A stretch of DNA of 64,000 bases, from NCBI RefSeq assembly GCF_024347455.1, contig NZ_AP025483.1, forward strand, positions 868,001 through 932,000. The letters run 5' to 3'. This document shows positions 1 through 64,000 of the stretch, piece after piece (the first letter of the stretch is position 1; the number at the start of each line of letters is the position of its first letter). A model generated the notes under the pieces. It had not been told where the DNA came from. It did not search any database and saw nothing but the letters and a program-made list of their open reading frames with translations. The position numbers and the translations under genes were made by a program. Origin of the DNA: Vibrio echinoideorum. Lineage in GTDB: Bacteria; Pseudomonadota; Gammaproteobacteria; Enterobacterales; Vibrionaceae.

Positions 1-479
1 GTTACAACGCGTTCTTAACTAACTTAGTCATGGCCAAGTACGATGAGAACCTTCGTGCTGAAGCGGCGTTGAAAGCGCAAGAATTGGTGAAACGCATTCC
101 AATTTCAATGGGTGCGGATCGCAGTGGCTTCCCTGTGATCATTGCTCGTACTCCATACAATGTATTGTGGCAGCGTTTGCCTACCTTGCTACCGACGATG
201 GGCTTTGAGCTTGAAGAGCGTAACCAGTCTCAAGGTACTGTAAAAGCTAAGTATGCAGCGCCAGATGATGAATTCTGGGAAACAATTGGCCTACAACCCA
301 TTGATTTGGCTCCAGGTACTTACACCTTCTTGTTTGGTGACCTTGGCAACCGTACGTCAATTAACGTAACGGATGCATCAGGTAAACCAGTAGAAGAAGC
401 GTTACTTAAGTCTATGGTACCGGTATTGGCACATGTTGCTGACCAAACCAAAGATGACAAAGAAGCTGATGCAGAGTAA
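1..479 (+). CDS. bamC: Outer membrane assembly lipoprotein BamC, C-terminal part (5' end outside window)
   Basis: The open frame is already running at the window edge (first full codon at base 3), so the lipoprotein signal and N-terminal domain are missing. The visible 158 residues match the C-terminal helix-grip domain of BamC, with the conserved stretch RIPISMGADRSGFPVI followed by YNVLWQRLP and a closing acidic tail. BamC is a lipoprotein partner of the BamABCDE complex that folds beta-barrel proteins into the outer membrane. In vibrios and enterics it usually follows dapA. A strong hairpin terminator lies 70 bases after the stop. The internal ATG at 30 is not a real start. Confidence 0.9.
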   Translation, partial: YNAFLTNLVMAKYDENLRAEAALKAQELVKRIPISMGADRSGFPVIIARTPYNVLWQRLPTLLPTMGFELEERNQSQGTVKAKYAAPDDEFWETIGLQPIDLAPGTYTFLFGDLGNRTSINVTDASGKPVEEALLKSMVPVLAHVADQTKDDKEADAE

Positions 480-551
480 GTAAAACTGAGTGAGCATAGC
501 TGAAAAACCACAGAGTAAGTCATATCAGCCCTGTGGTTAGCTAAAGCCAAT

Positions 552-582
552 AAAAAAGAGGACACATTGTGTCCTCTTTTTT
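552..582. terminator. Bidirectional rho-independent terminator after bamC
   Basis: A perfect 14-bp inverted repeat (AAAAAAGAGGACAC / GTGTCCTCTTTTTT) with a 3-nt loop. T-runs on both sides let it serve both bamC on the + strand and the leftward DUF2897 gene on the - strand. Confidence 0.9.
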
Positions 583-646
583 GTATTCGTTGATTAGTCA
601 TCAGCGGATTATTAGCAAATTAGATTGACTCCTTAGAGCTACAAAA

Positions 647-856
647 TTAAGCGTCTTTGTTGTCCGTAGACTCATCTTTTTGAGCTTTCTCTTGGTTCTG
701 TTTATCCAATTGATTGAGCTTGTCTAAGTCTTTCTCTGTTTTGTTACGACCTGTCAGATCCATATTCGCGGTTTGTTTAAGAGCGGCAATGTTACCCACC
801 ACAACGCTAACCACTATGATGATGATAACCCAAGGGTTTGTAAGCCACTCCAACAT
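647..856 (-). CDS. DUF2897 family small membrane protein
   Basis: A 69-residue protein with one N-terminal membrane segment (residues about 8-27, rich in I and V) and a charged, probably cytoplasmic tail rich in K, D, N and Q. The pattern fits DUF2897, a family of unknown function in Vibrio and relatives. The start is supported by AGGAG seven bases before ATG. The gene lies 8 bases after the M15 peptidase gene on the same strand, so the two are probably cotranscribed. No function can be read from the sequence. Confidence 0.75.
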   Translation of the reverse strand: MLEWLTNPWVIIIIVVSVVVGNIAALKQTANMDLTGRNKTEKDLDKLNQLDKQNQEKAQKDESTDNKDA

Positions 857-864
857 AAGCGCTC

Positions 865-1539
865 CTAATGACTGATATTCGCTACGAAGCGCGCGTAGAT
901 CTCGTCTAGCTGCTCCACAATAATCTCATACCCTAATATTGGCTTAGATTGCAGTTGCTTGCCAAGTAAAGTGGGAGATAACTGTGATAAACACGACTGT
1001 GAAACTTTACGGTGGCTAATATGCCACGGTTCTATTGCAACACCACCAAGGTCTTGGCTGTACGGAAAGAAGAACCCAAATTGCGAAGCATGAACAGATA
1101 GCCATTGGTAAAACGCCTGCTGGTGGCCAGTAAGGTATTCCCATGGTTCTAATTGAAGCTGTGTGCCTTCAGGTAAGTGATTACGAGCAAAGACATCAAA
1201 GTCACAACCCCAATGGTGACGACTCGCCCCAGGAAGCGCAGACCACCTTAAGATAGCCGACAACTTTTGATGTTCACTGAGTCTTGAAGCATCAAGTGGC
1301 TGGCTTTCTGAGTCTAATATCGGTGCTTCACCAGAAAACTTACGGTTCCAAATCAGAGATTGCCTTTCATAGTCGCGAAAGCCACTGGCAACCTCCATTT
1401 TAAACCCAGCGACTTGAGCAGCTTCAATCAAACTGTTTAGGTCATCTTTAACATCACTGTGAACCAGAAATGTCTTGGTACCTATGAGGCTAGGTTCCAG
1501 ATGAGAATCGGATTGTCCGGTAAGCTGCTCTGGTGTCAT
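865..1539 (-). CDS. M15 family D-alanyl-D-alanine carboxypeptidase-like protein
   Basis: 224 residues resembling the VanY/LdcB branch of peptidase family M15, zinc enzymes that trim peptidoglycan stem peptides. The conserved SGFRDYERQ stretch (around 54-62), the zinc-site block SRHHWGCDFDV (around 107-117) and the second metal block EPWHISH (around 169-175) are all present, so the enzyme looks intact. I see no obvious signal peptide, which leaves open whether it acts in the cytoplasm on recycled peptides or is exported in some other way. It sits between dapE and DUF2897 on the same strand with short gaps. dapE makes the diaminopimelate that ends up in those peptides. Confidence 0.75.
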   Translation of the reverse strand: MTPEQLTGQSDSHLEPSLIGTKTFLVHSDVKDDLNSLIEAAQVAGFKMEVASGFRDYERQSLIWNRKFSGEAPILDSESQPLDASRLSEHQKLSAILRWSALPGASRHHWGCDFDVFARNHLPEGTQLQLEPWEYLTGHQQAFYQWLSVHASQFGFFFPYSQDLGGVAIEPWHISHRKVSQSCLSQLSPTLLGKQLQSKPILGYEIIVEQLDEIYARFVANISH

Positions 1540-1585
1540 AACGCGTCTCTCAATAATTAGATGCTATGAATCGCTGATGAAAGAA

Positions 1586-2722
1586 CTATTTAGCGAACAG
1601 GTTCACTAATGTTCTCTCATACATGTCGGTTAGCTTCTCTAAGTCAGCCACTTTCACGCATTCGTTAACCTTGTGAATGGTTGCATTCACAGGGCCGAGT
1701 TCGACGACTTGTCCTTTCATGCGTGCAATAAAGCGTCCGTCAGATGTACCACCTGTGGTCAGTAAGGCTGGTTTTACGTCGTTAACGTGACCAACGGCAT
1801 CAACAATAGCATCAAGCAGTGAGCCTGCGTCTGTTAAGAACGGGTCGCCATTGAATGTCCATTTTAGGTCATATTCGAAATCGTACTTGTCGAGTATTGC
1901 TGTGATTCGTTCAACGATAATATCGTTATTTAGTTCTGTGCTAAAACGCAGGTTAAATTGAACATTAAACTCACCAGGAATTACATTCGAAGCTCCGGTT
2001 CCTGCACTTACATTTGGGATCTGGAAGCTCGTTGGCGGGAAGTAGTCATTACCTTTATCCCACTCAGTCGTTGCCAACTCATTGATTGCAAGCAGAGAGC
2101 TATGAATTGGGTTGTTTGCTAGATGAGGGTAAGCAACGTGGCCTTGTGTGCCTTTAATCGTTAGATCGCCAGTGATAGAACCACGACGGCCGTTCTTCAC
2201 AACATCACCCACATACTCAGTGCTTGATGGTTCACCAACAATACACATGTCGATGTTCTCACCACGAGCCATCAATGCTTCAACAACACGTACTGTACCG
2301 TTGATGAAAGGGCCTTCTTCATCAGAAGTAATAAGGAAACCAATCGAGCCTGTGTGGTCAGGGTGTTTTGCAATGAACTGTTCAACAGCAACAACCATTG
2401 AAGCCAGAGAACCTTTCATGTCTGCTGCGCCGCGCCCGTGTAAGAAACCATCGACGATCGTCGGTTCGAATGGCTTGGTATCCCAAAGCTCAACAGGGCC
2501 TGCTGGCACGACGTCAGTGTGTCCAGCAAAAGCAAACAAAGGAGCTTCTGTACCACGACGAGCCCAAAAGTTAGTTGTATCTTCAAATACCATCACTTCG
2601 ATTTCAAAGCCGAGTGCTTTTAAGCGTTCAATCATCAGGTCTTGGCAGCCGGCATCTTCAGGTGTTACTGATTGGCGGCTAATGAGGTCTTTTGCCAGAG
2701 CCAAAGTTGGGCTATCTGTCAT
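1586..2722 (-). CDS. dapE: Succinyl-diaminopimelate desuccinylase DapE
   Basis: 378 residues, normal for DapE, an M20 dinuclear zinc hydrolase that cuts N-succinyl-LL-2,6-diaminopimelate to LL-DAP and succinate in the lysine and peptidoglycan pathway. Visible family motifs are [10 protein letters not shown] (metal His), [10 protein letters not shown] (bridging Asp), SDEEGPF (catalytic Glu), [12 protein letters not shown] and the late [10 protein letters not shown] block with the C-terminal HKVNE metal ligand. It lies downstream of yffB on the same strand, an arrangement also seen in enterics. The start ATG at 2722 is preceded by AAGGA-like sequence. Confidence 0.96.
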
Positions 2723-2880
2723 CCTTGAATTCCTTGTTTAATAAAACGTCTAGTCAATAATTGTCAGGCGCTGCATTGAGAAGGTTCAACGCCTTGATAT
2801 CTGTTTATTTAGTTAAATATGCGTGATCTAAGTAAATACGGCGATTTATGTAAATATCCCCTTTTACTCAAAGCCGCGAT

Positions 2881-3228
2881 TTAAGCAAAAATAGCGGCGT
2901 ATTGGTCGGCTTTGAAGCCAATATGAAGCTTGCCATCGACTTTCAAGATAGGGCGCTTAATCATTGCTGGCTGTTCAATCAGTAAAGTCATGGCTTTTTC
3001 TTCCGTTAGCGTATCTTTTTGTTCTTGAGAAAGTTGGCGATAAGTCGTACCACGTTTGTTTAGCACAAGTTCCCAACCAAGCTCTGAACAGAAGGCAGTA
3101 ACCAACTCTTCATTGATGCCTTGTTTACGATAGTCGTGGAATTCAAACTCGATGCCTTCCGCTTCCAACCATTTCTTCGCTTTTTTGATGGTGTCGCAGT
3201 TTGGGATACCGAACATAGTGATAGTCAT
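2881..3228 (-). CDS. yffB: ArsC/Spx-type reductase family protein YffB
   Basis: 115 residues with an arsenate-reductase-like thioredoxin fold. The N-terminal FGIPNCDTIKKA holds the single conserved Cys (residue 11), and RPILKVDGK is the usual C-terminal block. YffB proteins are thought to be glutathione-dependent thiol reductases; no arsenate role is shown here. A good AAGGAAG ribosome site precedes ATG 3228. It is the first gene of the leftward dapE group. The 157-base gap before dapE holds no recognisable feature. Confidence 0.88.
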   Translation of the reverse strand: MTITMFGIPNCDTIKKAKKWLEAEGIEFEFHDYRKQGINEELVTAFCSELGWELVLNKRGTTYRQLSQEQKDTLTEEKAMTLLIEQPAMIKRPILKVDGKLHIGFKADQYAAIFA

Positions 3229-3433
3229 TATTCTTCCTTTGGGTGATTTTATTTCATTGTTATGAGTTGAATCCTATCAGGAAGCAGCAACTCAGACAAA
3301 ATAGAGTGAGGAATATTTCATAGAGTGAAAAAAAACAGTAAGAAAATGTCACTATTGGAGACTTATTGATCAGCCTCAACATGTTGTCAGCGAAAAAAGA
3401 AATAATTGAGCTGCACATATATAGGAGGTGTCA

Positions 3434-3721
3434 ATGGAGTTGAGTCCTGTTTTTGCAAGGCGGCTATATTTAGCATTGTTAGTGGAAAGCCTTGATAGGC
3501 CAAATGTGCCTAAACTCATCGAAAAAACGGGTTGGCCTCGTCGTACGATTCAAGATGTACTCAAGGCGTTACCGGGGATCGGTATCGAACTTATGTTTGT
3601 TCAAGATGGGCGACGTCATAATGATGGTTATTACCAGTTATCCGACTGGGGGCCATTTGATAGTCAATGGGTTATCGAACGTAAAGGCGATATAGCAACA
3701 AGCCTTGGATTTAGTGCATAA
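3434..3721 (+). CDS. Small winged helix-turn-helix domain protein
   Basis: A 95-residue protein that is almost entirely a DNA-binding-like domain: the PKLIEKTGWPRRTIQDVLKA segment looks like a helix-turn-helix followed by a short beta wing (IELMFVQDGRR, YYQLSDWG). A longer reading frame begins at GTG 3428, but AGGAGG at 3423-3428 overlaps that codon and is ideally placed for ATG 3434, so I use ATG 3434. It is transcribed alone towards a strong terminator. Targets are unknown. Similar single-domain proteins occur in other vibrios by recollection only. Confidence 0.7.
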   Translation: MELSPVFARRLYLALLVESLDRPNVPKLIEKTGWPRRTIQDVLKALPGIGIELMFVQDGRRHNDGYYQLSDWGPFDSQWVIERKGDIATSLGFSA

Positions 3722-3744
3722 GCCAGCGAAAGCTGGCTTTCTTT
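3720..3744 (+). terminator. Terminator after the winged-helix gene
   Basis: 8-bp stem AAGCCAGC / GCTGGCTT with a GAAA tetraloop, overlapping the stop codon and followed by TCTTTT. Confidence 0.85.
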
Positions 3745-3817
3745 TGGGCGTCGTAAAATCAGAGCATGCAGATATGCCAATTTACTTACCTGTTTATTTG
3801 CTTATTTGTTTATCTGC

Positions 3818-4150
3818 TTACTCACACAGATAGGCTGTGCCAAGCATAGTGACAGAAGTGCTAAAGTCTTGGGGAAGTGTAAATATCACCGTATCTGCGC
3901 CTAGTTCAATCGTATTCGATTTGAGTTCATTCATGGCGCCCTGAATCAGGGTGTCGTTCGGGTAAAATAGGTAACTATACCAGTGGCCTTCGCTGCCCGT
4001 GACTTCCCCTTTATACTCGCACTGATCAATATTGATAAGGCCGTGGAAATCCATCTGCACTTTGTCCGCTTCATTGTGAGGGGCTGAAGTCGGCGTAGTG
4101 CATCCCAAAAGAGACCCACTCATAGCCAAAGCAACCAATTCCTTTTTCAT
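3818..4150 (-). CDS. DUF4156-type small lipoprotein
   Basis: 110 residues with a typical lipoprotein signal: MKKELVALAMSG then the lipobox SLLGC, giving lipidation at Cys17. The mature part contains a second Cys pair (QCEYKGEVTGSEGHWYS and the C-terminal YLCE), plus NELKSNTIELGADTVIF, the pattern of DUF4156 lipoproteins (YiaF-like surroundings unknown). AGGATAAACGT precedes the ATG. It follows the DUF2956 gene by 12 bases, so both are likely on one transcript. Function unknown; probably an outer-membrane-anchored periplasmic protein. Confidence 0.7.
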   Translation of the reverse strand: MKKELVALAMSGSLLGCTTPTSAPHNEADKVQMDFHGLINIDQCEYKGEVTGSEGHWYSYLFYPNDTLIQGAMNELKSNTIELGADTVIFTLPQDFSTSVTMLGTAYLCE

Positions 4151-4162
4151 ACGTTTATCCTG

Positions 4163-4507
4163 CTATCTCATCAAATAAATTGCGAAGCCCACCCAACTTG
4201 CAATCAATAGCAACCACGGTAATTTATTCGAGTGATTTGATGATGGCTCAACAGTTGGCAAGACATCATGATCTTGGTCTTGGGTAACTTGTTGAGTCAG
4301 TTTATCTTTCTGCACACGCTTCTTAGCTTTGTCTGCTTGGCGACTGCGTTCTTTTTGTTGTTTTTTATAGAGAGCGATGCCCTTTTCGATACCTTGAGCG
4401 ATCAGCTTAGTTTGTTCTTTGGTTTGAGCTGGCTTTTGAGTCGCTTTGGCTATCTTCAGTGCTTCTTGTTGAGATTCAACAGACGGCGTATTAGTTTTCT
4501 TTTTCAT
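4163..4507 (-). CDS. DUF2956 family tail-anchored protein
   Basis: 114 residues. The first 75 are strongly basic and Q/K rich (probable helical or coiled region), followed by an acidic linker and one C-terminal membrane segment (PWLLLIASWVGFAIYLM, about 98-114). This layout matches DUF2956, a family of unknown function in marine gammaproteobacteria. The C-terminal location of the only hydrophobic segment suggests a tail-anchored inner membrane protein facing the cytoplasm. First gene of a two-gene leftward unit with the DUF4156 lipoprotein; divergent from yfeZ. Confidence 0.7.
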   Translation of the reverse strand: MKKKTNTPSVESQQEALKIAKATQKPAQTKEQTKLIAQGIEKGIALYKKQQKERSRQADKAKKRVQKDKLTQQVTQDQDHDVLPTVEPSSNHSNKLPWLLLIASWVGFAIYLMR

Positions 4508-4607
4508 GCTGAGTTCGATAATTAAAACGGATTAGCTAATAAGATAACGCAAACCTAGTTAAGTATGAATGATTTGCGTTAAAGTGTTGGTTTGAAGATA
4601 AGTTAAA

Positions 4608-5078
4608 GTGAGATTTGTGCGGTACTCCATAGAACAATACGATAAGAACGGTTTTTTGAAAGCCCCAATCTTATTATGGTTGGGTTGGTTATTTTTGGCG
4701 AAAGCTCTAGTCGTTTTCATTGTTGCTGGAGCGAGCAGAGAGTCGGGAACCGATATCCTCGAAATTATTTATCCAGATCATTACATGTTCTATGTTGGGA
4801 TTGCATTGAGCATTCCTAGTCTACTTGTTATGTGGTTGTTTGGACTAAGATCTCCAGATAGAAAACGTCTGAATAAAGTCGTGTCTTGGGGGCGCTGGGT
4901 CACCATGACAGCCATCTTGGCACAAGGAACTCATACACTGTATTTGATCTATTTGGACAACGGATGGTTTCGTTGGTCGAATGGGGTAACTTTATTGTTG
5001 CTCTTATGGTTAGCACTTTACCTAACCAATAGTCATACCGCCAAAGATTGCTTTAAAGTGGTCGAGCACGAAGACTGA
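4608..5078 (+). CDS. yfeZ: DUF2919 family membrane protein (YfeZ-like)
   Basis: 156 residues with four hydrophobic segments (about 23-43, 62-84, 98-116 and 126-143), matching the DUF2919/YfeZ family of unknown function. The opening RYSIEQYDKNGFLKAP is the conserved start of the family, which suggests that the true start may be the second GTG at 4617 rather than GTG 4608; neither has a clear ribosome site. It is followed 66 bases later by yfeX on the same strand. In E. coli yfeX and yfeZ are also close neighbours. Confidence 0.75.
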   Translation: MRFVRYSIEQYDKNGFLKAPILLWLGWLFLAKALVVFIVAGASRESGTDILEIIYPDHYMFYVGIALSIPSLLVMWLFGLRSPDRKRLNKVVSWGRWVTMTAILAQGTHTLYLIYLDNGWFRWSNGVTLLLLLWLALYLTNSHTAKDCFKVVEHED

Positions 5079-5144
5079 TTCTCATCAAAACATTTATCCC
5101 GTTCACAATTATACTTAGAAGCTTAAAAATGAAAGGATTAATCT

Positions 5145-6068
5145 ATGCTTAACATCTCAAATGAGCAGTCTCAAATTCAAAGCGCTATTTTGCCAGAAGT
5201 TGGGCCTTTCGCTCTTTATGTTCAACTAAAAGTAAATGCTAACGCTGCAAACGTCTTAGCTGAACTTCAAAAGCTTCCGAACCTAATCGATGAGCTAAAC
5301 CAAACTCAACCCGATGCGAACTTAACGTCATCGGTTGCGTTTTCAAAGGCATTTTGGGATAAGTTTGAGCAAGCAGCCCCGTCTGACCTAATTGATTTCC
5401 CTGCGCTTGGTGAAGGTGATGTTACGGCACCTAGCACATTGTCTGATGTTCTTATTCACTGTCATTCAAACCGACATGATCTACACTTCTTTATTCTGCG
5501 TAAATTGCTATCTGAAGTGGCAGCTGATGTTGAAGTGGTTGATGAAACCTACGGTTACCGCTTCCTAGACTCTCGTGACATGACGGACTTCGTAGATGGC
5601 ACTGAGAACCCGAAAGATGCACAACGCGCCGAAGTAGCGATTGTTCCTGAGGGTGAGTTTGCTGGTGGTAGTTATGTGATGGTGCAGCGTTTTGTGCACA
5701 ACCTGCCAGCTTGGAATCGATTGAATGTGTCGGCACAAGAGAAAGTGATTGGTCGAACTAAGCCTGATTCAATTGAACTTGATGATGTTCCTGCTGCGTC
5801 TCACGTAGGCCGTGTTGATATCAAAGAAGAAGGCAAGGGCCTTAAGATTGTTCGTCACAGCCTACCTTACGGCACAGCGACAGGCGATCACGGCTTATTG
5901 TTCATTGCTTACTGTAATGTTCGTCATAACTTTGATGCGATGTTAGAGAGCATGTACGGCGCAACAGATGGTAAAACAGACCAACTGCTTCGCTTTACTA
6001 AAGCAGTAACTGGCGCTTACTACTTTGCGCCCTCAACTGGCATGTTGAGTGTATTAACGATTAAGTAA
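5145..6068 (+). CDS. yfeX: Dyp-type heme peroxidase YfeX
   Basis: 307 residues, usual for the YfeX subgroup of dye-decolourising peroxidases. The distal-site motif DFVDGTENP (around 148-156) carries the catalytic Asp, SHVGRVDIK supplies the proximal heme His region, and GTATGDHGLLFIAY supplies the distal Arg/loop region. No signal peptide is visible, so it is cytoplasmic. Members bind heme or protoporphyrin and show peroxidase activity; a role in removing iron from heme has been debated. AAAGGA lies before the ATG. Terminated by a hairpin just after the stop. Confidence 0.92.
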   Translation: MLNISNEQSQIQSAILPEVGPFALYVQLKVNANAANVLAELQKLPNLIDELNQTQPDANLTSSVAFSKAFWDKFEQAAPSDLIDFPALGEGDVTAPSTLSDVLIHCHSNRHDLHFFILRKLLSEVAADVEVVDETYGYRFLDSRDMTDFVDGTENPKDAQRAEVAIVPEGEFAGGSYVMVQRFVHNLPAWNRLNVSAQEKVIGRTKPDSIELDDVPAASHVGRVDIKEEGKGLKIVRHSLPYGTATGDHGLLFIAYCNVRHNFDAMLESMYGATDGKTDQLLRFTKAVTGAYYFAPSTGMLSVLTIK

Positions 6069-6089
6069 ATCGTCTTAAAGATAGTCAAC

Positions 6090-6115
6090 AAAGGGAGCCT
6101 CAGGGCTCCTTTTTA
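6090..6115 (+). terminator. Terminator after yfeX
   Basis: Hairpin built from GGAGCC / GGCTCC with a 4-nt loop, followed by TTTTTATT. It separates yfeX from the flagellin promoter immediately downstream. Confidence 0.8.
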
Positions 6116-6116
6116 T

Positions 6117-6143
6117 TAAAGCTTTATATGTACTGGTCGATAT
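6117..6143 (+). promoter_or_regulatory. Sigma-28 (FliA) promoter of the first flagellin gene
   Basis: TAAA at 6117-6120, exactly 15 bases, then GTCGATAT at 6136-6143. The FliA consensus is TAAA-N15-GCCGATAA; the -10 matches 6 of 8 and the spacing is exact. It lies 46 bases upstream of the flagellin start. Confidence 0.75.
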
Positions 6144-6188
6144 AAGAGCAATCGTGAGTTTTATTCATCTTTTTGTAAGTGAAGGTCT

Positions 6189-7322
6189 ATGGCTATAACT
6201 GTTAATACAAATGTCTCAGCGTTAGTGGCTCAGAGGAATCTTTCTAATGCCAATAACATGCTGAACCAATCTTTGGAGCGGCTAGCTTCAGGGAGTCGTA
6301 TTAATAGTGCAAAAGATGATGCTGCCGGTTTACAAATCTCGAATCGATTAGAAGCACAGATGAGTGGTATTGATGTCGCCGTTCGAAATGCTAACGATGG
6401 CATCTCTATTATGCAGACTGCAGAAGGGGCGATGAATGAAACCACTAATATCATGCAACGCATGCGAGATTTGTCACTACAGGCGAGTAATGGTTCGAAT
6501 AGCCAATCGGAAAGAACCGCTATTCAAGAAGAAGTGACCGCTTTAAATGACGAGTTGAATCGAATTGCAGAAACCACCTCATTCGGTGGGAAAAAGCTAC
6601 TCAATGGCAGCTTTGGGCATACCTCGTTTCAAATCGGTGGTAGCTCTGGTGAAGCGGTGCAGATCGGCTTAAAAAGCATGCGTACTGACGACATCAACAT
6701 GGGTGGTTTTAGCTATGTTGCCAACGGCATGGCAAGTGACTCATGGGAAGTGAAGTCTAACCAGAATGATATGACAATGTCGTTTACTGATCGTTTTGGT
6801 CAGCCACAAGAGATCACTATTAACGCGAAATCGGGTGATGATATTGAAGAGTTAGCGACTTACATTAATGGTCAAACGGACCTGGTCTCAGCTTCAGTTA
6901 ATGATGAAGGTCAGCTTCAGATCTATATGTCTGGCGAAGACACGGCGGGCACGATCTCTTTCTCAGGTTCGTTAGCGAGTGAGCTTTCGATGTCGGCGGG
7001 TTCTTACGAATCAGTCGATGACATCAATGTGACCGATGTGGGAGGCGCGCAGCGTGCTGTCTCTATTTTGGATACAGCGATGAAGTATGTGGACAGTCAT
7101 CGTTCCGAACTCGGCGCAATGCAAAACCGCTTTGACCATGCAATAAACAATCTTGAAAACGTTCATGAGAACTTGGCGACATCCAACAGCCGAATCAAAG
7201 ATACCGACTACGCCAAAGAGACCACTCAAATGCTCAAACAGCAAATATTGCAGCAAGTGAGCACCACAATACTGGCTCAAGCCAAACAAGCGCCGAATCT
7301 TGCCTTAACCTTGTTAGGTTAA
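6189..7322 (+). CDS. Polar flagellin (first of two paralogues)
   Basis: 377 residues with complete flagellin ends: an N-terminal D0/D1 region starting [18 protein letters not shown], with the signature [20 protein letters not shown], and a C-terminal D1/D0 region ending [16 protein letters not shown]. The variable middle is short, as in Vibrio polar flagellins. It has the same length as the second flagellin at 7620 but less biased codon use (for example CGG, GGG, AGT), suggesting lower expression. It sits behind a sigma-28 promoter. By location next to crr-ptsI-ptsH it corresponds to a secondary flagellin locus of vibrios, but I do not assign a fla letter. Confidence 0.92.
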
Positions 7323-7511
7323 TAAATCACTTCGAATCTTATAAAGGTATTTCAGCTTAACTAAAGCCCTTTGGTTAATAAAAATACAACTTTCCGTTCG
7401 GCCAACTTCTCTGCGACTTTAACCTTTTTCTCATCTTTTTTTGATAATTTTACTGCCAGTCACACTTTCTTCTCGTTTATCGCTATTTCTTTAATTTTGT
7501 TGTTTTTTTTC

Positions 7512-7538
7512 TAAAGGTTTCAGCATTCGCGCCGTTAT
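7512..7538 (+). promoter_or_regulatory. Sigma-28 (FliA) promoter of the second flagellin gene
   Basis: TAAA at 7512-7515, 15 bases, then GCCGTTAT at 7531-7538. This is an excellent match to Vibrio FliA promoters (TAAA-N15-GCCGWTAA), 81 bases before the start codon. Confidence 0.85.
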
Positions 7539-7619
7539 TAAAAGTAACTTAGAGATAACTACTTGGTTTTCCGAGACGTCGGAAACCGCTATACCGGAAA
7601 ATCAATTGGAGAAATCACC

Positions 7620-8753
7620 ATGGCAGTAAATGTAAATACAAACGTTTCAGCGATGACAGCGCAACGTTACCTAAACAACGCAAACAGCGCACAACAAACA
7701 TCAATGGAGCGTCTAGCTTCAGGCTCTAAAATCAACAGCGCGAAAGATGACGCTGCGGGCCTACAAATCTCGAACCGTTTGAACGTTCAAAGCCGCGGCC
7801 TTGATGTTGCTGTACGTAACGCAAACGACGGTATCTCTATTGCACAAACTGCTGAAGGTGCAATGAACGAGACTACTAACATCCTGCAACGTATGCGTGA
7901 TTTGTCTCTACAATCTTCAAACGGCTCAAACTCAAAATCTGAGCGTGTAGCGATTCAAGAAGAAGTAACAGCACTGAACGACGAACTGAACCGTATTGCG
8001 GAAACCACGTCTTTTGGTGGCAACAAGCTGCTTAACGGTACTCACGGTACTAAATCATTCCAAATCGGTGCGGATAACGGTGAAGCGGTAATGCTTCAAC
8101 TGAAAGACATGCGCTCTGATAATGCTCAGATGGGTGGTAAGAGTTACCAAACTGAGAACGCGAAAGACAAAGACTGGAACGTTCAAGCTGGTTCTAACGA
8201 CCTAAAAATGTCGTTCACTGATAATTTCGGTCAAGCACAAGAAATCGATGTGTCTGCGAAAGCGGGCGATGACATCGAAGAGCTAGCAACGTACATCAAC
8301 GGTCAACAAGACTCTGTTAAAGCGTCTGTAACTGAAGACGGTAAGCTACAGATGTTTACTGGCAACAACAAAGTTGAAGGCGAAGTGGCATTCTCTGGCA
8401 GCCTTGCTGGCGAATTAGGCATGCAACCTAGCAAAGATGTAACGGTTGATACTATCGACGTGACATCAGTTGGTGGCGCACAAGAATCTGTAGCAGTCAT
8501 CGATGCGGCACTTAAGTATGTAGACAGCCACCGTGCTGAACTGGGTGCTTTCCAAAACCGTTTCGACCACGCTATCAGCAACTTAGACAACATTAACGAG
8601 AACGTTAACGCATCTAAGAGCCGTATTAAAGATACCGATTTCGCGAAAGAAACGACTCAGATGACTAAGTCTCAGATCCTTTCTCAAGCTTCAAGCTCTA
8701 TTCTTGCTCAAGCGAAGCAAGCACCGAACTCGGCACTTAGCCTACTAGGTTAA
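7620..8753 (+). CDS. Polar flagellin (second paralogue, highly biased codons)
   Basis: 377 residues from ATG 7620, which has TTGGAGAAATCACC in front; the frame extends upstream to 7563 but those 19 codons are non-flagellin and overlap the leader. N- and C-terminal D0/D1 regions are intact ([18 protein letters not shown]; end [16 protein letters not shown]). Codon use is strongly biased to preferred codons (CGT, AAC, GGT, GAA), unlike the neighbouring paralogue, which points to high expression. Strong sigma-28 promoter upstream and a UUCG-loop terminator downstream. It forms the polar flagellar filament together with other flagellins encoded elsewhere. Confidence 0.95.
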
Positions 8754-8868
8754 TCGATTGAAAGGCCACGTTGGTTATAAGCGCTGTTTATCATAAGCGC
8801 AGTTGATCATAAACGTTAACGTTAGGCTTCCACAAATTAGCTCGTGGTGAGAGATGAGCGCTAAACAG

Positions 8869-8891
8869 ACCCAGCTTCGGCTGGGTTTTTT
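8869..8891 (+). terminator. Terminator after the second flagellin gene
   Basis: 7-bp stem ACCCAGC / GCTGGGT closed by a TTCG tetraloop, followed by six T. Confidence 0.92.
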
Positions 8892-9112
8892 ATTGCCTGT
8901 TCTTTATCGAAAGGTGTGCTGAGAAAAGTACTGAGTTGGTATTAGGGAATGATGGAGGTGGATGAGCATAGCGTTTAACTCTGTTTAATAAGAAAGTAGG
9001 GGGGAGTTAGTGACATCTAAGGGGGCGGGTAGCTTACAGAGGGCTTGTTGATAAGGGCTTTTAGTCGGACTGTCAGTACTGTGATTTAAGGAACTAGACA
9101 AATATAGCAGGC
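8892..9112. other. Intergenic region between flagellin and crr, no feature recognised
   Basis: About 220 bases between two convergent terminators. It is partly G-rich (AAGGGGGCGGG near 9020) and carries no open frame with a ribosome site, no tRNA-like fold and no repeat that I can support. Confidence 0.6.
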
Positions 9113-9113
9113 A

Positions 9114-9142
9114 CAAAAAACGCCACCCTTAGGTAGCGTTTT
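9114..9142 (-). terminator. Terminator of the ptsH-ptsI-crr operon
   Basis: On the - strand the RNA reads AAAACGCTACC, a TAAG loop, GGTGGCGTTTTTT. The 11-bp stem has one G-U pair and ends in a T-run, just after crr. Confidence 0.88.
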
Positions 9143-9167
9143 AATTAAAGCAGATAAGTAATCGAAA

Positions 9168-9677
9168 TTACTTAGTTACTTTAAGAACTGGAGTTTCGCC
9201 AACAGTTACAGAACCAGAAAGCTTGTTCAGCTCCTTGATTTCGTCCATGTTAGAGATAACAACTGGAGTAAGCGTTGATTTAGCTTTCTCTTCAAGAAGC
9301 GCTAGATCGAAAGTGATGATAGTGTCACCAGCTTTAACAGATTGACCTTCTTCAGCTACACGAGTGAAGCCTTCGCCTTTAAGTTCTACAGTATCGATAC
9401 CGAAGTGAACGAAAAGCTCAACACCGTCGTCAGACTCAATAGAGAACGCGTGGTTAGTTTCGAAAATCTTACCGATAGTACCGTTAACTGGAGCTACCAT
9501 TTTGTCGCCAGCTGGTTTGATAGCGATGCCGTCACCAACGATTTTTTCAGCGAAAACTACATCTGGCACATCTTCGATGTTTACGATTTCACCAGAAAGA
9601 GGTGCGATGATTTCGATTGCACCAGCATCAGCGCTGTCATCAGATACAAGCTTTTTCAGTTTGTCAAACAGACCCAT
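9168..9677 (-). CDS. crr: PTS glucose-specific EIIA component (EIIA-Glc, Crr)
   Basis: 169 residues, exactly the usual length. It carries the two active-site histidines in NHAFSIES (about residue 76) and VHFGIDTV (about 91, phosphorylated). The cytoplasmic protein passes phosphate from HPr to sugar EIIBC proteins, inhibits non-PTS permeases when unphosphorylated and activates adenylate cyclase when phosphorylated. It is last in the ptsH-ptsI-crr order. Because NagE in this window lacks a IIA domain, Crr is its likely phosphate donor (inference). AGGAGCATGACACA precedes the start. Confidence 0.97.
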
Positions 9678-9740
9678 TGTGTCATGCTCCTAACGTTTAG
9701 TTTTATTCTGTAGAATATACTATACCAATCTAACAAATTA

Positions 9741-9760
9741 GACGACTATTTTTAGCCGTC
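9741..9760 (-). other. Hairpin between ptsI and crr
   Basis: On the - strand GACGGCTA / TAGTCGTC can pair over 8 bp (one G-U) with an AAAA loop. No T-run follows, so it looks like an RNA processing or stabilising hairpin rather than a terminator. Next to it is CTATACCAATCTAAC, a motif common in Vibrio intergenic DNA. Confidence 0.4.
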
Positions 9761-9783
9761 CAATCTTATTAAGCTCTTGGCGA

Positions 9784-11508
9784 TTACTGAGTTTTCTCAG
9801 CGATGAATTTTTCTACGCAAGCTTCAATTTCAGCAGCTGTAGGTAGAGATAGTGCTTCGTCAGCCATCGCTTTAACTTCTGCGAAGTTAGAGTTACGGAT
9901 TACTTTCTTAACTTTAGGGATAGAGATACCGCTCATAGAGAACTCATCTAAACCCATACCAAGAAGAAGTAGCGTTGCACGCTCATCACCAGCAAGCTCA
10001 CCACACATACCAGTCCACTTACCTTCAGCGTGTGATGCGTCGATCACTTGCTTGATTACTGTAAGTACAGCAGGAGATAGTGGGTTGTATAGGTGAGAAA
10101 TCATTTCGTTACCACGGTCTACTGCAAGAGTGTATTGCGTTAGATCGTTAGTACCGATAGAGAAGAAAGATACTTCTTTCGCTAAATGGTGTGCGATTGC
10201 AGCAGCAGCTGGAGTCTCAACCATTACGCCGATTTCGATTTCTTCATCGAAAGCTAGGCCTTCAGCGCGAAGTTCAACTTTGTACTCTTCGATTGCTTTT
10301 TTCAGTTCACGGATCTCTTCAACAGAAATGATCATTGGGAACATGATACGTAGATTACCGTGTGCAGAAGCACGTAGGATGCCACGTAGTTGGTCACGTA
10401 GGATTTCACGACGATCCAAGCTGATACGTACTGCACGCCAGCCTAGGAACGGGTTCATCTCTTGTGGAAGATCCATATATGGTAGATCTTTATCGCCACC
10501 GATATCCATAGTACGGATAATCACTGACTCGCCGTGCATTGCTTCCGCTACTTCTTTATAAGCAATGTATTGCTCTTCTTCAGTAGGAAGTGCGTCACGG
10601 TCCATAAATAGGAATTCAGTACGGTACAGACCAACACCTTCGCCACCGTTACGCAGAATACCGTCACAGTCTTTAACTGTACCGATGTTACCGCAAACTT
10701 CTACTTGATGATCATCAAGAGTGATAGCTGGTAGGTCTTTAAGTTTTGCTAGCTCAGTCGCTTCTGCTTCAAAATCAGATTTGATTTTCTTAGCTTCTGC
10801 TAATTCAGCATCAGAAGGATTGATGATGACCTTGTTGTTCATCGCGTCTAGCACAAGCATGTCGCCGTTCTTAACTTGCTTAGTGATATCGTTAGTACCA
10901 ACGATAGCAGGAAGCTCAAGTGAACGTGCCATGATTGAAGTATGAGATGTACGACCGCCGATGTCACAAGCAAAACCAAGAACGTAGTCTAGGTTGATTT
11001 GTGCAGTTTCAGATGGCGTTAGGTCGTAAGCAACTAGGATAACTTCTTCATTGATATCTGCTATAGAAACAATGTTGATGCCTAGTGCATTTTTAACGAA
11101 GCGAGTACCGATATCACGGATATCAGTCGCACGTTCTTTTAGGTACTCATCATCAAGTGACTCTAGTGCAACAGCTTGCTCTTCGATCACTGTGTAGATC
11201 GCGTTGTCTGCGTGCATTTTGTCTTTCTTGATGAGTGCTAAAATCTCTTCTTCTAGCTCTTCATCTTCAAGCAGCATGATATGGCCTTCAAAGATTGCTT
11301 CTTTTTCTTCGCCAAAAGTTTCAAGTGCTTTTTGCTTTACAACTTCAAGTTGTTGAGAAGATTTGTTACGAGCGTCAAAAAAACGCTGAACTTCTGCTTC
11401 AACTTGATCGTCTGAGATAGATTGAGTGTTTAGGACAATGTCATCTTCTTGAAGTAGTAGTGCTTTACCGAAAGCAATACCAGGAGATGCTAGGATGCCT
11501 GAAATCAT
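9784..11508 (-). CDS. ptsI: Phosphoenolpyruvate-protein phosphotransferase, PTS enzyme I
   Basis: 574 residues. The N-terminal domain holds the phosphorylated His in [12 protein letters not shown] (about residue 189). The C-terminal PEP-utilising barrel shows [40 protein letters not shown]-like [29 protein letters not shown] and the catalytic Cys region [11 protein letters not shown]. It takes phosphate from PEP and gives it to HPr, the first step of the PTS. It lies between ptsH (upstream) and crr (downstream) in one operon; the 136-base ptsH-ptsI gap contains a hairpin at 11600-11626. Confidence 0.98.
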
Positions 11509-11599
11509 AGCCTTACCTTAGTTGTTCAACTGTAAACGGGAGAATGTGTGACTTTAAGTCGTCGACTAGTGTCGCGCTTATTGCTATCTATTTCGAACA

Positions 11600-11626
11600 A
11601 AGCCACTTTGCTATGCAAAATGGCTT
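11600..11626 (-). other. Intercistronic hairpin between ptsH and ptsI
   Basis: On the - strand AAGCCA / TGGCTT, continued inward by a partly paired TTTTGC / GCAAAG, forms a hairpin with only GTTCG after it. This could be a weak terminator or stability element that adjusts the ratio of HPr to enzyme I. Confidence 0.4.
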
Positions 11627-11644
11627 GGAAAGAAGGAGACCGTA

Positions 11645-11902
11645 TTAGTGTAGTTGATCCATAAGAGCAACTAGGTGGTCTACTGCTTGCTGAGCTTGAG
11701 GGCCTTCAGCTGAAATAGTAACGTTAGTACCTTTTACTAGGCCTAAAGTTTGTAGCTTGAACAGGCTTTTCGCGCTAGCGCTTTTGCCGTTAGAAGTCAC
11801 TGTAATGTCAGCATCGAAAGATTTTGCTTCTTTAACGAACTGTGCAGCTGGACGAGTGTGAAGGCCATTTTCTGCTGTGATTTCTACTTGCTTCTCGTAC
11901 AT
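11645..11902 (-). CDS. ptsH: Phosphocarrier protein HPr
   Basis: 85 residues, the standard HPr length. The active His is in [12 protein letters not shown] (His15) and the conserved Ser region is [17 protein letters not shown] (around 37-53). It relays phosphate from enzyme I to EIIA components in the cytoplasm. First gene of the PTS operon; the roughly 250 bases upstream (11903-12151) must contain its promoter, but I cannot place it with confidence. That stretch otherwise contains no gene. Confidence 0.98.
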
Positions 11903-12151
11903 TTGATATACCCCAATTAATTTATTTTTTGTAAGTTTGTAACCAGTTTAGCTTAACTGCTTTAGCCCAAATGCGCTAGAGCCTAGTACGGCATGTTCGT
12001 GTTAGAACTTAGACTGATTATAAAATTTTATCCAGCCATGGTCGTCTTTTATTGAGTACTCATGACTTTAAGAATTTGTTTATTGCTTCTTTTATTTTGA
12101 AGCGAAAAATAAAACAGACCCGATATTACCAAAGGTGGGGCAAGGATCAAC

Positions 12152-12178
12152 AAAAAAGCCCCTAAACGGGGCTTTTTT
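12152..12178. terminator. Terminator after cysK
   Basis: Perfect 11-bp inverted repeat AAAAAAGCCCC / GGGGCTTTTTT with a 5-nt loop. Usable on both strands; on the - strand it ends the cysK transcript. Confidence 0.92.
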
Positions 12179-12204
12179 GGACGAAAAATTGATTTGACTA
12201 CATA

Positions 12205-13173
12205 TTATTGTTGGTTCTCTTTTTCCGTAAAGACGTCGGCAAATAGGGCAGTACTTAGGTAACGTTCACCTGAGCTTGGTAACACAGTTACGATGGTCTT
12301 TCCTGCAAATTCAGGTAGTTCCGCAATTCTGTTTGCCGCAACTACTGCTGCGCCAGATGAGATTCCTGCGAGGATACCTTCCTCTTTCATTAGACGTTGA
12401 GCCATCTCAATCGCTTCTTCAGAAGTTACTGGCTCTACACGGTCAATTAGGTCTAAATCTAGGTTGCCGGGGATAAAACCTGCACCAATACCTTGGATTT
12501 TGTGCGGAGCTGGTTTGATTTCTTCGCCAGCAAGCGCTTGTGCAATCACTGGAGATTCTGCCGGTTCAACCGCTACAGAAGTGATCGCTTTGCCTTTCTC
12601 ACCTTTAATGTAACGACTTGTACCAATAAGCGTACCGCCTGTACCTACGCCCGCTACAAATACATCGATTTCACCGTCTGTTGCTTCCCAAATTTCAGGG
12701 CCAGTTGTCTTCTCGTGAATTTGTGGGTTCGCTGGGTTGTTGAATTGCTGAAGTAGCAAGTACTTTTCTGGATCTGAAGCGACAATTTCTTCTGCCTTAG
12801 CAATTGCGCCGTTCATACCTTTTGGTGCTTCAGTAAGGATTAGGTTTGCACCTAATGCTTTAAGTAGTTTACGACGCTCTAGGCTCATTGACTCAGGCAT
12901 AGTTAGCGTAAGTTTGTAACCGCGAGCGGCTGCTACGAATGCAAGAGCAACACCGGTATTACCACTGGTAGGCTCAACAAGCTCAATACCTGGTTTAAGA
13001 GTACCTGCTTTTTCTGCTTCCCAGATCATGTTTGAACCGATACGGCATTTAACACTGAAGCTTGGGTTACGAGCTTCAATCTTAGCAAGTACATTACCTT
13101 TGCTTACTTTGTTAAGGCGGACCAGAGGTGTGTTACCAATCGTTAGGGTGTTGTCTTCGTAGATCTTGCTCAT
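12205..13173 (-). CDS. cysK: Cysteine synthase A (O-acetylserine sulfhydrylase)
   Basis: 322 residues from ATG 13173. A longer frame begins at 13188, but that ATG overlaps the AAGGA ribosome site, which is correctly spaced for 13173. The PLP lysine lies in [11 protein letters not shown] (about residue 42), the substrate loop is [12 protein letters not shown], the phosphate-binding loop is [14 protein letters not shown] and the C-terminal PLP contact is [11 protein letters not shown]. The enzyme makes cysteine from O-acetylserine and sulfide. The cysZ sulfate channel gene is next upstream on the same strand, a common pairing. Confidence 0.97.
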
Positions 13174-13334
13174 GCGATATTCCTTCATTTAATGACAGAA
13201 CTAAACGTAGTATATCAATCACTTTACCGTCTAGTGTCTTTCGATGTTTGTTCAGCTTGAATTTAGATTAAACAACTTGAAAAAAAGGTAAAAGGATTAA
13301 AAAGTTATATCATATAGATATGTAGCAGAATTCA

Positions 13335-13375
13335 CGCCTATCTTTATTGAAATCAGAGCTTCAAAAAGATAGGCG
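13335..13375. other. Hairpin between cysZ and cysK
   Basis: Perfect 11-bp inverted repeat CGCCTATCTTT / AAAGATAGGCG with a 19-nt loop, starting 22 bases after the cysZ stop. There is no adjacent T-run on the - strand, so it is not a classical terminator. It may be an mRNA 3' end, an attenuator or an operator for the cysK promoter. Confidence 0.5.
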
Positions 13376-13396
13376 CAGTGAGGAAGTGTTGGAAGG

Positions 13397-14155
13397 CTAA
13401 AGACGAGAACGTAGAGCTTGATCTTTAAACTCAGCAACCCACATAGCGGTAGCGCCGCAGACGGCCACCGGCATGACGATCAGATTTAAAATTGGAATTG
13501 TGGTGAACACAGAAACAAGCGCGCCGAAGCTGTAGGTCTTGCCTTGTTTTTGTTTCAAATTGTTTCTCATGTCATCAAATTTGATTTTATGGTTATCAAA
13601 CGGGTAATCAGCGTATTGAATGGCTAGCATCCATGCGGTGAAGATAAACCATAAAAACGGCGCAACAGTTTGCCCTAGTGCTGGAATTAACAAAAGCAGG
13701 AATAAACCGATCGCTTTTGGCAGAATGTAGACAAGTTTACGCCATTCTCTCGCTAATATACGTGGAGTGTCCTTTAAAGCATCAAGCAAGCCATCGTCGT
13801 TAACTTTCTTGCCGCTAAGCAGCTCTTCTACTTTTTCAGCGAGCAAACCATTGAAGGGAGCTGCAATGAAGTTAGCGAGCGTGCTAAAGAAATACGAAAA
13901 CGTGGCCAAGACGGTCAACACAAGCAGTGGCCATAAAATATATGATAACCACGACAGAAAGCTTGGCAATGCACCGATCCAGCCTTCAATCCAAGTGTTT
14001 AGGTTGGAGAAAATATAAAACAAGGCACCACCAACAAGTAATACGTTAGCAATAAGAGGAAGCAGTACAAACTTACGAATGCTCGGTGACAAAGCGATCT
14101 TTATTCCGAAAATAAAGTAGCCAAAGCCGGAGCGGGGAACAGATTCAATAGTCAT
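13397..14155 (-). CDS. cysZ: Sulfate transporter CysZ
   Basis: 252 residues, typical of the CysZ/EI24 family of inner membrane sulfate channels. It begins SGFGYFIFGIKIALSPSIRKFVLLPL, with long hydrophobic segments around 26-48, 60-88, 143-175 and 203-230, and the conserved AREWRKLVYILPK stretch in the middle. It brings sulfate into the cell for cysteine synthesis; cysK lies downstream on the same strand. Divergent from zipA, with a 229-base gap that must hold both promoters. Confidence 0.93.
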   Translation of the reverse strand: MTIESVPRSGFGYFIFGIKIALSPSIRKFVLLPLIANVLLVGGALFYIFSNLNTWIEGWIGALPSFLSWLSYILWPLLVLTVLATFSYFFSTLANFIAAPFNGLLAEKVEELLSGKKVNDDGLLDALKDTPRILAREWRKLVYILPKAIGLFLLLLIPALGQTVAPFLWFIFTAWMLAIQYADYPFDNHKIKFDDMRNNLKQKQGKTYSFGALVSVFTTIPILNLIVMPVAVCGATAMWVAEFKDQALRSRL

Positions 14156-14384
14156 ATTTAAATTAGGTCACATGTGAATTTGGTTAAATAGCAAACATCC
14201 CTAGTGTACTAGACCGAAATTAAGAAAAAAAGCGTGGCGAAAATCACACCATGTAAGGAACTAATTGTATTAAGTTGTTCTAAAACAGTGGCTACTTTTG
14301 ATAGAGTAGTGATATTGGCCAAATTAACCCAACTTAGTGACAGCGTCTTTATAGCTAGTTGACTAAGAAAGCTGAGAGCGAAAA

Positions 14385-15425
14385 ATGCAGGAATTGCGAT
14401 TTGTACTCATTATTGTTGGCGCATTAGCTATCGCCGCATTATTGTTCCACGGTCTGTGGACGAGTAAAAAAGAAGGGAAAGCAAAGTTTGGTGATAAGCC
14501 GCTTGGTAAGCTTGATAACGATAGCTTAGATGAAGCAGAAACGATCCCAAACCGTTCATTCGCCCCAGAAGATGATTTTGAGATAATCCGGAAAGAACGT
14601 AAAGAGCCGGATTTTGCTGTTTCACCATCTGTGACCGATCCACTGATTGACTCGGATCCGCTAATCGCTCCACAAGAGAAAGAAATTCGCGAAGATGATA
14701 TTGAACTGAATGATCTACCTTCTTTCAGTGTGGAAGACCCAGTTAAGGTTGAAGATCCTGAAGTGCTTGAAGAAGCGGTTGAACCTGAAGTACCAAGCTT
14801 TGAGTTGACTGAAGAGCAAAAAGAAAGTCACGCTGGTTTTCAAGAGCAATACGGTTCGTTTGATAACAAGTCAGAAGAAACGATTGAAGAACTATTAATT
14901 CAAAGCGAACGCCTAATTCCAAATGAGCCGCTCGTTTCGAAAGAAACTATTGCTCCACAAAGCGCAGTGCTTACTGAAGAAGCTAAGCAAGATGAAGAGC
15001 TTGGCCTTGAAGTGATTGTTCTTAATGTTCACTGCGCCGGAGAGATCCCATTTGTGGGGACTGAACTTTTCCGTAGCATGGAAAATAATGGTCTAACTTA
15101 TGGTGAAATGTCTATCTACCATTGCTTTGCACAATCTAGTGATGAGCCAAAAGTTATTTTCAGTGTCGCGAACATGATGCAGCCGGGTACGCTAGAACAT
15201 GACGATCCTGCTGACTTTACAACGAAAGGCATTTCGTTCTTTATGACGCTGCCATGTTACGGCCAAGCTGATCAAAACTTCAACGTAATGCTGAGTGCAG
15301 CGCAAAAAATTGCTGATGACCTGGGTGGAAACGTTTTGGATGAGTCACGTAACTTAATGACACCAAACCGTTTGTCTGACTGCCGCAAGCAAATCAGAGA
15401 CTTTATGACGGCAGCGAATGCTTAA
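14385..15425 (+). CDS. zipA: Cell division protein ZipA
   Basis: 346 residues in the ZipA arrangement: an N-terminal membrane anchor ([20 protein letters not shown]), a charged segment, a long acidic P/E/V-rich linker (about 45-205) and the C-terminal FtsZ-binding domain (from about 208; [20 protein letters not shown] ... [20 protein letters not shown]). It tethers the FtsZ ring to the inner membrane. zipA directly followed by ligA and divergent from cysZ is the standard gammaproteobacterial order. Confidence 0.95.
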
Positions 15426-15463
15426 GCGCATTGTTTAGCCTTGTAAGTAATCTATATTTATAG

Positions 15464-17530
<2,067 letters not shown>

Positions 17531-17553
17531 GTAAATTCAGGTAAAAAAAGCTC

Positions 17554-17586
17554 AAAGGCACTCCTTTTAAAGGAGTGCCTTTTTTG
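17554..17586 (+). terminator. Terminator after ligA
   Basis: Stem AAAGGCACTCC / GGAGTGCCTTT around a TTTTAAA centre, followed by a T-run. Confidence 0.92.
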
Positions 17587-17589
17587 TGT

Positions 17590-18065
17590 TTGTCATAAAT
17601 TTATGAGCTTTTTAATTGTTGAGAATTTTGTACCTATACGAACTATCAAATCAGGACAGTGATGGCGCTCAACATTAATGAAATGCCGTTCTAGTTGTGT
17701 CAGAAATGCGAGTCACTTCTATTTTTATGAAGGGCTTGTTGTTTTAACTTGTTGTTTTTAATGGTTTTTAATGGTTTTTATTGTTTTTCTGTGCGAGTTT
17801 TTCAATTTGTAGATCTGGATCACTAAGTACCTACTAAATTTGCACCAACTCATATTTTTTTAGATGAAAATTAAGTTCTCATTGATCTTTTTGAGGGCGA
17901 AGTTAGTCTTAATGCCATGGATGCACACGATGTGCATAACCAGAAAGGAAATAGAGAATTCAGAATTTAGGGTTCTCAAACAAGAAAAGGTATTTCTCTC
18001 TACGGCGGCCAACTTTAGGCGGGGAATATTCAAACAGCTATATCCATTTTTAGGAGTTTTATTCC
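17590..18065 (+). promoter_or_regulatory. Long regulatory region and leader before the chitoporin-like gene
   Basis: About 475 bases without a credible gene. It contains a short T-rich direct repeat (units of TTTTTAATGG around 17752-17780), a perfect 17-bp palindrome at 17921-17937 and a GC-rich patch (CGGCGGCC) about 60 bases before the start codon; TTTTTAGGAG is the ribosome site. The length fits a heavily regulated porin gene. I cannot place the -10/-35 boxes with confidence. Confidence 0.5.
17921..17937. promoter_or_regulatory. 17-bp palindrome upstream of the porin gene
   Basis: ATGCACA-CGA-TGTGCAT: perfect 7-bp arms around a 3-base centre, about 130 bases before the start codon. It looks like a dimeric regulator site; the regulator is unknown. 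Confidence 0.4.
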
Positions 18066-19202
18066 ATGGAAAACAAAATTTTCAAACGTACTCTACTAGG
18101 TGCAACGGTTGCACTTTTATCGACAGGCGTAATGGCGAAAGAAGTTGGTATTAACTCTGACTTCAACGTTGACGTATACGGTGTTGCAGCTATCTCAATG
18201 GTTAACTACAACACTACTGATAATGGCAACAATAGTGACGGCTTTGTTGTAGAGAACGAATCTCGTATCGGCTTCCGTGCACATAAAGATATGTTTGATG
18301 ACGTATTAATCACAATGCAGATTGAATCTGGTTACGTAGATAGCACAGACTGGTCTCATGGTGGTGTTTCAGGCGGTGTGCTTGGTTTCCGTGATACGTT
18401 CGTTGGTGCTTCTGGTTCTTGGGGTAATCTACGTGTGGGTCGTGTTCTTACACCACTATACGAAATCGTCGATTGGCCATTCTCTAACCCGGGTCTAGGT
18501 TCTGTATTCGATTGGGGCGGCATCAACGGTCACTACGATCGTCAATCTAACCAAGTACGTTACGATTCAGCTAAATTTGGTGGTTTCTCTTTTGCAGCTT
18601 CTGTTGGTCGTGATGATAACGACAACGGTGGCGGTGCTGCGACTCGTGATGCTAACTTTGTTGGCGCAAGTGCTAAGTACAGCTTCGAAAAAATTACATT
18701 CATGGGTGCGGTAGAGTCTGGTACTCGTGTAGTTGCTCAAACTGGTGGTGAATACCTGATCGCTCAAAAAGAAGTTAAACTTGCTGACGGTACGGTTGTT
18801 AAAGCTGGTGACCAATATCAATCTGACGTAGTTGCTGGATACGATGATGATACATTTGCTTATATCGTTGGCTTCGAAGCGAGCCTGCCAGCAGGCTTCG
18901 GTTTTGCAGCTGCGTTTAAAGGCGAAGAGCTAGATAACGGCATCCGTAAGCAAACACAAGATTCTTACTCAATTATTGGTCAATACTGGAACGGTCCAAT
19001 CGGCTTTAAACTGGGTTACGCAGCGAACTTAGAATCTGAACTTAACGGTAAGAAAGAAGCTAACTCAGATAGCAACACTATCTCTGGTCAGCTAATGGCT
19101 GTTCACAACGGTTTCGTACCTTACCTACGTGTAGCGGGTCGTACTGTTGGTGACGCTGATACAGATATCGTAACTCGCGTTGGTCTTGAGTACGGTTTCT
19201 AA
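18066..19202 (+). CDS. chiP: Outer membrane porin, probable chitoporin ChiP
   Basis: 378 residues with a signal peptide (MENKIFKRTLLGATVALLSTGVMA, cleavage about 24) and a 16-strand general-porin pattern ending in VTRVGLEYGF with the terminal Phe needed for barrel assembly. Loop 3-like sequence VLTPLYEIVDWPFSNPG follows RVGR. The position directly after ligA matches the Vibrio cholerae chitin-oligosaccharide porin VC0972 as I recall it, and nag genes occur in the same window, so a chitoporin role is the best guess. It could instead be a general porin of the same family. Own terminator at 19239-19272. Confidence 0.7.
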   Translation: MENKIFKRTLLGATVALLSTGVMAKEVGINSDFNVDVYGVAAISMVNYNTTDNGNNSDGFVVENESRIGFRAHKDMFDDVLITMQIESGYVDSTDWSHGGVSGGVLGFRDTFVGASGSWGNLRVGRVLTPLYEIVDWPFSNPGLGSVFDWGGINGHYDRQSNQVRYDSAKFGGFSFAASVGRDDNDNGGGAATRDANFVGASAKYSFEKITFMGAVESGTRVVAQTGGEYLIAQKEVKLADGTVVKAGDQYQSDVVAGYDDDTFAYIVGFEASLPAGFGFAAAFKGEELDNGIRKQTQDSYSIIGQYWNGPIGFKLGYAANLESELNGKKEANSDSNTISGQLMAVHNGFVPYLRVAGRTVGDADTDIVTRVGLEYGF

Positions 19203-19238
19203 GCTAAAATTATCAGCTTAAAAATAGTTAAATAGAAT

Positions 19239-19272
19239 CAAAACGCTGGTAAATTATTTTGCCAGCGTTTTT
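19239..19272 (+). terminator. Terminator after the porin gene
   Basis: AAAACGCTGG / CCAGCGTTTTT with an 11-nt loop, followed by a T-run. It ends just before the lipoprotein gene at 19301. Confidence 0.85.
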
Positions 19273-19300
19273 CCATAGTGAACATAAGGAATTAGTCATA

Positions 19301-20104
19301 ATGAATAAAGTTAGTGTAGTTGTATTATCATTATTTTTGGGAGCTTGTAGTTCACTCGATTCACAAAGTAATTTTGCAGATTCAGTTGCAGATGTGCAGC
19401 CCAAAGGTGGTTATATTCAGGTAACTGGACAATCTTACGTTGCCGAAAGTAAAGCGAATGTAGGGGCGGACATCCTGAAATCGTCACTTTACTTTACGTA
19501 CAACAAAGAAGTAACACAGAACTCAGCTCCAGAATCTTCAATTATCATGGATGTTAGCTACTTCCAGAGCTATAAAGAATACGAAACAGTGAGCTTTTTC
19601 GGTAAGACACTTGAGCTAGAAGACAGACAAGTTCCAAGAGAAAGCTGCAGCGAACACTGCACAAAGACTCAATATATTAAATTTCCATTAAGCGAAGCTG
19701 ATATTCAGCAGGCAAGAGAAAAGAACTTAGAGTTTACGCTTGATGGACAAAACTCAGTAATGAGTACAACTTTCATTGTGCCGAAAGCGTATATCGACAC
19801 GATCTACAATGGTGCGAATAATCATACTGCGATCGCGGTTGCTCCAGTCGCGGTACCTGTAGCAGCGGTTGTTGCTGAAGAACCCAAAGCTTCACAAGCT
19901 CAAGAGATGGTTAACTACTGGTATGGACAAGCGACAAAAGAAGAGCAGTCCGCAGTGACAGATTGGGCATTCAAAAATCGTAAGAACGCTTCTCCAGCAT
20001 CAATTGAAGGCTCAAAAGAAATCGAGATGGTTTCATATTGGTTCAATAAGCTAGACAGTGAAGAAAAATCTCAAACTATGATTTGGCTGTTAGAGCAAGA
20101 GTAA
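19301..20104 (+). CDS. Uncharacterised lipoprotein with a duplicated C-terminal W/Y-rich motif
   Basis: 267 residues from ATG 19301 (ATAAGGA upstream; the frame extends to 19259 but that part lacks a ribosome site and overlaps the porin terminator). The signal LSLFLGAC gives lipidation at Cys14. The middle is beta-rich and contains two Cys close together (ESCSEHCTK). Near the C-terminus a segment EMVNYWYGQATKEEQ (about 202) recurs as EMVSYWFNKLDSEEK (about 242). That motif resembles the C-terminal part of DUF2057/YccT proteins, but the assignment is tentative. Function unknown; probably periplasmic. Confidence 0.65.
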   Translation: MNKVSVVVLSLFLGACSSLDSQSNFADSVADVQPKGGYIQVTGQSYVAESKANVGADILKSSLYFTYNKEVTQNSAPESSIIMDVSYFQSYKEYETVSFFGKTLELEDRQVPRESCSEHCTKTQYIKFPLSEADIQQAREKNLEFTLDGQNSVMSTTFIVPKAYIDTIYNGANNHTAIAVAPVAVPVAAVVAEEPKASQAQEMVNYWYGQATKEEQSAVTDWAFKNRKNASPASIEGSKEIEMVSYWFNKLDSEEKSQTMIWLLEQE

Positions 20105-20136
20105 CCCTCTAACGTAAGTCTCTAGCTATGTTTTTC

Positions 20137-20175
20137 AACCGCAGTATTGTATAACAGCAGTACTGCGGTTTTTCA
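20137..20175 (+). terminator. Terminator after the lipoprotein gene
   Basis: AACCGCAGTA / TACTGCGGTT stem, 10 bp, 14-nt loop, followed by TTTCATTTT. Confidence 0.8.
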
Positions 20176-20227
20176 TTTTAGGTCGCGCTCTTTGTTTTAG
20201 GTAACAATTTGAATTGAAGGTAATAGA

Positions 20228-20620
20228 GTGAATATTGGTGAAGTAGCGAAACGTGTTGGTACAACAGCTAAATCCATTCGTTTTTACGAAAGTAAAGGCA
20301 TGATGAGCCCACCACACCGATCAGAAAATGGTTACAGGCAATACGGCGAGATTCATATCGACCAATTAGAGTTCGTACTGAGAGCTAAAATGGTTGGATT
20401 CACTCTCGATGAGTGTAAGTCGCTTGTCGAGTTGGCAATGAATCCGAACAGACAAAGCTACGAAGTAAAGAAGAAGGCCACTCAGAAGTTAGATGAAATT
20501 GAATTGAAACTTGCTGAGTTAAATAAAATGAAGGCTCAGTTACAGTCTTGGGTGCATGATTGCCCAGGCGACACTTCTACCGAATGTCCGATTCTAAATA
20601 ATCTATCTGGCCGTAGTTAG
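20228..20620 (+). CDS. cueR: Cu(I)-responsive MerR-family regulator CueR
   Basis: 130 residues starting at GTG 20228 with GAAGGTAATAGA in front. N-terminal MerR helix-turn-helix (MNIGEVAKRVGTTAKSIRFYESKG), a dimerisation helix and the CueR metal loop CPGDTSTECP with the two copper-binding cysteines. The buried Ser near the helix start (RQSYEVK) typical of monovalent-metal sensors is kept. CueR activates copA and other copper-export genes by untwisting 19-bp-spaced promoters; none of those targets is visible here. It is next to ybbJ-qmcA, as in E. coli. Confidence 0.9.
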   Translation: MNIGEVAKRVGTTAKSIRFYESKGMMSPPHRSENGYRQYGEIHIDQLEFVLRAKMVGFTLDECKSLVELAMNPNRQSYEVKKKATQKLDEIELKLAELNKMKAQLQSWVHDCPGDTSTECPILNNLSGRS

Positions 20621-20685
20621 GCTGTTTCAGTTATAAATAATCGTCAGGCCGCAAATTATATTATTAGCCTGACTTTACTCACTTA

Positions 20686-20865
20686 TCACAGCACTTTTCC
20701 GCCGTAATGTTTACAGATCAGCAGTGGCACATGAGTGACCGAGTTACCATCTGAACACTTAACAATAGGCCCCATATTTCCATTGCCCGGAGACTGAGTC
20801 CCTGCAATAGCGCTTCCAAACGACAGGCTGAACATAGCTGTTAAAATTATTAAAATATGTCTCAT
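20686..20865 (-). CDS. Small secreted protein of unknown function (59 aa)
   Basis: From ATG 20865 (AACGGAG eight bases upstream); the longer frame to 20916 runs through the palindrome in the leader and has no ribosome site. Residues 1-21 form a clear signal peptide (MRHILIILTAMFSLSFGSAIA), leaving a 38-residue mature peptide with two cysteines (VKCSDGNSVTHVPLLICKHYGG). One disulfide is likely in the periplasm. I do not recognise the family. It sits between cueR and ybbJ, transcribed on its own. A copper link is only suggested by its neighbour. Confidence 0.6.
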   Translation of the reverse strand: MRHILIILTAMFSLSFGSAIAGTQSPGNGNMGPIVKCSDGNSVTHVPLLICKHYGGKVL

Positions 20866-20880
20866 ACGAACTCCGTTAGG

Positions 20881-20901
20881 TTTATCTCTGATTGAGATAA
20901 A
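20881..20901. promoter_or_regulatory. 21-bp palindrome in front of the small secreted protein gene
   Basis: TTTATCTC-TGATT-GAGATAAA: perfect 8-bp arms, 5-base centre, 16 bases upstream of the start codon. Candidate operator or 5' RNA hairpin; it does not match the CueR-type dyad I know. Confidence 0.45.
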
Positions 20902-21140
20902 TGAAAGTATGGACAAGGAGAGGAAAATTTCAAAAATTTGACGAGCTTAACATTTTTATTAATTATAATTAAGCGAGCTAGTGGCTTCTAATTCATATAT
21001 ATATTGGTGTATAAACTAGGGTTTCTTATATCTTTTTAGTCTTATTAGATAAATTAGTTTTACGAAATAAGAACTTATTTTTTATTCAGTTCGATCTATC
21101 GCAATGATAATTCGAATGTTATTTGTCGTTTGAAGCTGCC

Positions 21141-21171
21141 AAAGCCCACATTTATCGTTAATGTAGGCTTT
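21141..21171 (-). terminator. Probable terminator after ybbJ
   Basis: On the - strand AAAGCCTACATT / AATGTGGGCTTT pairs over 12 bp (one G-U) shortly after the ybbJ stop. The T-run is only three bases, so the terminator is likely weak. Confidence 0.5.
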
Positions 21172-21184
21172 ATATGCACTTTAA

Positions 21185-21634
21185 TTATAAAGGCTCTATT
21201 ATTAGAATTATTCCGTCTAAAGCAACAATCTTAATTTCGGTACCAGATTGGATATCTTGACTCGCTCTTGCTGACCAAGATGAGTCGCTAACTTTAATAC
21301 GGCAATTCCCACGTTGAATATCTTCTGTTAAACGAACCGTTTGCCCAACTAGCTGCTTTTCTCTTTGATTCAGGTCTCTGTTAGCATCTGATTGCTTGTC
21401 GTTAGATAACTGTCTTCTCCACCACAACCAAGTGGTGATAAGCGAGAAACTCGCAAAGGACAACCATTGCATCTGCCAGCCGATTGGTAGCGCGCCTAAT
21501 AGCGCTCCGACCAACATGGCAGATATGCCTATCCACAAAAAGTAACCAGCGGTGCCAACCAGCTCTAGGGCTAGCAGCGCTAGACCAAATGCTAACCAAT
21601 GCCAATGGTTTACTTGCTCTAGTAACTCGAACAT
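21185..21634 (-). CDS. ybbJ: NfeD-family membrane protein YbbJ, partner of QmcA
   Basis: 149 residues: two to three N-terminal membrane segments (about 13-32, 34-50 and 53-70) and a C-terminal OB-fold NfeD domain (VGQTVRLTEDIQRGNCRIKV ... ARASQDIQSGTEIKIVALDG). NfeD proteins are partners of SPFH/stomatin-like proteins. The ATG lies only 3 bases after the original qmcA stop, so the pair was cotranscribed. With an IS21 element now inside qmcA, ybbJ expression may depend on read-through from the IS or on a new promoter. Confidence 0.88.
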   Translation of the reverse strand: MFELLEQVNHWHWLAFGLALLALELVGTAGYFLWIGISAMLVGALLGALPIGWQMQWLSFASFSLITTWLWWRRQLSNDKQSDANRDLNQREKQLVGQTVRLTEDIQRGNCRIKVSDSSWSARASQDIQSGTEIKIVALDGIILIIEPL

Positions 21635-21637
21635 AAG

Positions 21638-21746
21638 TTAGTCCTTACTACCCTTATCATTCTTATGTGCAAACATCTCTGCGATACCTGCGATAGAGCC
21701 CATTAGGCCAGTCGCTTCGAGTGGTAGCATGATGATCTTGCCGTTT
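21638..21746 (-). pseudogene. qmcA: 3' fragment of qmcA cut off by the IS21-family insertion
   Basis: Reading the - strand after the left copy of the 5-bp target duplication gives NGKIIMLPLEATGLMGSI then AGIAEMFAHKNDKGSKD and a stop at 21638. This is the conserved C-terminal end of QmcA-type stomatins. Joined to the 5' part at 24340-25165, minus one CGTTT copy, it restores an unbroken 309-residue frame, which shows both the insertion point and the recent origin of the break. Confidence 0.92.
21742..21746. repeat. Target-site duplication CGTTT, left copy
   Basis: CGTTT directly left of the IS end; the right copy is at 24340-24344. A 5-bp duplication is within the range for IS21-family elements. 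Confidence 0.85.
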
Positions 21747-21825
21747 TGCGTATTTCGGTGATTGCGATCGCTCGTTTCGGTTTATTCCGATCACCTGATC
21801 CTACCGTTTTTCTCTCTTCTTATTT

Positions 21826-22566
21826 TTACTCTAAGTGATCGGATTGCGCCAGTTTTCTCATTGACTCACCTCCCAGTTCTATTCTATGACTATTGTGTAC
21901 TAACCGATCCATTAGCGCGTCCGCGACGGTGGCGTTGCCGATCATGTTGTACCACTCCCTTACAGGTAACTGGCTGATGACGATTGTGCTGCTGTTTTGA
22001 TAACGCTCTTCCAGCACTTCTAATAAGTGACCCGCATGCTCTTGAGTGAGTTTTTCCATCCCCCAGTCGTCGAGGATCAGTAAGGTTTTCTTAGCCAGCG
22101 ATTGGAGTTGCTTTTGATAGCTACCATCCAGACGACCAGCGGTCAGGTCGTCAAGCAAGCGAGTTAATCGGTAGTACTTAACCGTTTGTTGTTGGTCACA
22201 GGCGCTGGTTGCCAGTGCGCAGGCAAGATACGTTTTGCCTGCGCCTGTTGGGCCTGTAACCAAGATGTTCTGGTGTTTGTATAGATAACTGCCCGTCAGA
22301 AGTTCGCTCATCTGTTTACGATTGAGGTTTCGTCCCTCCTTATAGATGAGTTGGCTCGGCTGCGCATCTACTCTCAGCTTGGCTTGTCGTTTTAAGCGTT
22401 GGATTTTGCTCTGATTGCGATTCAAGATCTCGCTTTCCAGAAGTAGGCTTAGCCTTTCCTCGAAGTCCAGTTCTGCGTAGGTGGTCAGTTGCTCTTGCTG
22501 CTGCTCTAATGCTTTCGCTACATGGCTCAAGCGTAGGGTTTTGAGTTGGTCGTTCAGTGCATTCAT
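21826..22566 (-). CDS. istB: IS21-family helper ATPase IstB
   Basis: 246 residues from ATG 22566, 10 bases after the istA stop, with AGGAGAAAGGAT right before it; the frame extends upstream into istA but that part is not IstB. AAA+ ATPase with Walker A GPTGAGKTYLA (about 105), Walker B LLILDDWGM and a following sensor region. IstB remodels target DNA and stimulates the IstA transposase. A DnaC-like fold is known for the family. Full length, no frameshift. Confidence 0.95.
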   Translation of the reverse strand: MNALNDQLKTLRLSHVAKALEQQQEQLTTYAELDFEERLSLLLESEILNRNQSKIQRLKRQAKLRVDAQPSQLIYKEGRNLNRKQMSELLTGSYLYKHQNILVTGPTGAGKTYLACALATSACDQQQTVKYYRLTRLLDDLTAGRLDGSYQKQLQSLAKKTLLILDDWGMEKLTQEHAGHLLEVLEERYQNSSTIVISQLPVREWYNMIGNATVADALMDRLVHNSHRIELGGESMRKLAQSDHLE

Positions 22567-22576
22567 ATCCTTTCTC

Positions 22577-24109
22577 CTAGTGATAACTGTTCGGGCCACG
22601 AACATTGCTATGAACAAGATTTGGCGTACTCGTGTTGTCTTTACTCAGTTGTCCTTCACGATTGTTTTTCAACAAATTGCTGATGAAGGTGTAATTGGAT
22701 TTTGTCAGCATCAGCGCATCTTTACAGGCTTGCTCTAGGCGCGATTCGCCATAGGTTTTACTGAGGCTGAGCAAGCCAAGGCAGGAACGATAAGACTGCT
22801 CTGGATGAGGCTTGGAGTTCAGCATCTTATTGACGACTTCTCGTGTGGCTGGGCCGATATTGGCTCCCCAGCTAAGCAAGCGCCCTGGCGACCACTTCTG
22901 ATGTTGATGGTTGCTTGGCATGTGCTCTGGTTGGGTGCTGTTTCCTCGCTCTCTTTGGCTACGTGGATGCTGGGCCACCAAGTTACCTTGATGGTAGATC
23001 TGCACCAGGCGATTAGAGGCTTCCAACTCGACATGGTGACCAACAAGTTGATGGGGAACCGAGTAGTAATGACGGCGATATTCGATGTGATAGTCAGGGC
23101 CAACTTTGGCTCGTTTAGTTTCGGTATACAGGTAACGCTGCCTAGGCAGTGGCTTTAATGCAGGTTTGTCGAGTTTATCGAACAGCGCTTGGCGGCTGGC
23201 GCCATACTGTTTCATCTCACGCTGATTTAACTCATTCATGAGTTCACGGATGGCGAGATTCAACTCTTTAAAAGTGTGGAAGGCTTGGTGTCGCAACCGC
23301 ATCATGATCCAGCGTTCTACTAGGAGCACGGCATTCTCTGCCTTGGCTTTGTCTTTCGGTTTGTAGGGGCGAGCAGGCATCACGGCTGTTTGATAGTGAT
23401 TAGCCAGCTTTTGATAGCTGTCGTTCAGTCTCGGCTCATAACGATTGGCTTTGGTGACTGCGCTGCGTAGGTTATCGGGAACTAAGAGTTGTGGTACGCC
23501 ACCGAAGTGTTCGAACGCATTCGCATGCGCCTCTAACCAGTAGGGCTTCCCTTGGCTGGGGAAGGCTTCAACATAAGTGTAATTGGACGCGCCTAAAGTC
23601 GCGACGAACACCTCCGCTTCGCGCACTTCGCCTGTGTCAGGGTTGACCACCTGAAGCCGAGGCCCACAGTAATCGATAAACAGTTTATCACCTGCAACAT
23701 GAAGCTGGCGCATGCTGCGTTTTTGGGTTTTGAACCAACGAGTGAAGTGCTCGCAGAACTGAGTGTAAGCGTAAGCTTGCTCTTGATATTGCTCATGATA
23801 CTCCTGCCAGAGCAGCATCTTTGTCATACCTTTACGCCTGAGTTCGACTGCGTATTGAGTGAAGTCTGGCATAACTTTATCTCGACTGACTTTCTTGCCG
23901 TGATACAGCGTCTGTGTGAGATCTGCATCGCTGCAACTGTCGGGTAGAGGCCAACCAAGTTGGCTTTGTTTAAAGCGAGTAAGGAGTTCTGATACGGTGG
24001 ACGGGCCGAGTTTAAGGCAAGAAGCGATACCACGATTTGAGAGACCGCAGTCGTATTTAAGGCGTAATACCTCTTTGATTTTGTTCATTGGAGTTCTCTT
24101 TTTGGCCAT
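22577..24109 (-). CDS. istA: IS21-family transposase IstA
   Basis: 510 residues. N-terminal helix-turn-helix (MNKIKEVLRLKYDCGLSNRG) and DDE core: DKLFIDYCG (first Asp), VPDNLRSAV (second Asp) and KAKAENAVLLVERWI (Glu), then a basic beta-barrel-like domain (YHIEYRRHYYSVPHQLVGHHV) and a C-terminal region. It cuts and joins the IS ends. The gene ends just before istB and its ribosome site, so the two are translated together. The start at 24109 is chosen from the MAKKRTPMNKIKEV beginning. Confidence 0.95.
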   Translation of the reverse strand: MAKKRTPMNKIKEVLRLKYDCGLSNRGIASCLKLGPSTVSELLTRFKQSQLGWPLPDSCSDADLTQTLYHGKKVSRDKVMPDFTQYAVELRRKGMTKMLLWQEYHEQYQEQAYAYTQFCEHFTRWFKTQKRSMRQLHVAGDKLFIDYCGPRLQVVNPDTGEVREAEVFVATLGASNYTYVEAFPSQGKPYWLEAHANAFEHFGGVPQLLVPDNLRSAVTKANRYEPRLNDSYQKLANHYQTAVMPARPYKPKDKAKAENAVLLVERWIMMRLRHQAFHTFKELNLAIRELMNELNQREMKQYGASRQALFDKLDKPALKPLPRQRYLYTETKRAKVGPDYHIEYRRHYYSVPHQLVGHHVELEASNRLVQIYHQGNLVAQHPRSQRERGNSTQPEHMPSNHQHQKWSPGRLLSWGANIGPATREVVNKMLNSKPHPEQSYRSCLGLLSLSKTYGESRLEQACKDALMLTKSNYTFISNLLKNNREGQLSKDNTSTPNLVHSNVRGPNSYH

Positions 24110-24243
24110 TGTCGCTTCCTTTCCTTCTTGTTTAAGAAGTAAAGAATAGCGAGCTATTGATTTAAAAGAGAAAAAGGAAGGATTTCGGCCATTACGATCG
24201 CGGTTTTCGCTATTCCGATCACCGATTTCGGAGTTTGACTAAA

Positions 24244-24335
24244 AGTGATCGGATAATCGCGGAATCAGTGATCGGTTTAAACCGAAATGGGTGATCGGAT
24301 AATCCCGAAATGACTGATCGGAATGCTCCGAAATA
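24244..24335 (-). repeat. Four 23-bp tandem subterminal repeats of the IS21-family element
   Basis: Units of the form RSTGATCGG-N5-NCCGAAAT (variants include CGCGGAAT) start at 24244, 24267, 24290 and 24313, exactly 23 bp apart. Further copies in the opposite orientation occur at about 24182-24230 and at the left end (21751-21797). These are likely transposase-binding sites. Confidence 0.85.
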
Positions 24336-24339
24336 TGCA

Positions 24340-24344
24340 CGTTT
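24340..24344. repeat. Target-site duplication CGTTT, right copy
   Basis: Matches 21742-21746 and restores the qmcA frame when one copy is removed together with the IS. Confidence 0.85.
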
Positions 24345-25250
24345 TCAGCTTGGCCAATAGACTTCAATGCGTCGGTATAACCTTGTGCTATAAAGTAATT
24401 TACCGCCTGCATGTCACCTTGAGCGATGGCTGTCGATACCATTTCTGTCGCTTTAGCTTCTGCTTCTGCTGCACGCTCACGAGCTTCTGCTTGCAGAATT
24501 GCTGCTTGCTTTTGACCTTCCGCTTTTAAGATTTCTGATTGCTTATGACCTTCCGCTTTTAGGATCTCAGCTTGTCTTACCCCTTCAGCCGATAAAATGT
24601 CGGCACGTTTGTTTCGCTCAGCTTTCATCTGGGCATTCATTGCAGCGGTCAGATCGGCTGGCGGTTGCACGTCTTTGATCTCGATACGAGTAACTTTTAC
24701 ACCCCAAGGGTTTGTTGCTTCATCCACGATATTTAGCAGCTTAGTATTGATCATGTCTCGTTGGCTAAGCATCTCATCCAGTTCCATAGAGCCAAGTACG
24801 GTACGGATGTTAGTTAGGGTTAAATTACGGATCGCATGCTCAAGGTCATTTACTTCATAAGCCGCTTTCGGAGCATCGATAACTTGTACGAAGCAGACTG
24901 CGTCAATCATGACATTAGCATTATCTTTAGAGATGACTTCTTGAGCAGGGACGTCGAGTACACGCTCCATCATGCTGATTCGCTGTCCGACTTTATCAAT
25001 AAATGGAATAATCAGGTTCAAGCCTGGTTTGAGGGTCTGCGTATAGCGACCAAAGCGTTCGACAGTCCAGTTGTTGCCCTGTGGAACGGTTTTGACACCA
25101 GCGAAAATGAACAGTAGTGCGACGACAGTAAAGACGCCAATAGTAATCAATGTATCAATAGCCATACAAAATCCTTTGCAAGTTTAAGTTTTTGATAGTT
25201 CACTATTGATACTGGCTCATATTTAAATCCTGAGCAAATTTATAAACGAG

Positions 25251-25289
25251 AAATGGGCCATAAAATATTGATTTTATGGCCCATTTTAT
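25251..25289. terminator. Bidirectional terminator between cnoX and qmcA
   Basis: Perfect 16-bp inverted repeat AAATGGGCCATAAAAT / ATTTTATGGCCCATTT with an ATTG loop and a short T-run. On the - strand it ends cnoX transcription and shows that qmcA has its own promoter. Confidence 0.85.
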
Positions 25290-25361
25290 ATTATTCATTC
25301 GATAAGCTAATTGATTGAATTGTCAGTTTTCGATGTTTAATCTAACGATTTTAGGCTTTTG

Positions 25362-26216
25362 TTAGTAAAGCAGAGAGTACAGTTGTCGACGGTACTTACT
25401 GGCAACAGGGTTTCCTTGCCCAAGCGCACTTAAGATGTCCATGAACTCTTTTTTCATGTCGCCATCGCAAGCATTTAGATCTTTTGCTAGGAAAGACCAC
25501 AATAGCTCCATCGCTTCTTCGTTGCGGTTCACTTGGTGATATTGCAATGCTAACTCAGAGGCAGTCTTAGCGTCATTTGGGTCTTGCTGCAGAGCGGTTT
25601 CTAATGCCTGTATTTCAGGGCTGTCTGCTGCTTGCTTGTGAAGCTCCAGTTTCGCGACTAAGCCTTTGTAGTAGTTGTCTTGGTACTCTAGAGGAATGGT
25701 GGCTAGCTGAGTTTCAGCAAGATCAAACTGTTGCGTTTCTAACAAACACTCTGCGATCGCCAGTTTTATTTCGCCTTTGCTTGTTAGCGTAGCTGGAAGT
25801 TGTTGCATTGCTGCCAGTGCTTGCGTGTGCTCACCTGCTTGCATTTGCTCCAGAGCTTGACGTAATGCAAGTTCATCTTGGCTAGGAAGGTGCTTGCTTA
25901 GCATTTCAACAATCGCTTCTAAGCTCTGAGGGCCACCAAGCCCATCGACAGGCTGACCGTTAACAAAAAGTGCAATAGTCGGCAGTGCTTGAACCCCAAA
26001 TTGGCTAGCAATGGCTTGCTCTTGCTCGCAATTCAACAGGGCTAGGGTGAAAGCGCCATTGTATTGCTGAGTTAGTGTTTGTAGTTCAGGAATGACTTGG
26101 GCGCTCTCTTGGCTCATTGGTGCCCAAAAATGGATGAGTACAGGTGTCTGCATCGAACCTTCTAATACTTGACGAAAGTTCTGCTCATTAAGTTCAACAA
26201 TATGCGGAGATTGCAT
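25362..26216 (-). CDS. cnoX: Chaperedoxin CnoX (YbbN)
   Basis: 284 residues: N-terminal thioredoxin-like domain (about 5-110) and C-terminal TPR-like repeats (about 118-284) ending [11 protein letters not shown], as in E. coli CnoX/YbbN. The thioredoxin active-site stretch reads [10 protein letters not shown], with Ser at position 38 where E. coli has Cys38, but Cys63 (LLNCEQEQ) is kept. CnoX holds unfolded proteins under oxidative stress, protects them from overoxidation and passes them to GroEL or DnaK. In E. coli it is encoded in the same ybb block. AAGGAACGTAA precedes the start. Confidence 0.92.
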
Positions 26217-26321
26217 TTACGTTCCTTGAGGTTTGTTTTATGGATACGTTGCAAATATGGGGGGATAAGTCGGTAACTTCAAGATCTAACTGGGTTATCT
26301 CAGATAAAAAGAGACAAATAA

Positions 26322-26379
26322 AAACGCCATGCTTCGATGTTGTTAGGATGTTTATCTCAACATAGAAGGCATAGCGTTA
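26322..26379 (-). terminator. Long hairpin terminator of a short leftward transcript
   Basis: The + strand arms AACGCCATGCTTCGATGTTG and CAACATAGAAGGCATAGCGTT pair over about 19 bp with single mismatches and a 15-nt loop. On the - strand GGCGTTTTTATTT follows, the form of an intrinsic terminator. There is no annotated gene between it and the ybbO terminus, so it implies a separate small transcript (see 26416-26481). Confidence 0.65.
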
Positions 26380-26415
26380 TCATTTCAGTGGTCAGTGAGG
26401 CGTTGCGAGAGGTAT

Positions 26416-26481
26416 TCAAAACAGAATAAACAACGTAATAGCCAGACTTACACCTACCCAATTAAGGCGATTTAAAGTCAT
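26416..26481 (-). CDS. Candidate 21-residue membrane peptide (small ORF)
   Basis: ATG 26481 with TTTGGAAATTTC in front encodes MTLNRLNWVGVSLAITLFIL plus a final F, a short basic start followed by one hydrophobic helix. Its own terminator-like hairpin lies 37 bases downstream, and TATACT about 26 bases upstream could be a -10 box. It may be a real small membrane protein or simply part of a small RNA. I do not recognise it; there is no other evidence than layout and composition. Confidence 0.3.
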   Translation of the reverse strand: MTLNRLNWVGVSLAITLFILF

Positions 26482-26609
26482 GAAATTTCCAAAGTATATT
26501 CATCAATTGGGAATAACTGATGAGATAGGCTAAATCATGACACCTTATTGTTACGAATAAATTACATCGTTACATTAAAGTTTGAGACTGTTCATGCAAA
26601 GTTAGTAAT

Positions 26610-27437
26610 TTATGCAGCTTTTCGTAAAATAGGGTCTAGCAAACGACTAGGTAGAATTCTTTTCAATACAGCAAATACCTTGGTCGGGGTAGTCACACGG
26701 TATCTCAACCTAGGTTTACCAGCAGTGAGAGCATGGAAAACCGGCTCAATACAGCTTTCAGGTGGCAAAACAAAAGCGTTGTTCGATGATTCTTTTTCGA
26801 GACGGTCTTTTTGTTGTTGGTAAGCTTCTTGATGAGCACTGCCTGAAATGGATATCCATTTATTGAATGCTTTGAGGGCATTGGTTCTGAATTGAGTCTC
26901 AATTGGCCCCGGCTGTAATAATGATATGTGTATACCACTACCGTGAAGCTCTAAGCGTAATGTGTCTGTCCACCCTTCGAGAGCGAACTTCGACGCATTA
27001 TATGCGCCACGATATTTCATGGCGGCAAAACCTAATACTGAGCTGTTTTGTACAATGCGTCCTTCACCGCGTTCACGCATGTGCGGAAGGATTTGGCAAA
27101 CTAAGTGATGCCAACCAAAGAAATTGGTTTCAAATTGCTCTCTGAGCCCTTGGGTTGGCAAATCCTCTAGCGCGCCAGCTTGACCATAAGCCCCATTATT
27201 GAATAAACCATACAACCCGTTAGGCGCGAGCTCTATCGCTCGCTTCGCCCCTTGCTCGATGCTTTCTTGATTGGAAAGGTCTAACTGAATACAAGTGAGT
27301 CCTTCGTCTTGAAGGCGTTTTACATCTCGTGGGTGGCGACAGGATGCAATGACATTAAAACCACGTTTTTGCAGTGCATGAGCACATGTATAGCCTATAC
27401 CCGTTGAGCAGCCAGTGATAAGAATCGACTTGTTCAC
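26610..27437 (-). CDS. ybbO: Short-chain dehydrogenase/reductase YbbO
   Basis: 275 residues of the classical SDR type: NAD(P)-binding TGCSTGIG (about 8-15), LFNNGAYG, catalytic Ser in QNSSVLGF and the YNASK tetrad motif, then QPGPIETQF. Basic residues after the second strand (SCRHPRD) favour NADP(H). YbbO is reported to reduce aldehydes or retinoid-like substrates, but the physiological substrate is unsure. It follows yfcH on the same strand and precedes cnoX, matching the ybbN-ybbO pairing of E. coli apart from the small-transcript insert. Confidence 0.85.
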   Translation of the reverse strand: MNKSILITGCSTGIGYTCAHALQKRGFNVIASCRHPRDVKRLQDEGLTCIQLDLSNQESIEQGAKRAIELAPNGLYGLFNNGAYGQAGALEDLPTQGLREQFETNFFGWHHLVCQILPHMRERGEGRIVQNSSVLGFAAMKYRGAYNASKFALEGWTDTLRLELHGSGIHISLLQPGPIETQFRTNALKAFNKWISISGSAHQEAYQQQKDRLEKESSNNAFVLPPESCIEPVFHALTAGKPRLRYRVTTPTKVFAVLKRILPSRLLDPILRKAA

Positions 27438-27480
27438 ACTTAATCCTTTATTAGAGTCTCTATCTCTCTAGAGTAAAGAA

Positions 27481-28395
27481 TTAGTCTTGATGTTGTAACA
27501 AGTTTTTCAGAGCAGGTTCGATTCTTGAGTAACTGAATATAAAACCCATCTCGGTCAATTTCTTTGGCTTAGAACGAATGCTATCGAATAGTAGACAAGA
27601 AGATTCGCCCATGAGCAGCGACATCGCCCATTTGGGTGTGAAGAGAATATGCGGACGTCGTAACTGTTTGGCTAATGTGCTACTAAATTGTTTGTTGGTG
27701 ACGGGATGAGGGGCGCATAGATTAAATTCCCCCTGAGCGTGAGGGATCGATAATAAGTGGTTGATGGCCCTAACCATATCAAGCATATGAATCCATGGCA
27801 TGTATTGCTTTCCTGAGCCTAGTGGTCCACCTACACCAAGTTTGTATGGCATCAGCATCTTCTTTAGCGCTCCACCATTTTCGCCAAGAACAATACCTGT
27901 CCGGAGCAATATAACGCGAGTGTTATCTGATTGAGCTCGTTTAGCGATGTCTTCCCAATGAGCACAGACTTTGTGAGGAAAGCTTTCATCCTCTACTTGT
28001 AATGATTCATCAAACGGTCTTTGTTGTTGATCACCATAGTAACCGACGGCTGAGCCACTGATAAAAGTCTGTGGTGGATTTGTACTGGTGTGGATTAGCT
28101 CGACGATTTTTTCTGTGATATTCCAGCGGCTAAGACAAATCCTCTCTTTTTGTTCTGCACTCCAACGTTTGTCGGCAATGGGTTCTCCCGCGAGGTTGAC
28201 CACTGCGTCGAAATTATTGAGGTCGTCGAGATCATCAAGAGACTGTATGTAGTGAAGATTGTTTTGGTTGAGATGGTTCAGGCTTTGCTTTGCTTTTTCT
28301 GGGCTCCGCGTCAGTAATGTCACGTCGTCAGTGTTCCAACTCTTGATCAATTCAGAGCCAATAAATCCAGTACCACCAGTTAACAATATCTTCAT
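27481..28395 (-). CDS. yfcH: NAD-dependent epimerase-like protein YfcH (TIGR01777 family)
   Basis: 304 residues from ATG 28395, which has GGGAGATTGGT in front; the frame upstream to 28428 adds 11 residues without a ribosome site. Extended SDR fold with KILLTGGTGFIGSEL (nucleotide loop), VVNLAGEPIADKRWS, SGSAVGYYGD (catalytic region) and the family C-terminal block RSKPKKLTEMGFIF. The reaction is unknown for the family; related proteins include the cell-division factor SulA/YfcH group of cyanobacteria and plastids. Stop and ybbO start are 44 bases apart on the same strand. Confidence 0.88.
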   Translation of the reverse strand: MKILLTGGTGFIGSELIKSWNTDDVTLLTRSPEKAKQSLNHLNQNNLHYIQSLDDLDDLNNFDAVVNLAGEPIADKRWSAEQKERICLSRWNITEKIVELIHTSTNPPQTFISGSAVGYYGDQQQRPFDESLQVEDESFPHKVCAHWEDIAKRAQSDNTRVILLRTGIVLGENGGALKKMLMPYKLGVGGPLGSGKQYMPWIHMLDMVRAINHLLSIPHAQGEFNLCAPHPVTNKQFSSTLAKQLRRPHILFTPKWAMSLLMGESSCLLFDSIRSKPKKLTEMGFIFSYSRIEPALKNLLQHQD

Positions 28396-28692
28396 ACCAA
28401 TCTCCCTATTAAACATAATTATAGACATGGCTTGTTTTTAATATCCAACCAATACGAAAAAGTCACTATAACGATCAGTTGATTTCAATCGTGTGATAGC
28501 CAAATTATGCCCTTAATAAATAGACATATGAATTTAATCGTTGATAGCGGAATGTATACCTTTATCACACTTATGAACTTTACTCGGATAGGTTACCAAC
28601 TGCGTAATATTTATCACATAAGCAACGATAATGATTTGCCATGATTATTAGTAATTGATAACCGAGCGTAATCGTAAACAAAAGGAGTCACG

Positions 28693-29427
28693 ATGACAGC
28701 AGTGCTTGCTTTGTTTCGAGCTATGTTAGGTAGCCTGAGAGACTTATTACCGATTGTCGCGGTGATTGCTTTCTTCCAACTCGCGGTTCTCCAAGAGCCG
28801 CTTCCTCATCTATTTTCTATTTTGTTTGGCCTGATGCTGGTGGTTTTAGGCCTCACTTTTTTCATCTTCGGACTCGAAATGGGACTTTTCCCGATTGGAG
28901 AGTCGATGGCTCAAGCATTTGCTCGCAAGGGGAGTGTGTTCTGGTTACTGACCTTTGCTTTTTGTTTAGGCTTTGGTACCACCATCGCAGAACCCGCATT
29001 AACTGCGGTTGCTGCCGAGGCCGCTGAAGTGGCGGCAGAAGGCGGCGTTATCCCCAACTCTTTAGATGAGATGGAACAATACGCTGATGGTCTCAGGCTT
29101 ACTGTGGCGCTTTCTGTTGGTATCGCGATTTTACTTGGCGTGTTACGAATCCTGAAAGGCTGGCCAATTCAATACATGATTATCGGTGGTTATATTGGTG
29201 TTGTGGTGCTGACAGCATTTGCTCCTGAAAATATCATCGGTATCGCATATGACTCTGGAGGCGTGACGACTTCAACCATCACCGTTCCTCTCGTTACTGC
29301 TTTAGGGGTTGGTTTGGCTTCTGCGATTAAGGGACGTAATCCTATGATTGATGGATTTGGCTTGATCGCGTTTGCCTCACTATTGCCGATGATGTTTGTG
29401 ATGGTTTATGGAATGGTGGTGACATGA
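28693..29427 (+). CDS. umpA: DUF1538 membrane protein, probable cation/proton antiporter subunit UmpA
   Basis: 244 residues, mostly hydrophobic with about six to seven membrane segments. Two conserved polar patches interrupt the helices: GTTIAEPAL (95-103) and [15 protein letters not shown] (185-199), followed by [10 protein letters not shown] (214-223). These are the hallmarks of DUF1538. In Halomonas a pair of DUF1538 proteins (UmpA/UmpB) was described as a two-component Na+(K+)/H+ antiporter, as I recall. First gene of a four-gene operon; AAAGGAGTCACG before ATG; stop overlaps the next start by four bases. Confidence 0.8.
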
Positions 29428-30218
29428 TCAGCTTCCAGCAATTTATAGATACTTTTCTTGGTACCGTGACTGATGTTATTCCTATTGGTGTCATTATCTT
29501 TGGTTTTCAGTTAGCGGTGTTACGTAAGCCTGTCACTAATTTAGCCAAAGTACTACTTGGCTTTTTCTACGTGATCTTAGGTCTCTCTCTATTTTTGATG
29601 GGGCTTGAATTGGCATTGTTTCCTTTAGGGGAGACGATGGCGATGCAATTAACCGAGCCAAGTTTTTTGTCGGAATTTAAGATCAGCTCAGGACATGAAT
29701 TGGTGTGGTTTGACTATTACTGGGTCTATCTGTTTGCATTCTTTATTGGTTTTAGTACTACGATAGCCGAACCTTCTTTGATTGCTGTCGCAATTAAGGC
29801 GAACCAAGTTTCTGGTGGCAGCATTAGGATCAACGGTTTAAGAATTGCTGTCGCACTCGGTGTCGCGATTGGTATCTCCCTTGGGAGTTATCGCATCGTT
29901 GCAGGTGACCCTATCCACTACTACATCATTTTTGGTTATGTCATCGTCGTGATTCAAACCTTCTACGCGCCCAAACTAATTATTCCGTTAGCTTACGATT
30001 CGGGTGGCGTAACCACATCAACGGTGACGGTGCCCTTGGTGACGGCTCTTGGGTTAGGGCTTGCTTCAACCGTACCTGGACGTAATCCCGTGATCGATGG
30101 TTTTGGCTTGATTGCGTTTGCCAGCTTATTTCCAATCATCTCTGTAATGGGCTATGCCCAAATAACACATTGGTTAAATCGTTTACACACCTCTAAGGAG
30201 AGTAAAGATGCGCTTTAA
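29424..30218 (+). CDS. umpB: DUF1538 membrane protein, probable antiporter subunit UmpB
   Basis: 264 residues, clearly paralogous to the preceding protein: STTIAEPSL (111-119), [15 protein letters not shown] (190-204), [10 protein letters not shown] (219-228) and a matching helix pattern. The ATGA overlap with umpA indicates translational coupling and a 1:1 complex. The last 11 bases overlap the PII-like gene. The positively charged C-terminal tail ([12 protein letters not shown]) and the loops between helices could be the contact site for the downstream regulators (inference). Confidence 0.8.
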
Positions 30219-30558
30219 ACTTATCTTAGCGTTTGTCGAAGAGAGCAAGACAGACATCGTGCTTGACGCCGCGCGTGATGCTGGCGCAACCGGAGCGACG
30301 GTGATTAATAATGCCAGAGGACAGGGCTTAAACCAGAAACGCACTTTCTTTGGCTTGACGCTAGAGGTTCAAAAAGACGTGTTGTTGTTTGTTGTCGAAG
30401 AGCATTTAGCTAGACATATTCTCGAAAGGATCAGTGAGGTGGGGGAGTTTGACCAAGAATCGGGGCAAGGTATTGCGGTACAGATAGATGTAGAAGATGC
30501 CGTAGGGGTTGCGCACCAAGTAGAGACGTTGACTAAAATTGTAGAGGATGAGCTATGA
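30208..30558 (+). CDS. PII-like signalling protein linked to the DUF1538 pair
   Basis: 116 residues with the PII ferredoxin-like fold pattern: beta1 [10 protein letters not shown], helix 1, the T-loop position ARGQGLNQKRTFFG (36-49), VLLFVVEE and the closing IDVEDAVGV. It contains no tyrosine at all, so the uridylylation site of GlnB/GlnK (Tyr51) is absent, and the B-loop Lys is replaced (ESGQGI). It may therefore bind a nucleotide or other ligand differently. Start at ATG 30208 overlaps umpB by 11 bases with AAGGAG upstream. Probable cytoplasmic regulator of UmpAB. Confidence 0.8.
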   Translation: MRFKLILAFVEESKTDIVLDAARDAGATGATVINNARGQGLNQKRTFFGLTLEVQKDVLLFVVEEHLARHILERISEVGEFDQESGQGIAVQIDVEDAVGVAHQVETLTKIVEDEL

Positions 30559-30962
30559 GTAGCAGTGAAAGAATCCGAGTGAGTGATGTAATGGCCAATA
30601 CCTATGTCATTATCGATGGGTTGACCACCGTGTTAGAAGCGATTGAGATGGCAAGAAAACACAAGGTAAAAGCCATTATCGTAGATAAACGTCATGAGGA
30701 TGATGAGTACGGCATTGTATTGATGAATGACATTGCTAAGAAAGTGCTTGCTAAGAACCGTTCTCCAAAGCGAACCAATGTTTATGAAATCATGACAAAA
30801 CCAGCCTTAAGTGTGTCGGCAGATATGAACGTTAAGTATTGCGCTCGACTGTTTGAGCGGTTTGGTATCAGTCGTGCTCCGGTGGTCAGTAATAATCAAA
30901 TCGTCGGTATGGTTAGTTACAATAATATCGTGATCAACGGCATGGCGAGAGATGACGTGTAG
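30555..30962 (+). CDS. Two-CBS-domain protein linked to the DUF1538 pair
   Basis: 135 residues consisting of a Bateman module: CBS1 about 7-66 (VSDVMANTYVIIDGLTTVLEAIEMA) and CBS2 about 75-133 (VYEIMTKPALSVSADMNVKY ... GISRAPVV). CBS pairs bind adenosyl ligands and often gate transporters. It overlaps the PII-like gene by ATGA, so all four genes are translationally coupled. It probably senses AMP/ATP or another adenine nucleotide for the antiporter (inference). Confidence 0.85.
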   Translation: MSSSERIRVSDVMANTYVIIDGLTTVLEAIEMARKHKVKAIIVDKRHEDDEYGIVLMNDIAKKVLAKNRSPKRTNVYEIMTKPALSVSADMNVKYCARLFERFGISRAPVVSNNQIVGMVSYNNIVINGMARDDV

Positions 30963-31009
30963 CCTTTCGATACGTACAATAGACACATAAGTTTTATGGA
31001 GAAGTACGT

Positions 31010-31555
31010 GTGAAATTATTTTTTGCTTCCGATCTACACGGATCGCTGCCAGCAACAGAAAAGGTATTAGAACTCTATCAAGCGTCCGGTGCGCAATATT
31101 TAGTTCTACTGGGTGATATTCTGAATCACGGTCCGAGAAACCCGATTCCTGAAGGATATAATCCGCCAGCGGTCGCAGAGAAGTTAAATGAGCTCTCTCA
31201 AGAGATCATCGCGGTTCGCGGTAATTGCGATAGCGAAGTGGATCAGATGCTGCTGTTTTTCCCGATGATGATGGATTATTCGTGGGTACTGTTAGAGTCA
31301 GGTGCGCGTATTTTCTTAACTCATGGTCACCTTTATAACACGACTAAGCGACCTGTATTAAAAGCGGGTGATGTTATTGCGCATGGGCATACTCATATCC
31401 CTGTTGCCGAATACCAAGATGGTGTGTTTATTTTCAATCCAAGCTCAGTTACATTTCCAAGAAATGGCCATGCCGCTAGCTATGGCCTCTATGAAAATAA
31501 CACATTCAAAGTAATTAGCTTGGAAGGTGAGTTGCTTGTGAGTGGCAAGTTATAA
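31010..31555 (+). CDS. yfcE: Metallophosphodiesterase YfcE
   Basis: 181 residues beginning at GTG 31010 (TATGGAGAAGTAC upstream). Calcineurin-like metal motifs are complete: ASDLHGS, LLGDILNHGPRN, VRGNCDSEVD, LTHGHL and AHGHTHIP. YfcE is a Mn-dependent phosphodiesterase active on small phosphodiesters in vitro; the natural substrate is not settled. It lies 47 bases after the CBS gene on the same strand, so partial cotranscription with the antiporter operon is possible, but there is no overlap. Confidence 0.93.
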   Translation: MKLFFASDLHGSLPATEKVLELYQASGAQYLVLLGDILNHGPRNPIPEGYNPPAVAEKLNELSQEIIAVRGNCDSEVDQMLLFFPMMMDYSWVLLESGARIFLTHGHLYNTTKRPVLKAGDVIAHGHTHIPVAEYQDGVFIFNPSSVTFPRNGHAASYGLYENNTFKVISLEGELLVSGKL

Positions 31556-31598
31556 ACTGGTCGTCTTAAGTAAATAGATCAAAGCCTTCAGATAAGGC

Positions 31599-31910
31599 TT
31601 ACTTTGAGTCTACGTGGCCAAGATCTCTATCTGGAGCAATGATGTTTCGAACTCTTTGCTTCAGAACTTTCGCCTCAGGAAAGCCTCCATCGGCTTTTCT
31701 TTCCCAAATTTGCACACCATTACAAAAGATTTCAAATCGCCCACCCGTATCGGGGTGCAAACTTACTTGCTCTATTTCTTCACTGAAAGTATGCAGTAAC
31801 TCTTGGCATAACCAGCTAGAACGAAGCATCCAATTGCATTGACGGCAATAGTGTATGGATATAGACGCTTTAGTGAATGATGAAGCGGTTTGCTCTGATT
31901 CTTTGCTCAT
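31599..31910 (-). CDS. SelT/SelW/SelH-type thioredoxin-like protein (Cys form)
   Basis: 103 residues with a redox CxxC close to the N-terminus (IHYCRQCNWMLRSSWLCQEL; Cys22 and Cys25), a beta hairpin (GGRFEIFCNGVQIWERKADGGFPEAK) and a C-terminal helix (LKQRVRNIIAPDRDLG). This is the Rdx/SelW family pattern, where animal homologues use selenocysteine at the second position; here it is an ordinary Cys codon. The substrate is unknown. Transcribed alone. Confidence 0.85.
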   Translation of the reverse strand: MSKESEQTASSFTKASISIHYCRQCNWMLRSSWLCQELLHTFSEEIEQVSLHPDTGGRFEIFCNGVQIWERKADGGFPEAKVLKQRVRNIIAPDRDLGHVDSK

Positions 31911-31986
31911 GGGTAATCCTTTAAGCGCGAGTAAATTCCTAGTCCCAATATCACGGTTTCAATAACAACACCGATGTTGCGGGTAA

Positions 31987-32013
31987 TAAAAAAGGAGCAT
32001 CATGCTCCTTTTT
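31987..32013. terminator. Terminator between toxS and the SelW-like gene
   Basis: AAAAAGGAGCAT / ATGCTCCTTTTT: near-perfect hairpin with T-runs on both strands; on the - strand it ends toxR-toxS transcription. Confidence 0.88.
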
Positions 32014-32073
32014 CTATTGGTATTTCGTTTAAGGCTGTACCGCGATTGATATACGGTAAATTACTATTCAGTC

Positions 32074-32598
32074 TTAGTTTGAAAACAACACTGTAGAACC
32101 GTGATTCAAGCTTGTGAGCAGCAGTGCTTTCGGATTCACAATATCAATTCGACGGCTCTGTTCTGCATCCATCTTGATAACCTGAGTGATAAGGTCTAAT
32201 TGCTCTTCAGAGAAGTCTTGGCGTTGAGCCGAAGTCACATCTTTAAACTCAGTCGGAGAAACGAGTAAGTAGTTATCGTTGATATCCCATTGGCCTGTTT
32301 CAGAAATGTTGATCACATTCGCTGGCGCAGTTTGGGTGCTGTATAACCTAACTACCGACATTCTTAGATAGGTGCCGTTTGGTAGGTATTTTGCATTTGA
32401 CGACAATTCAACTTTACGAAGTGGGCCGATTGAATCAGCTTGCTTGTTATCGCTAATCAGAGTCACCATTTTCGATTGCCATTCATGCTGAGTGAGCAAG
32501 CGCTCTACTTTTGCATCGCTGCCCCAATACAACCAACCACTTAAGAAAGCAGAGAGAACCAGTAAAATAATGGATACTTTTAATTTCATGTTACTCAT
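32074..32598 (-). CDS. toxS: Transmembrane regulatory protein ToxS
   Basis: 174 residues: one N-terminal membrane segment (KVSIILLVLSAFLSGWLYW) and a periplasmic domain (LNHGSTVLF at the end). ToxS stabilises and protects the periplasmic domain of ToxR. The start overlaps the end of toxR by 8 bases, so the two are translationally coupled. The order toxR-toxS divergent from htpG is characteristic of Vibrionaceae. Confidence 0.95.
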   Translation of the reverse strand: MSNMKLKVSIILLVLSAFLSGWLYWGSDAKVERLLTQHEWQSKMVTLISDNKQADSIGPLRKVELSSNAKYLPNGTYLRMSVVRLYSTQTAPANVINISETGQWDINDNYLLVSPTEFKDVTSAQRQDFSEEQLDLITQVIKMDAEQSRRIDIVNPKALLLTSLNHGSTVLFSN

Positions 32599-33505
32599 CG
32601 CCTTTACAAATGTCGTTTACATCCGACTGGTTTGCATAAATTCTTAGGGTTACATTCTCGCTCGAATATTCTTGAGGGTGAATGTAGTTGAGGGCAAGGT
32701 TGTTGGTTTGTCCACCCGTTGCAATCACTTCAGTCGGCTTTAACATGCCTGTGTGATTGGTGTTATAACGCAATACACATTTCTCTATCGCTGGCAGCCA
32801 ACTGGTGAGGTCAGGGTGATTGATTGGTGATTGCACTTTCACGCCATCAACTTCTGCTAAAGTACGAAACTCTGATTCAGCTGGATTAGTAAACGTCAAA
32901 ACAAGGATTGGCATGATGATAGCGGCAAGCAACAACCCAAATGTTAACCATTTAGTATTGTTGACTGGAGCTGAAACAGAAGTTGTCGTTGGTTCTACTT
33001 CAACTCTAGTCTCTTGAACTTTTGTGATTGCTGCAAGGTCGACAGTTTCAGAAATAGCGTCTTCACTGGTTGTAGTTGTAGCAGTGGCAAACGTTAAAAT
33101 AGGTTCTACGTCAATTTCTGCAATTTCAGCCGTCACCGATTGATCATTTGAAGAAAGTGGTGCAGAGCGCTCTACAGTGGCAATAAACTGGTAACCACGC
33201 TTTGGAACAGTCTTAACGAATTCTGGAGATTTGGTCGAGTCTTTCAGCATCTTTCTTAGTGTTGATACTGCTTGCGTCAAGCTTGAGTCATCGACTTCAA
33301 AGCCTTGGTCTCGCCAAACATATTCGTGCAATTCATTACGAGTGATAACTTCATTGGGCCTTTCTGACAGCATTAGGAGAATGCGGCTTTCATTGCTGCC
33401 AAGGCGCACGACTTCGTCGTCGCTCAGTTGATCAACAAGTGAATTGCTATTTGGATCGAAGACGAACCGCTGTGCGAGAATAAACTTTGTGCCGATATTG
33501 CTCAT
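32591..33505 (-). CDS. toxR: Membrane-bound transcriptional activator ToxR
   Basis: 304 residues: N-terminal OmpR-type winged helix (about 1-112; LGSNESRILLMLSERPNEV, DDSSLTQAVSTLRKML, VPKRGYQFIATVE), an unstructured T/E/V-rich linker, one membrane helix (LTFGLLLAAIIMPILVLTF, about 188-206) and a periplasmic domain with two cysteines (EKCVLRYN and DICKGD). It controls outer-membrane porins and, in pathogens, virulence genes. The linker is variable between species. Divergent from htpG. Confidence 0.97.
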   Translation of the reverse strand: MSNIGTKFILAQRFVFDPNSNSLVDQLSDDEVVRLGSNESRILLMLSERPNEVITRNELHEYVWRDQGFEVDDSSLTQAVSTLRKMLKDSTKSPEFVKTVPKRGYQFIATVERSAPLSSNDQSVTAEIAEIDVEPILTFATATTTTSEDAISETVDLAAITKVQETRVEVEPTTTSVSAPVNNTKWLTFGLLLAAIIMPILVLTFTNPAESEFRTLAEVDGVKVQSPINHPDLTSWLPAIEKCVLRYNTNHTGMLKPTEVIATGGQTNNLALNYIHPQEYSSENVTLRIYANQSDVNDICKGDE

Positions 33506-33670
33506 TGAATTCTTCTATTTTGGATGATTTTGGGTGCGAAATAGACAAATCAGAGGTGAAGTTCAGCTGATTCTTCACCAAATTATGGCTTCTTTTATGT
33601 TCTTTTATATTTATCAGGCTCAAGGATAATAAAAACAGATAAAAAAAACAGTGTTTTTATGATTTTTGAC

Positions 33671-33698
33671 CTTGAATTTACATTTGTCATCCTCATGT
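33671..33698 (+). promoter_or_regulatory. Sigma-32 heat-shock promoter of htpG
   Basis: CTTGAA at 33671-33676, 14 bases, CCTCATGT at 33691-33698. The RpoH consensus is CTTGAA-N13/15-CCCCATNT; both boxes match almost fully. It lies 77 bases before the htpG start. Confidence 0.85.
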
Positions 33699-33774
33699 TA
33701 ATGAACATAAGAGTGGCATTCAGTATTCCGCCCTGTCGTTATTCAACATAAAGTATAGATGTTTTGGAGTAAAA

Positions 33775-35679
33775 ATGAGCGAAACAGCAACGCAAAATAA
33801 AGAGACTCGTGGCTTTCAATCTGAAGTAAAACAACTACTTCACTTAATGATTCACTCTCTCTATTCAAATAAAGAAATTTTCCTACGTGAGCTGATCTCT
33901 AACGCATCTGATGCAGCTGATAAGCTTCGTTTTCAAGCGTTATCAAATGGCGACCTTTACCAAGGTGACGCTGATCTAGGTGTTAAACTGTCGTTTAACG
34001 CAGAAGCTAATACTTTAACGATTTCAGACAACGGTATCGGCATGAGCCGCGATAACGTTATTGAGCATTTAGGTACAATTGCAAAATCAGGTACCGCAGA
34101 CTTTTTCTCAAAACTGTCTGATGACCAAAGCAAAGACTCTCAATTGATTGGTCAATTTGGTGTTGGCTTCTATTCTGCTTTCATCGTTGCCGATGCTGTA
34201 ACCGTTCGCACTCGTGCGGCTGGCCTAGCGAGTAATGAAGCCGTGCAATGGCACTCGGCAGGTGAAGGCGATTACACCATTGAAGACGTTACAAAAGAGT
34301 CTCGTGGTACTGACATCATTCTTCATATGCGTGAAGACGGCAAAGAGTTCTTAAATGAATGGCGTCTGCGTGAAGTGATTGGTAAATACTCTGATCACAT
34401 CGGTATCCCTGTTTCTATCTTCACTGCTGTTAAAGATGACGAAGGTAAAGACACCGAAGAGAAGCATTGGGAACAGATCAATAAAGCCCAAGCGCTTTGG
34501 ACTCGCAACAAATCTGATATCGAGAAAGAAGAGTATCAAGAGTTTTATAAGCATGTATCTCACGACTTTGCTGATCCACTAACGTGGAGCCACAATAAAG
34601 TTGAAGGTAAGAACGACTACACAAGTCTGCTTTATATCCCAGCTAAAGCACCTTGGGACATGATGAATCGTGACCACAAAAGCGGCCTAAAACTGTACGT
34701 GCAGCGCGTCTTCATCATGGATGATGCTGAACAGTTCATGCCATCTTACATGCGTTTCGTTCGTGGTTTGATTGACTCAAATGATCTGCCACTCAACGTA
34801 TCTCGTGAAATTCTTCAAGACAACAAGGTGACTCAGTCTCTTCGTGGTGCATGTACCAAGCGTGTTCTGACTATGCTTGAGCGCATGGCGAAGAATGACA
34901 ATGATAAGTACCTAGAGTTTTGGAATGAGTTCGGCCTCGTACTGAAAGAAGGCCCGGCTGAAGACATGGCGAACAAAGAAAAAATCGCTGGTCTACTTCG
35001 TTTCTCATCAACGGAAGTAGATTCTGTTGAGCAAACTATCAGCCTAGCTTCTTACGTTGAACGTATGAAGGGAGGCCAAGACAAGATTTACTACCTAACC
35101 GCTGATAGCTATGCAGCCGCTAAGAACAGCCCTCACTTAGAGCAGTTTAAAGCGAAAGGCATCGAAGTAGTTCTAATGTACGATCGTATTGACGAGTACG
35201 TAATGAACTACCTAACGGATTTCGACGGTAAACAATTCCAATCAATCACCAAAGCTGGCTTGGACTTGAGCAAGTTTGAAGGCGAAGAAGAGAAAGAGAA
35301 GCAAAAAGAGACAGAAGAAGAGTTCAAATCTGTTGTTGAGCGCACTCAATCTTACCTAGGTGATCGTGTTAAAGAAGTTCGTACTACTTTCAAGCTAGCG
35401 ACAACGCCAGCGGTTGTAGTCACTGACGACTTCGAAATGGGCACGCAAATGGCTAAACTTCTAGAAGCTGCGGGTCAAGCAGCTCCTGAAGTTAAGTACA
35501 TCTTTGAGATTAACCCAGAACATGCTCTGGTTAAACAAATGGCAGATGAAGCGGACGAACAAGCGTTCGGTCGTTGGGTTGAGTTACTACTTGGCCAAGC
35601 TATGCTGGCTGAAAAAGGCTCAATGGAAGATCCGTCACAATTCTTAGGTGCAATCAACGAACTACTGACAAAACGTTAG
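33775..35679 (+). CDS. htpG: Chaperone protein HtpG (Hsp90)
   Basis: 634 residues, normal. N-terminal GHKL ATPase domain with [36 protein letters not shown] and [11 protein letters not shown]; the middle domain contains [10 protein letters not shown] (catalytic Arg/Gln); the C-terminal domain drives dimerisation. Cytosolic ATP-dependent chaperone that cooperates with DnaK. The upstream sigma-32 promoter agrees with heat-shock control. TTTTGGAGTAAAA precedes the start. Confidence 0.98.
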
Positions 35680-35714
35680 TCTTTCGACTTTGGGCTAAGC
35701 TCATAATTATAAAT

Positions 35715-35742
35715 AAAAGCTCGCTAATGCGGGCTTTTTTTA
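35715..35742 (+). terminator. Terminator after htpG
   Basis: AAAGCTCGC / GCGGGCTTT hairpin (one G-U) with a TAAT loop followed by seven T. Confidence 0.85.
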
Positions 35743-35920
35743 TGAACGTCGCTTAACTTCATCGAAATGTAGCTAAAGTCGCTAACAAGACGAACGCAAA
35801 CGCTGTCGATACATTCTTTAGTCTTAATTTCAGCCAAATTGAATATTAATGTGATAGAATGCTCGACCTAATCAGCTGGTACTATGAACCTATCGTCTCC
35901 AGTTGTATGATTTTTAAACG

Positions 35921-36040
35921 TTATACCGAAACTTACCGTTTTGCTTCTGTTTACAGTTGTGCTTAGCCTCAGTTGTTACCTAACCTCTCTTGTTTGACCT
36001 AAATTAAACCAGAAAGGCGGGATAGTGAGCTTCGGTATAA
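35921..36040 (+). other. 120-nt folded leader element before adk
   Basis: The ends TTATACCGAAACTTAC (35921-35936) and GTGAGCTTCGGTATAA (36025-36040) are inverted copies with 15 of 16 positions able to pair in the + strand RNA (one G-U). The interior CCGTTTTGCTTCTGTTT and AAACCAGAAAGGCGG extend the pairing imperfectly. It ends 27 bases before the adk start. It could be an RNA leader or a small non-coding palindromic repeat element. The rest of the 388-base htpG-adk gap holds the htpG terminator and no gene. Confidence 0.5.
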
Positions 36041-36712
<672 letters not shown>

Positions 36713-36748
36713 TTGGCTAACAGCCAGTTTTAGAATTTGATATATTAG

Positions 36749-36776
36749 AAGCGACCTTATAGGTCGCTTTTTTTGT
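36749..36776 (+). terminator. Terminator after adk
   Basis: AAGCGACCT / AGGTCGCTT, 3-nt loop, followed by TTTTTT. Confidence 0.92.
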
Positions 36777-36982
36777 TTCAATTTTTAGTACGATACCAAT
36801 CTAAATAAGTTTGATTGCGCAAAATTCAAGGTTGTTAAGCTTTGATGATGGGTAGCAGTTTAGAGTTTGAGGTACCTAATGTGCAGAATGATTATTCAAA
36901 CATTTGGTAGGCGTAATGATCTTCAACTTACTCAGATTAGTATATTACTTTCCAGAAAATCACACATTGGTCTCAGGTATCT

Positions 36983-37945
36983 ATGGAAAATAATAAAAAG
37001 CAGGGCGTTTTACTGGTGAACTTAGGGACTCCAGATTCGGCGACCCCGGCTGGCGTTCGTCGATTTTTGAGTGAATTCTTACACGACAAGCGAGTCGTTA
37101 ATCTAACTCGTTGGCTTTGGTGCCCTATTTTACATGGGGTGATCTTACCGATTCGAGCACCGAAAGTGGCTAAACTGTACCAATCTGTTTGGATGGACGA
37201 TGGATCACCGCTGCTTGTGTACTCGCAAAGACAAGCGCAAAAGCTACAGAAAAAATTACAGTTGCCTGTTGCTTTGGGAATGACCTATGGTAGCCCAAGC
37301 CTTAAAACAGGTATTGAGCAATTGATGGAGCAGGGTGTTGAAGATATCATCGTATTGCCTTTATACCCCCAGTACTCAGGCACAACGACAGCAGCTGTTT
37401 CTGATGGTTTAACTAAAGCCTTCAAGCAAATGCCTGTTATCCCGAGCTATCGCTTTATTCGAGATTATTACTCTCACCCTAGCTATGCGAAAGCATTGGC
37501 TGAAAGTGTTCGTAGCCATTGGGAAGAAAATGGCAGAGGCGATCACTTGGTGTGTTCATTCCACGGCATCCCTAAAAGGTTAGCCGATGAAGGCGATATC
37601 TACCCTCAACATTGTGAAGCGACGACCAAATTGCTTGCTGCGGAGTTAGGGTTATCCTCGGAAGACATCACCATGACATACCAATCTCGATTTGGCCGCG
37701 AGGAGTGGTTGAAGCCTTATACCGACGAAACGCTTGAAACGCTTCCAAGCAAAGGCATCAAGAAGATCGATATTATGGCGCCCGCATTCTCAGTGGATTG
37801 TTTAGAAACGTTAGAAGAGATTTCAGACCAGTGTAAAGAGACGTTCATTGAGGCTGGTGGTTCTGACTTTAGCTACATTATGTGTCTCAACGACAGAGAC
37901 TCACACATCGACATGATGGCTGAACTAGTGGCGCTTCATCGCTAA
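36983..37945 (+). CDS. hemH: Ferrochelatase HemH
   Basis: 320 residues. Family blocks: [55 protein letters not shown] (metal-site His), [18 protein letters not shown] and [15 protein letters not shown]. It inserts Fe(II) into protoporphyrin IX in the last step of heme synthesis. adk followed by hemH is a common order. The 206-base intergenic stretch before it includes a GATACCAATCTAAAT copy of the vibrio intergenic motif. Confidence 0.97.
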
Positions 37946-37970
37946 CTGATATGTCGATTGAATAGATAGC

Positions 37971-38000
37971 AAAAGGGCTGCTCATTGAGCAGCCCTTTTT
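37971..38000. terminator. Bidirectional terminator between hemH and the peptide transporter
   Basis: AAAAGGGCTGCTC / GAGCAGCCCTTTT, 13 bp with an ATT loop, T-runs on both strands, between convergent genes. Confidence 0.93.
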
Positions 38001-38035
38001 GATCTTGATGTTTCTTCTTGAGGTAGATCTAGTTA

Positions 38036-39421
38036 TTAAGCAACCGAAGTTTCTGCTTTTGGTTCTGCTTCAAGCGTCATGTTGGTTTCTACACCATGCA
38101 TCCATGATACAAGTTTGCCAGCACAAAGAAGCAGTAAGACGCCACTGATTGTCGCTGTAATTGCGATACCACCGAAGATAGACATCGCGCCAAGCTCACC
38201 AACGTGAGAGCCCACAAGGCCAGCTACGTAGTTTGCAACGGCATTGAAGCCAAACCATGCACCCATCATTAACGATGCTAGACGAAGCGGAGCTAACTTA
38301 GTGACCAACGACAGGCCAATAGGAGATAGACAAAGCTCACCAAGAGTGTGGAAGAAGAAAGCACCGACTAGCCACAGCATTGATGTTTTCACTGTTAGGT
38401 CACCACCTTGCTCCATTACCGCGCCCATCATGCACACAAAGCCAAGAGCTAAGAAGAATAATGCCATGGCAAATTTTACTGGAGAATTTGGTTCGCGCTT
38501 ACCAAGCTTGACCCAAAATGCAGCAATGATTGGTGCAAGAGTAATGATGAAGAATGGGTTCAGAGATTGGAACCACGCAGCAGGAACTTCAAAACCACCA
38601 ATCATGCGGTCAGTGTATTGCTGAGTGTAGATGTTCATTAAGCCGCCAGCTTGTTCAAAGCCAGCCCAGAAAACAATCACGAAAAGACCCATAACCAGAA
38701 TAACTTTTAGTCTGTCGAACTCTTCTTTTGTCAGTGGTGCTTTCTCTTTAGATTTGTTCAGTGCCCTTGCTCGCGCTGCAGCTGGTACTGAACCGATGTT
38801 ACCTAACCAAGATTGAGCCATCGTTAGTTGCATAATCAGGCTAATCACCATACCAATACCAGCGGCTAGGAAGCCTGCTTTCCAGCCGAAAGAATCGACG
38901 GCAGCACCTGAAATTAAGCCTCCCAATAGTGCGCCTAAGTTGATACCCATGTAGAAAATGGTGAAAGCACCATCACGTCGGTTATCACCTTCTTGGTAAA
39001 GATCGCCAACCATGGTCGAGATGTTAGGTTTAAACATACCGTTACCACTGATAAGCAGAGCTAAACCAAGATACAGTGCATTCACTTGGTCTAATCCAAT
39101 GAAACCGTTAGGTAGAGCAAGTGTAAATTGTCCTAGCGCCATTAGTAGGCCACCAATCAGGATCGACTTACGCTGTCCTAGGTAATTATCGGCAATCCAA
39201 CCACCGATTAATGGTGTGATGTAGACTAAACCGGTGTAAATACCGTACAGATCAAGTGCGTCTTTCGTTGACCAACCAAGTCCACCGCTGAGTGTGGTGT
39301 CAGTTAAGAATAAAACAAGGATTGCACGCATTGCATAATAGGAGAAACGTTCCCATAGCTCTGTGCTAAAAAGTAGAAATAGGCCTCTAGGGTGGCCAAA
39401 GATGTTGTGATTGCTTGGCAT
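38036..39421 (-). CDS. Proton-dependent oligopeptide transporter (POT/PTR family)
   Basis: 461 residues with about 14 membrane helices. POT signature ELWERFSYYAMRAILVLFL (22-40) with the ExxERFxYY proton motif, LIGGWIADNYLGQRKSILIGG, FYMGINLGALLGGLISG and FFHTLGELCLSPIGLSL. Imports di- and tripeptides with protons across the inner membrane. Similar to the DtpA/DtpB group of E. coli; I cannot tell which member. The C-terminal tail is acidic (TNMTLEAEPKAET). Convergent with hemH. Confidence 0.9.
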   Translation of the reverse strand: MPSNHNIFGHPRGLFLLFSTELWERFSYYAMRAILVLFLTDTTLSGGLGWSTKDALDLYGIYTGLVYITPLIGGWIADNYLGQRKSILIGGLLMALGQFTLALPNGFIGLDQVNALYLGLALLISGNGMFKPNISTMVGDLYQEGDNRRDGAFTIFYMGINLGALLGGLISGAAVDSFGWKAGFLAAGIGMVISLIMQLTMAQSWLGNIGSVPAAARARALNKSKEKAPLTKEEFDRLKVILVMGLFVIVFWAGFEQAGGLMNIYTQQYTDRMIGGFEVPAAWFQSLNPFFIITLAPIIAAFWVKLGKREPNSPVKFAMALFFLALGFVCMMGAVMEQGGDLTVKTSMLWLVGAFFFHTLGELCLSPIGLSLVTKLAPLRLASLMMGAWFGFNAVANYVAGLVGSHVGELGAMSIFGGIAITATISGVLLLLCAGKLVSWMHGVETNMTLEAEPKAETSVA

Positions 39422-39911
39422 AAGTTTTACTAATTTTAGGTATTAAAAGATTTTATAGTTACTTATGTATACAGAGTGGAATAACCATCTGCAATAGGTG
39501 TCTTTTATGGTCACGATAACTTATTTTGTATAAGTTTATGAAACTGATGACTTTTATTTGTAATGTTACCCTGGTAATACGTGCTGCAAACTAATTTTTC
39601 AGATTTGAGCTGAACATGGAATGAGCAATTTAAGAGTGAATTTTAATGATTTTGTTATTATGCATTGTTAGGGTGTATTGTTTTGAATTTTAAAGGGTAT
39701 GTCATGAATGATGATCGTTGCATACACTCGTTTACAATAATGCGCCTTTTGATCTGAAAATGATCCCTGTACAATGCTTAACCACTGTTGGTACCTATAA
39801 CTTTTTGTTGATAAATTGGTCTGCTACGCATTATTTCTTGCTGCAACGGTTCATTTTATTAATGGCGATTCAACCAGTTTAGGCATGTGGTAAAATATCT
39901 AAAAATATAAA
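39422..39911. other. Intergenic region between the peptide transporter and rfaH
   Basis: 490 AT-rich bases between divergent genes. No gene is convincing; the only ORF with a ribosome-site-like sequence (ATG 39705, 17 codons) has no further support. The promoters of both flanking genes must lie here, but I cannot place them. Confidence 0.5.
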
Positions 39912-39923
39912 ATGGCTAGTAAA

Positions 39924-40430
39924 ATGAAACGTTGGTATTTACTTTACTGTAAGCGTGGTGATCAAAAACGCGCGCAGTTGCACTTAGAAAATCAAGGGGT
40001 GGAGTGCTTTTACCCCCAAATAGAAGTCGAAAAAGTGGTTCGAGGGAAAGAGAAGCAGGTCAAAGAGCCGCTATTCCCTTCTTACATCTTTGTTCGCTTT
40101 GATTACGAACTGGGCCCTAGCTTTACGACTGTTCGCTCAACTCGTGGTGTTGTGGATTTTATTAAGTTCGGCGCTAGGCCACATGAAGTCCAAGGTGACT
40201 TGGTGTATGAGCTTAAAGAGTTTGAGAAATGTTGTAGTAACGAAGCCGAAGATTGCTGTATTGAGTTTGAATCAGGGCAGGTAGTAAAAATCAATAGTGG
40301 CCAGTTTGCTGGTGTTGAAGCTATTTACCATCAAAAAGATGGTGAAGCTCGCTCTATTATGCTGGTTAAGATGATCAGCCAAGTTGTTCCGATCAGTATT
40401 GAGAACGAAGCGCTTCAAGCTCACGCATAA
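39924..40430 (+). CDS. rfaH: Transcription antitermination protein RfaH
   Basis: 168 residues from ATG 39924, which gives the normal RfaH beginning MKRWYLLYCKRGDQ; an ATG 12 bases earlier (39912) is possible, and neither has a clear ribosome site. NusG-like N domain (about 1-100; EPLFPSYIFVRFD, STRGVVDFIKFG) and a C-terminal KOW-like domain (VVKINSGQFAGVEAIY). It is recruited to long envelope-polysaccharide operons through ops sites and promotes elongation and translation. Terminator follows directly. Confidence 0.95.
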   Translation: MKRWYLLYCKRGDQKRAQLHLENQGVECFYPQIEVEKVVRGKEKQVKEPLFPSYIFVRFDYELGPSFTTVRSTRGVVDFIKFGARPHEVQGDLVYELKEFEKCCSNEAEDCCIEFESGQVVKINSGQFAGVEAIYHQKDGEARSIMLVKMISQVVPISIENEALQAHA

Positions 40431-40469
40431 GTGCAGTAATAAAAAGCAATAAAAACAGGCTTAAAAATA

Positions 40470-40495
40470 AAAAGGCGCATTATGCGCCTTTTTTA
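40470..40495 (+). terminator. Terminator after rfaH
   Basis: AAAAGGCGCA / TGCGCCTTTTTT with a 3-nt loop, between convergent rfaH and asnB. Confidence 0.92.
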
Positions 40496-40534
40496 GTCTT
40501 TAGCATTTATTCAAACGCTATGATTCGATATTTC

Positions 40535-42199
40535 TTAGTAAGAGTCGTTATGAACTGTTTGTACAGCACGACCTGAAGGGTCTACACAGTTTTTGAATGA
40601 TTCATCCCATTCAATCGCTTTTGCTGATGAGCACGCAACCGATGGACCGCCAGGTACACATTCCGCCGCTGATTCTAGAGGGAATAGCTCTTCAAAGATT
40701 TCGCGGTAAGCGTAACCTTCTTTCGTTGTTGGCGTGTTGTAAGGGAAACGGAACTTAGCAGCTTCCATTTGTTGATCCGTTACTTTTTCTTCAGCTGTCG
40801 ATTTCAACGTATCAATCCAATCGTAACCAACACCATCTGAGAACTGTTCTTTTTGACGCCAAGCAATTGAATCTGGCAGGTAGTCTTCAAAACACTCACG
40901 TAGGATGTGTTTTTCCATCTTACCGTTACCACACATCTTATCTTCAGGGTTCAGACGCATAGCTACATCGATGAACTCTTTATCTAAGAATGGTACACGG
41001 CCTTCGACGCCCCATGCTGCCAATGATTTGTTTGCACGAGCACAATCGAACATGCTTAGAGCAAGAAGTTTACGTACTGTCTCTTCGTGGAACTCTTTTG
41101 CGTTTGGCGCTTTATGGAAGTACAGGTAACCACCAAAGATCTCATCAGCACCTTCGCCAGACAATACCATTTTGATGCCCATTGCTTTGATCTTACGAGC
41201 TAGCAAGTACATCGGTGTTGAAGCGCGGATAGTCGTTACATCATAAGTTTCGATGTGGTAGATAACATCACGGATTGCGTCTAGGCCTTCCTGAATGGTG
41301 TAAGTCATCTCGTGGTGCACAGTACCGATCTTATCAGCAACTTCACGAGCCGCGATGAGGTCTGGCGCATTTTCTAGGCCAACTGCGAATGAGTGCAGTT
41401 GTGGCCACCAAGCTTCTGATTGCTCATCATCTTCGATACGCATTGCAGCAAAGCGTTTAGCGACCGCTGAAGTGATTGATGAATCAAGACCACCAGATAA
41501 AAGCACACCATAAGGTACGTCAGTCATTAGTTGGCGTTTAACCGCCGCTTCAAGCGCTTCAGTCAGCTCTTCTTTGCTCGTACTGTTGCCTTGAACTGCT
41601 GCATACTCGTTCCAATCACGTATGTAGTAGCGTTGAGGTTCTGCATCTTTTGAAGAGTAGAAGCTGCCTGGAGGAAATTCACTGATTGTTTTACATACAG
41701 GAACTAGCGCTTTCATCTCTGAAGCTACGTAGTAGTTTCCGTGGGCATCGTAACCTTGGTAAAGCGGGATGATACCAATGTGGTCACGGCCTACTAGGTA
41801 TTCGCCTTTCTCTTCGTCGTATAAAACGAATGCGAAAATACCGTTAAGTTCTTCTAAAAGGTCCGCGCCCATCTCTTGGTATAACGCTAGGATGACTTCA
41901 CAGTCAGAATCTGTCTGAAATTGGTATTTGTCTTCATAGCGTGCACGAAGTTCTTTGTGGTTATAAATTTCACCGTTTACTGCAAGAATGTGCTTTTTGT
42001 CTTGGCTGTATAATGGTTGTGCACCACTGTTAAGGCCAACGATAGCTAAACGTTCGTGAGCAAGGATTGCTTTTTCACCAGCATAGATACCAGACCAGTC
42101 TGGGCCGCGGTGACGAAGCTTTTTAGACATTTCTAAAGCAATAGGGCGAAGTGTTGCGGCATCACTTTTAATGTCGAGAATGCCAAATACTGAACACAT
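40535..42199 (-). CDS. asnB: Asparagine synthase B (glutamine-hydrolysing)
   Basis: 554 residues. N-terminal glutaminase with catalytic Cys2 (MCSVFGILD), LAHERLAIVG and AVNGEIYNHKELR; C-terminal synthetase with the PP-loop GVLLSGGLDSSI (around 230), VLSGEGADEIFGGYLYFH and EGRVPFLDKEFIDVAM. Converts aspartate and glutamine to asparagine in the cytoplasm with ATP. TTTAAAAGGAAGTTCT precedes the start. Confidence 0.97.
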   Translation of the reverse strand: MCSVFGILDIKSDAATLRPIALEMSKKLRHRGPDWSGIYAGEKAILAHERLAIVGLNSGAQPLYSQDKKHILAVNGEIYNHKELRARYEDKYQFQTDSDCEVILALYQEMGADLLEELNGIFAFVLYDEEKGEYLVGRDHIGIIPLYQGYDAHGNYYVASEMKALVPVCKTISEFPPGSFYSSKDAEPQRYYIRDWNEYAAVQGNSTSKEELTEALEAAVKRQLMTDVPYGVLLSGGLDSSITSAVAKRFAAMRIEDDEQSEAWWPQLHSFAVGLENAPDLIAAREVADKIGTVHHEMTYTIQEGLDAIRDVIYHIETYDVTTIRASTPMYLLARKIKAMGIKMVLSGEGADEIFGGYLYFHKAPNAKEFHEETVRKLLALSMFDCARANKSLAAWGVEGRVPFLDKEFIDVAMRLNPEDKMCGNGKMEKHILRECFEDYLPDSIAWRQKEQFSDGVGYDWIDTLKSTAEEKVTDQQMEAAKFRFPYNTPTTKEGYAYREIFEELFPLESAAECVPGGPSVACSSAKAIEWDESFKNCVDPSGRAVQTVHNDSY

Positions 42200-42371
42200 A
42201 GAACTTCCTTTTAAATAATTTCTAAATCAACTGCATTCAATTTGCCATTCTGGCTAAAAAAAGCAACCAGATGTGAGCAAAAAAATAATATAAAGGGTGT
42301 TATGTTAGAAATTATCTAATTATTACTCTATTTTAGTGATTGATATCTAATTGCCGTTGGGTTTTTATACA

Positions 42372-42415
42372 AAAGCCTCTCAAAAGTGCCAAAACAAGCA
42401 ATTTTAAGAGGCTTA
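42372..42415 (-). terminator. Terminator after the CPA2 antiporter gene
   Basis: On the - strand AAGCCTCTTAAAA ... TTTTGAGAGGCTT forms a long stem with one mismatch, followed by TTGTATAAAA; it lies just past the antiporter stop. Confidence 0.65.
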
Positions 42416-42431
42416 TAAGAGGGTGTTTAGA

Positions 42432-44018
42432 CTAAATTTTATTGATGTTTGGGTTTAACTGCTCACATACGTGTCGAGCAAAACCACTACCCGCTTCGCT
42501 GTAAATGTTAAACGCCGCATCGACGCCGTTTTCTTTTAGTGTTTCTAACTGATCTGTATATTCAGCAATGGCTGCTATTTGACCCTTGAAATTACGTGAT
42601 TTTAATTGTTCTAAAGTAGTTTGGTTACCTTGATGGTGAGGCATCGCCAAAATAACCAATTTTACGTTTGCTGTATCTAAGATTCTTTCCCAGAAATCTG
42701 GGTCAGTTGCATCGCCGGAAATTACGTTTCTTCCATGGCTTCTGTGGTTGTGTGCCGCTTCTTCACGAACTTCTACACCCAAACTGACTTTCCCGTAGCG
42801 TGAGCGTAATTCGTCGTATGCACCTGTACCAATTCGTCCCATTCCAAGAATGAGTACTTGTGCACGGCCCGGGTCGATAAGTTGATCTCGTTGGTGAAGC
42901 TTCTCTGCCGCGTGCTCTTTTAACCATTTTCCTGATTGTTGATACAGTTTGTGGCCAATTCGATTGAGAGGTGCGGCAATTAAGAACGACAACGAGACTG
43001 CAATAGCCACGGCAACCAGTATGTCACCAGACATCCAACCCATCTTAAAGGCAAGACCGCCGACGATGAGGCCAAATTCACTGTAGTTAAAGAGTGATAA
43101 AGAAGCGAGAAGAGACGTTCGAACACGGAACTTGAAACGATTGAGAACCAAGAAATAAAGGATGCCTTTAACGGGTAGCAACAACAAGAATAAGATCGCA
43201 AGCATAAAGCCTTGAATGGTTGGTTGCTCGGAAAGGCCAATATTCAAGAAGAAACATACAAGGAACAGTTCTTTGAGATTAAACAGTGATTTCGATAGCT
43301 CTGAAGCTTTTGGGTGACCTGCTAGTAACATACCTAGGATAAGTGCACCTAGGTCTGGCTTCATACCTACAAACTGGAACAAACCGGCACCGACCACTAA
43401 CGCAAAGAAGATGCCGAACAAAACCAACATCTCACCGTGACCAACCCAATCGAGGACTTTGTAGAATATTGGACGACAGAATGGCAAAGCAAATAATGCG
43501 ATGGCATACCATTCTGGCATTTTACCGGTGGATGCGGTTAAAAAGACCACAGCAAAGATATCCTGCATGATCAGAATACCAATCGCTAATGTTCCATAGG
43601 TCGCATTCATTTCCCCTTTCTCTTGCAGAGACTTAACCGCGAATACGGTACTCGAGAAAGAGAGAGCAAAGCCGAGCAAAACGATCTGTTCCATCGACAT
43701 GGCTGCCAGCGATGAAATACCTAGGAGCTTAAAACCAAATAAGGCGGCTGCAAAAAACAGAGTTGATAAAAGGTTGTGGATTGTAGCACCAGCCCAGATC
43801 TCTTTAGAGAGTAGGGTTTTGATGTCAAGCTTTAAGCCAATAGTAAACAGGAGCAGGGTGACGCCGAGGTCAGCCAGGGTAATGATGGTGTCATTAGTTT
43901 CAAAGCCTAGAGCATATAGCCCAAACCCTGCGACCAAAAAGCCAACGAGTGGGGGAAGGTGACACTTTAAAGCAATAAATCCTGCGATAAACGCAGTTGA
44001 TATTAATATAAGTTCCAT
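42432..44018 (-). CDS. CPA2-family cation/proton antiporter with a TrkA-N domain
   Basis: 528 residues: about 12 membrane helices (1-365; LPPLVGFLVAGFGLYALGF, LLLFTIGLKLDIKTL, LGFALSFSSTVFAVKSL, GALILGMLLAGHP) and a C-terminal cytoplasmic Rossmann domain (QVLILGMGRIGTGAYDELR, ISGDATDPDFWE). This is the KefB/KefC/YbaL arrangement: K+ or Na+ efflux coupled to H+ entry and gated by nucleotide binding. Subfamily is not certain, so no symbol. Lies between nagC and asnB on the same strand. Confidence 0.85.
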   Translation of the reverse strand: MELILISTAFIAGFIALKCHLPPLVGFLVAGFGLYALGFETNDTIITLADLGVTLLLFTIGLKLDIKTLLSKEIWAGATIHNLLSTLFFAAALFGFKLLGISSLAAMSMEQIVLLGFALSFSSTVFAVKSLQEKGEMNATYGTLAIGILIMQDIFAVVFLTASTGKMPEWYAIALFALPFCRPIFYKVLDWVGHGEMLVLFGIFFALVVGAGLFQFVGMKPDLGALILGMLLAGHPKASELSKSLFNLKELFLVCFFLNIGLSEQPTIQGFMLAILFLLLLPVKGILYFLVLNRFKFRVRTSLLASLSLFNYSEFGLIVGGLAFKMGWMSGDILVAVAIAVSLSFLIAAPLNRIGHKLYQQSGKWLKEHAAEKLHQRDQLIDPGRAQVLILGMGRIGTGAYDELRSRYGKVSLGVEVREEAAHNHRSHGRNVISGDATDPDFWERILDTANVKLVILAMPHHQGNQTTLEQLKSRNFKGQIAAIAEYTDQLETLKENGVDAAFNIYSEAGSGFARHVCEQLNPNINKI

Positions 44019-44044
44019 AACTTGTTGTTGTAGTTCCCTAGCTT

Positions 44045-44081
44045 AAAAAAACGGGCCGTGTTCATACAAACACGGCCCGCG
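44045..44081 (-). terminator. Terminator after nagC
   Basis: CGGGCCGTG / CACGGCCCG stem with an 10-nt loop; on the - strand it is followed by seven T. Confidence 0.9.
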
Positions 44082-44101
44082 GAAAATCAGAATTGTTTTC
44101 T

Positions 44102-45316
44102 TTAGTCTTCGAGTAACTTTTGAAGTAACACACCGTTGAGCATGGCACGCTTAATCATGGCAAAAGCTCCCATCGTAGGATGTTTATCGATCTGGGATGC
44201 TACAATAGGCAGGCCACTATGGAAAGCCGTTAACGACTGATTCTCTACATTGCGCTTAATTGCAGGGAAAACAATCTCTTGTGCCTTGGTAATCTCACCA
44301 GCAATGATGACTTTTTGAGGGTTAAATAAGTTAATCGTCATTGCGATAGCTTTACCTAACTGGTTTCCTACTCGAACCAAGCTCTGTTTCGCTAATTCGT
44401 CACCATTGATTGCATGGTCACAAACGTCTTGAATCGTAATATGCTCAAGCTCTGTTAAAGAAGACTCGTAGCCTTGTTTAATCAGCTTTTGCACTCGTTC
44501 AACGATAGCAGGGTTTGCCGCTACGGTTTCAAGACAACCGAAGTTACCACATTGGCATTGTTCGCCCAGTGGATCTATTTGGATATGACCAATTTCACCG
44601 ACGTTGCGGTTATGGCCAAGGAAAACTTGTCCATTAACGATAATACCAGCACCGGTACCGCGGTGAACACTGACCAAAATAGAGTCTTGGCTATCTTTAC
44701 TTGCACCGAAGTAATGCTCAGCAAGCGCCATTCCTCTAACATCATTACCCACAAAACAAGCAACATGGAATGTGTCGCGAATAATGTCGCTTAATGCCAG
44801 GTTATCGATATCCGTATTTGGCATGTACTCAACGACGCCTGTCGTAGGGTTCACCAAGCCTGGAAGGGTGACACCAATGGCAATTAATTGGTCGATCTTT
44901 GGTTGGTGCTCAGCAATGAAAGTCTTCATGTTATTGACCAAGCCTTGAGTAAGGTCTGATTGGTCCGAATAATTAAGATCTTGCTGTTGGAAAGCCAACT
45001 CATGACCGCCTAGGTCATGAAGACTTATTTGAATGTAGTCTCGTCCTAAGCGTACAGCAATAGAATGAAAAGGTTCTACTTCTGTGGTTAGGGAGATAGC
45101 GCGTCTACCGCCAGTAGACGCTTGCTGCGCAACCTCTTTAATTAGGCCGCGCTCTAAAAGTTGGCGGGTAATTTTTGTAACACTTGCCGGTGCGAGTTGA
45201 CTTACATCAGCCACTTGTATACGACTGATAGGCCCTTGCTGGTCTATTAGTCGATATACTGCCGCACTGTTTAGTTGTTTAACTAAGTCTACGTTACCTA
45301 TTTGTCCGCCATTCAT
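44102..45316 (-). CDS. nagC: N-acetylglucosamine repressor NagC (ROK family)
   Basis: 404 residues. N-terminal helix-turn-helix (QGPISRIQVADVSQLAPASV) and ROK sugar-binding part: GVTLPGLVNPTTGV, VHRGTGAGIIVNGQVF, HIQIDPLGEQCQCGNFGCLE (zinc CxCGxxGC), NLFNPQKVIIAGEI. Represses nag and related genes until GlcNAc-6-P binds. nagA ends 2 bases before its ATG, so nagA and nagC are coupled. nagE lies divergently beyond nagA, the classical arrangement for NagC looping control. Confidence 0.95.
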   Translation of the reverse strand: MNGGQIGNVDLVKQLNSAAVYRLIDQQGPISRIQVADVSQLAPASVTKITRQLLERGLIKEVAQQASTGGRRAISLTTEVEPFHSIAVRLGRDYIQISLHDLGGHELAFQQQDLNYSDQSDLTQGLVNNMKTFIAEHQPKIDQLIAIGVTLPGLVNPTTGVVEYMPNTDIDNLALSDIIRDTFHVACFVGNDVRGMALAEHYFGASKDSQDSILVSVHRGTGAGIIVNGQVFLGHNRNVGEIGHIQIDPLGEQCQCGNFGCLETVAANPAIVERVQKLIKQGYESSLTELEHITIQDVCDHAINGDELAKQSLVRVGNQLGKAIAMTINLFNPQKVIIAGEITKAQEIVFPAIKRNVENQSLTAFHSGLPIVASQIDKHPTMGAFAMIKRAMLNGVLLQKLLED

Positions 45317-45318
45317 AC

Positions 45319-46455
45319 TTAATTGTGCTCGTATTGTCCGTTAACAACAGTCGCTTTAACGTTAAAATCTCGGTCAAATACAGCGAGGTTTGCAACCATG
45401 CCTTTTTTGATTCGACCTAGCTTGCTTTCTACACCGATAGCCGTAGCTGGGTATAGTGTAGCCATGCGAAGAGCTTCGTCTAAAGCGATACCAGCGTGCT
45501 CAACTGTATTCTGAACTGCTTCAATCATAGTCAGAGCTGAGCCGCCCAGTGTGCCGTTTTCATCAACACACTTACCATCTCGGTAATATACTTTCTTACC
45601 GACAAAAATAAAGTATTCCATGTCAGCACCTGCAGGAGCTGTGGCATCCGTCACTAATACCAACTTTTCTCCCTTGATTTTGTGCGCAATTCGTATGTTT
45701 GCGTAATCAACGTGAAAGCCGTCGGCAATGATGCCTGCATAAACTTCTGGGGTGTCGTAAATCGCGCCAACAACGCCAGGCTCACGACCAACCATAGGTG
45801 TCATTGCATTGAATAAGTGAGTCGCGAAGGTAATACCTGACTCAAAACCTTGACGCGCTTCTGCGTAAGTGGCGTTGGTATGGCCGATAGAAACCACTAC
45901 GCCAGCCTTATGTAGACGTTCGATATGTTCTGGGTCGTTAAGCTCAGGAGCCAATGTCACTTTTGCAACAAGGTCACTGTTCTCACAAATAAGCTCAATC
46001 ATTTCGCTGTCTGATTTACGAATGTGATTGACGCTATGGATACCTTTTTTTGCAACGTTTAGGTACGGACCCTCTAGGTGTAAACCTAAAGATTGGTTTT
46101 GGAATTGGTTGTGGTATTCACGAGCTGCTGTAATAACCGCACGCATATCTTCGTCTGAAGATGTGATTAGCGTTGGTAAGAAGCTCGTGCAGCCAGATTT
46201 AAGGTTTGCTTTGTGCATGATCTGCATTGTGTCTGCAGTGATCTCATCGTTTAGCATTACACCGCCACAACCGTTCAGTTGTAGGTCAATGAAACCCGGG
46301 CTTAGGTTTGCTCCATCTAGGTCACGGACCTCGATTCCTTCTGGTAATTCAGAGATAGGACAGACTTTTTTGATCAATTCGTTTTTGATTACAACAGCAT
46401 GATCGGTTAGAACATCACTACCAGTGTAAATTTTACAGTTACTTAGCGCGTACAT
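45319..46455 (-). CDS. nagA: N-acetylglucosamine-6-phosphate deacetylase NagA
   Basis: 378 residues. Amidohydrolase blocks: [35 protein letters not shown] (metal Glu), [48 protein letters not shown] and [10 protein letters not shown] (catalytic Asp). Removes acetate from GlcNAc-6-P in the cytoplasm, the product of NagE import. First gene of nagA-nagC, divergent from nagE, 473 bases apart. Confidence 0.97.
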
Positions 46456-46789
46456 AGTCAGCTAATCCTTATTTCGTGAGATCTTTTAAATTTTTCGTTA
46501 CCTAAATGTGGACTTAGTTTGCGAGCATCATTTACGTAACGATTTATCTTTTATGGGCAAACGGCTTCAAAAAGGGAAGCGAGTTTAAGTGTTTGAAAAA
46601 TATGTGAACAGTTCGTTTTTTATATAAGTATAGGCTAAGTATTACCGATTATTTGTCGGTCTTTTCGACTAAAATAATCGTGTATTAGTCCAATAGTTAG
46701 GTTTGAATATTATCTATAAATGTTCATTTTTTTGAATGATAAAATAAGTTTTATGATCTCGCTAGCAAAAACCTCTGTATTTGGTAAAA

Positions 46790-46811
46790 ACTGGTGATTA
46801 TGATCACAAAT
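46790..46811 (+). promoter_or_regulatory. CRP-cAMP site upstream of nagE
   Basis: The core GTGA-TTATGA-TCAC (46794-46807) is a perfect match to the GTGA-N6-TCAC centre of the CRP consensus, with flanking T/A as expected. About 120 bases before the nagE start. Confidence 0.7.
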
Positions 46812-46820
46812 GATAAGGTT

Positions 46821-46842
46821 TTAATTTGCGGAGCAAAATTAA
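46821..46842. promoter_or_regulatory. Candidate NagC operator near nagE
   Basis: TTAATTTGC-GGA-GCAAAATTAA: AT-rich dyad with a GC core, placed 12 bases after the CRP site. NagC sites are AT-rich imperfect palindromes of about this length. Confidence 0.4.
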
Positions 46843-46928
46843 TTGAATACACTGAATAGGACTAAATTGAGCGACTAAAATAAGTTTCTCAAACGAATTC
46901 TAAAAAATCCTATAGGGGGAAACAACTG

Positions 46929-48488
46929 GTGAATATTCTAGGATATGCACAGAAGCTTGGTAAGGCGTTAATGCTACCAATCGCAACGCTTCCGATTGCG
47001 GCGCTTCTTTTACGTTTAGGTCAAGGCGATCTACTTGATATTCCATTCATGGCAGAAGCTGGTGGTGCTATCTTCGGTAACCTACCACTGCTATTTGGTC
47101 TAGGTATCGCGATTGGTCTTTCTAAAGACGGTAACGGCGCAGCGGGTCTTGCTGGTGCAGTTGCTTACTTCGTACTAACAGCGACAGCAACGACAATCAA
47201 CGCTGACGTTAACATGTCATTCTTCGGCGGTATCTTTGCAGGTATCATCGCGGGTCACTCTTACAACGCTTTCCATGCAACACGCCTTCCTGAGTGGCTG
47301 GCTTTCTTCGCGGGTAAACGTTTAGTACCTATAATGGCCGGTCTATTTGCACTTGTTGCAGGTGCTGTGTCTGGTGTGGTTTGGCCTGGTATTCAATCTG
47401 GTCTAGATGCATTAGCTCACGCGGTATCAACGTCTGGTGCTGTTGGCCAATTCGTTTACGGTACTCTTAACCGTGCACTTATCCCTGTAGGTCTACACCA
47501 CGTGTTGAACTCATACTTCTGGTTCGGTATGGGTACGTGTCAAGAAATCATCGTTGCTGGTCAAGGCGCATTCGCTAACATCACTCAACTTTGTGTTGAC
47601 CCTGCATTGGCTAAAACTTTAGTTGTTGGTCAAGAACATACATTCACATTCGCTAACTCAGTAACTCCAGAAATTACTACTGTTGTTAAAGAAGTGACTG
47701 AAACAGTTAAATCTGGCGACCTACACCGTTTCTTCGGTGGCGATAAAGGCGCTGGCGTATTCATGAACGGTTTCTTCCCAGTAATGATGTTCGGTCTACC
47801 AGGTGCTGCACTTGCAATGTACCTAGCTGCTCCTGCTGAAAAACGTAGCCAAGTTGGTGGCGCACTGTTCTCTGTTGCATTCTGTTCATTCCTAACAGGT
47901 ATCACAGAGCCGCTAGAATTCATGTTCGTATTCCTAGCTCCTGCGCTATACGCAATGCACGCTGTATTTACTGGTCTGTCTCTAGTTGTTGCTAACATGT
48001 TTGGTACTCTGCACGGTTTCGGTTTCTCTGCTGGTCTTATCGACTTCGTTTTGAACTGGGGTCTAGCAACTAAACCATTCACTCTACTATTGATTGGCTT
48101 AGCATTCGGTGCTCTATACTTCTTCACTTTCTCTTTCGCAATCCGCGCTTTCAACTTGAAGTCGCCAGGTCGTGAAGATGATGACGAAGCAGTAACTGCT
48201 CCTGCAGGCGACGCACCTAAAGGTGATGTTGCACGCCAATACCTAAAAGCACTAGGCGGTCACGAAAACCTGACTTCAATTGATGCTTGTATCACTCGTC
48301 TACGTCTAACTCTTAAAGACCGCTCTATCGCTGATGAAGTTGTTCTTAAGAAACTTGGCGCTAAAGGTGTGGTTAAACTAGGTGAGAACAACCTTCAAGT
48401 TATTCTAGGCCCTCTTGCTGAAATCGTAGCTGGCGAAATGAAAGCTATCGGTGCCGGTGAAGACCTATCTGATGTAAAACTTCCATAG
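46929..48488 (+). CDS. nagE: PTS N-acetylglucosamine EIICB component NagE (no IIA domain)
   Basis: 519 residues beginning at GTG 46929 with ATAGGGGGAAACAACTG in front. Integral membrane IIC domain (about 1-400; opening NILGYAQKLGKALMLPIATL) then a linker and a IIB domain (about 425-505) with the phosphorylated Cys in SIDACITRLRL. The E. coli protein carries an extra C-terminal IIA domain; here the protein stops after IIB, so Crr is the likely phosphate donor. Imports GlcNAc as GlcNAc-6-P. Strongly biased codons suggest high expression. Confidence 0.96.
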   Translation: MNILGYAQKLGKALMLPIATLPIAALLLRLGQGDLLDIPFMAEAGGAIFGNLPLLFGLGIAIGLSKDGNGAAGLAGAVAYFVLTATATTINADVNMSFFGGIFAGIIAGHSYNAFHATRLPEWLAFFAGKRLVPIMAGLFALVAGAVSGVVWPGIQSGLDALAHAVSTSGAVGQFVYGTLNRALIPVGLHHVLNSYFWFGMGTCQEIIVAGQGAFANITQLCVDPALAKTLVVGQEHTFTFANSVTPEITTVVKEVTETVKSGDLHRFFGGDKGAGVFMNGFFPVMMFGLPGAALAMYLAAPAEKRSQVGGALFSVAFCSFLTGITEPLEFMFVFLAPALYAMHAVFTGLSLVVANMFGTLHGFGFSAGLIDFVLNWGLATKPFTLLLIGLAFGALYFFTFSFAIRAFNLKSPGREDDDEAVTAPAGDAPKGDVARQYLKALGGHENLTSIDACITRLRLTLKDRSIADEVVLKKLGAKGVVKLGENNLQVILGPLAEIVAGEMKAIGAGEDLSDVKLP

Positions 48489-48542
48489 TAAGGGAAGTAC
48501 TTATTAAGACGTAACAACTGCTCTTAACTAAGTTTTAGATTG

Positions 48543-48569
48543 AAAGCCTCCCACATGGGAGGCTTTTTT
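48543..48569 (+). terminator. Terminator after nagE
   Basis: AAAGCCTCCCA / TGGGAGGCTTTTTT with a short loop. The remaining 220 bases up to glnS show no other clear feature. Confidence 0.93.
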
Positions 48570-48790
48570 GTGCTTACCGTTTAAGGTCAGTGAACAAGGT
48601 TCGTTCTATTCTTCATCGAATAACATAAATAATCACAATTAACTGATGGTTCTTATTGTGCAAAGGGGAAGAATTGTGGATGATTAGCAACAATGATCTT
48701 TCTATCTTTGACTGGCAGTGAAAGCGGCCTTTTCCTTAAAGATGAAAGATAACTTTCTCTGACAATACTAAATACATAGAGGTGCTATAG

Positions 48791-50458
48791 ATGAGTGAAG
48801 CTGAGGCTCGTCCATCGAATTTCATTCGCCAAATTATCGATAAAGATTTAGCGGATGGTACACACAGTAGCGTGCATACTCGTTTCCCGCCGGAGCCGAA
48901 TGGCTACCTGCACATTGGTCACGCTAAATCTATTTGCTTGAACTTTGGTATTGCTCAGGACTACCAGGGACAATGTAATCTTCGTTTCGATGATACAAAC
49001 CCTGAAAAAGAAGACGTTGAATACGTTGAGTCAATTAAGAATGATGTAAGCTGGTTAGGCTTCGAATGGTCTGGTGATATTTGTTATTCATCAAACTACT
49101 TCGATACGCTTTACGCTTATGCTGTGGAATTAATTAATAAAGGCTTAGCGTATGTTGACGAGCTAAGTCCTGAGCAGATCCGTGAATACCGTGGCACGTT
49201 AAAAGAGCCAGGTAAAGCGAGCCCGTACCGCGACCGTAGCCCAGAAGAAAACCTAGCGCTGTTTGAAAAAATGCGCGATGGTGGCTTTGAAGAAGGCAAA
49301 GTGTGTCTACGTGCTAAGATCGACATGAGCTCTTCATTCATGGTGATGCGCGATCCTGTGATCTACCGTGTTCGTTTTGCTCATCACCATCAGACTGCTG
49401 ATAAGTGGTGCATTTACCCAATGTACGACTTCACTCATTGTATCTCTGATGCATTGGAAGGTATTACGCACTCGATCTGTACGCTTGAATTCCAAGATAA
49501 CCGTCGTTTGTACGATTGGGTTCTAGACAACATCACTATTGATTGCCAACCTCGTCAATATGAATTTAGCCGTCTAAATCTTGAATACACAGTAATGTCT
49601 AAGCGTAAGCTGAACCAACTTGTGGTTGAAAACCTAGTTCAAGGTTGGGACGACCCGCGTATGCCTACTATTTCTGGTTTACGTCGTCGCGGCTTTACTT
49701 CTAGCTCAATTCGCGAATTCTGTAAGCGTATTGGTGTAACGAAGCAAGAGAACATGATTGAGTTCGGTTCACTTGAATCTTGCATTCGTGACGATCTGAA
49801 CGAAAATGCACCGCGTGCTATGGCTGTTCTGGATCCAGTTAAAGTTGTGATTGAAAACTACGATGCAGACGCAGTAGAAACGCTAACCGTAGCAAACCAT
49901 CCAAACAAGCTAGAAATGGGGACTCGTGAAGTACCGTTTACACGCGAAGTTTGGATTGAGCGTGATGATTTCCGTGAAGAAGCAAACAAGAAATACAAGC
50001 GTTTGGTTCTAGGTAAAGAAGTTCGCCTACGTGGTGCTTACGTGATCAAAGCTGAACGCATTGAGAAAGATGCAGAAGGCAATATTACGACTATCTTCTG
50101 TTCTTATGATAACGAAACACTAGGTAAGAACCCTGCAGATGGCCGTAAAGTGAAAGGCGTTATCCACTGGGTATCGGCTGATAAAGCACTGCCTGCTGAG
50201 ATTCGTTTATACGATCGCCTATTCACAGTGGCAAACCCAGCTGCTGCTGATGACTTCACTGCGACACTTAACCCAGAATCGCTTGTTACGCTAAACGGTT
50301 TCGTTGAACCAAGCTTAGTGGACGGTGTGGCTGAGCAAGCGTATCAGTTTGAACGTACTGGTTACTTCTGTGTAGATTCAAAAGACTCTAAATCAGATGC
50401 ACTAGTATTCAACCGCACGGTTGGTCTACGTGATACTTGGGGTAAAACTGAGGCTTAA
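48791..50458 (+). CDS. glnS: Glutaminyl-tRNA synthetase GlnS
   Basis: 555 residues. Class I signature [15 protein letters not shown] (HIGH), [23 protein letters not shown]-like VMSKRKLN (about 263) and two C-terminal beta-barrel domains recognising the anticodon. Charges tRNA-Gln with glutamine. Single gene with AGAGGTGCTATAG before the start. In V. cholerae the nag genes and glnS are also neighbours, as I recall. Confidence 0.97.
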
Positions 50459-50494
50459 TAGCTGAAGTGCTTGGCTTGTTAAAAGCAACCCAAT

Positions 50495-50522
50495 AAAAAA
50501 CCGGCTTTGAGCCGGTTTTTTT
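50495..50522. terminator. Bidirectional terminator between glnS and the pseudopilin gene
   Basis: AAAAAACCGGCTTTGAGCCGGTTTTTT: 11-bp arms with a 4-5-nt loop and T-runs on both strands, between convergent genes. Confidence 0.93.
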
Positions 50523-50570
50523 GTATCTGAGCTTTATCTGTATTTATAGACATTTGCTTCTGAAACGATT

Positions 50571-51197
50571 TTATAAGTTAGGATCTTGCTGTGTGACTTC
50601 ACCTGTTCGTGAGTTGTACCAGAATACATACCCAGCATCATCAGGATCACTGTTGTAATCGATACCAGTAAATATGTAGTAACACACGGCCAATTTTGTT
50701 TGAGGGCTGCCATCTTTGGCTACAAATTGATGATTCTGACGGCGCGTAATAAAATCAAAGGAATCTGATTGATTAGGATCTGTCGTGGCGGTTAAATCAG
50801 TACTCATAATAGCGTTCCAAATTGAAACGCATCCTTGGTCGCCTTGGCCTATATTATAGGGCTGACCCATTGGATTACCTTTATCTACACCTAAAGGATA
50901 GCCAACATCATTGATGTCGAGTTGTGGATCACCATTAATATCTTCACCAAAGCCAGGCAGATCGTTCATTTCTGAATTCCCACCACCACTGACTAACCAT
51001 TTACTATGAGCAAATGTTATTGCACTTTGGAATTGAGATTGGGCGCCTTCAAATAGAGCTATTCGGCTGTCATTCTGGATGTTCAAAAATCGGGGGAGGG
51101 CAACAACAGCAAGTACAGCAATAATCACAATCACGACTAGCAGCTCTATTAGGGTAAAAGCGTTTATTGTCTGTATCTTTCTGTTTGGGTAACTCAT
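50571..51197 (-). CDS. Orphan type IV pilin/pseudopilin-like protein
   Basis: 208 residues with a class III signal: short leader MSYPNRKIQTINA then FTLIELLVVIVIIAVLAVVALP, the hydrophobic assembly helix with Glu at +5. The residue before the cleavage point is Ala instead of the usual Gly. The C-terminal part is globular with two Cys (GDQGCVSIW, LAVCYYIF) and acidic, GspG-like loops (DSFDFITRRQ). No pilus or type II secretion genes are nearby; only glnS and fur flank it. It may be a minor pilin of a distant MSHA or type IV system. Confidence 0.8.
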   Translation of the reverse strand: MSYPNRKIQTINAFTLIELLVVIVIIAVLAVVALPRFLNIQNDSRIALFEGAQSQFQSAITFAHSKWLVSGGGNSEMNDLPGFGEDINGDPQLDINDVGYPLGVDKGNPMGQPYNIGQGDQGCVSIWNAIMSTDLTATTDPNQSDSFDFITRRQNHQFVAKDGSPQTKLAVCYYIFTGIDYNSDPDDAGYVFWYNSRTGEVTQQDPNL

Positions 51198-51209
51198 AGA
51201 GCCTCACAT

Positions 51210-51236
51210 AAAAAACGCCGGCCTAAGCCAGCGTTC
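51210..51236 (-). terminator. Terminator after fur
   Basis: On the - strand AACGCTGGC / GCCGGCGTT with a TTAG loop and one G-U pair, then TTTTTT. It lies between the fur stop and the pseudopilin start. Confidence 0.85.
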
Positions 51237-51240
51237 TGTG

Positions 51241-51690
51241 TTACTTCTTCGCTTTATGTGCGTCTGGGTTGCCTTTGCAATCCCCAGTGATGCTTTTTCC
51301 GTACAAGTATAAACTGTGGTTTGTCAGTTTCACGTTGTAACGTTCCGCGATTTCGTTCTGTCTTTCTTCGATAAGGTCATCAGAGAATTCAATAACTTCA
51401 CCACAGTCTAGGCACACAAGATGGTCATGGTGGTGCTGAGTTGAAAGTTCAAATACAGATTTACCGCCTTCAAAGTGGTGACGAGTAACAATGCCAGCGT
51501 CATCGAATTGGTTAAGCACTCGATAAACGGTCGCAAGACCAATTTCTTCACCTAAGTCGATCAGCTTCTTATATAAATCTTCAGCACTAATATGTTGGCA
51601 GTCTGGCTGTTGTAATACTTCTAAAATTTTGAGCCGTGGAAGGGTCACTTTAAGACCAGCATCTTTTAGCGCTTGATTATTGTCTGACAT
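51241..51690 (-). CDS. fur: Ferric uptake regulator Fur
   Basis: 149 residues from ATG 51690 (AGGAAAGTAT upstream); the frame to 51744 adds residues unlike Fur and is not used. N-terminal winged helix (AGLKVTLPRLKILEVL), a hinge and the dimer domain with metal ligands HHHDHLVCLDCGEVIEF (the CxxC zinc pair) and the C-terminal HKAKK. Represses iron uptake genes with Fe(II). Followed by a terminator; divergent from the DUF4442 gene. Confidence 0.97.
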   Translation of the reverse strand: MSDNNQALKDAGLKVTLPRLKILEVLQQPDCQHISAEDLYKKLIDLGEEIGLATVYRVLNQFDDAGIVTRHHFEGGKSVFELSTQHHHDHLVCLDCGEVIEFSDDLIEERQNEIAERYNVKLTNHSLYLYGKSITGDCKGNPDAHKAKK

Positions 51691-51897
51691 ATACTTTCCT
51701 GTTGATGATCTGCCGCAATTAACAGAATTCAATATTAATACCATTATAGTTTAGTCAGGCATAACAATAAACCACGAACTTCAAAGGGTTACTCACCGAC
51801 ATCACAATCTGTTTTGTAAAATGGAGGTATCTCACTTATAGTGGAGGTACGACCAGTCAAGGTGGTGGTGTTTCTGATATAAACATGGAATGTTGTT

Positions 51898-52404
51898 ATG
51901 AATAAGCAACTCGCAAAAATCTATAAACCGAACATTGTAAAATTCGCTCTCAATATTTGGCCTCCTTTCTGGGGAGCCGGTATTAGAATTGCCCATATTA
52001 GCGCTGATTTTAGGGTCGTTAAAACGATACTGAAACTACGTTGGTGGAACAAAAATGCCAATCGTACTCAATATGGTGGCAGCATATTTTCCTTAACTGA
52101 CCCTGTTTATTCTCTGATGCTCATGGGGATCTTAGGTGAGAGGTATTATGTTTGGGATAAAGAAGCGAGTATTAATTTTATTAAACCGGGTCAGTCTGAC
52201 TTGTATGCGGATTTTGAAATAAGTCAGGGGCAGCTTGATGAAATCTATCGTCAGACACAGCTTGGTGAAAAGTGTTTCCCAGAATTTATTATCCACGTAA
52301 AAGATAATCAGGGGAATGTGGTGTCAGAAATTCAGCGAACTCTGTATGTTAGAAAGAAGCCACAATTTAGAGATGATGACGAAGTATTAGAAGCTGAATG
52401 TTGA
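51898..52404 (+). CDS. DUF4442 hotdog-fold protein (putative thioesterase)
   Basis: 168 residues of the DUF4442 family, related to PaaI/YiiD-type hotdog thioesterases: WPPFWGAGIRIAHISADFR, the helix region NANRTQYGGSIFSLTDPVYSL with the Asn/Gly-rich substrate loop, and ASINFIKPGQSDLYADFEIS. A function in lipid or CoA metabolism is possible; the usual catalytic Asp/Glu is not obvious to me. Transcribed alone with ATGTTGTT leader and its own terminator. Confidence 0.8.
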   Translation: MNKQLAKIYKPNIVKFALNIWPPFWGAGIRIAHISADFRVVKTILKLRWWNKNANRTQYGGSIFSLTDPVYSLMLMGILGERYYVWDKEASINFIKPGQSDLYADFEISQGQLDEIYRQTQLGEKCFPEFIIHVKDNQGNVVSEIQRTLYVRKKPQFRDDDEVLEAEC

Positions 52405-52423
52405 TTGATAGACATTAAATGGC

Positions 52424-52450
52424 AAAAAACCTCCCATAAGGAGGTTTTTT
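52424..52450. terminator. Bidirectional terminator between DUF4442 and fldA
   Basis: Perfect 11-bp arms AAAAAACCTCC / GGAGGTTTTTT with a 5-nt loop, between convergent genes. Confidence 0.93.
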
Positions 52451-52500
52451 CATATCTACATAACGGTCATTAATTGTAACAATTAACAATCGCTAGAGAA

Positions 52501-53034
52501 TTAGTCTTCTAGCTCTGCTAGGCACATTTCTTCGTGGATTTGTTTAACCCAGTTAGATACACGCTCATCAGTTAGCTCAGGTTGACGGTCTTCATCGATA
52601 CATAAACCAACGAATTGGCTGTCATCGCCTTCAACTAAACCTTTCGATGCTTCGAATTCGTAGCTTTCAGTAGATGTGTAACCTAAGATAGTGCCGCCTT
52701 TCGCTTCAACGATGTCACGGACAGTACCCATAGCATCACAGAAGTATTCTGCGTAATCTTCTTGGTCGCCACAACCAAAGATAGCAACAAGCTTAGTTGA
52801 AAAATCAATAGCTTCTAGCTCAGGGAAAAAGTCGTCCCAATCACATTGTGCTTCGCCGTAGTACCACGTAGGGATACCAAGCAGCAGTAGATCGAAGTTA
52901 TCGATATCTTCTTTGCTGCTTTTTGCAATGTCTTGAACTTGAACGAGCTGCTTGCCCAATTGCTTTTGAATCATCTTAGCAACAGCTTCAGTGTTACCTG
53001 TATCGCTACCAAAGAAGAGACCTACACTTGCCAT
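52501..53034 (-). CDS. fldA: Flavodoxin FldA
   Basis: 177 residues from ATG 53034; the first six residues of the longer frame (to 53052) are not flavodoxin. FMN phosphate loop GSDTGNTEAVAK, the 50s loop GIPTWYYGEAQCDWDDF with aromatic flavin contacts, and the 90s loop FGCGDQEDYAEYFCDA. Long-chain flavodoxin, an electron carrier for IspG/IspH, biotin synthesis and anaerobic enzymes. Located between the DUF2788 gene and DUF4442, near fur as in many proteobacteria. Confidence 0.95.
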   Translation of the reverse strand: MASVGLFFGSDTGNTEAVAKMIQKQLGKQLVQVQDIAKSSKEDIDNFDLLLLGIPTWYYGEAQCDWDDFFPELEAIDFSTKLVAIFGCGDQEDYAEYFCDAMGTVRDIVEAKGGTILGYTSTESYEFEASKGLVEGDDSQFVGLCIDEDRQPELTDERVSNWVKQIHEEMCLAELED

Positions 53035-53091
53035 AGAATCATTACCTTTCATTTTGTCTGTTGTCGGTGTAATAAAGTTCGGAGGAAATCG

Positions 53092-53310
53092 TTAGATTCC
53101 AGTTCCTTCCCAGCTTAGTTGGATTATCCCTTTTGCGATAAAACCTGCGCAGCCAAGGAAAAGTACTAACCATACGATACGACGACCAAATGCAGGAACA
53201 TTTCCCTGCTTTAGAACGTCTTTAATTGCCATTCCGATTAGAAAGAAAATCGCGGCAAACAGAAGATCTAAACCAACAGATTCAATGATGTTCATGTAGT
53301 CGTAAAGCAT
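53092..53310 (-). CDS. DUF2788 family small membrane protein
   Basis: 72 residues from ATG 53310 (AAGGTTCCC upstream), with two membrane segments (GLDLLFAAIFFLIGMAI and RIVWLVLFLGCAGFIAKGII) joined by a basic loop (KDVLKQGNVPAFGRR). DUF2788 is a small family next to fldA in vibrios; function unknown. It precedes fldA by 57 bases on the same strand and is probably cotranscribed. Confidence 0.75.
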   Translation of the reverse strand: MLYDYMNIIESVGLDLLFAAIFFLIGMAIKDVLKQGNVPAFGRRIVWLVLFLGCAGFIAKGIIQLSWEGTGI

Positions 53311-53418
53311 GGGAACCTTATATACCAAATTTGCTTGGGCGCACTATATCACTGTTGTGAGATAAAGTTAATCTGCTGTGATTACACAGCTCTCATTTAT
53401 ATCGACTAATCAATATAT

Positions 53419-54180
53419 TTAAGCGATGAATTTTCTTATTGCACGGAGCACTTCGGCTGGTTTTTCCGCATGTAACCAGTGTCCAGTATTGGCGATAACA
53501 TGTGCCTTTGCGTTGGAAAATTGCTGCTGAACAGCGGTTTGGTGTTCAGCGGTGAGGTAATCAGAATCACCTCCCTTTATTAGCAATGTTTTGACCGACG
53601 TTTTATCAATCGGTTCCCAACCAATAATCTGCGGGTAGTTGTTTATTAGTGATGCAACGTTGAAACGCCACTCCATGATACCTTGCTCTGTTTTGAACAA
53701 AGACTTGGTTAAAAACTGGCGAACCCCGTCGATTTCGATATGTTTGGCGAGAATTTTCAGTGCGTCTGAACGTGATGTCGGTTTTTCTTCAATCACGGCT
53801 TGCAGACCGGCGAATACGTTGTCGTGGCGATTTTGAGTGTACGAAACAGGCGCCATATCCAATACAATTAATTTATGTAGTGCAAGATGCTGCGTTAGTG
53901 CCATCGCCACCTTACCACCCATAGAGTGACCAATCACGGTGACATTTTTTAACGCAAGGTCATTCAGTAATTGAGCGACATCTTTTGCCATTGCTTGATA
54001 GTTATGAATATCACTATGGAACGATTGGCCGTGGTTGCGCAGATCGATGCTAAGCACCTGATGATCGGCTTTTAGATCCCTAGCCAGCAAGCCAAGGTTG
54101 TCCAGATTACCAAATAATCCATGGATCAAAACAATGGTGTGACCCTCACCTTCTAATTTATAGTTGAGCTGTACTGACAT
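53419..54180 (-). CDS. ybfF: Alpha/beta hydrolase (esterase) YbfF
   Basis: 253 residues from ATG 54180, which fits the family start (MSVQLNYKLEGEGHTIVLIH); an in-frame ATG at 54195 and a longer frame to 54255 are possible. Oxyanion loop HGLFGNLDNLG, nucleophile elbow VIGHSMGGKVA and final His in NTGHWLHAEKP. Small esterase acting on acyl esters or acyl-CoA in vitro. Divergent from seqA with about 90 bases between; the pairing with seqA and pgm is well known in enterics. Confidence 0.88.
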   Translation of the reverse strand: MSVQLNYKLEGEGHTIVLIHGLFGNLDNLGLLARDLKADHQVLSIDLRNHGQSFHSDIHNYQAMAKDVAQLLNDLALKNVTVIGHSMGGKVAMALTQHLALHKLIVLDMAPVSYTQNRHDNVFAGLQAVIEEKPTSRSDALKILAKHIEIDGVRQFLTKSLFKTEQGIMEWRFNVASLINNYPQIIGWEPIDKTSVKTLLIKGGDSDYLTAEHQTAVQQQFSNAKAHVIANTGHWLHAEKPAEVLRAIRKFIA

Positions 54181-54273
54181 TTTTATCTTATTCATGGTGG
54201 GTTTGACGTAGAGTATCCGCGCGGATCTCGCTATAATCCCCCAGAGTTTAAACATTGAGATTGTGAAAAGCGA

Positions 54274-54813
54274 ATGAAAACAATTGAGGTTGATGAGGAC
54301 CTATACCGTTTTATTGCGGGTCAGACAGAACGTATTGGCGAAAGCGCTTCAGATATTCTGCGCCGCTTGTTACAGGTTGATAGCCAAGGCATGGTTCCGA
54401 TCGAACAGATCGTTGAGCCAAAAGGTATCGTTGTTAGCAAAGAGGTAGGCTTTACTCCAGAGAAATTCGATGGCGTTAAAGAAATGCGCTCACTACTAAT
54501 ATCAGATGAGTTTGCATCACTAAAGAAAGCCATTGATCGTTTTATGCTTGTGTTATCAACACTGCATAAAATCGACCCTTTAAGCTTTTCAGAAGCAACT
54601 CAAGTCAAAGGTCGCAAGCGTGTTTACTTTGCAGATAACGAAGAAACGTTGTTAGCAAACGGTAACACAACGAAGCCTAAAGCTATTCCACAAAGTCCTT
54701 TTTGGGTTATTACTAATAATAACACTAGCCGTAAAAGACAGATGGTTGAGCAGCTTATGAGCCGTATGAATTTCCAAGCAGAATTGATAGAAAAAGTAAC
54801 AGGTTCAATTTAA
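54274..54813 (+). CDS. seqA: Replication initiation negative regulator SeqA
   Basis: 179 residues: N-terminal oligomerisation motif (MKTIEVDEDLYRFIAGQTERIGESASDILRRLL is cited in part), a flexible linker and the C-terminal DNA-binding domain (FSEATQVKGRKRVYFA, NNNTSRKRQMVEQLM). It binds hemimethylated GATC pairs, sequesters the origin after firing and organises newly made DNA. Next to pgm on the same strand, as in E. coli, with a terminator between. Confidence 0.96.
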   Translation: MKTIEVDEDLYRFIAGQTERIGESASDILRRLLQVDSQGMVPIEQIVEPKGIVVSKEVGFTPEKFDGVKEMRSLLISDEFASLKKAIDRFMLVLSTLHKIDPLSFSEATQVKGRKRVYFADNEETLLANGNTTKPKAIPQSPFWVITNNNTSRKRQMVEQLMSRMNFQAELIEKVTGSI

Positions 54814-54826
54814 AGAAATCTGATTT

Positions 54827-54872
54827 AAACCTCATAATATCCATGGATAAGAAGATATTATGAGGTTTTTTT
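54827..54872 (+). terminator. Terminator between seqA and pgm
   Basis: AAACCTCATAATAT / ATATTATGAGGTTT, 14-bp perfect stem with a 16-nt loop, followed by TTTTG. It lies about 35 bases before pgm. Confidence 0.85.
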
Positions 54873-54905
54873 GTTTTTAAATTTTATATATAAGGATGTC
54901 GAAAA

Positions 54906-56552
54906 ATGGCTATGCACCCTCGTGCCGGGCAAAAAGCTCAGCAGGAAGATCTTCATAATATTCCGGCTTTAGTGGCTAACTATTTCTTACAGCAACCGGA
55001 CGCTAGTAACCCAGACCATAAAGTACTATTCGGTACTTCGGGTCATCGAGGTACAGCAGACAAATCAACCTTCAATGAAAATCATATTCTAGCGATTGCT
55101 CAAGCGGTTGCTGAGGTTCGTGCTGATCAGGGTACAACAGGCCCACTTTTCTTAGGTAAAGATACTCACGCTCTATCTGAGCCTGCGTTTTCTACTGTTA
55201 TCGAAGTGCTTGTAGCAAACGGTGTTGAAGTTATTATTCAAGAAAAAAATGGCTTTACTCCAACACCTGGTATCTCGCACGCGATTCTTACGCACAACTT
55301 GGTTAATGACAAAAAAGCCGATGGCATTGTTATTACCCCTTCACATAACCCGCCACAAGACGGTGGTATCAAATATAACCCGACACACGGCGGTCCTGCT
55401 GAAGCTGAACTAACTCAAGCGATTGAAGATCGCGCGAACGTTATTATCGCTGAGCAAATGCAAGGTGTTAAACGTACTCCTATCGCGCAAGCTAAACAGT
55501 CTGATTTAGTTAAAGAGGTTGATCTGGTTGCACCTTACATTGCTGATTTAGTTAACGTTGTTGATATGGAAGCGATCCAGAAAGCAAACATCAAGATTGG
55601 TGTTGACCCACTGGGTGGTAGCGGTATTGATTACTGGCGTCAAATTGGTAAAGCGTACAATTTAGATCTTACTCTTGTAAGTGAAGCTATCGATCCTTCG
55701 TTCCAATTTATGTCTTTAGATAAAGATGGCGTGGTTCGTATGGACTGTTCTTCGCCATATGCGATGGCCGGTTTATTGGCTCTTAAAGACGATTACGAAC
55801 TCGCGTTTGGTAATGACCCAGATTACGATCGCCACGGCATTGTTACGCCAAAAGGCCTGATGAATCCAAACCACTTTCTAGCGGTTTGTATTGACTACCT
55901 ATACCGTAACCGTGAAGGTTGGGGCAAAGACGTTGCAGTGGGTAAAACACTAGTATCAAGTGCACTAATCGACCGTGTTGTTGCTGACTTAGGTCGTGAA
56001 CTTTGCGAAGTACCCGTTGGATTCAAATGGTTCGTTGACGGCTTATACAACGGTCAATTTGGTTTCGGTGGTGAAGAGAGTGCTGGCGCATCTTTCTTAC
56101 GTAAAGACGGTACGCCTTGGTCAACAGATAAAGATGGCCTAATTCTTTGCCTACTTGCGGCTGAGATCACAGCAGTTACGGGTAAGAACCCACAAGAATA
56201 CTACGAAGAGCTTGCTGCTAAACACGGTGAATCTAAGTACAACCGTATTCAAGCGGTAGCAAATGGCGCACAAAAAGACGTGCTTAAGAAGCTGTCTCCA
56301 GAGATGGTTTCTGCTGAGACGCTGGCTGGTGACCCAATTACTGCACGCCTAACGCACGCTCCAGGTAATGGTGCTGCGATTGGTGGACTAAAAGTGACGA
56401 CTGAAAACGGTTGGTTTGCTGCTCGTCCATCAGGTACAGAAGACATCTACAAGATCTACTGTGAAAGCTTTAAAGGTGAAGAGCACCTAAAAGCAATCGA
56501 AGCAGAAGCTCAAGAGATTGTTAATCAAGTATTTGCAGCTGCTGGCTTATAA
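54906..56552 (+). CDS. pgm: Phosphoglucomutase (alpha-D-glucose phosphate-specific)
   Basis: 548 residues. N-terminal [17 protein letters not shown], catalytic Ser146 in [11 protein letters not shown], metal loop [10 protein letters not shown], sugar-specificity loop GGEESAGAS and phosphate loop [10 protein letters not shown]. Interconverts glucose-1-P and glucose-6-P. The start is chosen at ATG 54906, after TAAGGATGTCGAAA. Follows seqA; terminator downstream. Confidence 0.97.
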
Positions 56553-56590
56553 TCGAAAACTGATTGATAGCGCCACAAAGTAAATAGTAG

Positions 56591-56622
56591 AAGGGTTGAT
56601 GTGAAAACATCAGCCCTTTTTT
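56591..56622. terminator. Terminator between pgm and the DUF1853 gene
   Basis: AAGGGTTGATGT / ACATCAGCCCTT (one G-U), followed by TTTTTT. Its stem core is nearly identical to the terminator at 58427-58460. Confidence 0.88.
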
Positions 56623-56688
56623 TATCAGCTTGTGGGTAAAGCGGCTAAGGCTAGGTGGTTGAATTGCTGTACAACTGAGTCGATTATC

Positions 56689-57447
56689 CTAACCGTGTGG
56701 CCAACTTTGTGGCATCACAAACCAAAACTGCCCTGATTTGGTTTGTCCATGAACGAAGCGATCACCAAACTCGGTGATAGGTTCACAGGTGAAGCCATCA
56801 GTGCCAGCTGCCCATTGCTCTTTGGTGAGAGGGTAGAGCACTTCAGTAATTAAATGGGCTTGGTTTTGATAGCACCAAAAGCCGTTGGCTTGGCTTGGGT
56901 TGATATCGTACCCCAGACATTCAGTAGGTATGTTCTGTTGTAAGAAAGGGTTGGTATATAAGCGACCCTGCATGAGTAAGTGTTTTGAGTCGACATTGAT
57001 CTCTGGGTATTGTTCGATAAAAGCTGGTGAAGAGGACATACCTAATTGGTGACTGAGCATGCGGTCAAGTTTCTTATCTAGTTGGTCATGGGAGTTAGGA
57101 CCAAACCATGTTTGCTCATGGAGCAGGTAAAACTTAATCGCAACTTCCCAATGTTGCAGTTTTTGGCTGCTCTTTTCTTCCAGAATAAAGTCAATTGCAC
57201 CTAGCGTTCTGCCATCCACATTAATCTGAATCTCATCGTGTTTGATTGAATAATTATCCGAAGTAATGATGACTTGCTCGCAGAGGTGCTGGTAGAGGAA
57301 ACCTAACCTAGGATTACCATTGTATGTATGTGAGGAATCGATGGCATTAGGGCTTGAGAAGGCTCTGAGATCAGAAACGGGTGGTTTGATTCCCAGTAAC
57401 GGTGGCGACTCTATGACCCATTGGTAAAAACGTTGCAGTGTTGTCAT
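56689..57447 (-). CDS. DUF1853 family protein
   Basis: 252 residues of unknown function. Conserved blocks LGFLYQHLCEQVI, LGAIDFILEE, HWEVAIKFYLLHEQTWFGPN and HDQLDKKLDRMLSHQL match DUF1853. The spacing of GAIDFIL and EVAIKFYL recalls the Asp ... Glu-x-x-x-Lys arrangement of PD-(D/E)XK nucleases; that is a speculative fold guess. Soluble, no signal. Located alone between pgm and ybgI, transcribed away from ybgI. Confidence 0.75.
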   Translation of the reverse strand: MTTLQRFYQWVIESPPLLGIKPPVSDLRAFSSPNAIDSSHTYNGNPRLGFLYQHLCEQVIITSDNYSIKHDEIQINVDGRTLGAIDFILEEKSSQKLQHWEVAIKFYLLHEQTWFGPNSHDQLDKKLDRMLSHQLGMSSSPAFIEQYPEINVDSKHLLMQGRLYTNPFLQQNIPTECLGYDINPSQANGFWCYQNQAHLITEVLYPLTKEQWAAGTDGFTCEPITEFGDRFVHGQTKSGQFWFVMPQSWPHG

Positions 57448-57597
57448 CTCTTCCTCATTAACATCAATTATCTGTTCTTCTGAAATAGCTCAATTTTTCA
57501 TGAACATCGCTCTTTATAAACATAGCTCTGGGTCTTTCGACATTCTATCTGTAAATTGATATAACGACGTTATTATAAAGGTAAGCTGGAAATAAAA

Positions 57598-58356
57598 ATG
57601 AATAACTTACAATTAGAAAAGCTACTTAACGACAAACTGCAACCACAGCAAATTAAGGATTATTGTCCGAACGGACTTCAAGTGGAAGGGGCTTTGGAAG
57701 TGAAACGCGTGGTTACGGGTGTAACGGCTTCTCAAGCTTTGATTGATAAAGCGGTTGAGCTAAACGCTGATGCTTTGCTAGTGCATCATGGATTCTTTTG
57801 GAAAGGTGAATCAGAAGCCATTCGCGGCATGAAAGGCAAACGCATTCGCACACTGATCAAAAATGATATCAACCTTTTGGGCTACCACTTACCTCTTGAT
57901 ATTCATCCAGAACTTGGCAATAACGCAAAACTAGCAGAACTACTCGATATCGAAGTAGAAGGTGGCTTGGAAGGGCACCCGCAGTCTGTGGCTATGTTCG
58001 GCACGCTAAAAACACCAATGACAGGCGCCGAGTTTGCAGCGAGAATTGATCAAGTACTGAACCGTAAGCCATTGCACATCGCTCCTGAAAACCAAGACAA
58101 ACTGATTAATACCGTTGGTTGGTGTACCGGTGGCGGCCAAGATTACATTGAGTTAGCAGCTTCTAAAGGTATTGATGCGTTTATCTCTGGTGAGATCTCA
58201 GAGCGCACTACGTACTCAGCCCGTGAGCAAGATATCCATTACTTTGCAGCAGGCCACCATGCAACAGAACGTTATGGTGTGAAGGCATTAGGTGAGTGGT
58301 TAGCGAAAGAGCACGGCTTAGACGTAGAATTTATTGATATCGATAATCCAGTATAG
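57598..58356 (+). CDS. ybgI: Nif3/DUF34 dinuclear metal protein YbgI
   Basis: 252 residues. Metal-site motifs LLVHHGFFW (His pair), GYHLPLDIHPELGN and the C-terminal HHATERYGVKALGEWL. Hexameric ring protein binding two metal ions; possible roles in metal delivery or nucleotide hydrolase activity, unproven. In E. coli ybgI is near gltA-sdh, as here. Convergent with gltA. Confidence 0.94.
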   Translation: MNNLQLEKLLNDKLQPQQIKDYCPNGLQVEGALEVKRVVTGVTASQALIDKAVELNADALLVHHGFFWKGESEAIRGMKGKRIRTLIKNDINLLGYHLPLDIHPELGNNAKLAELLDIEVEGGLEGHPQSVAMFGTLKTPMTGAEFAARIDQVLNRKPLHIAPENQDKLINTVGWCTGGGQDYIELAASKGIDAFISGEISERTTYSAREQDIHYFAAGHHATERYGVKALGEWLAKEHGLDVEFIDIDNPV

Positions 58357-58426
58357 CCAGACCAAGAGATGATGATATCTCTGGATATTTGTACCTCTAT
58401 TGAAGTGATACGAAATACTGGAAGGC

Positions 58427-58460
58427 AAAAAAGGGTTGATGTTATACATCAACCCTTTTT
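58427..58460. terminator. Bidirectional terminator between ybgI and gltA
   Basis: AAAAAGGGTTGATGT / ACATCAACCCTTTTT, 15-bp perfect arms with a 3-nt loop, T-runs on both strands. Confidence 0.93.
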
Positions 58461-58492
58461 GATTTTAATCGATTAGAAAAGTCTAAACTTTA

Positions 58493-59782
58493 CTATTCGC
58501 GTTCGTGTAGAGCTTGGAAATCGCGTTGTTCTTCACCAGTGTACAACTGACGAGGACGACCGATACGGTTCGTCGGATCGCTGTGCATTTCGTTCCAGTG
58601 CGCAATCCAACCGATGGTACGAGACATCGCGAAGATTACCGTGAACATTGATACAGGAATACCAATCGCTTTTAGAATGATACCTGAGTAGAAATCTACG
58701 TTCGGGTATAGTTTCTTCGATACAAAGTACTCATCAGAAAGAGCGATGCGCTCAAGTTCCATTGCTACATCAAGTAGTGGATCTTGAATGTTTAGCTCTT
58801 TTAATACTTCGTGACACGCTTCACGCATTACCGTTGCACGCGGATCGTAGTTCTTGTAAACACGGTGACCGAAGCCCATTAAACGGAATGGGTCATCTTT
58901 GTCTTTTGCTTTTGCTACATATTCTTCAATATTGTCTACGCTACCGATCTCTTCAAGCATCATTAGGCAGGCTTCGTTAGCACCACCGTGAGCAGGACCC
59001 CATAACGAAGCGATACCAGCAGCAATACAAGCAAATGGGTTTGCACCCGAAGAACCAGCTAAACGAACCGTTGAGGTTGAAGCATTTTGTTCGTGATCAG
59101 CATGTAGTGTAAAGATTTTGTCCATTGCGCGAGCAACAACAGGGTTTACTTCATATTCTTCACATGGGTTTGCATACATCATGTGCAGGAAGTTCTCTGC
59201 ATAGCCTAGGTCATTGCGCGGGTAGATAAACGGTTGACCGATAGAATATTTGTAACACATTGCAGCCAGTGTTGGCATTTTTGAAATTAGGCGATATGCC
59301 GCAATTTCACGGTGTGTGTCGTTATTAACATCTAATGAATCATGGTAGAACGCAGCAAGCGCACCTACCACACCACACATAACAGCCATTGGGTGAGCGT
59401 CACGACGGAAGCCGTGGAAGAAACTAGCAATTTGCTCATGAACCATGGTGTGACGTGTGACAGTTGTCTTAAATTCTTCGTATTGAGCTCGAGATGGAGC
59501 TTCGCCGTATAGAAGAATGTAACAAACTTCTAAATAATCAGCGTTATTGGCCAGTTGATCAATTGGATAACCACGGTGTAGAAGAATGCCTTTTCCACCG
59601 TCAATATAAGTAATTTGCGATTCACAAGATGCAGTGGCAAGAAAACCAGGATCGAAAGTGAAAAAACCATTAGAACCTAGTGTACGAACGTCGATCACTG
59701 GTGTACCAAGTACGCCTTCTGTAATCGGCAGTTCGATTGGCGCATGACCTTCAATGTGAAGGGTAGCTTTCTTATCCGCCAT
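58493..59782 (-). CDS. gltA: Type II citrate synthase GltA
   Basis: 429 residues. Condenses oxaloacetate and acetyl-CoA to citrate. Catalytic His in [11 protein letters not shown] and the substrate loop [15 protein letters not shown] are intact; opening [12 protein letters not shown] and the block [10 protein letters not shown] near the C-terminus are typical of the hexameric NADH-inhibited type. Divergent from sdhCDAB; candidate promoter at 59835-59863. AAAGGAGATTGTT precedes the start. Confidence 0.98.
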
Positions 59783-59834
59783 AACAATCTCCTTTGTTTA
59801 TTATTTTATCCGTCCAGGATGTTTATGTGCCATT

Positions 59835-59863
59835 TTTTTACTGGTCTTACGTGAGAAAGTCAA
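59835..59863 (-). promoter_or_regulatory. Candidate sigma-70 promoter of gltA
   Basis: On the - strand TTGACT (59863-59858), a 17-base spacer, then TAAAAA (59840-59835). The spacing is ideal; the -10 matches 4 of 6. About 50 bases upstream of the start codon. Confidence 0.45.
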
Positions 59864-60102
59864 TTTTTCTGAAGCTTTGTGTGCACTTGTTAGTGTTTTT
59901 TACATTAAATTCGTTAAAAATCTGTTCTATGTAGCATTATTTGTTGCATCAATTGTATTAGAATGTTGCCAGTCGTATAGTGGCGCTGAAAAGTTTGGTT
60001 AAGACCTTATAAATGCAAGGCTAAGAAGAAATGTGAGGTGTCTTCAATAATCTTGCTGTTAACAATTATTTTACAATTATCTACGGCTCAACCCCTGTTA
60101 TT

Positions 60103-60119
60103 TGTTAAGTTAATGTTAA
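60103..60119 (+). promoter_or_regulatory. Candidate ArcA-binding direct repeats upstream of sdhC
   Basis: TGTTAAGTTAATGTTAA contains GTTAA units 10-11 bases apart, the pattern of ArcA boxes; GTTAACAAT is a further copy near 60057. Repression of sdh by ArcA is established in enterics. The wider gltA-sdhC gap (59783-60198) contains no gene other than a possible 9-codon leader ORF at 60173. Confidence 0.4.
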
Positions 60120-60172
60120 ATTTTGAAGGTTTGCAATCAAATTTTGTCCATAACAATACATAAGGTTATTTA

Positions 60173-60202
60173 ATGACCATCATGCTCAATGGAGCTGAGT
60201 GA
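60173..60202 (+). other. Possible 9-codon leader ORF overlapping the sdhC start
   Basis: ATG 60173 with TAAGGTTATTTA upstream encodes MTIMLNGAE and stops with TGA at 60200-60202, which overlaps the sdhC GTG in a GTGA arrangement. It could support reinitiation on sdhC; it may also be chance. Confidence 0.25.
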
Positions 60203-60591
60203 GCGAGCCCGTGAAAGAAAGAAAGACAAGACCTGTTAATTTAGATTTACAGACCATCCACTTTCCTATCACAGCAATAGCTTCCATCCTACACCGTGTG
60301 TCTGGGGTGATTACTTTTGTTGCGATTGGAATTTTGCTTTGGTTACTATCCATTTCCCTCTCTTCCCCTGTAGGCTTTATGGAAGCTAGCGACATTGTCG
60401 ACGGTTTCTTCGTGAAGTTTATTTTGTGGGGCATTTTAACCGCTTTGGCTTACCACATTGCTGGTGGTATTCGTCACCTTCTTATGGACCTTGGTCACTT
60501 TGAAGAGCTGGAATCTGGCGCTAAGAGCGCGAAGGTTGCATTCGCAGCAACAGCGGTATTGTCTCTACTAGCGGGGATCTTAGTATGGTAA
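60199..60591 (+). CDS. sdhC: Succinate dehydrogenase cytochrome b556 subunit SdhC
   Basis: 130 residues from GTG 60199, with GGAG five bases upstream; GTG 60211 is also possible. Three membrane helices (about 23-52, 69-92, 108-130) with HRVSGVITFV (quinone-site Ser and Arg, heme region) and YHIAGGIRHLLMDLGH carrying the heme-ligand His. Anchors complex II in the inner membrane and carries part of the ubiquinone site. Overlaps sdhD by 7 bases. Confidence 0.95.
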   Translation: MSEPVKERKTRPVNLDLQTIHFPITAIASILHRVSGVITFVAIGILLWLLSISLSSPVGFMEASDIVDGFFVKFILWGILTALAYHIAGGIRHLLMDLGHFEELESGAKSAKVAFAATAVLSLLAGILVW

Positions 60592-60932
60592 ACAACGTTT
60601 CTACTTTTGGTCGTAATGGTGTGCATGATTATCTATTGATTCGTGCAACTGCCATCATTATGACGCTTTACACTATCTACTTAGTGAGCTTCTGTGCTTT
60701 CTCAGGTGATATTTCTTACGCATCTTGGACGCAATTCTTTGGTGGTACCTTCACTAAAGTCTTCACCATGTTAGCGCTTACTTCAATTTTGGTTCACGCG
60801 TGGATCGGCTTGTGGCAAGTACTAACTGACTACATCAAATGTGCAAAATTGCGCGTTGGTCTTCAAGTCGGTGTTGTTGCGGTTCTTCTAGGATATTTCT
60901 TCTCTGGTCTGTTTATTTTGTGGGGTGCGTAA
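60585..60932 (+). CDS. sdhD: Succinate dehydrogenase membrane anchor subunit SdhD
   Basis: 115 residues with three membrane helices. RATAIIMTLYTIYLVSF starts helix 1; VHAWIGLWQVLTDYIK contains the heme-binding His and the quinone-site Tyr (about 83). ATG 60585 overlaps the sdhC end. sdhA begins directly after its stop codon. Confidence 0.94.
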   Translation: MVNNVSTFGRNGVHDYLLIRATAIIMTLYTIYLVSFCAFSGDISYASWTQFFGGTFTKVFTMLALTSILVHAWIGLWQVLTDYIKCAKLRVGLQVGVVAVLLGYFFSGLFILWGA

Positions 60933-62699
60933 GTGACTATTCCTGTTCGTGAGTTCGATGCTGTAGTAATCGGCGCTGGTGGTGCTGGTATGCGTGCCGC
61001 GCTACAAATTTCTGAGCAAGGCCTATCTTGTGCGTTGCTTTCTAAAGTTTTCCCAACTCGTTCTCATACTGTATCTGCGCAAGGTGGTATCACCGTTGCT
61101 CTTGGTAATGCGCATGAAGATCACTGGGAACAGCATATGTACGACACGGTTAAAGGTTCCGATTACATCGGCGACCAAGATGCTATCGAGTACATGTGTA
61201 AAAATGGCCCTGAGTCAGTTATCGAATTGGAAAAAATGGGTCTTCCATTTTCTCGCTTCGATAACGGTAGTATTTACCAACGTCCGTTTGGTGGCCAATC
61301 TAAGAATTTTGGTGGTGAACAAGCGGCTCGTACTGCAGCGGCGGCTGACCGTACTGGTCATGCACTGCTACACACGCTTTACCAACAAAACATCAAGCAT
61401 AAAACGACCGTATTCTCTGAGTGGTATGCACTAGACCTTGTTAAGAATGAAGACGGTGCCATTTTAGGTACAACCGCACTTTGTATGGAAACGGGTGAAG
61501 TATGCTACTTCAAAGCTAAGGCAACGATCTTAGCTACTGGTGGTGCTGGTCGTATTTACGCTTCTACAACTAATGCGCACATCAATACTGGTGACGGTGT
61601 TGGTATGGCGATTCGTGCTGGCGTTCCAATGCAAGACATCGAAATGTGGCAGTTCCACCCAACGGGTATTGCTGGCGCTGGTGTTTTAGTAACAGAAGGC
61701 TGTCGTGGTGAAGGTGGTTACCTTCTCAATAAAGATGGCGAACGCTTCATGGAGCGTTATGCTCCGAATGCTAAAGACTTAGCTGGTCGTGATGTTGTTG
61801 CTCGTTCGATGATGGTTGAGATTCGTGAAGGTCGCGGCTGCGATGGCCCTTGGGGTCCTCACATTAAGCTGAAACTGGATCACTTAGGTAAAGAGACGCT
61901 TGAATCTCGTCTACCTGGTGTATGTGAGCTTTCTCGTACATTCGCTCACGTTGATCCTGTTAAAGAACCGATTCCTGTAATTCCTACTTGTCACTACATG
62001 ATGGGTGGCGTTCCAACACAAGTTTCTGGTCAAGCAATTAAGCAAACTGAAGACGGTTCAGACGTTGAAATTCAAGGTCTATTCGCTTGTGGCGAAATCG
62101 CTTCAGTATCAGTACACGGTGCAAACCGTCTTGGTGGCAACTCGTTGCTAGATTTGGTTGTATTCGGTCGTGCGACGGGTCTTCATCTTGGTGAGACTCT
62201 GAACAAGCAAGAAGAAGCTAAACCAGCAACTGAAGCAGATATTGAGCGTTCACTAGAGCGATACAATCGTTGGGAAAACAGTACTGACGGTGAAGATCCA
62301 GCGGTTATCCGTAAAGACCTTCAGCAATGTATGCAGAACAACTTCTCAGTTTTCCGTGAAGGCCAAGCGATGGCTGACGGCTTAGAAGAGCTGAAAGTGA
62401 TTCGTGAACGTCTTAAAAATGCACACCTTTCAGACAAGTCTACCGAGTTCAACACCCAACGTATTGAGTGTCTAGAGCTTGAAAACTTGATGGAAACGGC
62501 GTTTGCAACGGCAGTTGCTGCAAATTTCCGTACCGAGAGTCGTGGAGCACACGCTCGCTTTGACTTCCCAGATCGTGATGATGAGCAATGGCTATGTCAC
62601 TCACTTTACAACCCAGAATCAGAAAGTATGACTAAGCGTGGCGTAAACATGGAACCAATCCATCGTGAAGCGTTCCCGCCGAAAGCACGTACGTACTAA
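60933..62699 (+). CDS. sdhA: Succinate dehydrogenase flavoprotein subunit SdhA
   Basis: 588 residues, starting at GTG 60933 immediately after the sdhD stop. Rossmann [11 protein letters not shown], covalent FAD His in [11 protein letters not shown] (about 45), substrate motifs [11 protein letters not shown] and GCRGEGGYL, catalytic Arg in [10 protein letters not shown] region, and [19 protein letters not shown]. Oxidises succinate to fumarate on the cytoplasmic side of complex II and passes electrons to SdhB. Confidence 0.98.
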
Positions 62700-62711
62700 G
62701 GAGATATGACT

Positions 62712-63425
62712 ATGAAACTGAATTTCTCTTTATATCGTTACAACCCCGATGTAGACCAGAAACCTTACATGAAAGAGTACATCCTAGAGGTGGAAGAAGG
62801 TTCTGACATGATGCTTTTGGATGCGCTTATTCTTTTGAAAGAGCAAGATCCAACGATTTCATTCCGTCGTTCATGCCGTGAAGGTGTATGTGGTTCTGAT
62901 GGTTTGAACATGAATGGTAAAAACGGATTGGCGTGTATCACGCCTCTGTCCGCACTTTCTGGTCAAGATAAAATCGTAATTCGCCCACTTCCAGGTTTGC
63001 CTGTCGTGCGTGATTTAATCGTAGATATGACTCAGTTCTACGATAACTACGAAAAAGTTAAGCCGTTCTTAGTGTCTGATGGCAATTTACCACCGGCTCG
63101 CGAAAACCTACAAAGCCCAGATGAGCGTGCTCATTTAGATGGTTTGTATGAATGTATTATGTGTGCATGTTGTACTACTTCGTGCCCATCATTCTGGTGG
63201 AATCCAGATAAGTTCATCGGACCAGCAGGCCTACTTGCAGCATACCGTTGGCTAATAGATAGCCGAGATACAGCGACAGACGAACGTCTGTCCGATCTTG
63301 ATGATGCATTTAGCGTTTTTCGTTGCCATGGCATCATGAACTGTGTAAGTGTTTGTCCTAAGGGATTAAATCCGACGAAAGCGATTGGTCATATTAAGAC
63401 CATGCTAATCAATCGTTCGGTTTAA
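62712..63425 (+). CDS. sdhB: Succinate dehydrogenase iron-sulfur subunit SdhB
   Basis: 237 residues from ATG 62712; AAGGAG is ideally spaced for this ATG and too close to ATG 62706. 2Fe-2S site CREGVCGSDGLNMNGKNGLAC, then CIMCACCTTSCPSFWWNP and CHGIMNCVSVCPKGLNP for the 4Fe-4S and 3Fe-4S clusters. It carries electrons from FAD to ubiquinone. Last sdh gene before a hairpin and sucA. Confidence 0.97.
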   Translation: MKLNFSLYRYNPDVDQKPYMKEYILEVEEGSDMMLLDALILLKEQDPTISFRRSCREGVCGSDGLNMNGKNGLACITPLSALSGQDKIVIRPLPGLPVVRDLIVDMTQFYDNYEKVKPFLVSDGNLPPARENLQSPDERAHLDGLYECIMCACCTTSCPSFWWNPDKFIGPAGLLAAYRWLIDSRDTATDERLSDLDDAFSVFRCHGIMNCVSVCPKGLNPTKAIGHIKTMLINRSV

Positions 63426-63438
63426 GTTATATAAAAAT

Positions 63439-63470
63439 TGCCGCCCTAGAAGTTTTGGGGCGGCCTTTTA
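63439..63470 (+). terminator. Hairpin between sdhB and sucA
   Basis: GCCGCCC / GGGCGGC with an 11-12-nt loop, followed by CTTTTAATAG. Probably a partial terminator that adjusts sdh to sucAB expression. Confidence 0.75.
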
Positions 63471-63522
63471 ATAGCTCGGCATAGACCGCAGCACACGTGA
63501 AAACTACTGGTTAAGGGAAAAT

Positions 63523-64000
63523 ATGCACAACGGCGTGATGAAGGCATGGCTCGAGTCTTCACACTTGGCTGGCGCCAATGCAACGTACGTAGAAGAACTC
63601 TACGAACTGTATCTAAGTGACCCCGACTCGGTAAGTGACGAATGGAGAAGCGTATTTGAAGAATTGCCTGTGCAAGCTTCAGAAACGGTGGAACAACCAC
63701 ACTCTCGCGTTCGTGAATACTTCCGTCGACTCGCTCAAGAAACAAAGCATTACAGTGTCCAAGTTAGTGATCCTGATGTCGATGCGAAACAAGTAAAGGT
63801 TCTGCAACTGATTAATGCCTATCGATTCCGAGGGCATCAAGCAGCAAACCTAGACCCTCTAGGTTTATGGGAAAGAGATACAGTCGCTGAACTGGATCCT
63901 TCTTTCCACACTCTTACCGAAGATGACCTCAATGAGACATTTAATGTCGGCTCTTATTCTATTGGACAAGAGACGATGGTGCTGCGAGATTTGTATAAAT
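63523..64000 (+). CDS. sucA: 2-oxoglutarate dehydrogenase E1 component SucA, N-terminal part (cut by window end)
   Basis: The frame opens at ATG 63523 (TTAAGGGAAAAT upstream) and is still open at the window edge; 159 residues are visible. MHNGVMKAWLESSHLAGANA and YVEELYELYLSDPDSVSDEW form the E1 N-terminal segment that binds E2, and QLINAYRFRGHQAANLDPLG is the start of the catalytic part. It decarboxylates 2-oxoglutarate with thiamine diphosphate. The sdhCDAB-sucA order is standard. Confidence 0.96.
   Translation, partial: MHNGVMKAWLESSHLAGANATYVEELYELYLSDPDSVSDEWRSVFEELPVQASETVEQPHSRVREYFRRLAQETKHYSVQVSDPDVDAKQVKVLQLINAYRFRGHQAANLDPLGLWERDTVAELDPSFHTLTEDDLNETFNVGSYSIGQETMVLRDLYK

Follow-up and report, generated by a model that had tools for sequence, protein, structure and literature searches.

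A proposed PII-gated UmpAB-type cation/proton antiporter encoded by a four-gene operon of Vibrio echinoideorum

Why should two DUF1538 membrane proteins be encoded in one overlapping series with a PII-like protein and a two-CBS-repeat protein? The question is raised by four genes (Table 1) in a window of 64,000 nucleotides, the whole stretch of V. echinoideorum DNA that was analysed. The reading preferred here, at a probability of roughly 0.6, is that the operon would encode a UmpAB-type Na+(Li+,K+)/H+ antiporter that has its own PII-like adaptor as a gate and receives further input from the CBS protein or from a second PII. The serial overlaps reported in a preliminary description of this DNA are confirmed, at 4 bases (ATGA) between umpA and umpB, 11 between umpB and the PII gene and 4 (ATGA) between the PII and CBS genes; the four genes are presumed to be co-transcribed. 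Shine-Dalgarno-like sequences are seen by eye 5′ of umpA and of the PII gene, and toxS and a transcriptional regulator gene lie downstream of the operon on the opposite strand. The host genome (5.74 Mb, four contigs) has DUF1538 solely at this locus and carries two classical PII genes located away from the operon. The closest relatives of the window UmpA, among the matches listed, are those of V. chagasii (97%) and V. lentus (96%). When 11 Vibrio regions 5′ of umpA are aligned, TCACA (28614-28618) is invariant and TTTGCCAT (28635-28642) is mostly conserved, making the stretch 28614-28642 a possible candidate site for a regulator.

Table 1. Genes of the operon, with positions in the window and the models that identify their products.
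Feature	Position	Strand	Evidence
umpA-like DUF1538 membrane protein, 244 aa	28693-29427	+	Pfam PF07556, NCBIfam UmpA
umpB-like DUF1538 membrane protein, 264 aa	29424-30218	+	Pfam PF07556, NCBIfam UmpB
PII-like protein, 116 aa, shortened T-loop, C-terminal helix	30208-30558	+	Pfam P-II
Stand-alone two-CBS-repeat protein, 135 aa	30555-30962	+	Pfam CBS

The two membrane proteins are adjoining homologues, 54% identical in pairwise alignment, and both match PF07556 (DUF1538) over nearly their full length, with 236.5 bits for the umpA-like and 227.7 bits for the umpB-like protein against a cut-off of 22.6. A simple scan of the umpA-like protein gives eight hydrophobic peaks, the first two overlapping. 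The top NCBIfam models are UmpA (382.1 bits) and UmpB (349.4 bits), which upholds the UmpAB-type identity first proposed for the pair; both scores lie under the equivalog cut-offs (490 and 500, respectively), and the pair is therefore filed as UmpAB-type and not as a UmpAB equivalog. The UmpA cut-off is very narrow, because it is reached in none of the 369 class genomes, though 103 of them match at E 1e-80. What such a pair can do has been described for Halomonas zhaodongensis, whose umpAB by itself provides E. coli KNabc with salt and alkali tolerance and with Na+(Li+,K+)/H+ antiport, and whose UmpA and UmpB co-precipitate, according to the available portions of Meng et al. 2017 (PMC5484666). 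By homology to this system, the window pair would also be a Na+(Li+,K+)/H+ antiporter. DUF1538 was not found in E. coli, one of 14 control genomes; the Halomonas pair alone thus confers antiport on a DUF1538-free host, so PII and CBS are dispensable for transport, which fits a regulatory role for both. DUF1538 is also listed among the top 20 families of a machine-learning model of optimal growth pH in the accessible part of PMC13255231, and UmpAB homologues are discussed as a possible salinity adaptation in the available text of the cable-bacteria papers.

Transport of some other solute or ion, tuned by PII and CBS, with the Na+(K+)/H+ exchange seen in KNabc as a side activity, is an unlikely alternative to this assignment, and several observations lean its way. 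One DUF1538 pair has been assayed among the papers found (PMC5484666, as available), the window pair scores below the NCBIfam UmpA and UmpB cut-offs, and DUF1538 is present too in groundwater, soil and human-associated bacteria. Among solved structures, no fold matched an AlphaFold2 model of a fused DUF1538 pair at an E of 0.001 or below. A further DUF1538 form, a single chain of 759 aa with three DUF1538 domains, is encoded on an ENA contig of 2487 bases (P0241); it may be genuine or an artefact of assembly, and is at most a hint at a UmpAB trimer.

Cation/proton antiport remains the preferred activity, and the protein proposed to gate it is placed in the PII superfamily by its fold (beta-alpha-beta twice) and by a Pfam P-II score of 43 bits (cut-off 25). 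A short T-loop, KTFFGLTLE-QRDV, is conserved and is about five residues shorter than that of the host GlnK. Across 193 distinct segments, the family lacks the classical set of Q39, K58, the TGxxGDGK B-loop and R101/R103. The K58 column is a gap in all 193, at a position that depends on the alignment; the K90 column is I in 76% and the R101 column is G in 92%. The column of the uridylylated Tyr51 is occupied mostly by T (39%), V (22%), S (12%) or I (7%). Judged from these 193 sequences, the residues that bind ATP and 2-oxoglutarate in classical PII proteins are mostly replaced in the PII-like family, which makes “nitrogen regulator” a doubtful name for it, and a role in nitrogen regulation deduced from the name alone was rejected. 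Given the same replacements, the earlier suggestion of tuning to energy or nucleotide state is not supported as far as the PII protein goes. The c-di-AMP-binding PII-like protein PstA resembles the family in its PII fold, its short T-loop and its lack of Gln39, Lys58 and the TGxxGDGKI B-loop, according to the accessible portions of PMC4316997; the PstA motif TKLxxxGGFLxxGNTT, as given in that same portion, is by eye absent from the PII-like consensus GATGATVINNARGEG. CPII (PDB 5drk) is no closer to the window protein than classical PII proteins are, among the matches listed.

How far a PII-like gene accompanies DUF1538 was surveyed with DUF1538 as bait, because a PII bait would build in the linkage; genes were labelled with profiles built from the surveyed loci themselves. 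Four samples were drawn, which may share species and are not independent. The named-genome sample holds the best 80 of 567 confirmed loci and therefore the nearest relatives (UmpA 69-97% identical). The phylum sample comprises 40 loci hand-picked from 38 of the 126 DUF1538 genomes among 398 phylum genomes, and the class sample 40 hand-picked loci (39 genomes) from 104 UmpA places in 103 of 369 class genomes. The plasmid sample takes one locus from each of seven records, out of nine: Methylocystis, Chelativorans and five Clostridia.

Over these four partly overlapping samples, the transporter genes are linked to a PII-like gene at 158 of 167 loci. Among the best 80 of 567 loci, the PII-like gene adjoins umpB in 77 and the order UmpA-UmpB-PII-CBS is intact in 76; contig ends truncate the remaining four (before PII in L058, L074 and L111, before CBS in L080). 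PII and CBS are present at 36 and 21 of the 40 phylum loci, at 38 and 37 of the 40 class loci, and at seven and none of the seven plasmid loci; at one locus (L249) about 1.4 kb separates umpB from PII. Four of the nine loci that miss PII are cut by a contig end (L280 among them). The remaining five comprise L129 and L130, in which PII and CBS lie jointly on another contig of the genome, L131 and L132, in which PII is found elsewhere in the genome, and L265, where umpA occurs without umpB, PII or CBS within the stretch read. The DUF1538-PII pair is found also in Bacillota and Alphaproteobacteria. Linkage thus extends far beyond a few close relatives, in support of the dedicated PII-like protein of the preliminary description; an arrangement confined to Vibrio was rejected on the evidence of all four samples.

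Co-occurrence across whole genomes points the same way. With a PII-like profile threshold of E at most 1e-12, 105 of the 398 phylum genomes have a PII-like protein and 126 have DUF1538: 100 carry both, 26 DUF1538 only, five PII-like only and 267 neither (Fisher odds ratio 205, p 3e-62, uncorrected for relatedness). Twelve of the 26 DUF1538-only genomes were re-searched at E 0.01, and ten of these have a divergent PII-like gene adjoining DUF1538 (in G120, a DUF1538 fragment); G245 and G218 have no PII-like match at that threshold, and the five PII-only genomes have no DUF1538 even at E 0.01. General conservation of gene order was rejected as the cause of linkage, since the flanking genes vary, the first genes downstream falling into 36 clusters of 72 (largest 20) and the first upstream into 35 clusters of 74 (largest 26).

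PII-like genes also occur apart from the operon. One such orphan lies near dusB, an ntrB-like kinase gene (below cut-off) and ntrC (L218, with L227 alike by eye), and two others lie near argB (L213 and L230). All of these neighbours are connected with classical PII, and in these lineages members of the family may have been taken over for nitrogen control. Together with the five PII-only genomes, these orphans indicate that the family is not tied to DUF1538 alone. Several orphan copies contain one in-frame stop each, and these are taken for early C-terminal stops because the frames of L221 and L222 are 110 aa long against 116 model positions. At E 1e-12, 88 of the 105 phylum genomes with a PII-like protein have one match each, so the operon copy is the sole PII-like protein there in most cases.

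These distributions bear on a reversal of roles, in which UmpAB would be a sensor of ion or pH state that captures or releases the PII-like and CBS proteins to act on other targets, much as AmtB sequesters GlnK. The conservation of PII as a partner of DUF1538 would suit such a sensor, as would orphans beside dusB, ntrB-like, ntrC or argB genes, whose presence suggests that members of the family may act elsewhere; the single match in 88 of 105 genomes, mostly the operon copy, argues against it, and the idea is judged improbable.

For gating of the antiporter by PII, the question becomes what the fourth gene adds. The CBS pair described earlier is confirmed by Pfam, which finds two CBS stretches in the window protein (65.3 bits, cut-off 24). 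Its best solved relative is cyanobacterial CBS-CP12 (PDB 5nmu; 92.1 bits, runner-up 39.4), which it matches over residues 8-127, with RHE-D-YGIV and VYEIM-KP stretches in common; the match covers the CBS part of CBS-CP12 only, and the window's 135-aa protein stops after that part. Residues K45, R46, D50, G53, D59, Y77, E78, K82, P83 and V110 are more than 90% conserved among 94 CBS relatives and the window's own protein. The start of CBS and the stop of PII share 4 bases in 112 of 133 pairs and a single base in another 11. Distances between CBS proteins correlate at 0.70 with those of PII, at 0.57 with UmpA and at 0.52 with UmpB (123 loci, phylogeny uncontrolled). PII and CBS lie together on a contig separate from DUF1538 in two genomes (L219 and L220), and next to DUF1538-PII pairs CBS comes and goes while PII persists.

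The type found in the window, with UmpA and UmpB as two proteins next to a single PII and CBS, is one of several architectures. A fused UmpAB is accompanied by one PII and CBS at seven loci (L115, L116, L117, L118, L119, L262 and L272), and unfused UmpA and UmpB with a single PII and without CBS occur in several families. A divergent branch with fused DUF1538 is found in 11 genomes (G005, G013, G018, G026, G060, G061, G093, G120, G133, G152 and G169), ten of which have a second PII-like gene by a profile made from the same material, several of the matches being weak; Pfam P-II matched none of three such second genes (L231, L172 and L175). All five clostridial loci (L156-L160) combine a fused DUF1538 pair with one frame containing two PII stretches, by this same profile. 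These frames measure 217-229 aa in four cases and 305 aa in L160, whose start is uncertain, and Pfam recognizes both stretches in one of four proteins and a single stretch in three. A search with one of the clostridial tandem PII proteins gave 2753 relatives among 3070 candidates, the best 120 of which include named Bacillus, Virgibacillus, Thermobrachium and Clostridiales entries.

Other arrangements were met singly. One locus (L117, genome G138) has a same-strand series of fused UmpAB, PII, CBS, second PII, UmpA and UmpB, another has three DUF1538 genes in succession followed by PII-CBS (L275), and a third has a second set downstream, consisting of a 647-aa frame with two DUF1538 stretches plus PII (L146). 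No DUF1538-PII or PII-CBS fusion was noticed among the loci; a few PII-matching frames of 250-300 aa that overlap the upstream gene are taken as start-site artefacts.

Of the two dedicated regulators originally proposed, PII therefore stands as the core partner, and CBS is better described as accessory, being replaced elsewhere by a second or tandem PII; PII looks like the constant component, with CBS and second PII as alternative second inputs. Co-transcription merely for shared dosage or timing, without direct regulation among the four proteins, would follow a common pattern, operons often grouping functionally linked proteins that do not touch, and is very improbable given that 123 of 133 PII-CBS pairs overlap by 4 bases or 1, that PII is retained while neighbouring genes change, and that in some lineages a fused DUF1538 is accompanied by a tandem PII or by two PII genes.

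In the gating mechanism favoured here, UmpA and UmpB together would form the transport unit, as homology to Halomonas UmpAB suggests, and are predicted to assemble as a trimer. The PII-like protein, presumably also a trimer, would dock on the cytosolic face of UmpAB, where its short T-loop would shut or open the transport path as in GlnK on AmtB and SbtB on SbtA; the most likely sign of this control is inhibition. A ligand, probably bound in a mode other than the classical ATP/2-oxoglutarate one, would release or seat the PII-like trimer, with modulation by CBS. The CBS protein would provide its second input chiefly via the PII-like protein, a route suggested by the persistence of PII without CBS, by the pairing in L219 and L220, and by the correlation of 0.70 against 0.57. 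A broader synthesis is put forward more tentatively, at somewhat less than even confidence: DUF1538 proteins may constitute a widespread class of PII-gated cation/proton antiporters, with a core of a DUF1538 pair and a PII-like protein of non-classical ligand, lineage-added CBS or second PII, a DUF1538 fold perhaps absent from solved structures, and UmpAB trimers matching the PII trimer.

UmpAB antiporters and PII-gated transporters are each already known. No paper joining the two, and no description of a link between PII or CBS and DUF1538, was found in the literature searched, a scope outside which most subscription journals and preprints fall. A word search of DUF1538 papers for PII and CBS gave nothing relevant, the sole “PII” match being part of a peptide motif. 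Of the two papers on cable bacteria that name UmpAB, one has neither PII nor CBS as a word. That a PII-like protein, often with CBS, is encoded with the DUF1538 pair, both in this marine Vibrio and across many further bacteria, suggests a transporter that has its own signalling proteins as a switch. If the proposal is true, a PII-like protein acting on a Na+(K+)/H+ antiporter would tie ion and pH homeostasis to intracellular signalling.

Two known systems frame this proposal. The window operon shares with Halomonas UmpAB a pair of homologous DUF1538 membrane proteins of 244-271 aa encoded by overlapping genes, as described in the available portions of PMC5484666; the overlap is 1 base in Halomonas and 4 in the window, and the available text of that paper, unlike the window operon, contains neither PII nor CBS as a word. 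Compared with AmtB-GlnK and SbtA-SbtB, no DUF1538 sequence relation was found to either transporter, a comparison by sequence with solved structures having returned no useful relative, and the system proposed here has a shorter T-loop, mostly replaced ligand residues and an extra CBS or second PII protein. What it has in common with both, as far as the accessible text of PMC10710835 and PMC8352866 goes, is a transporter gene that adjoins a gene for a PII-fold protein, with the T-loop as a plausible docking element.
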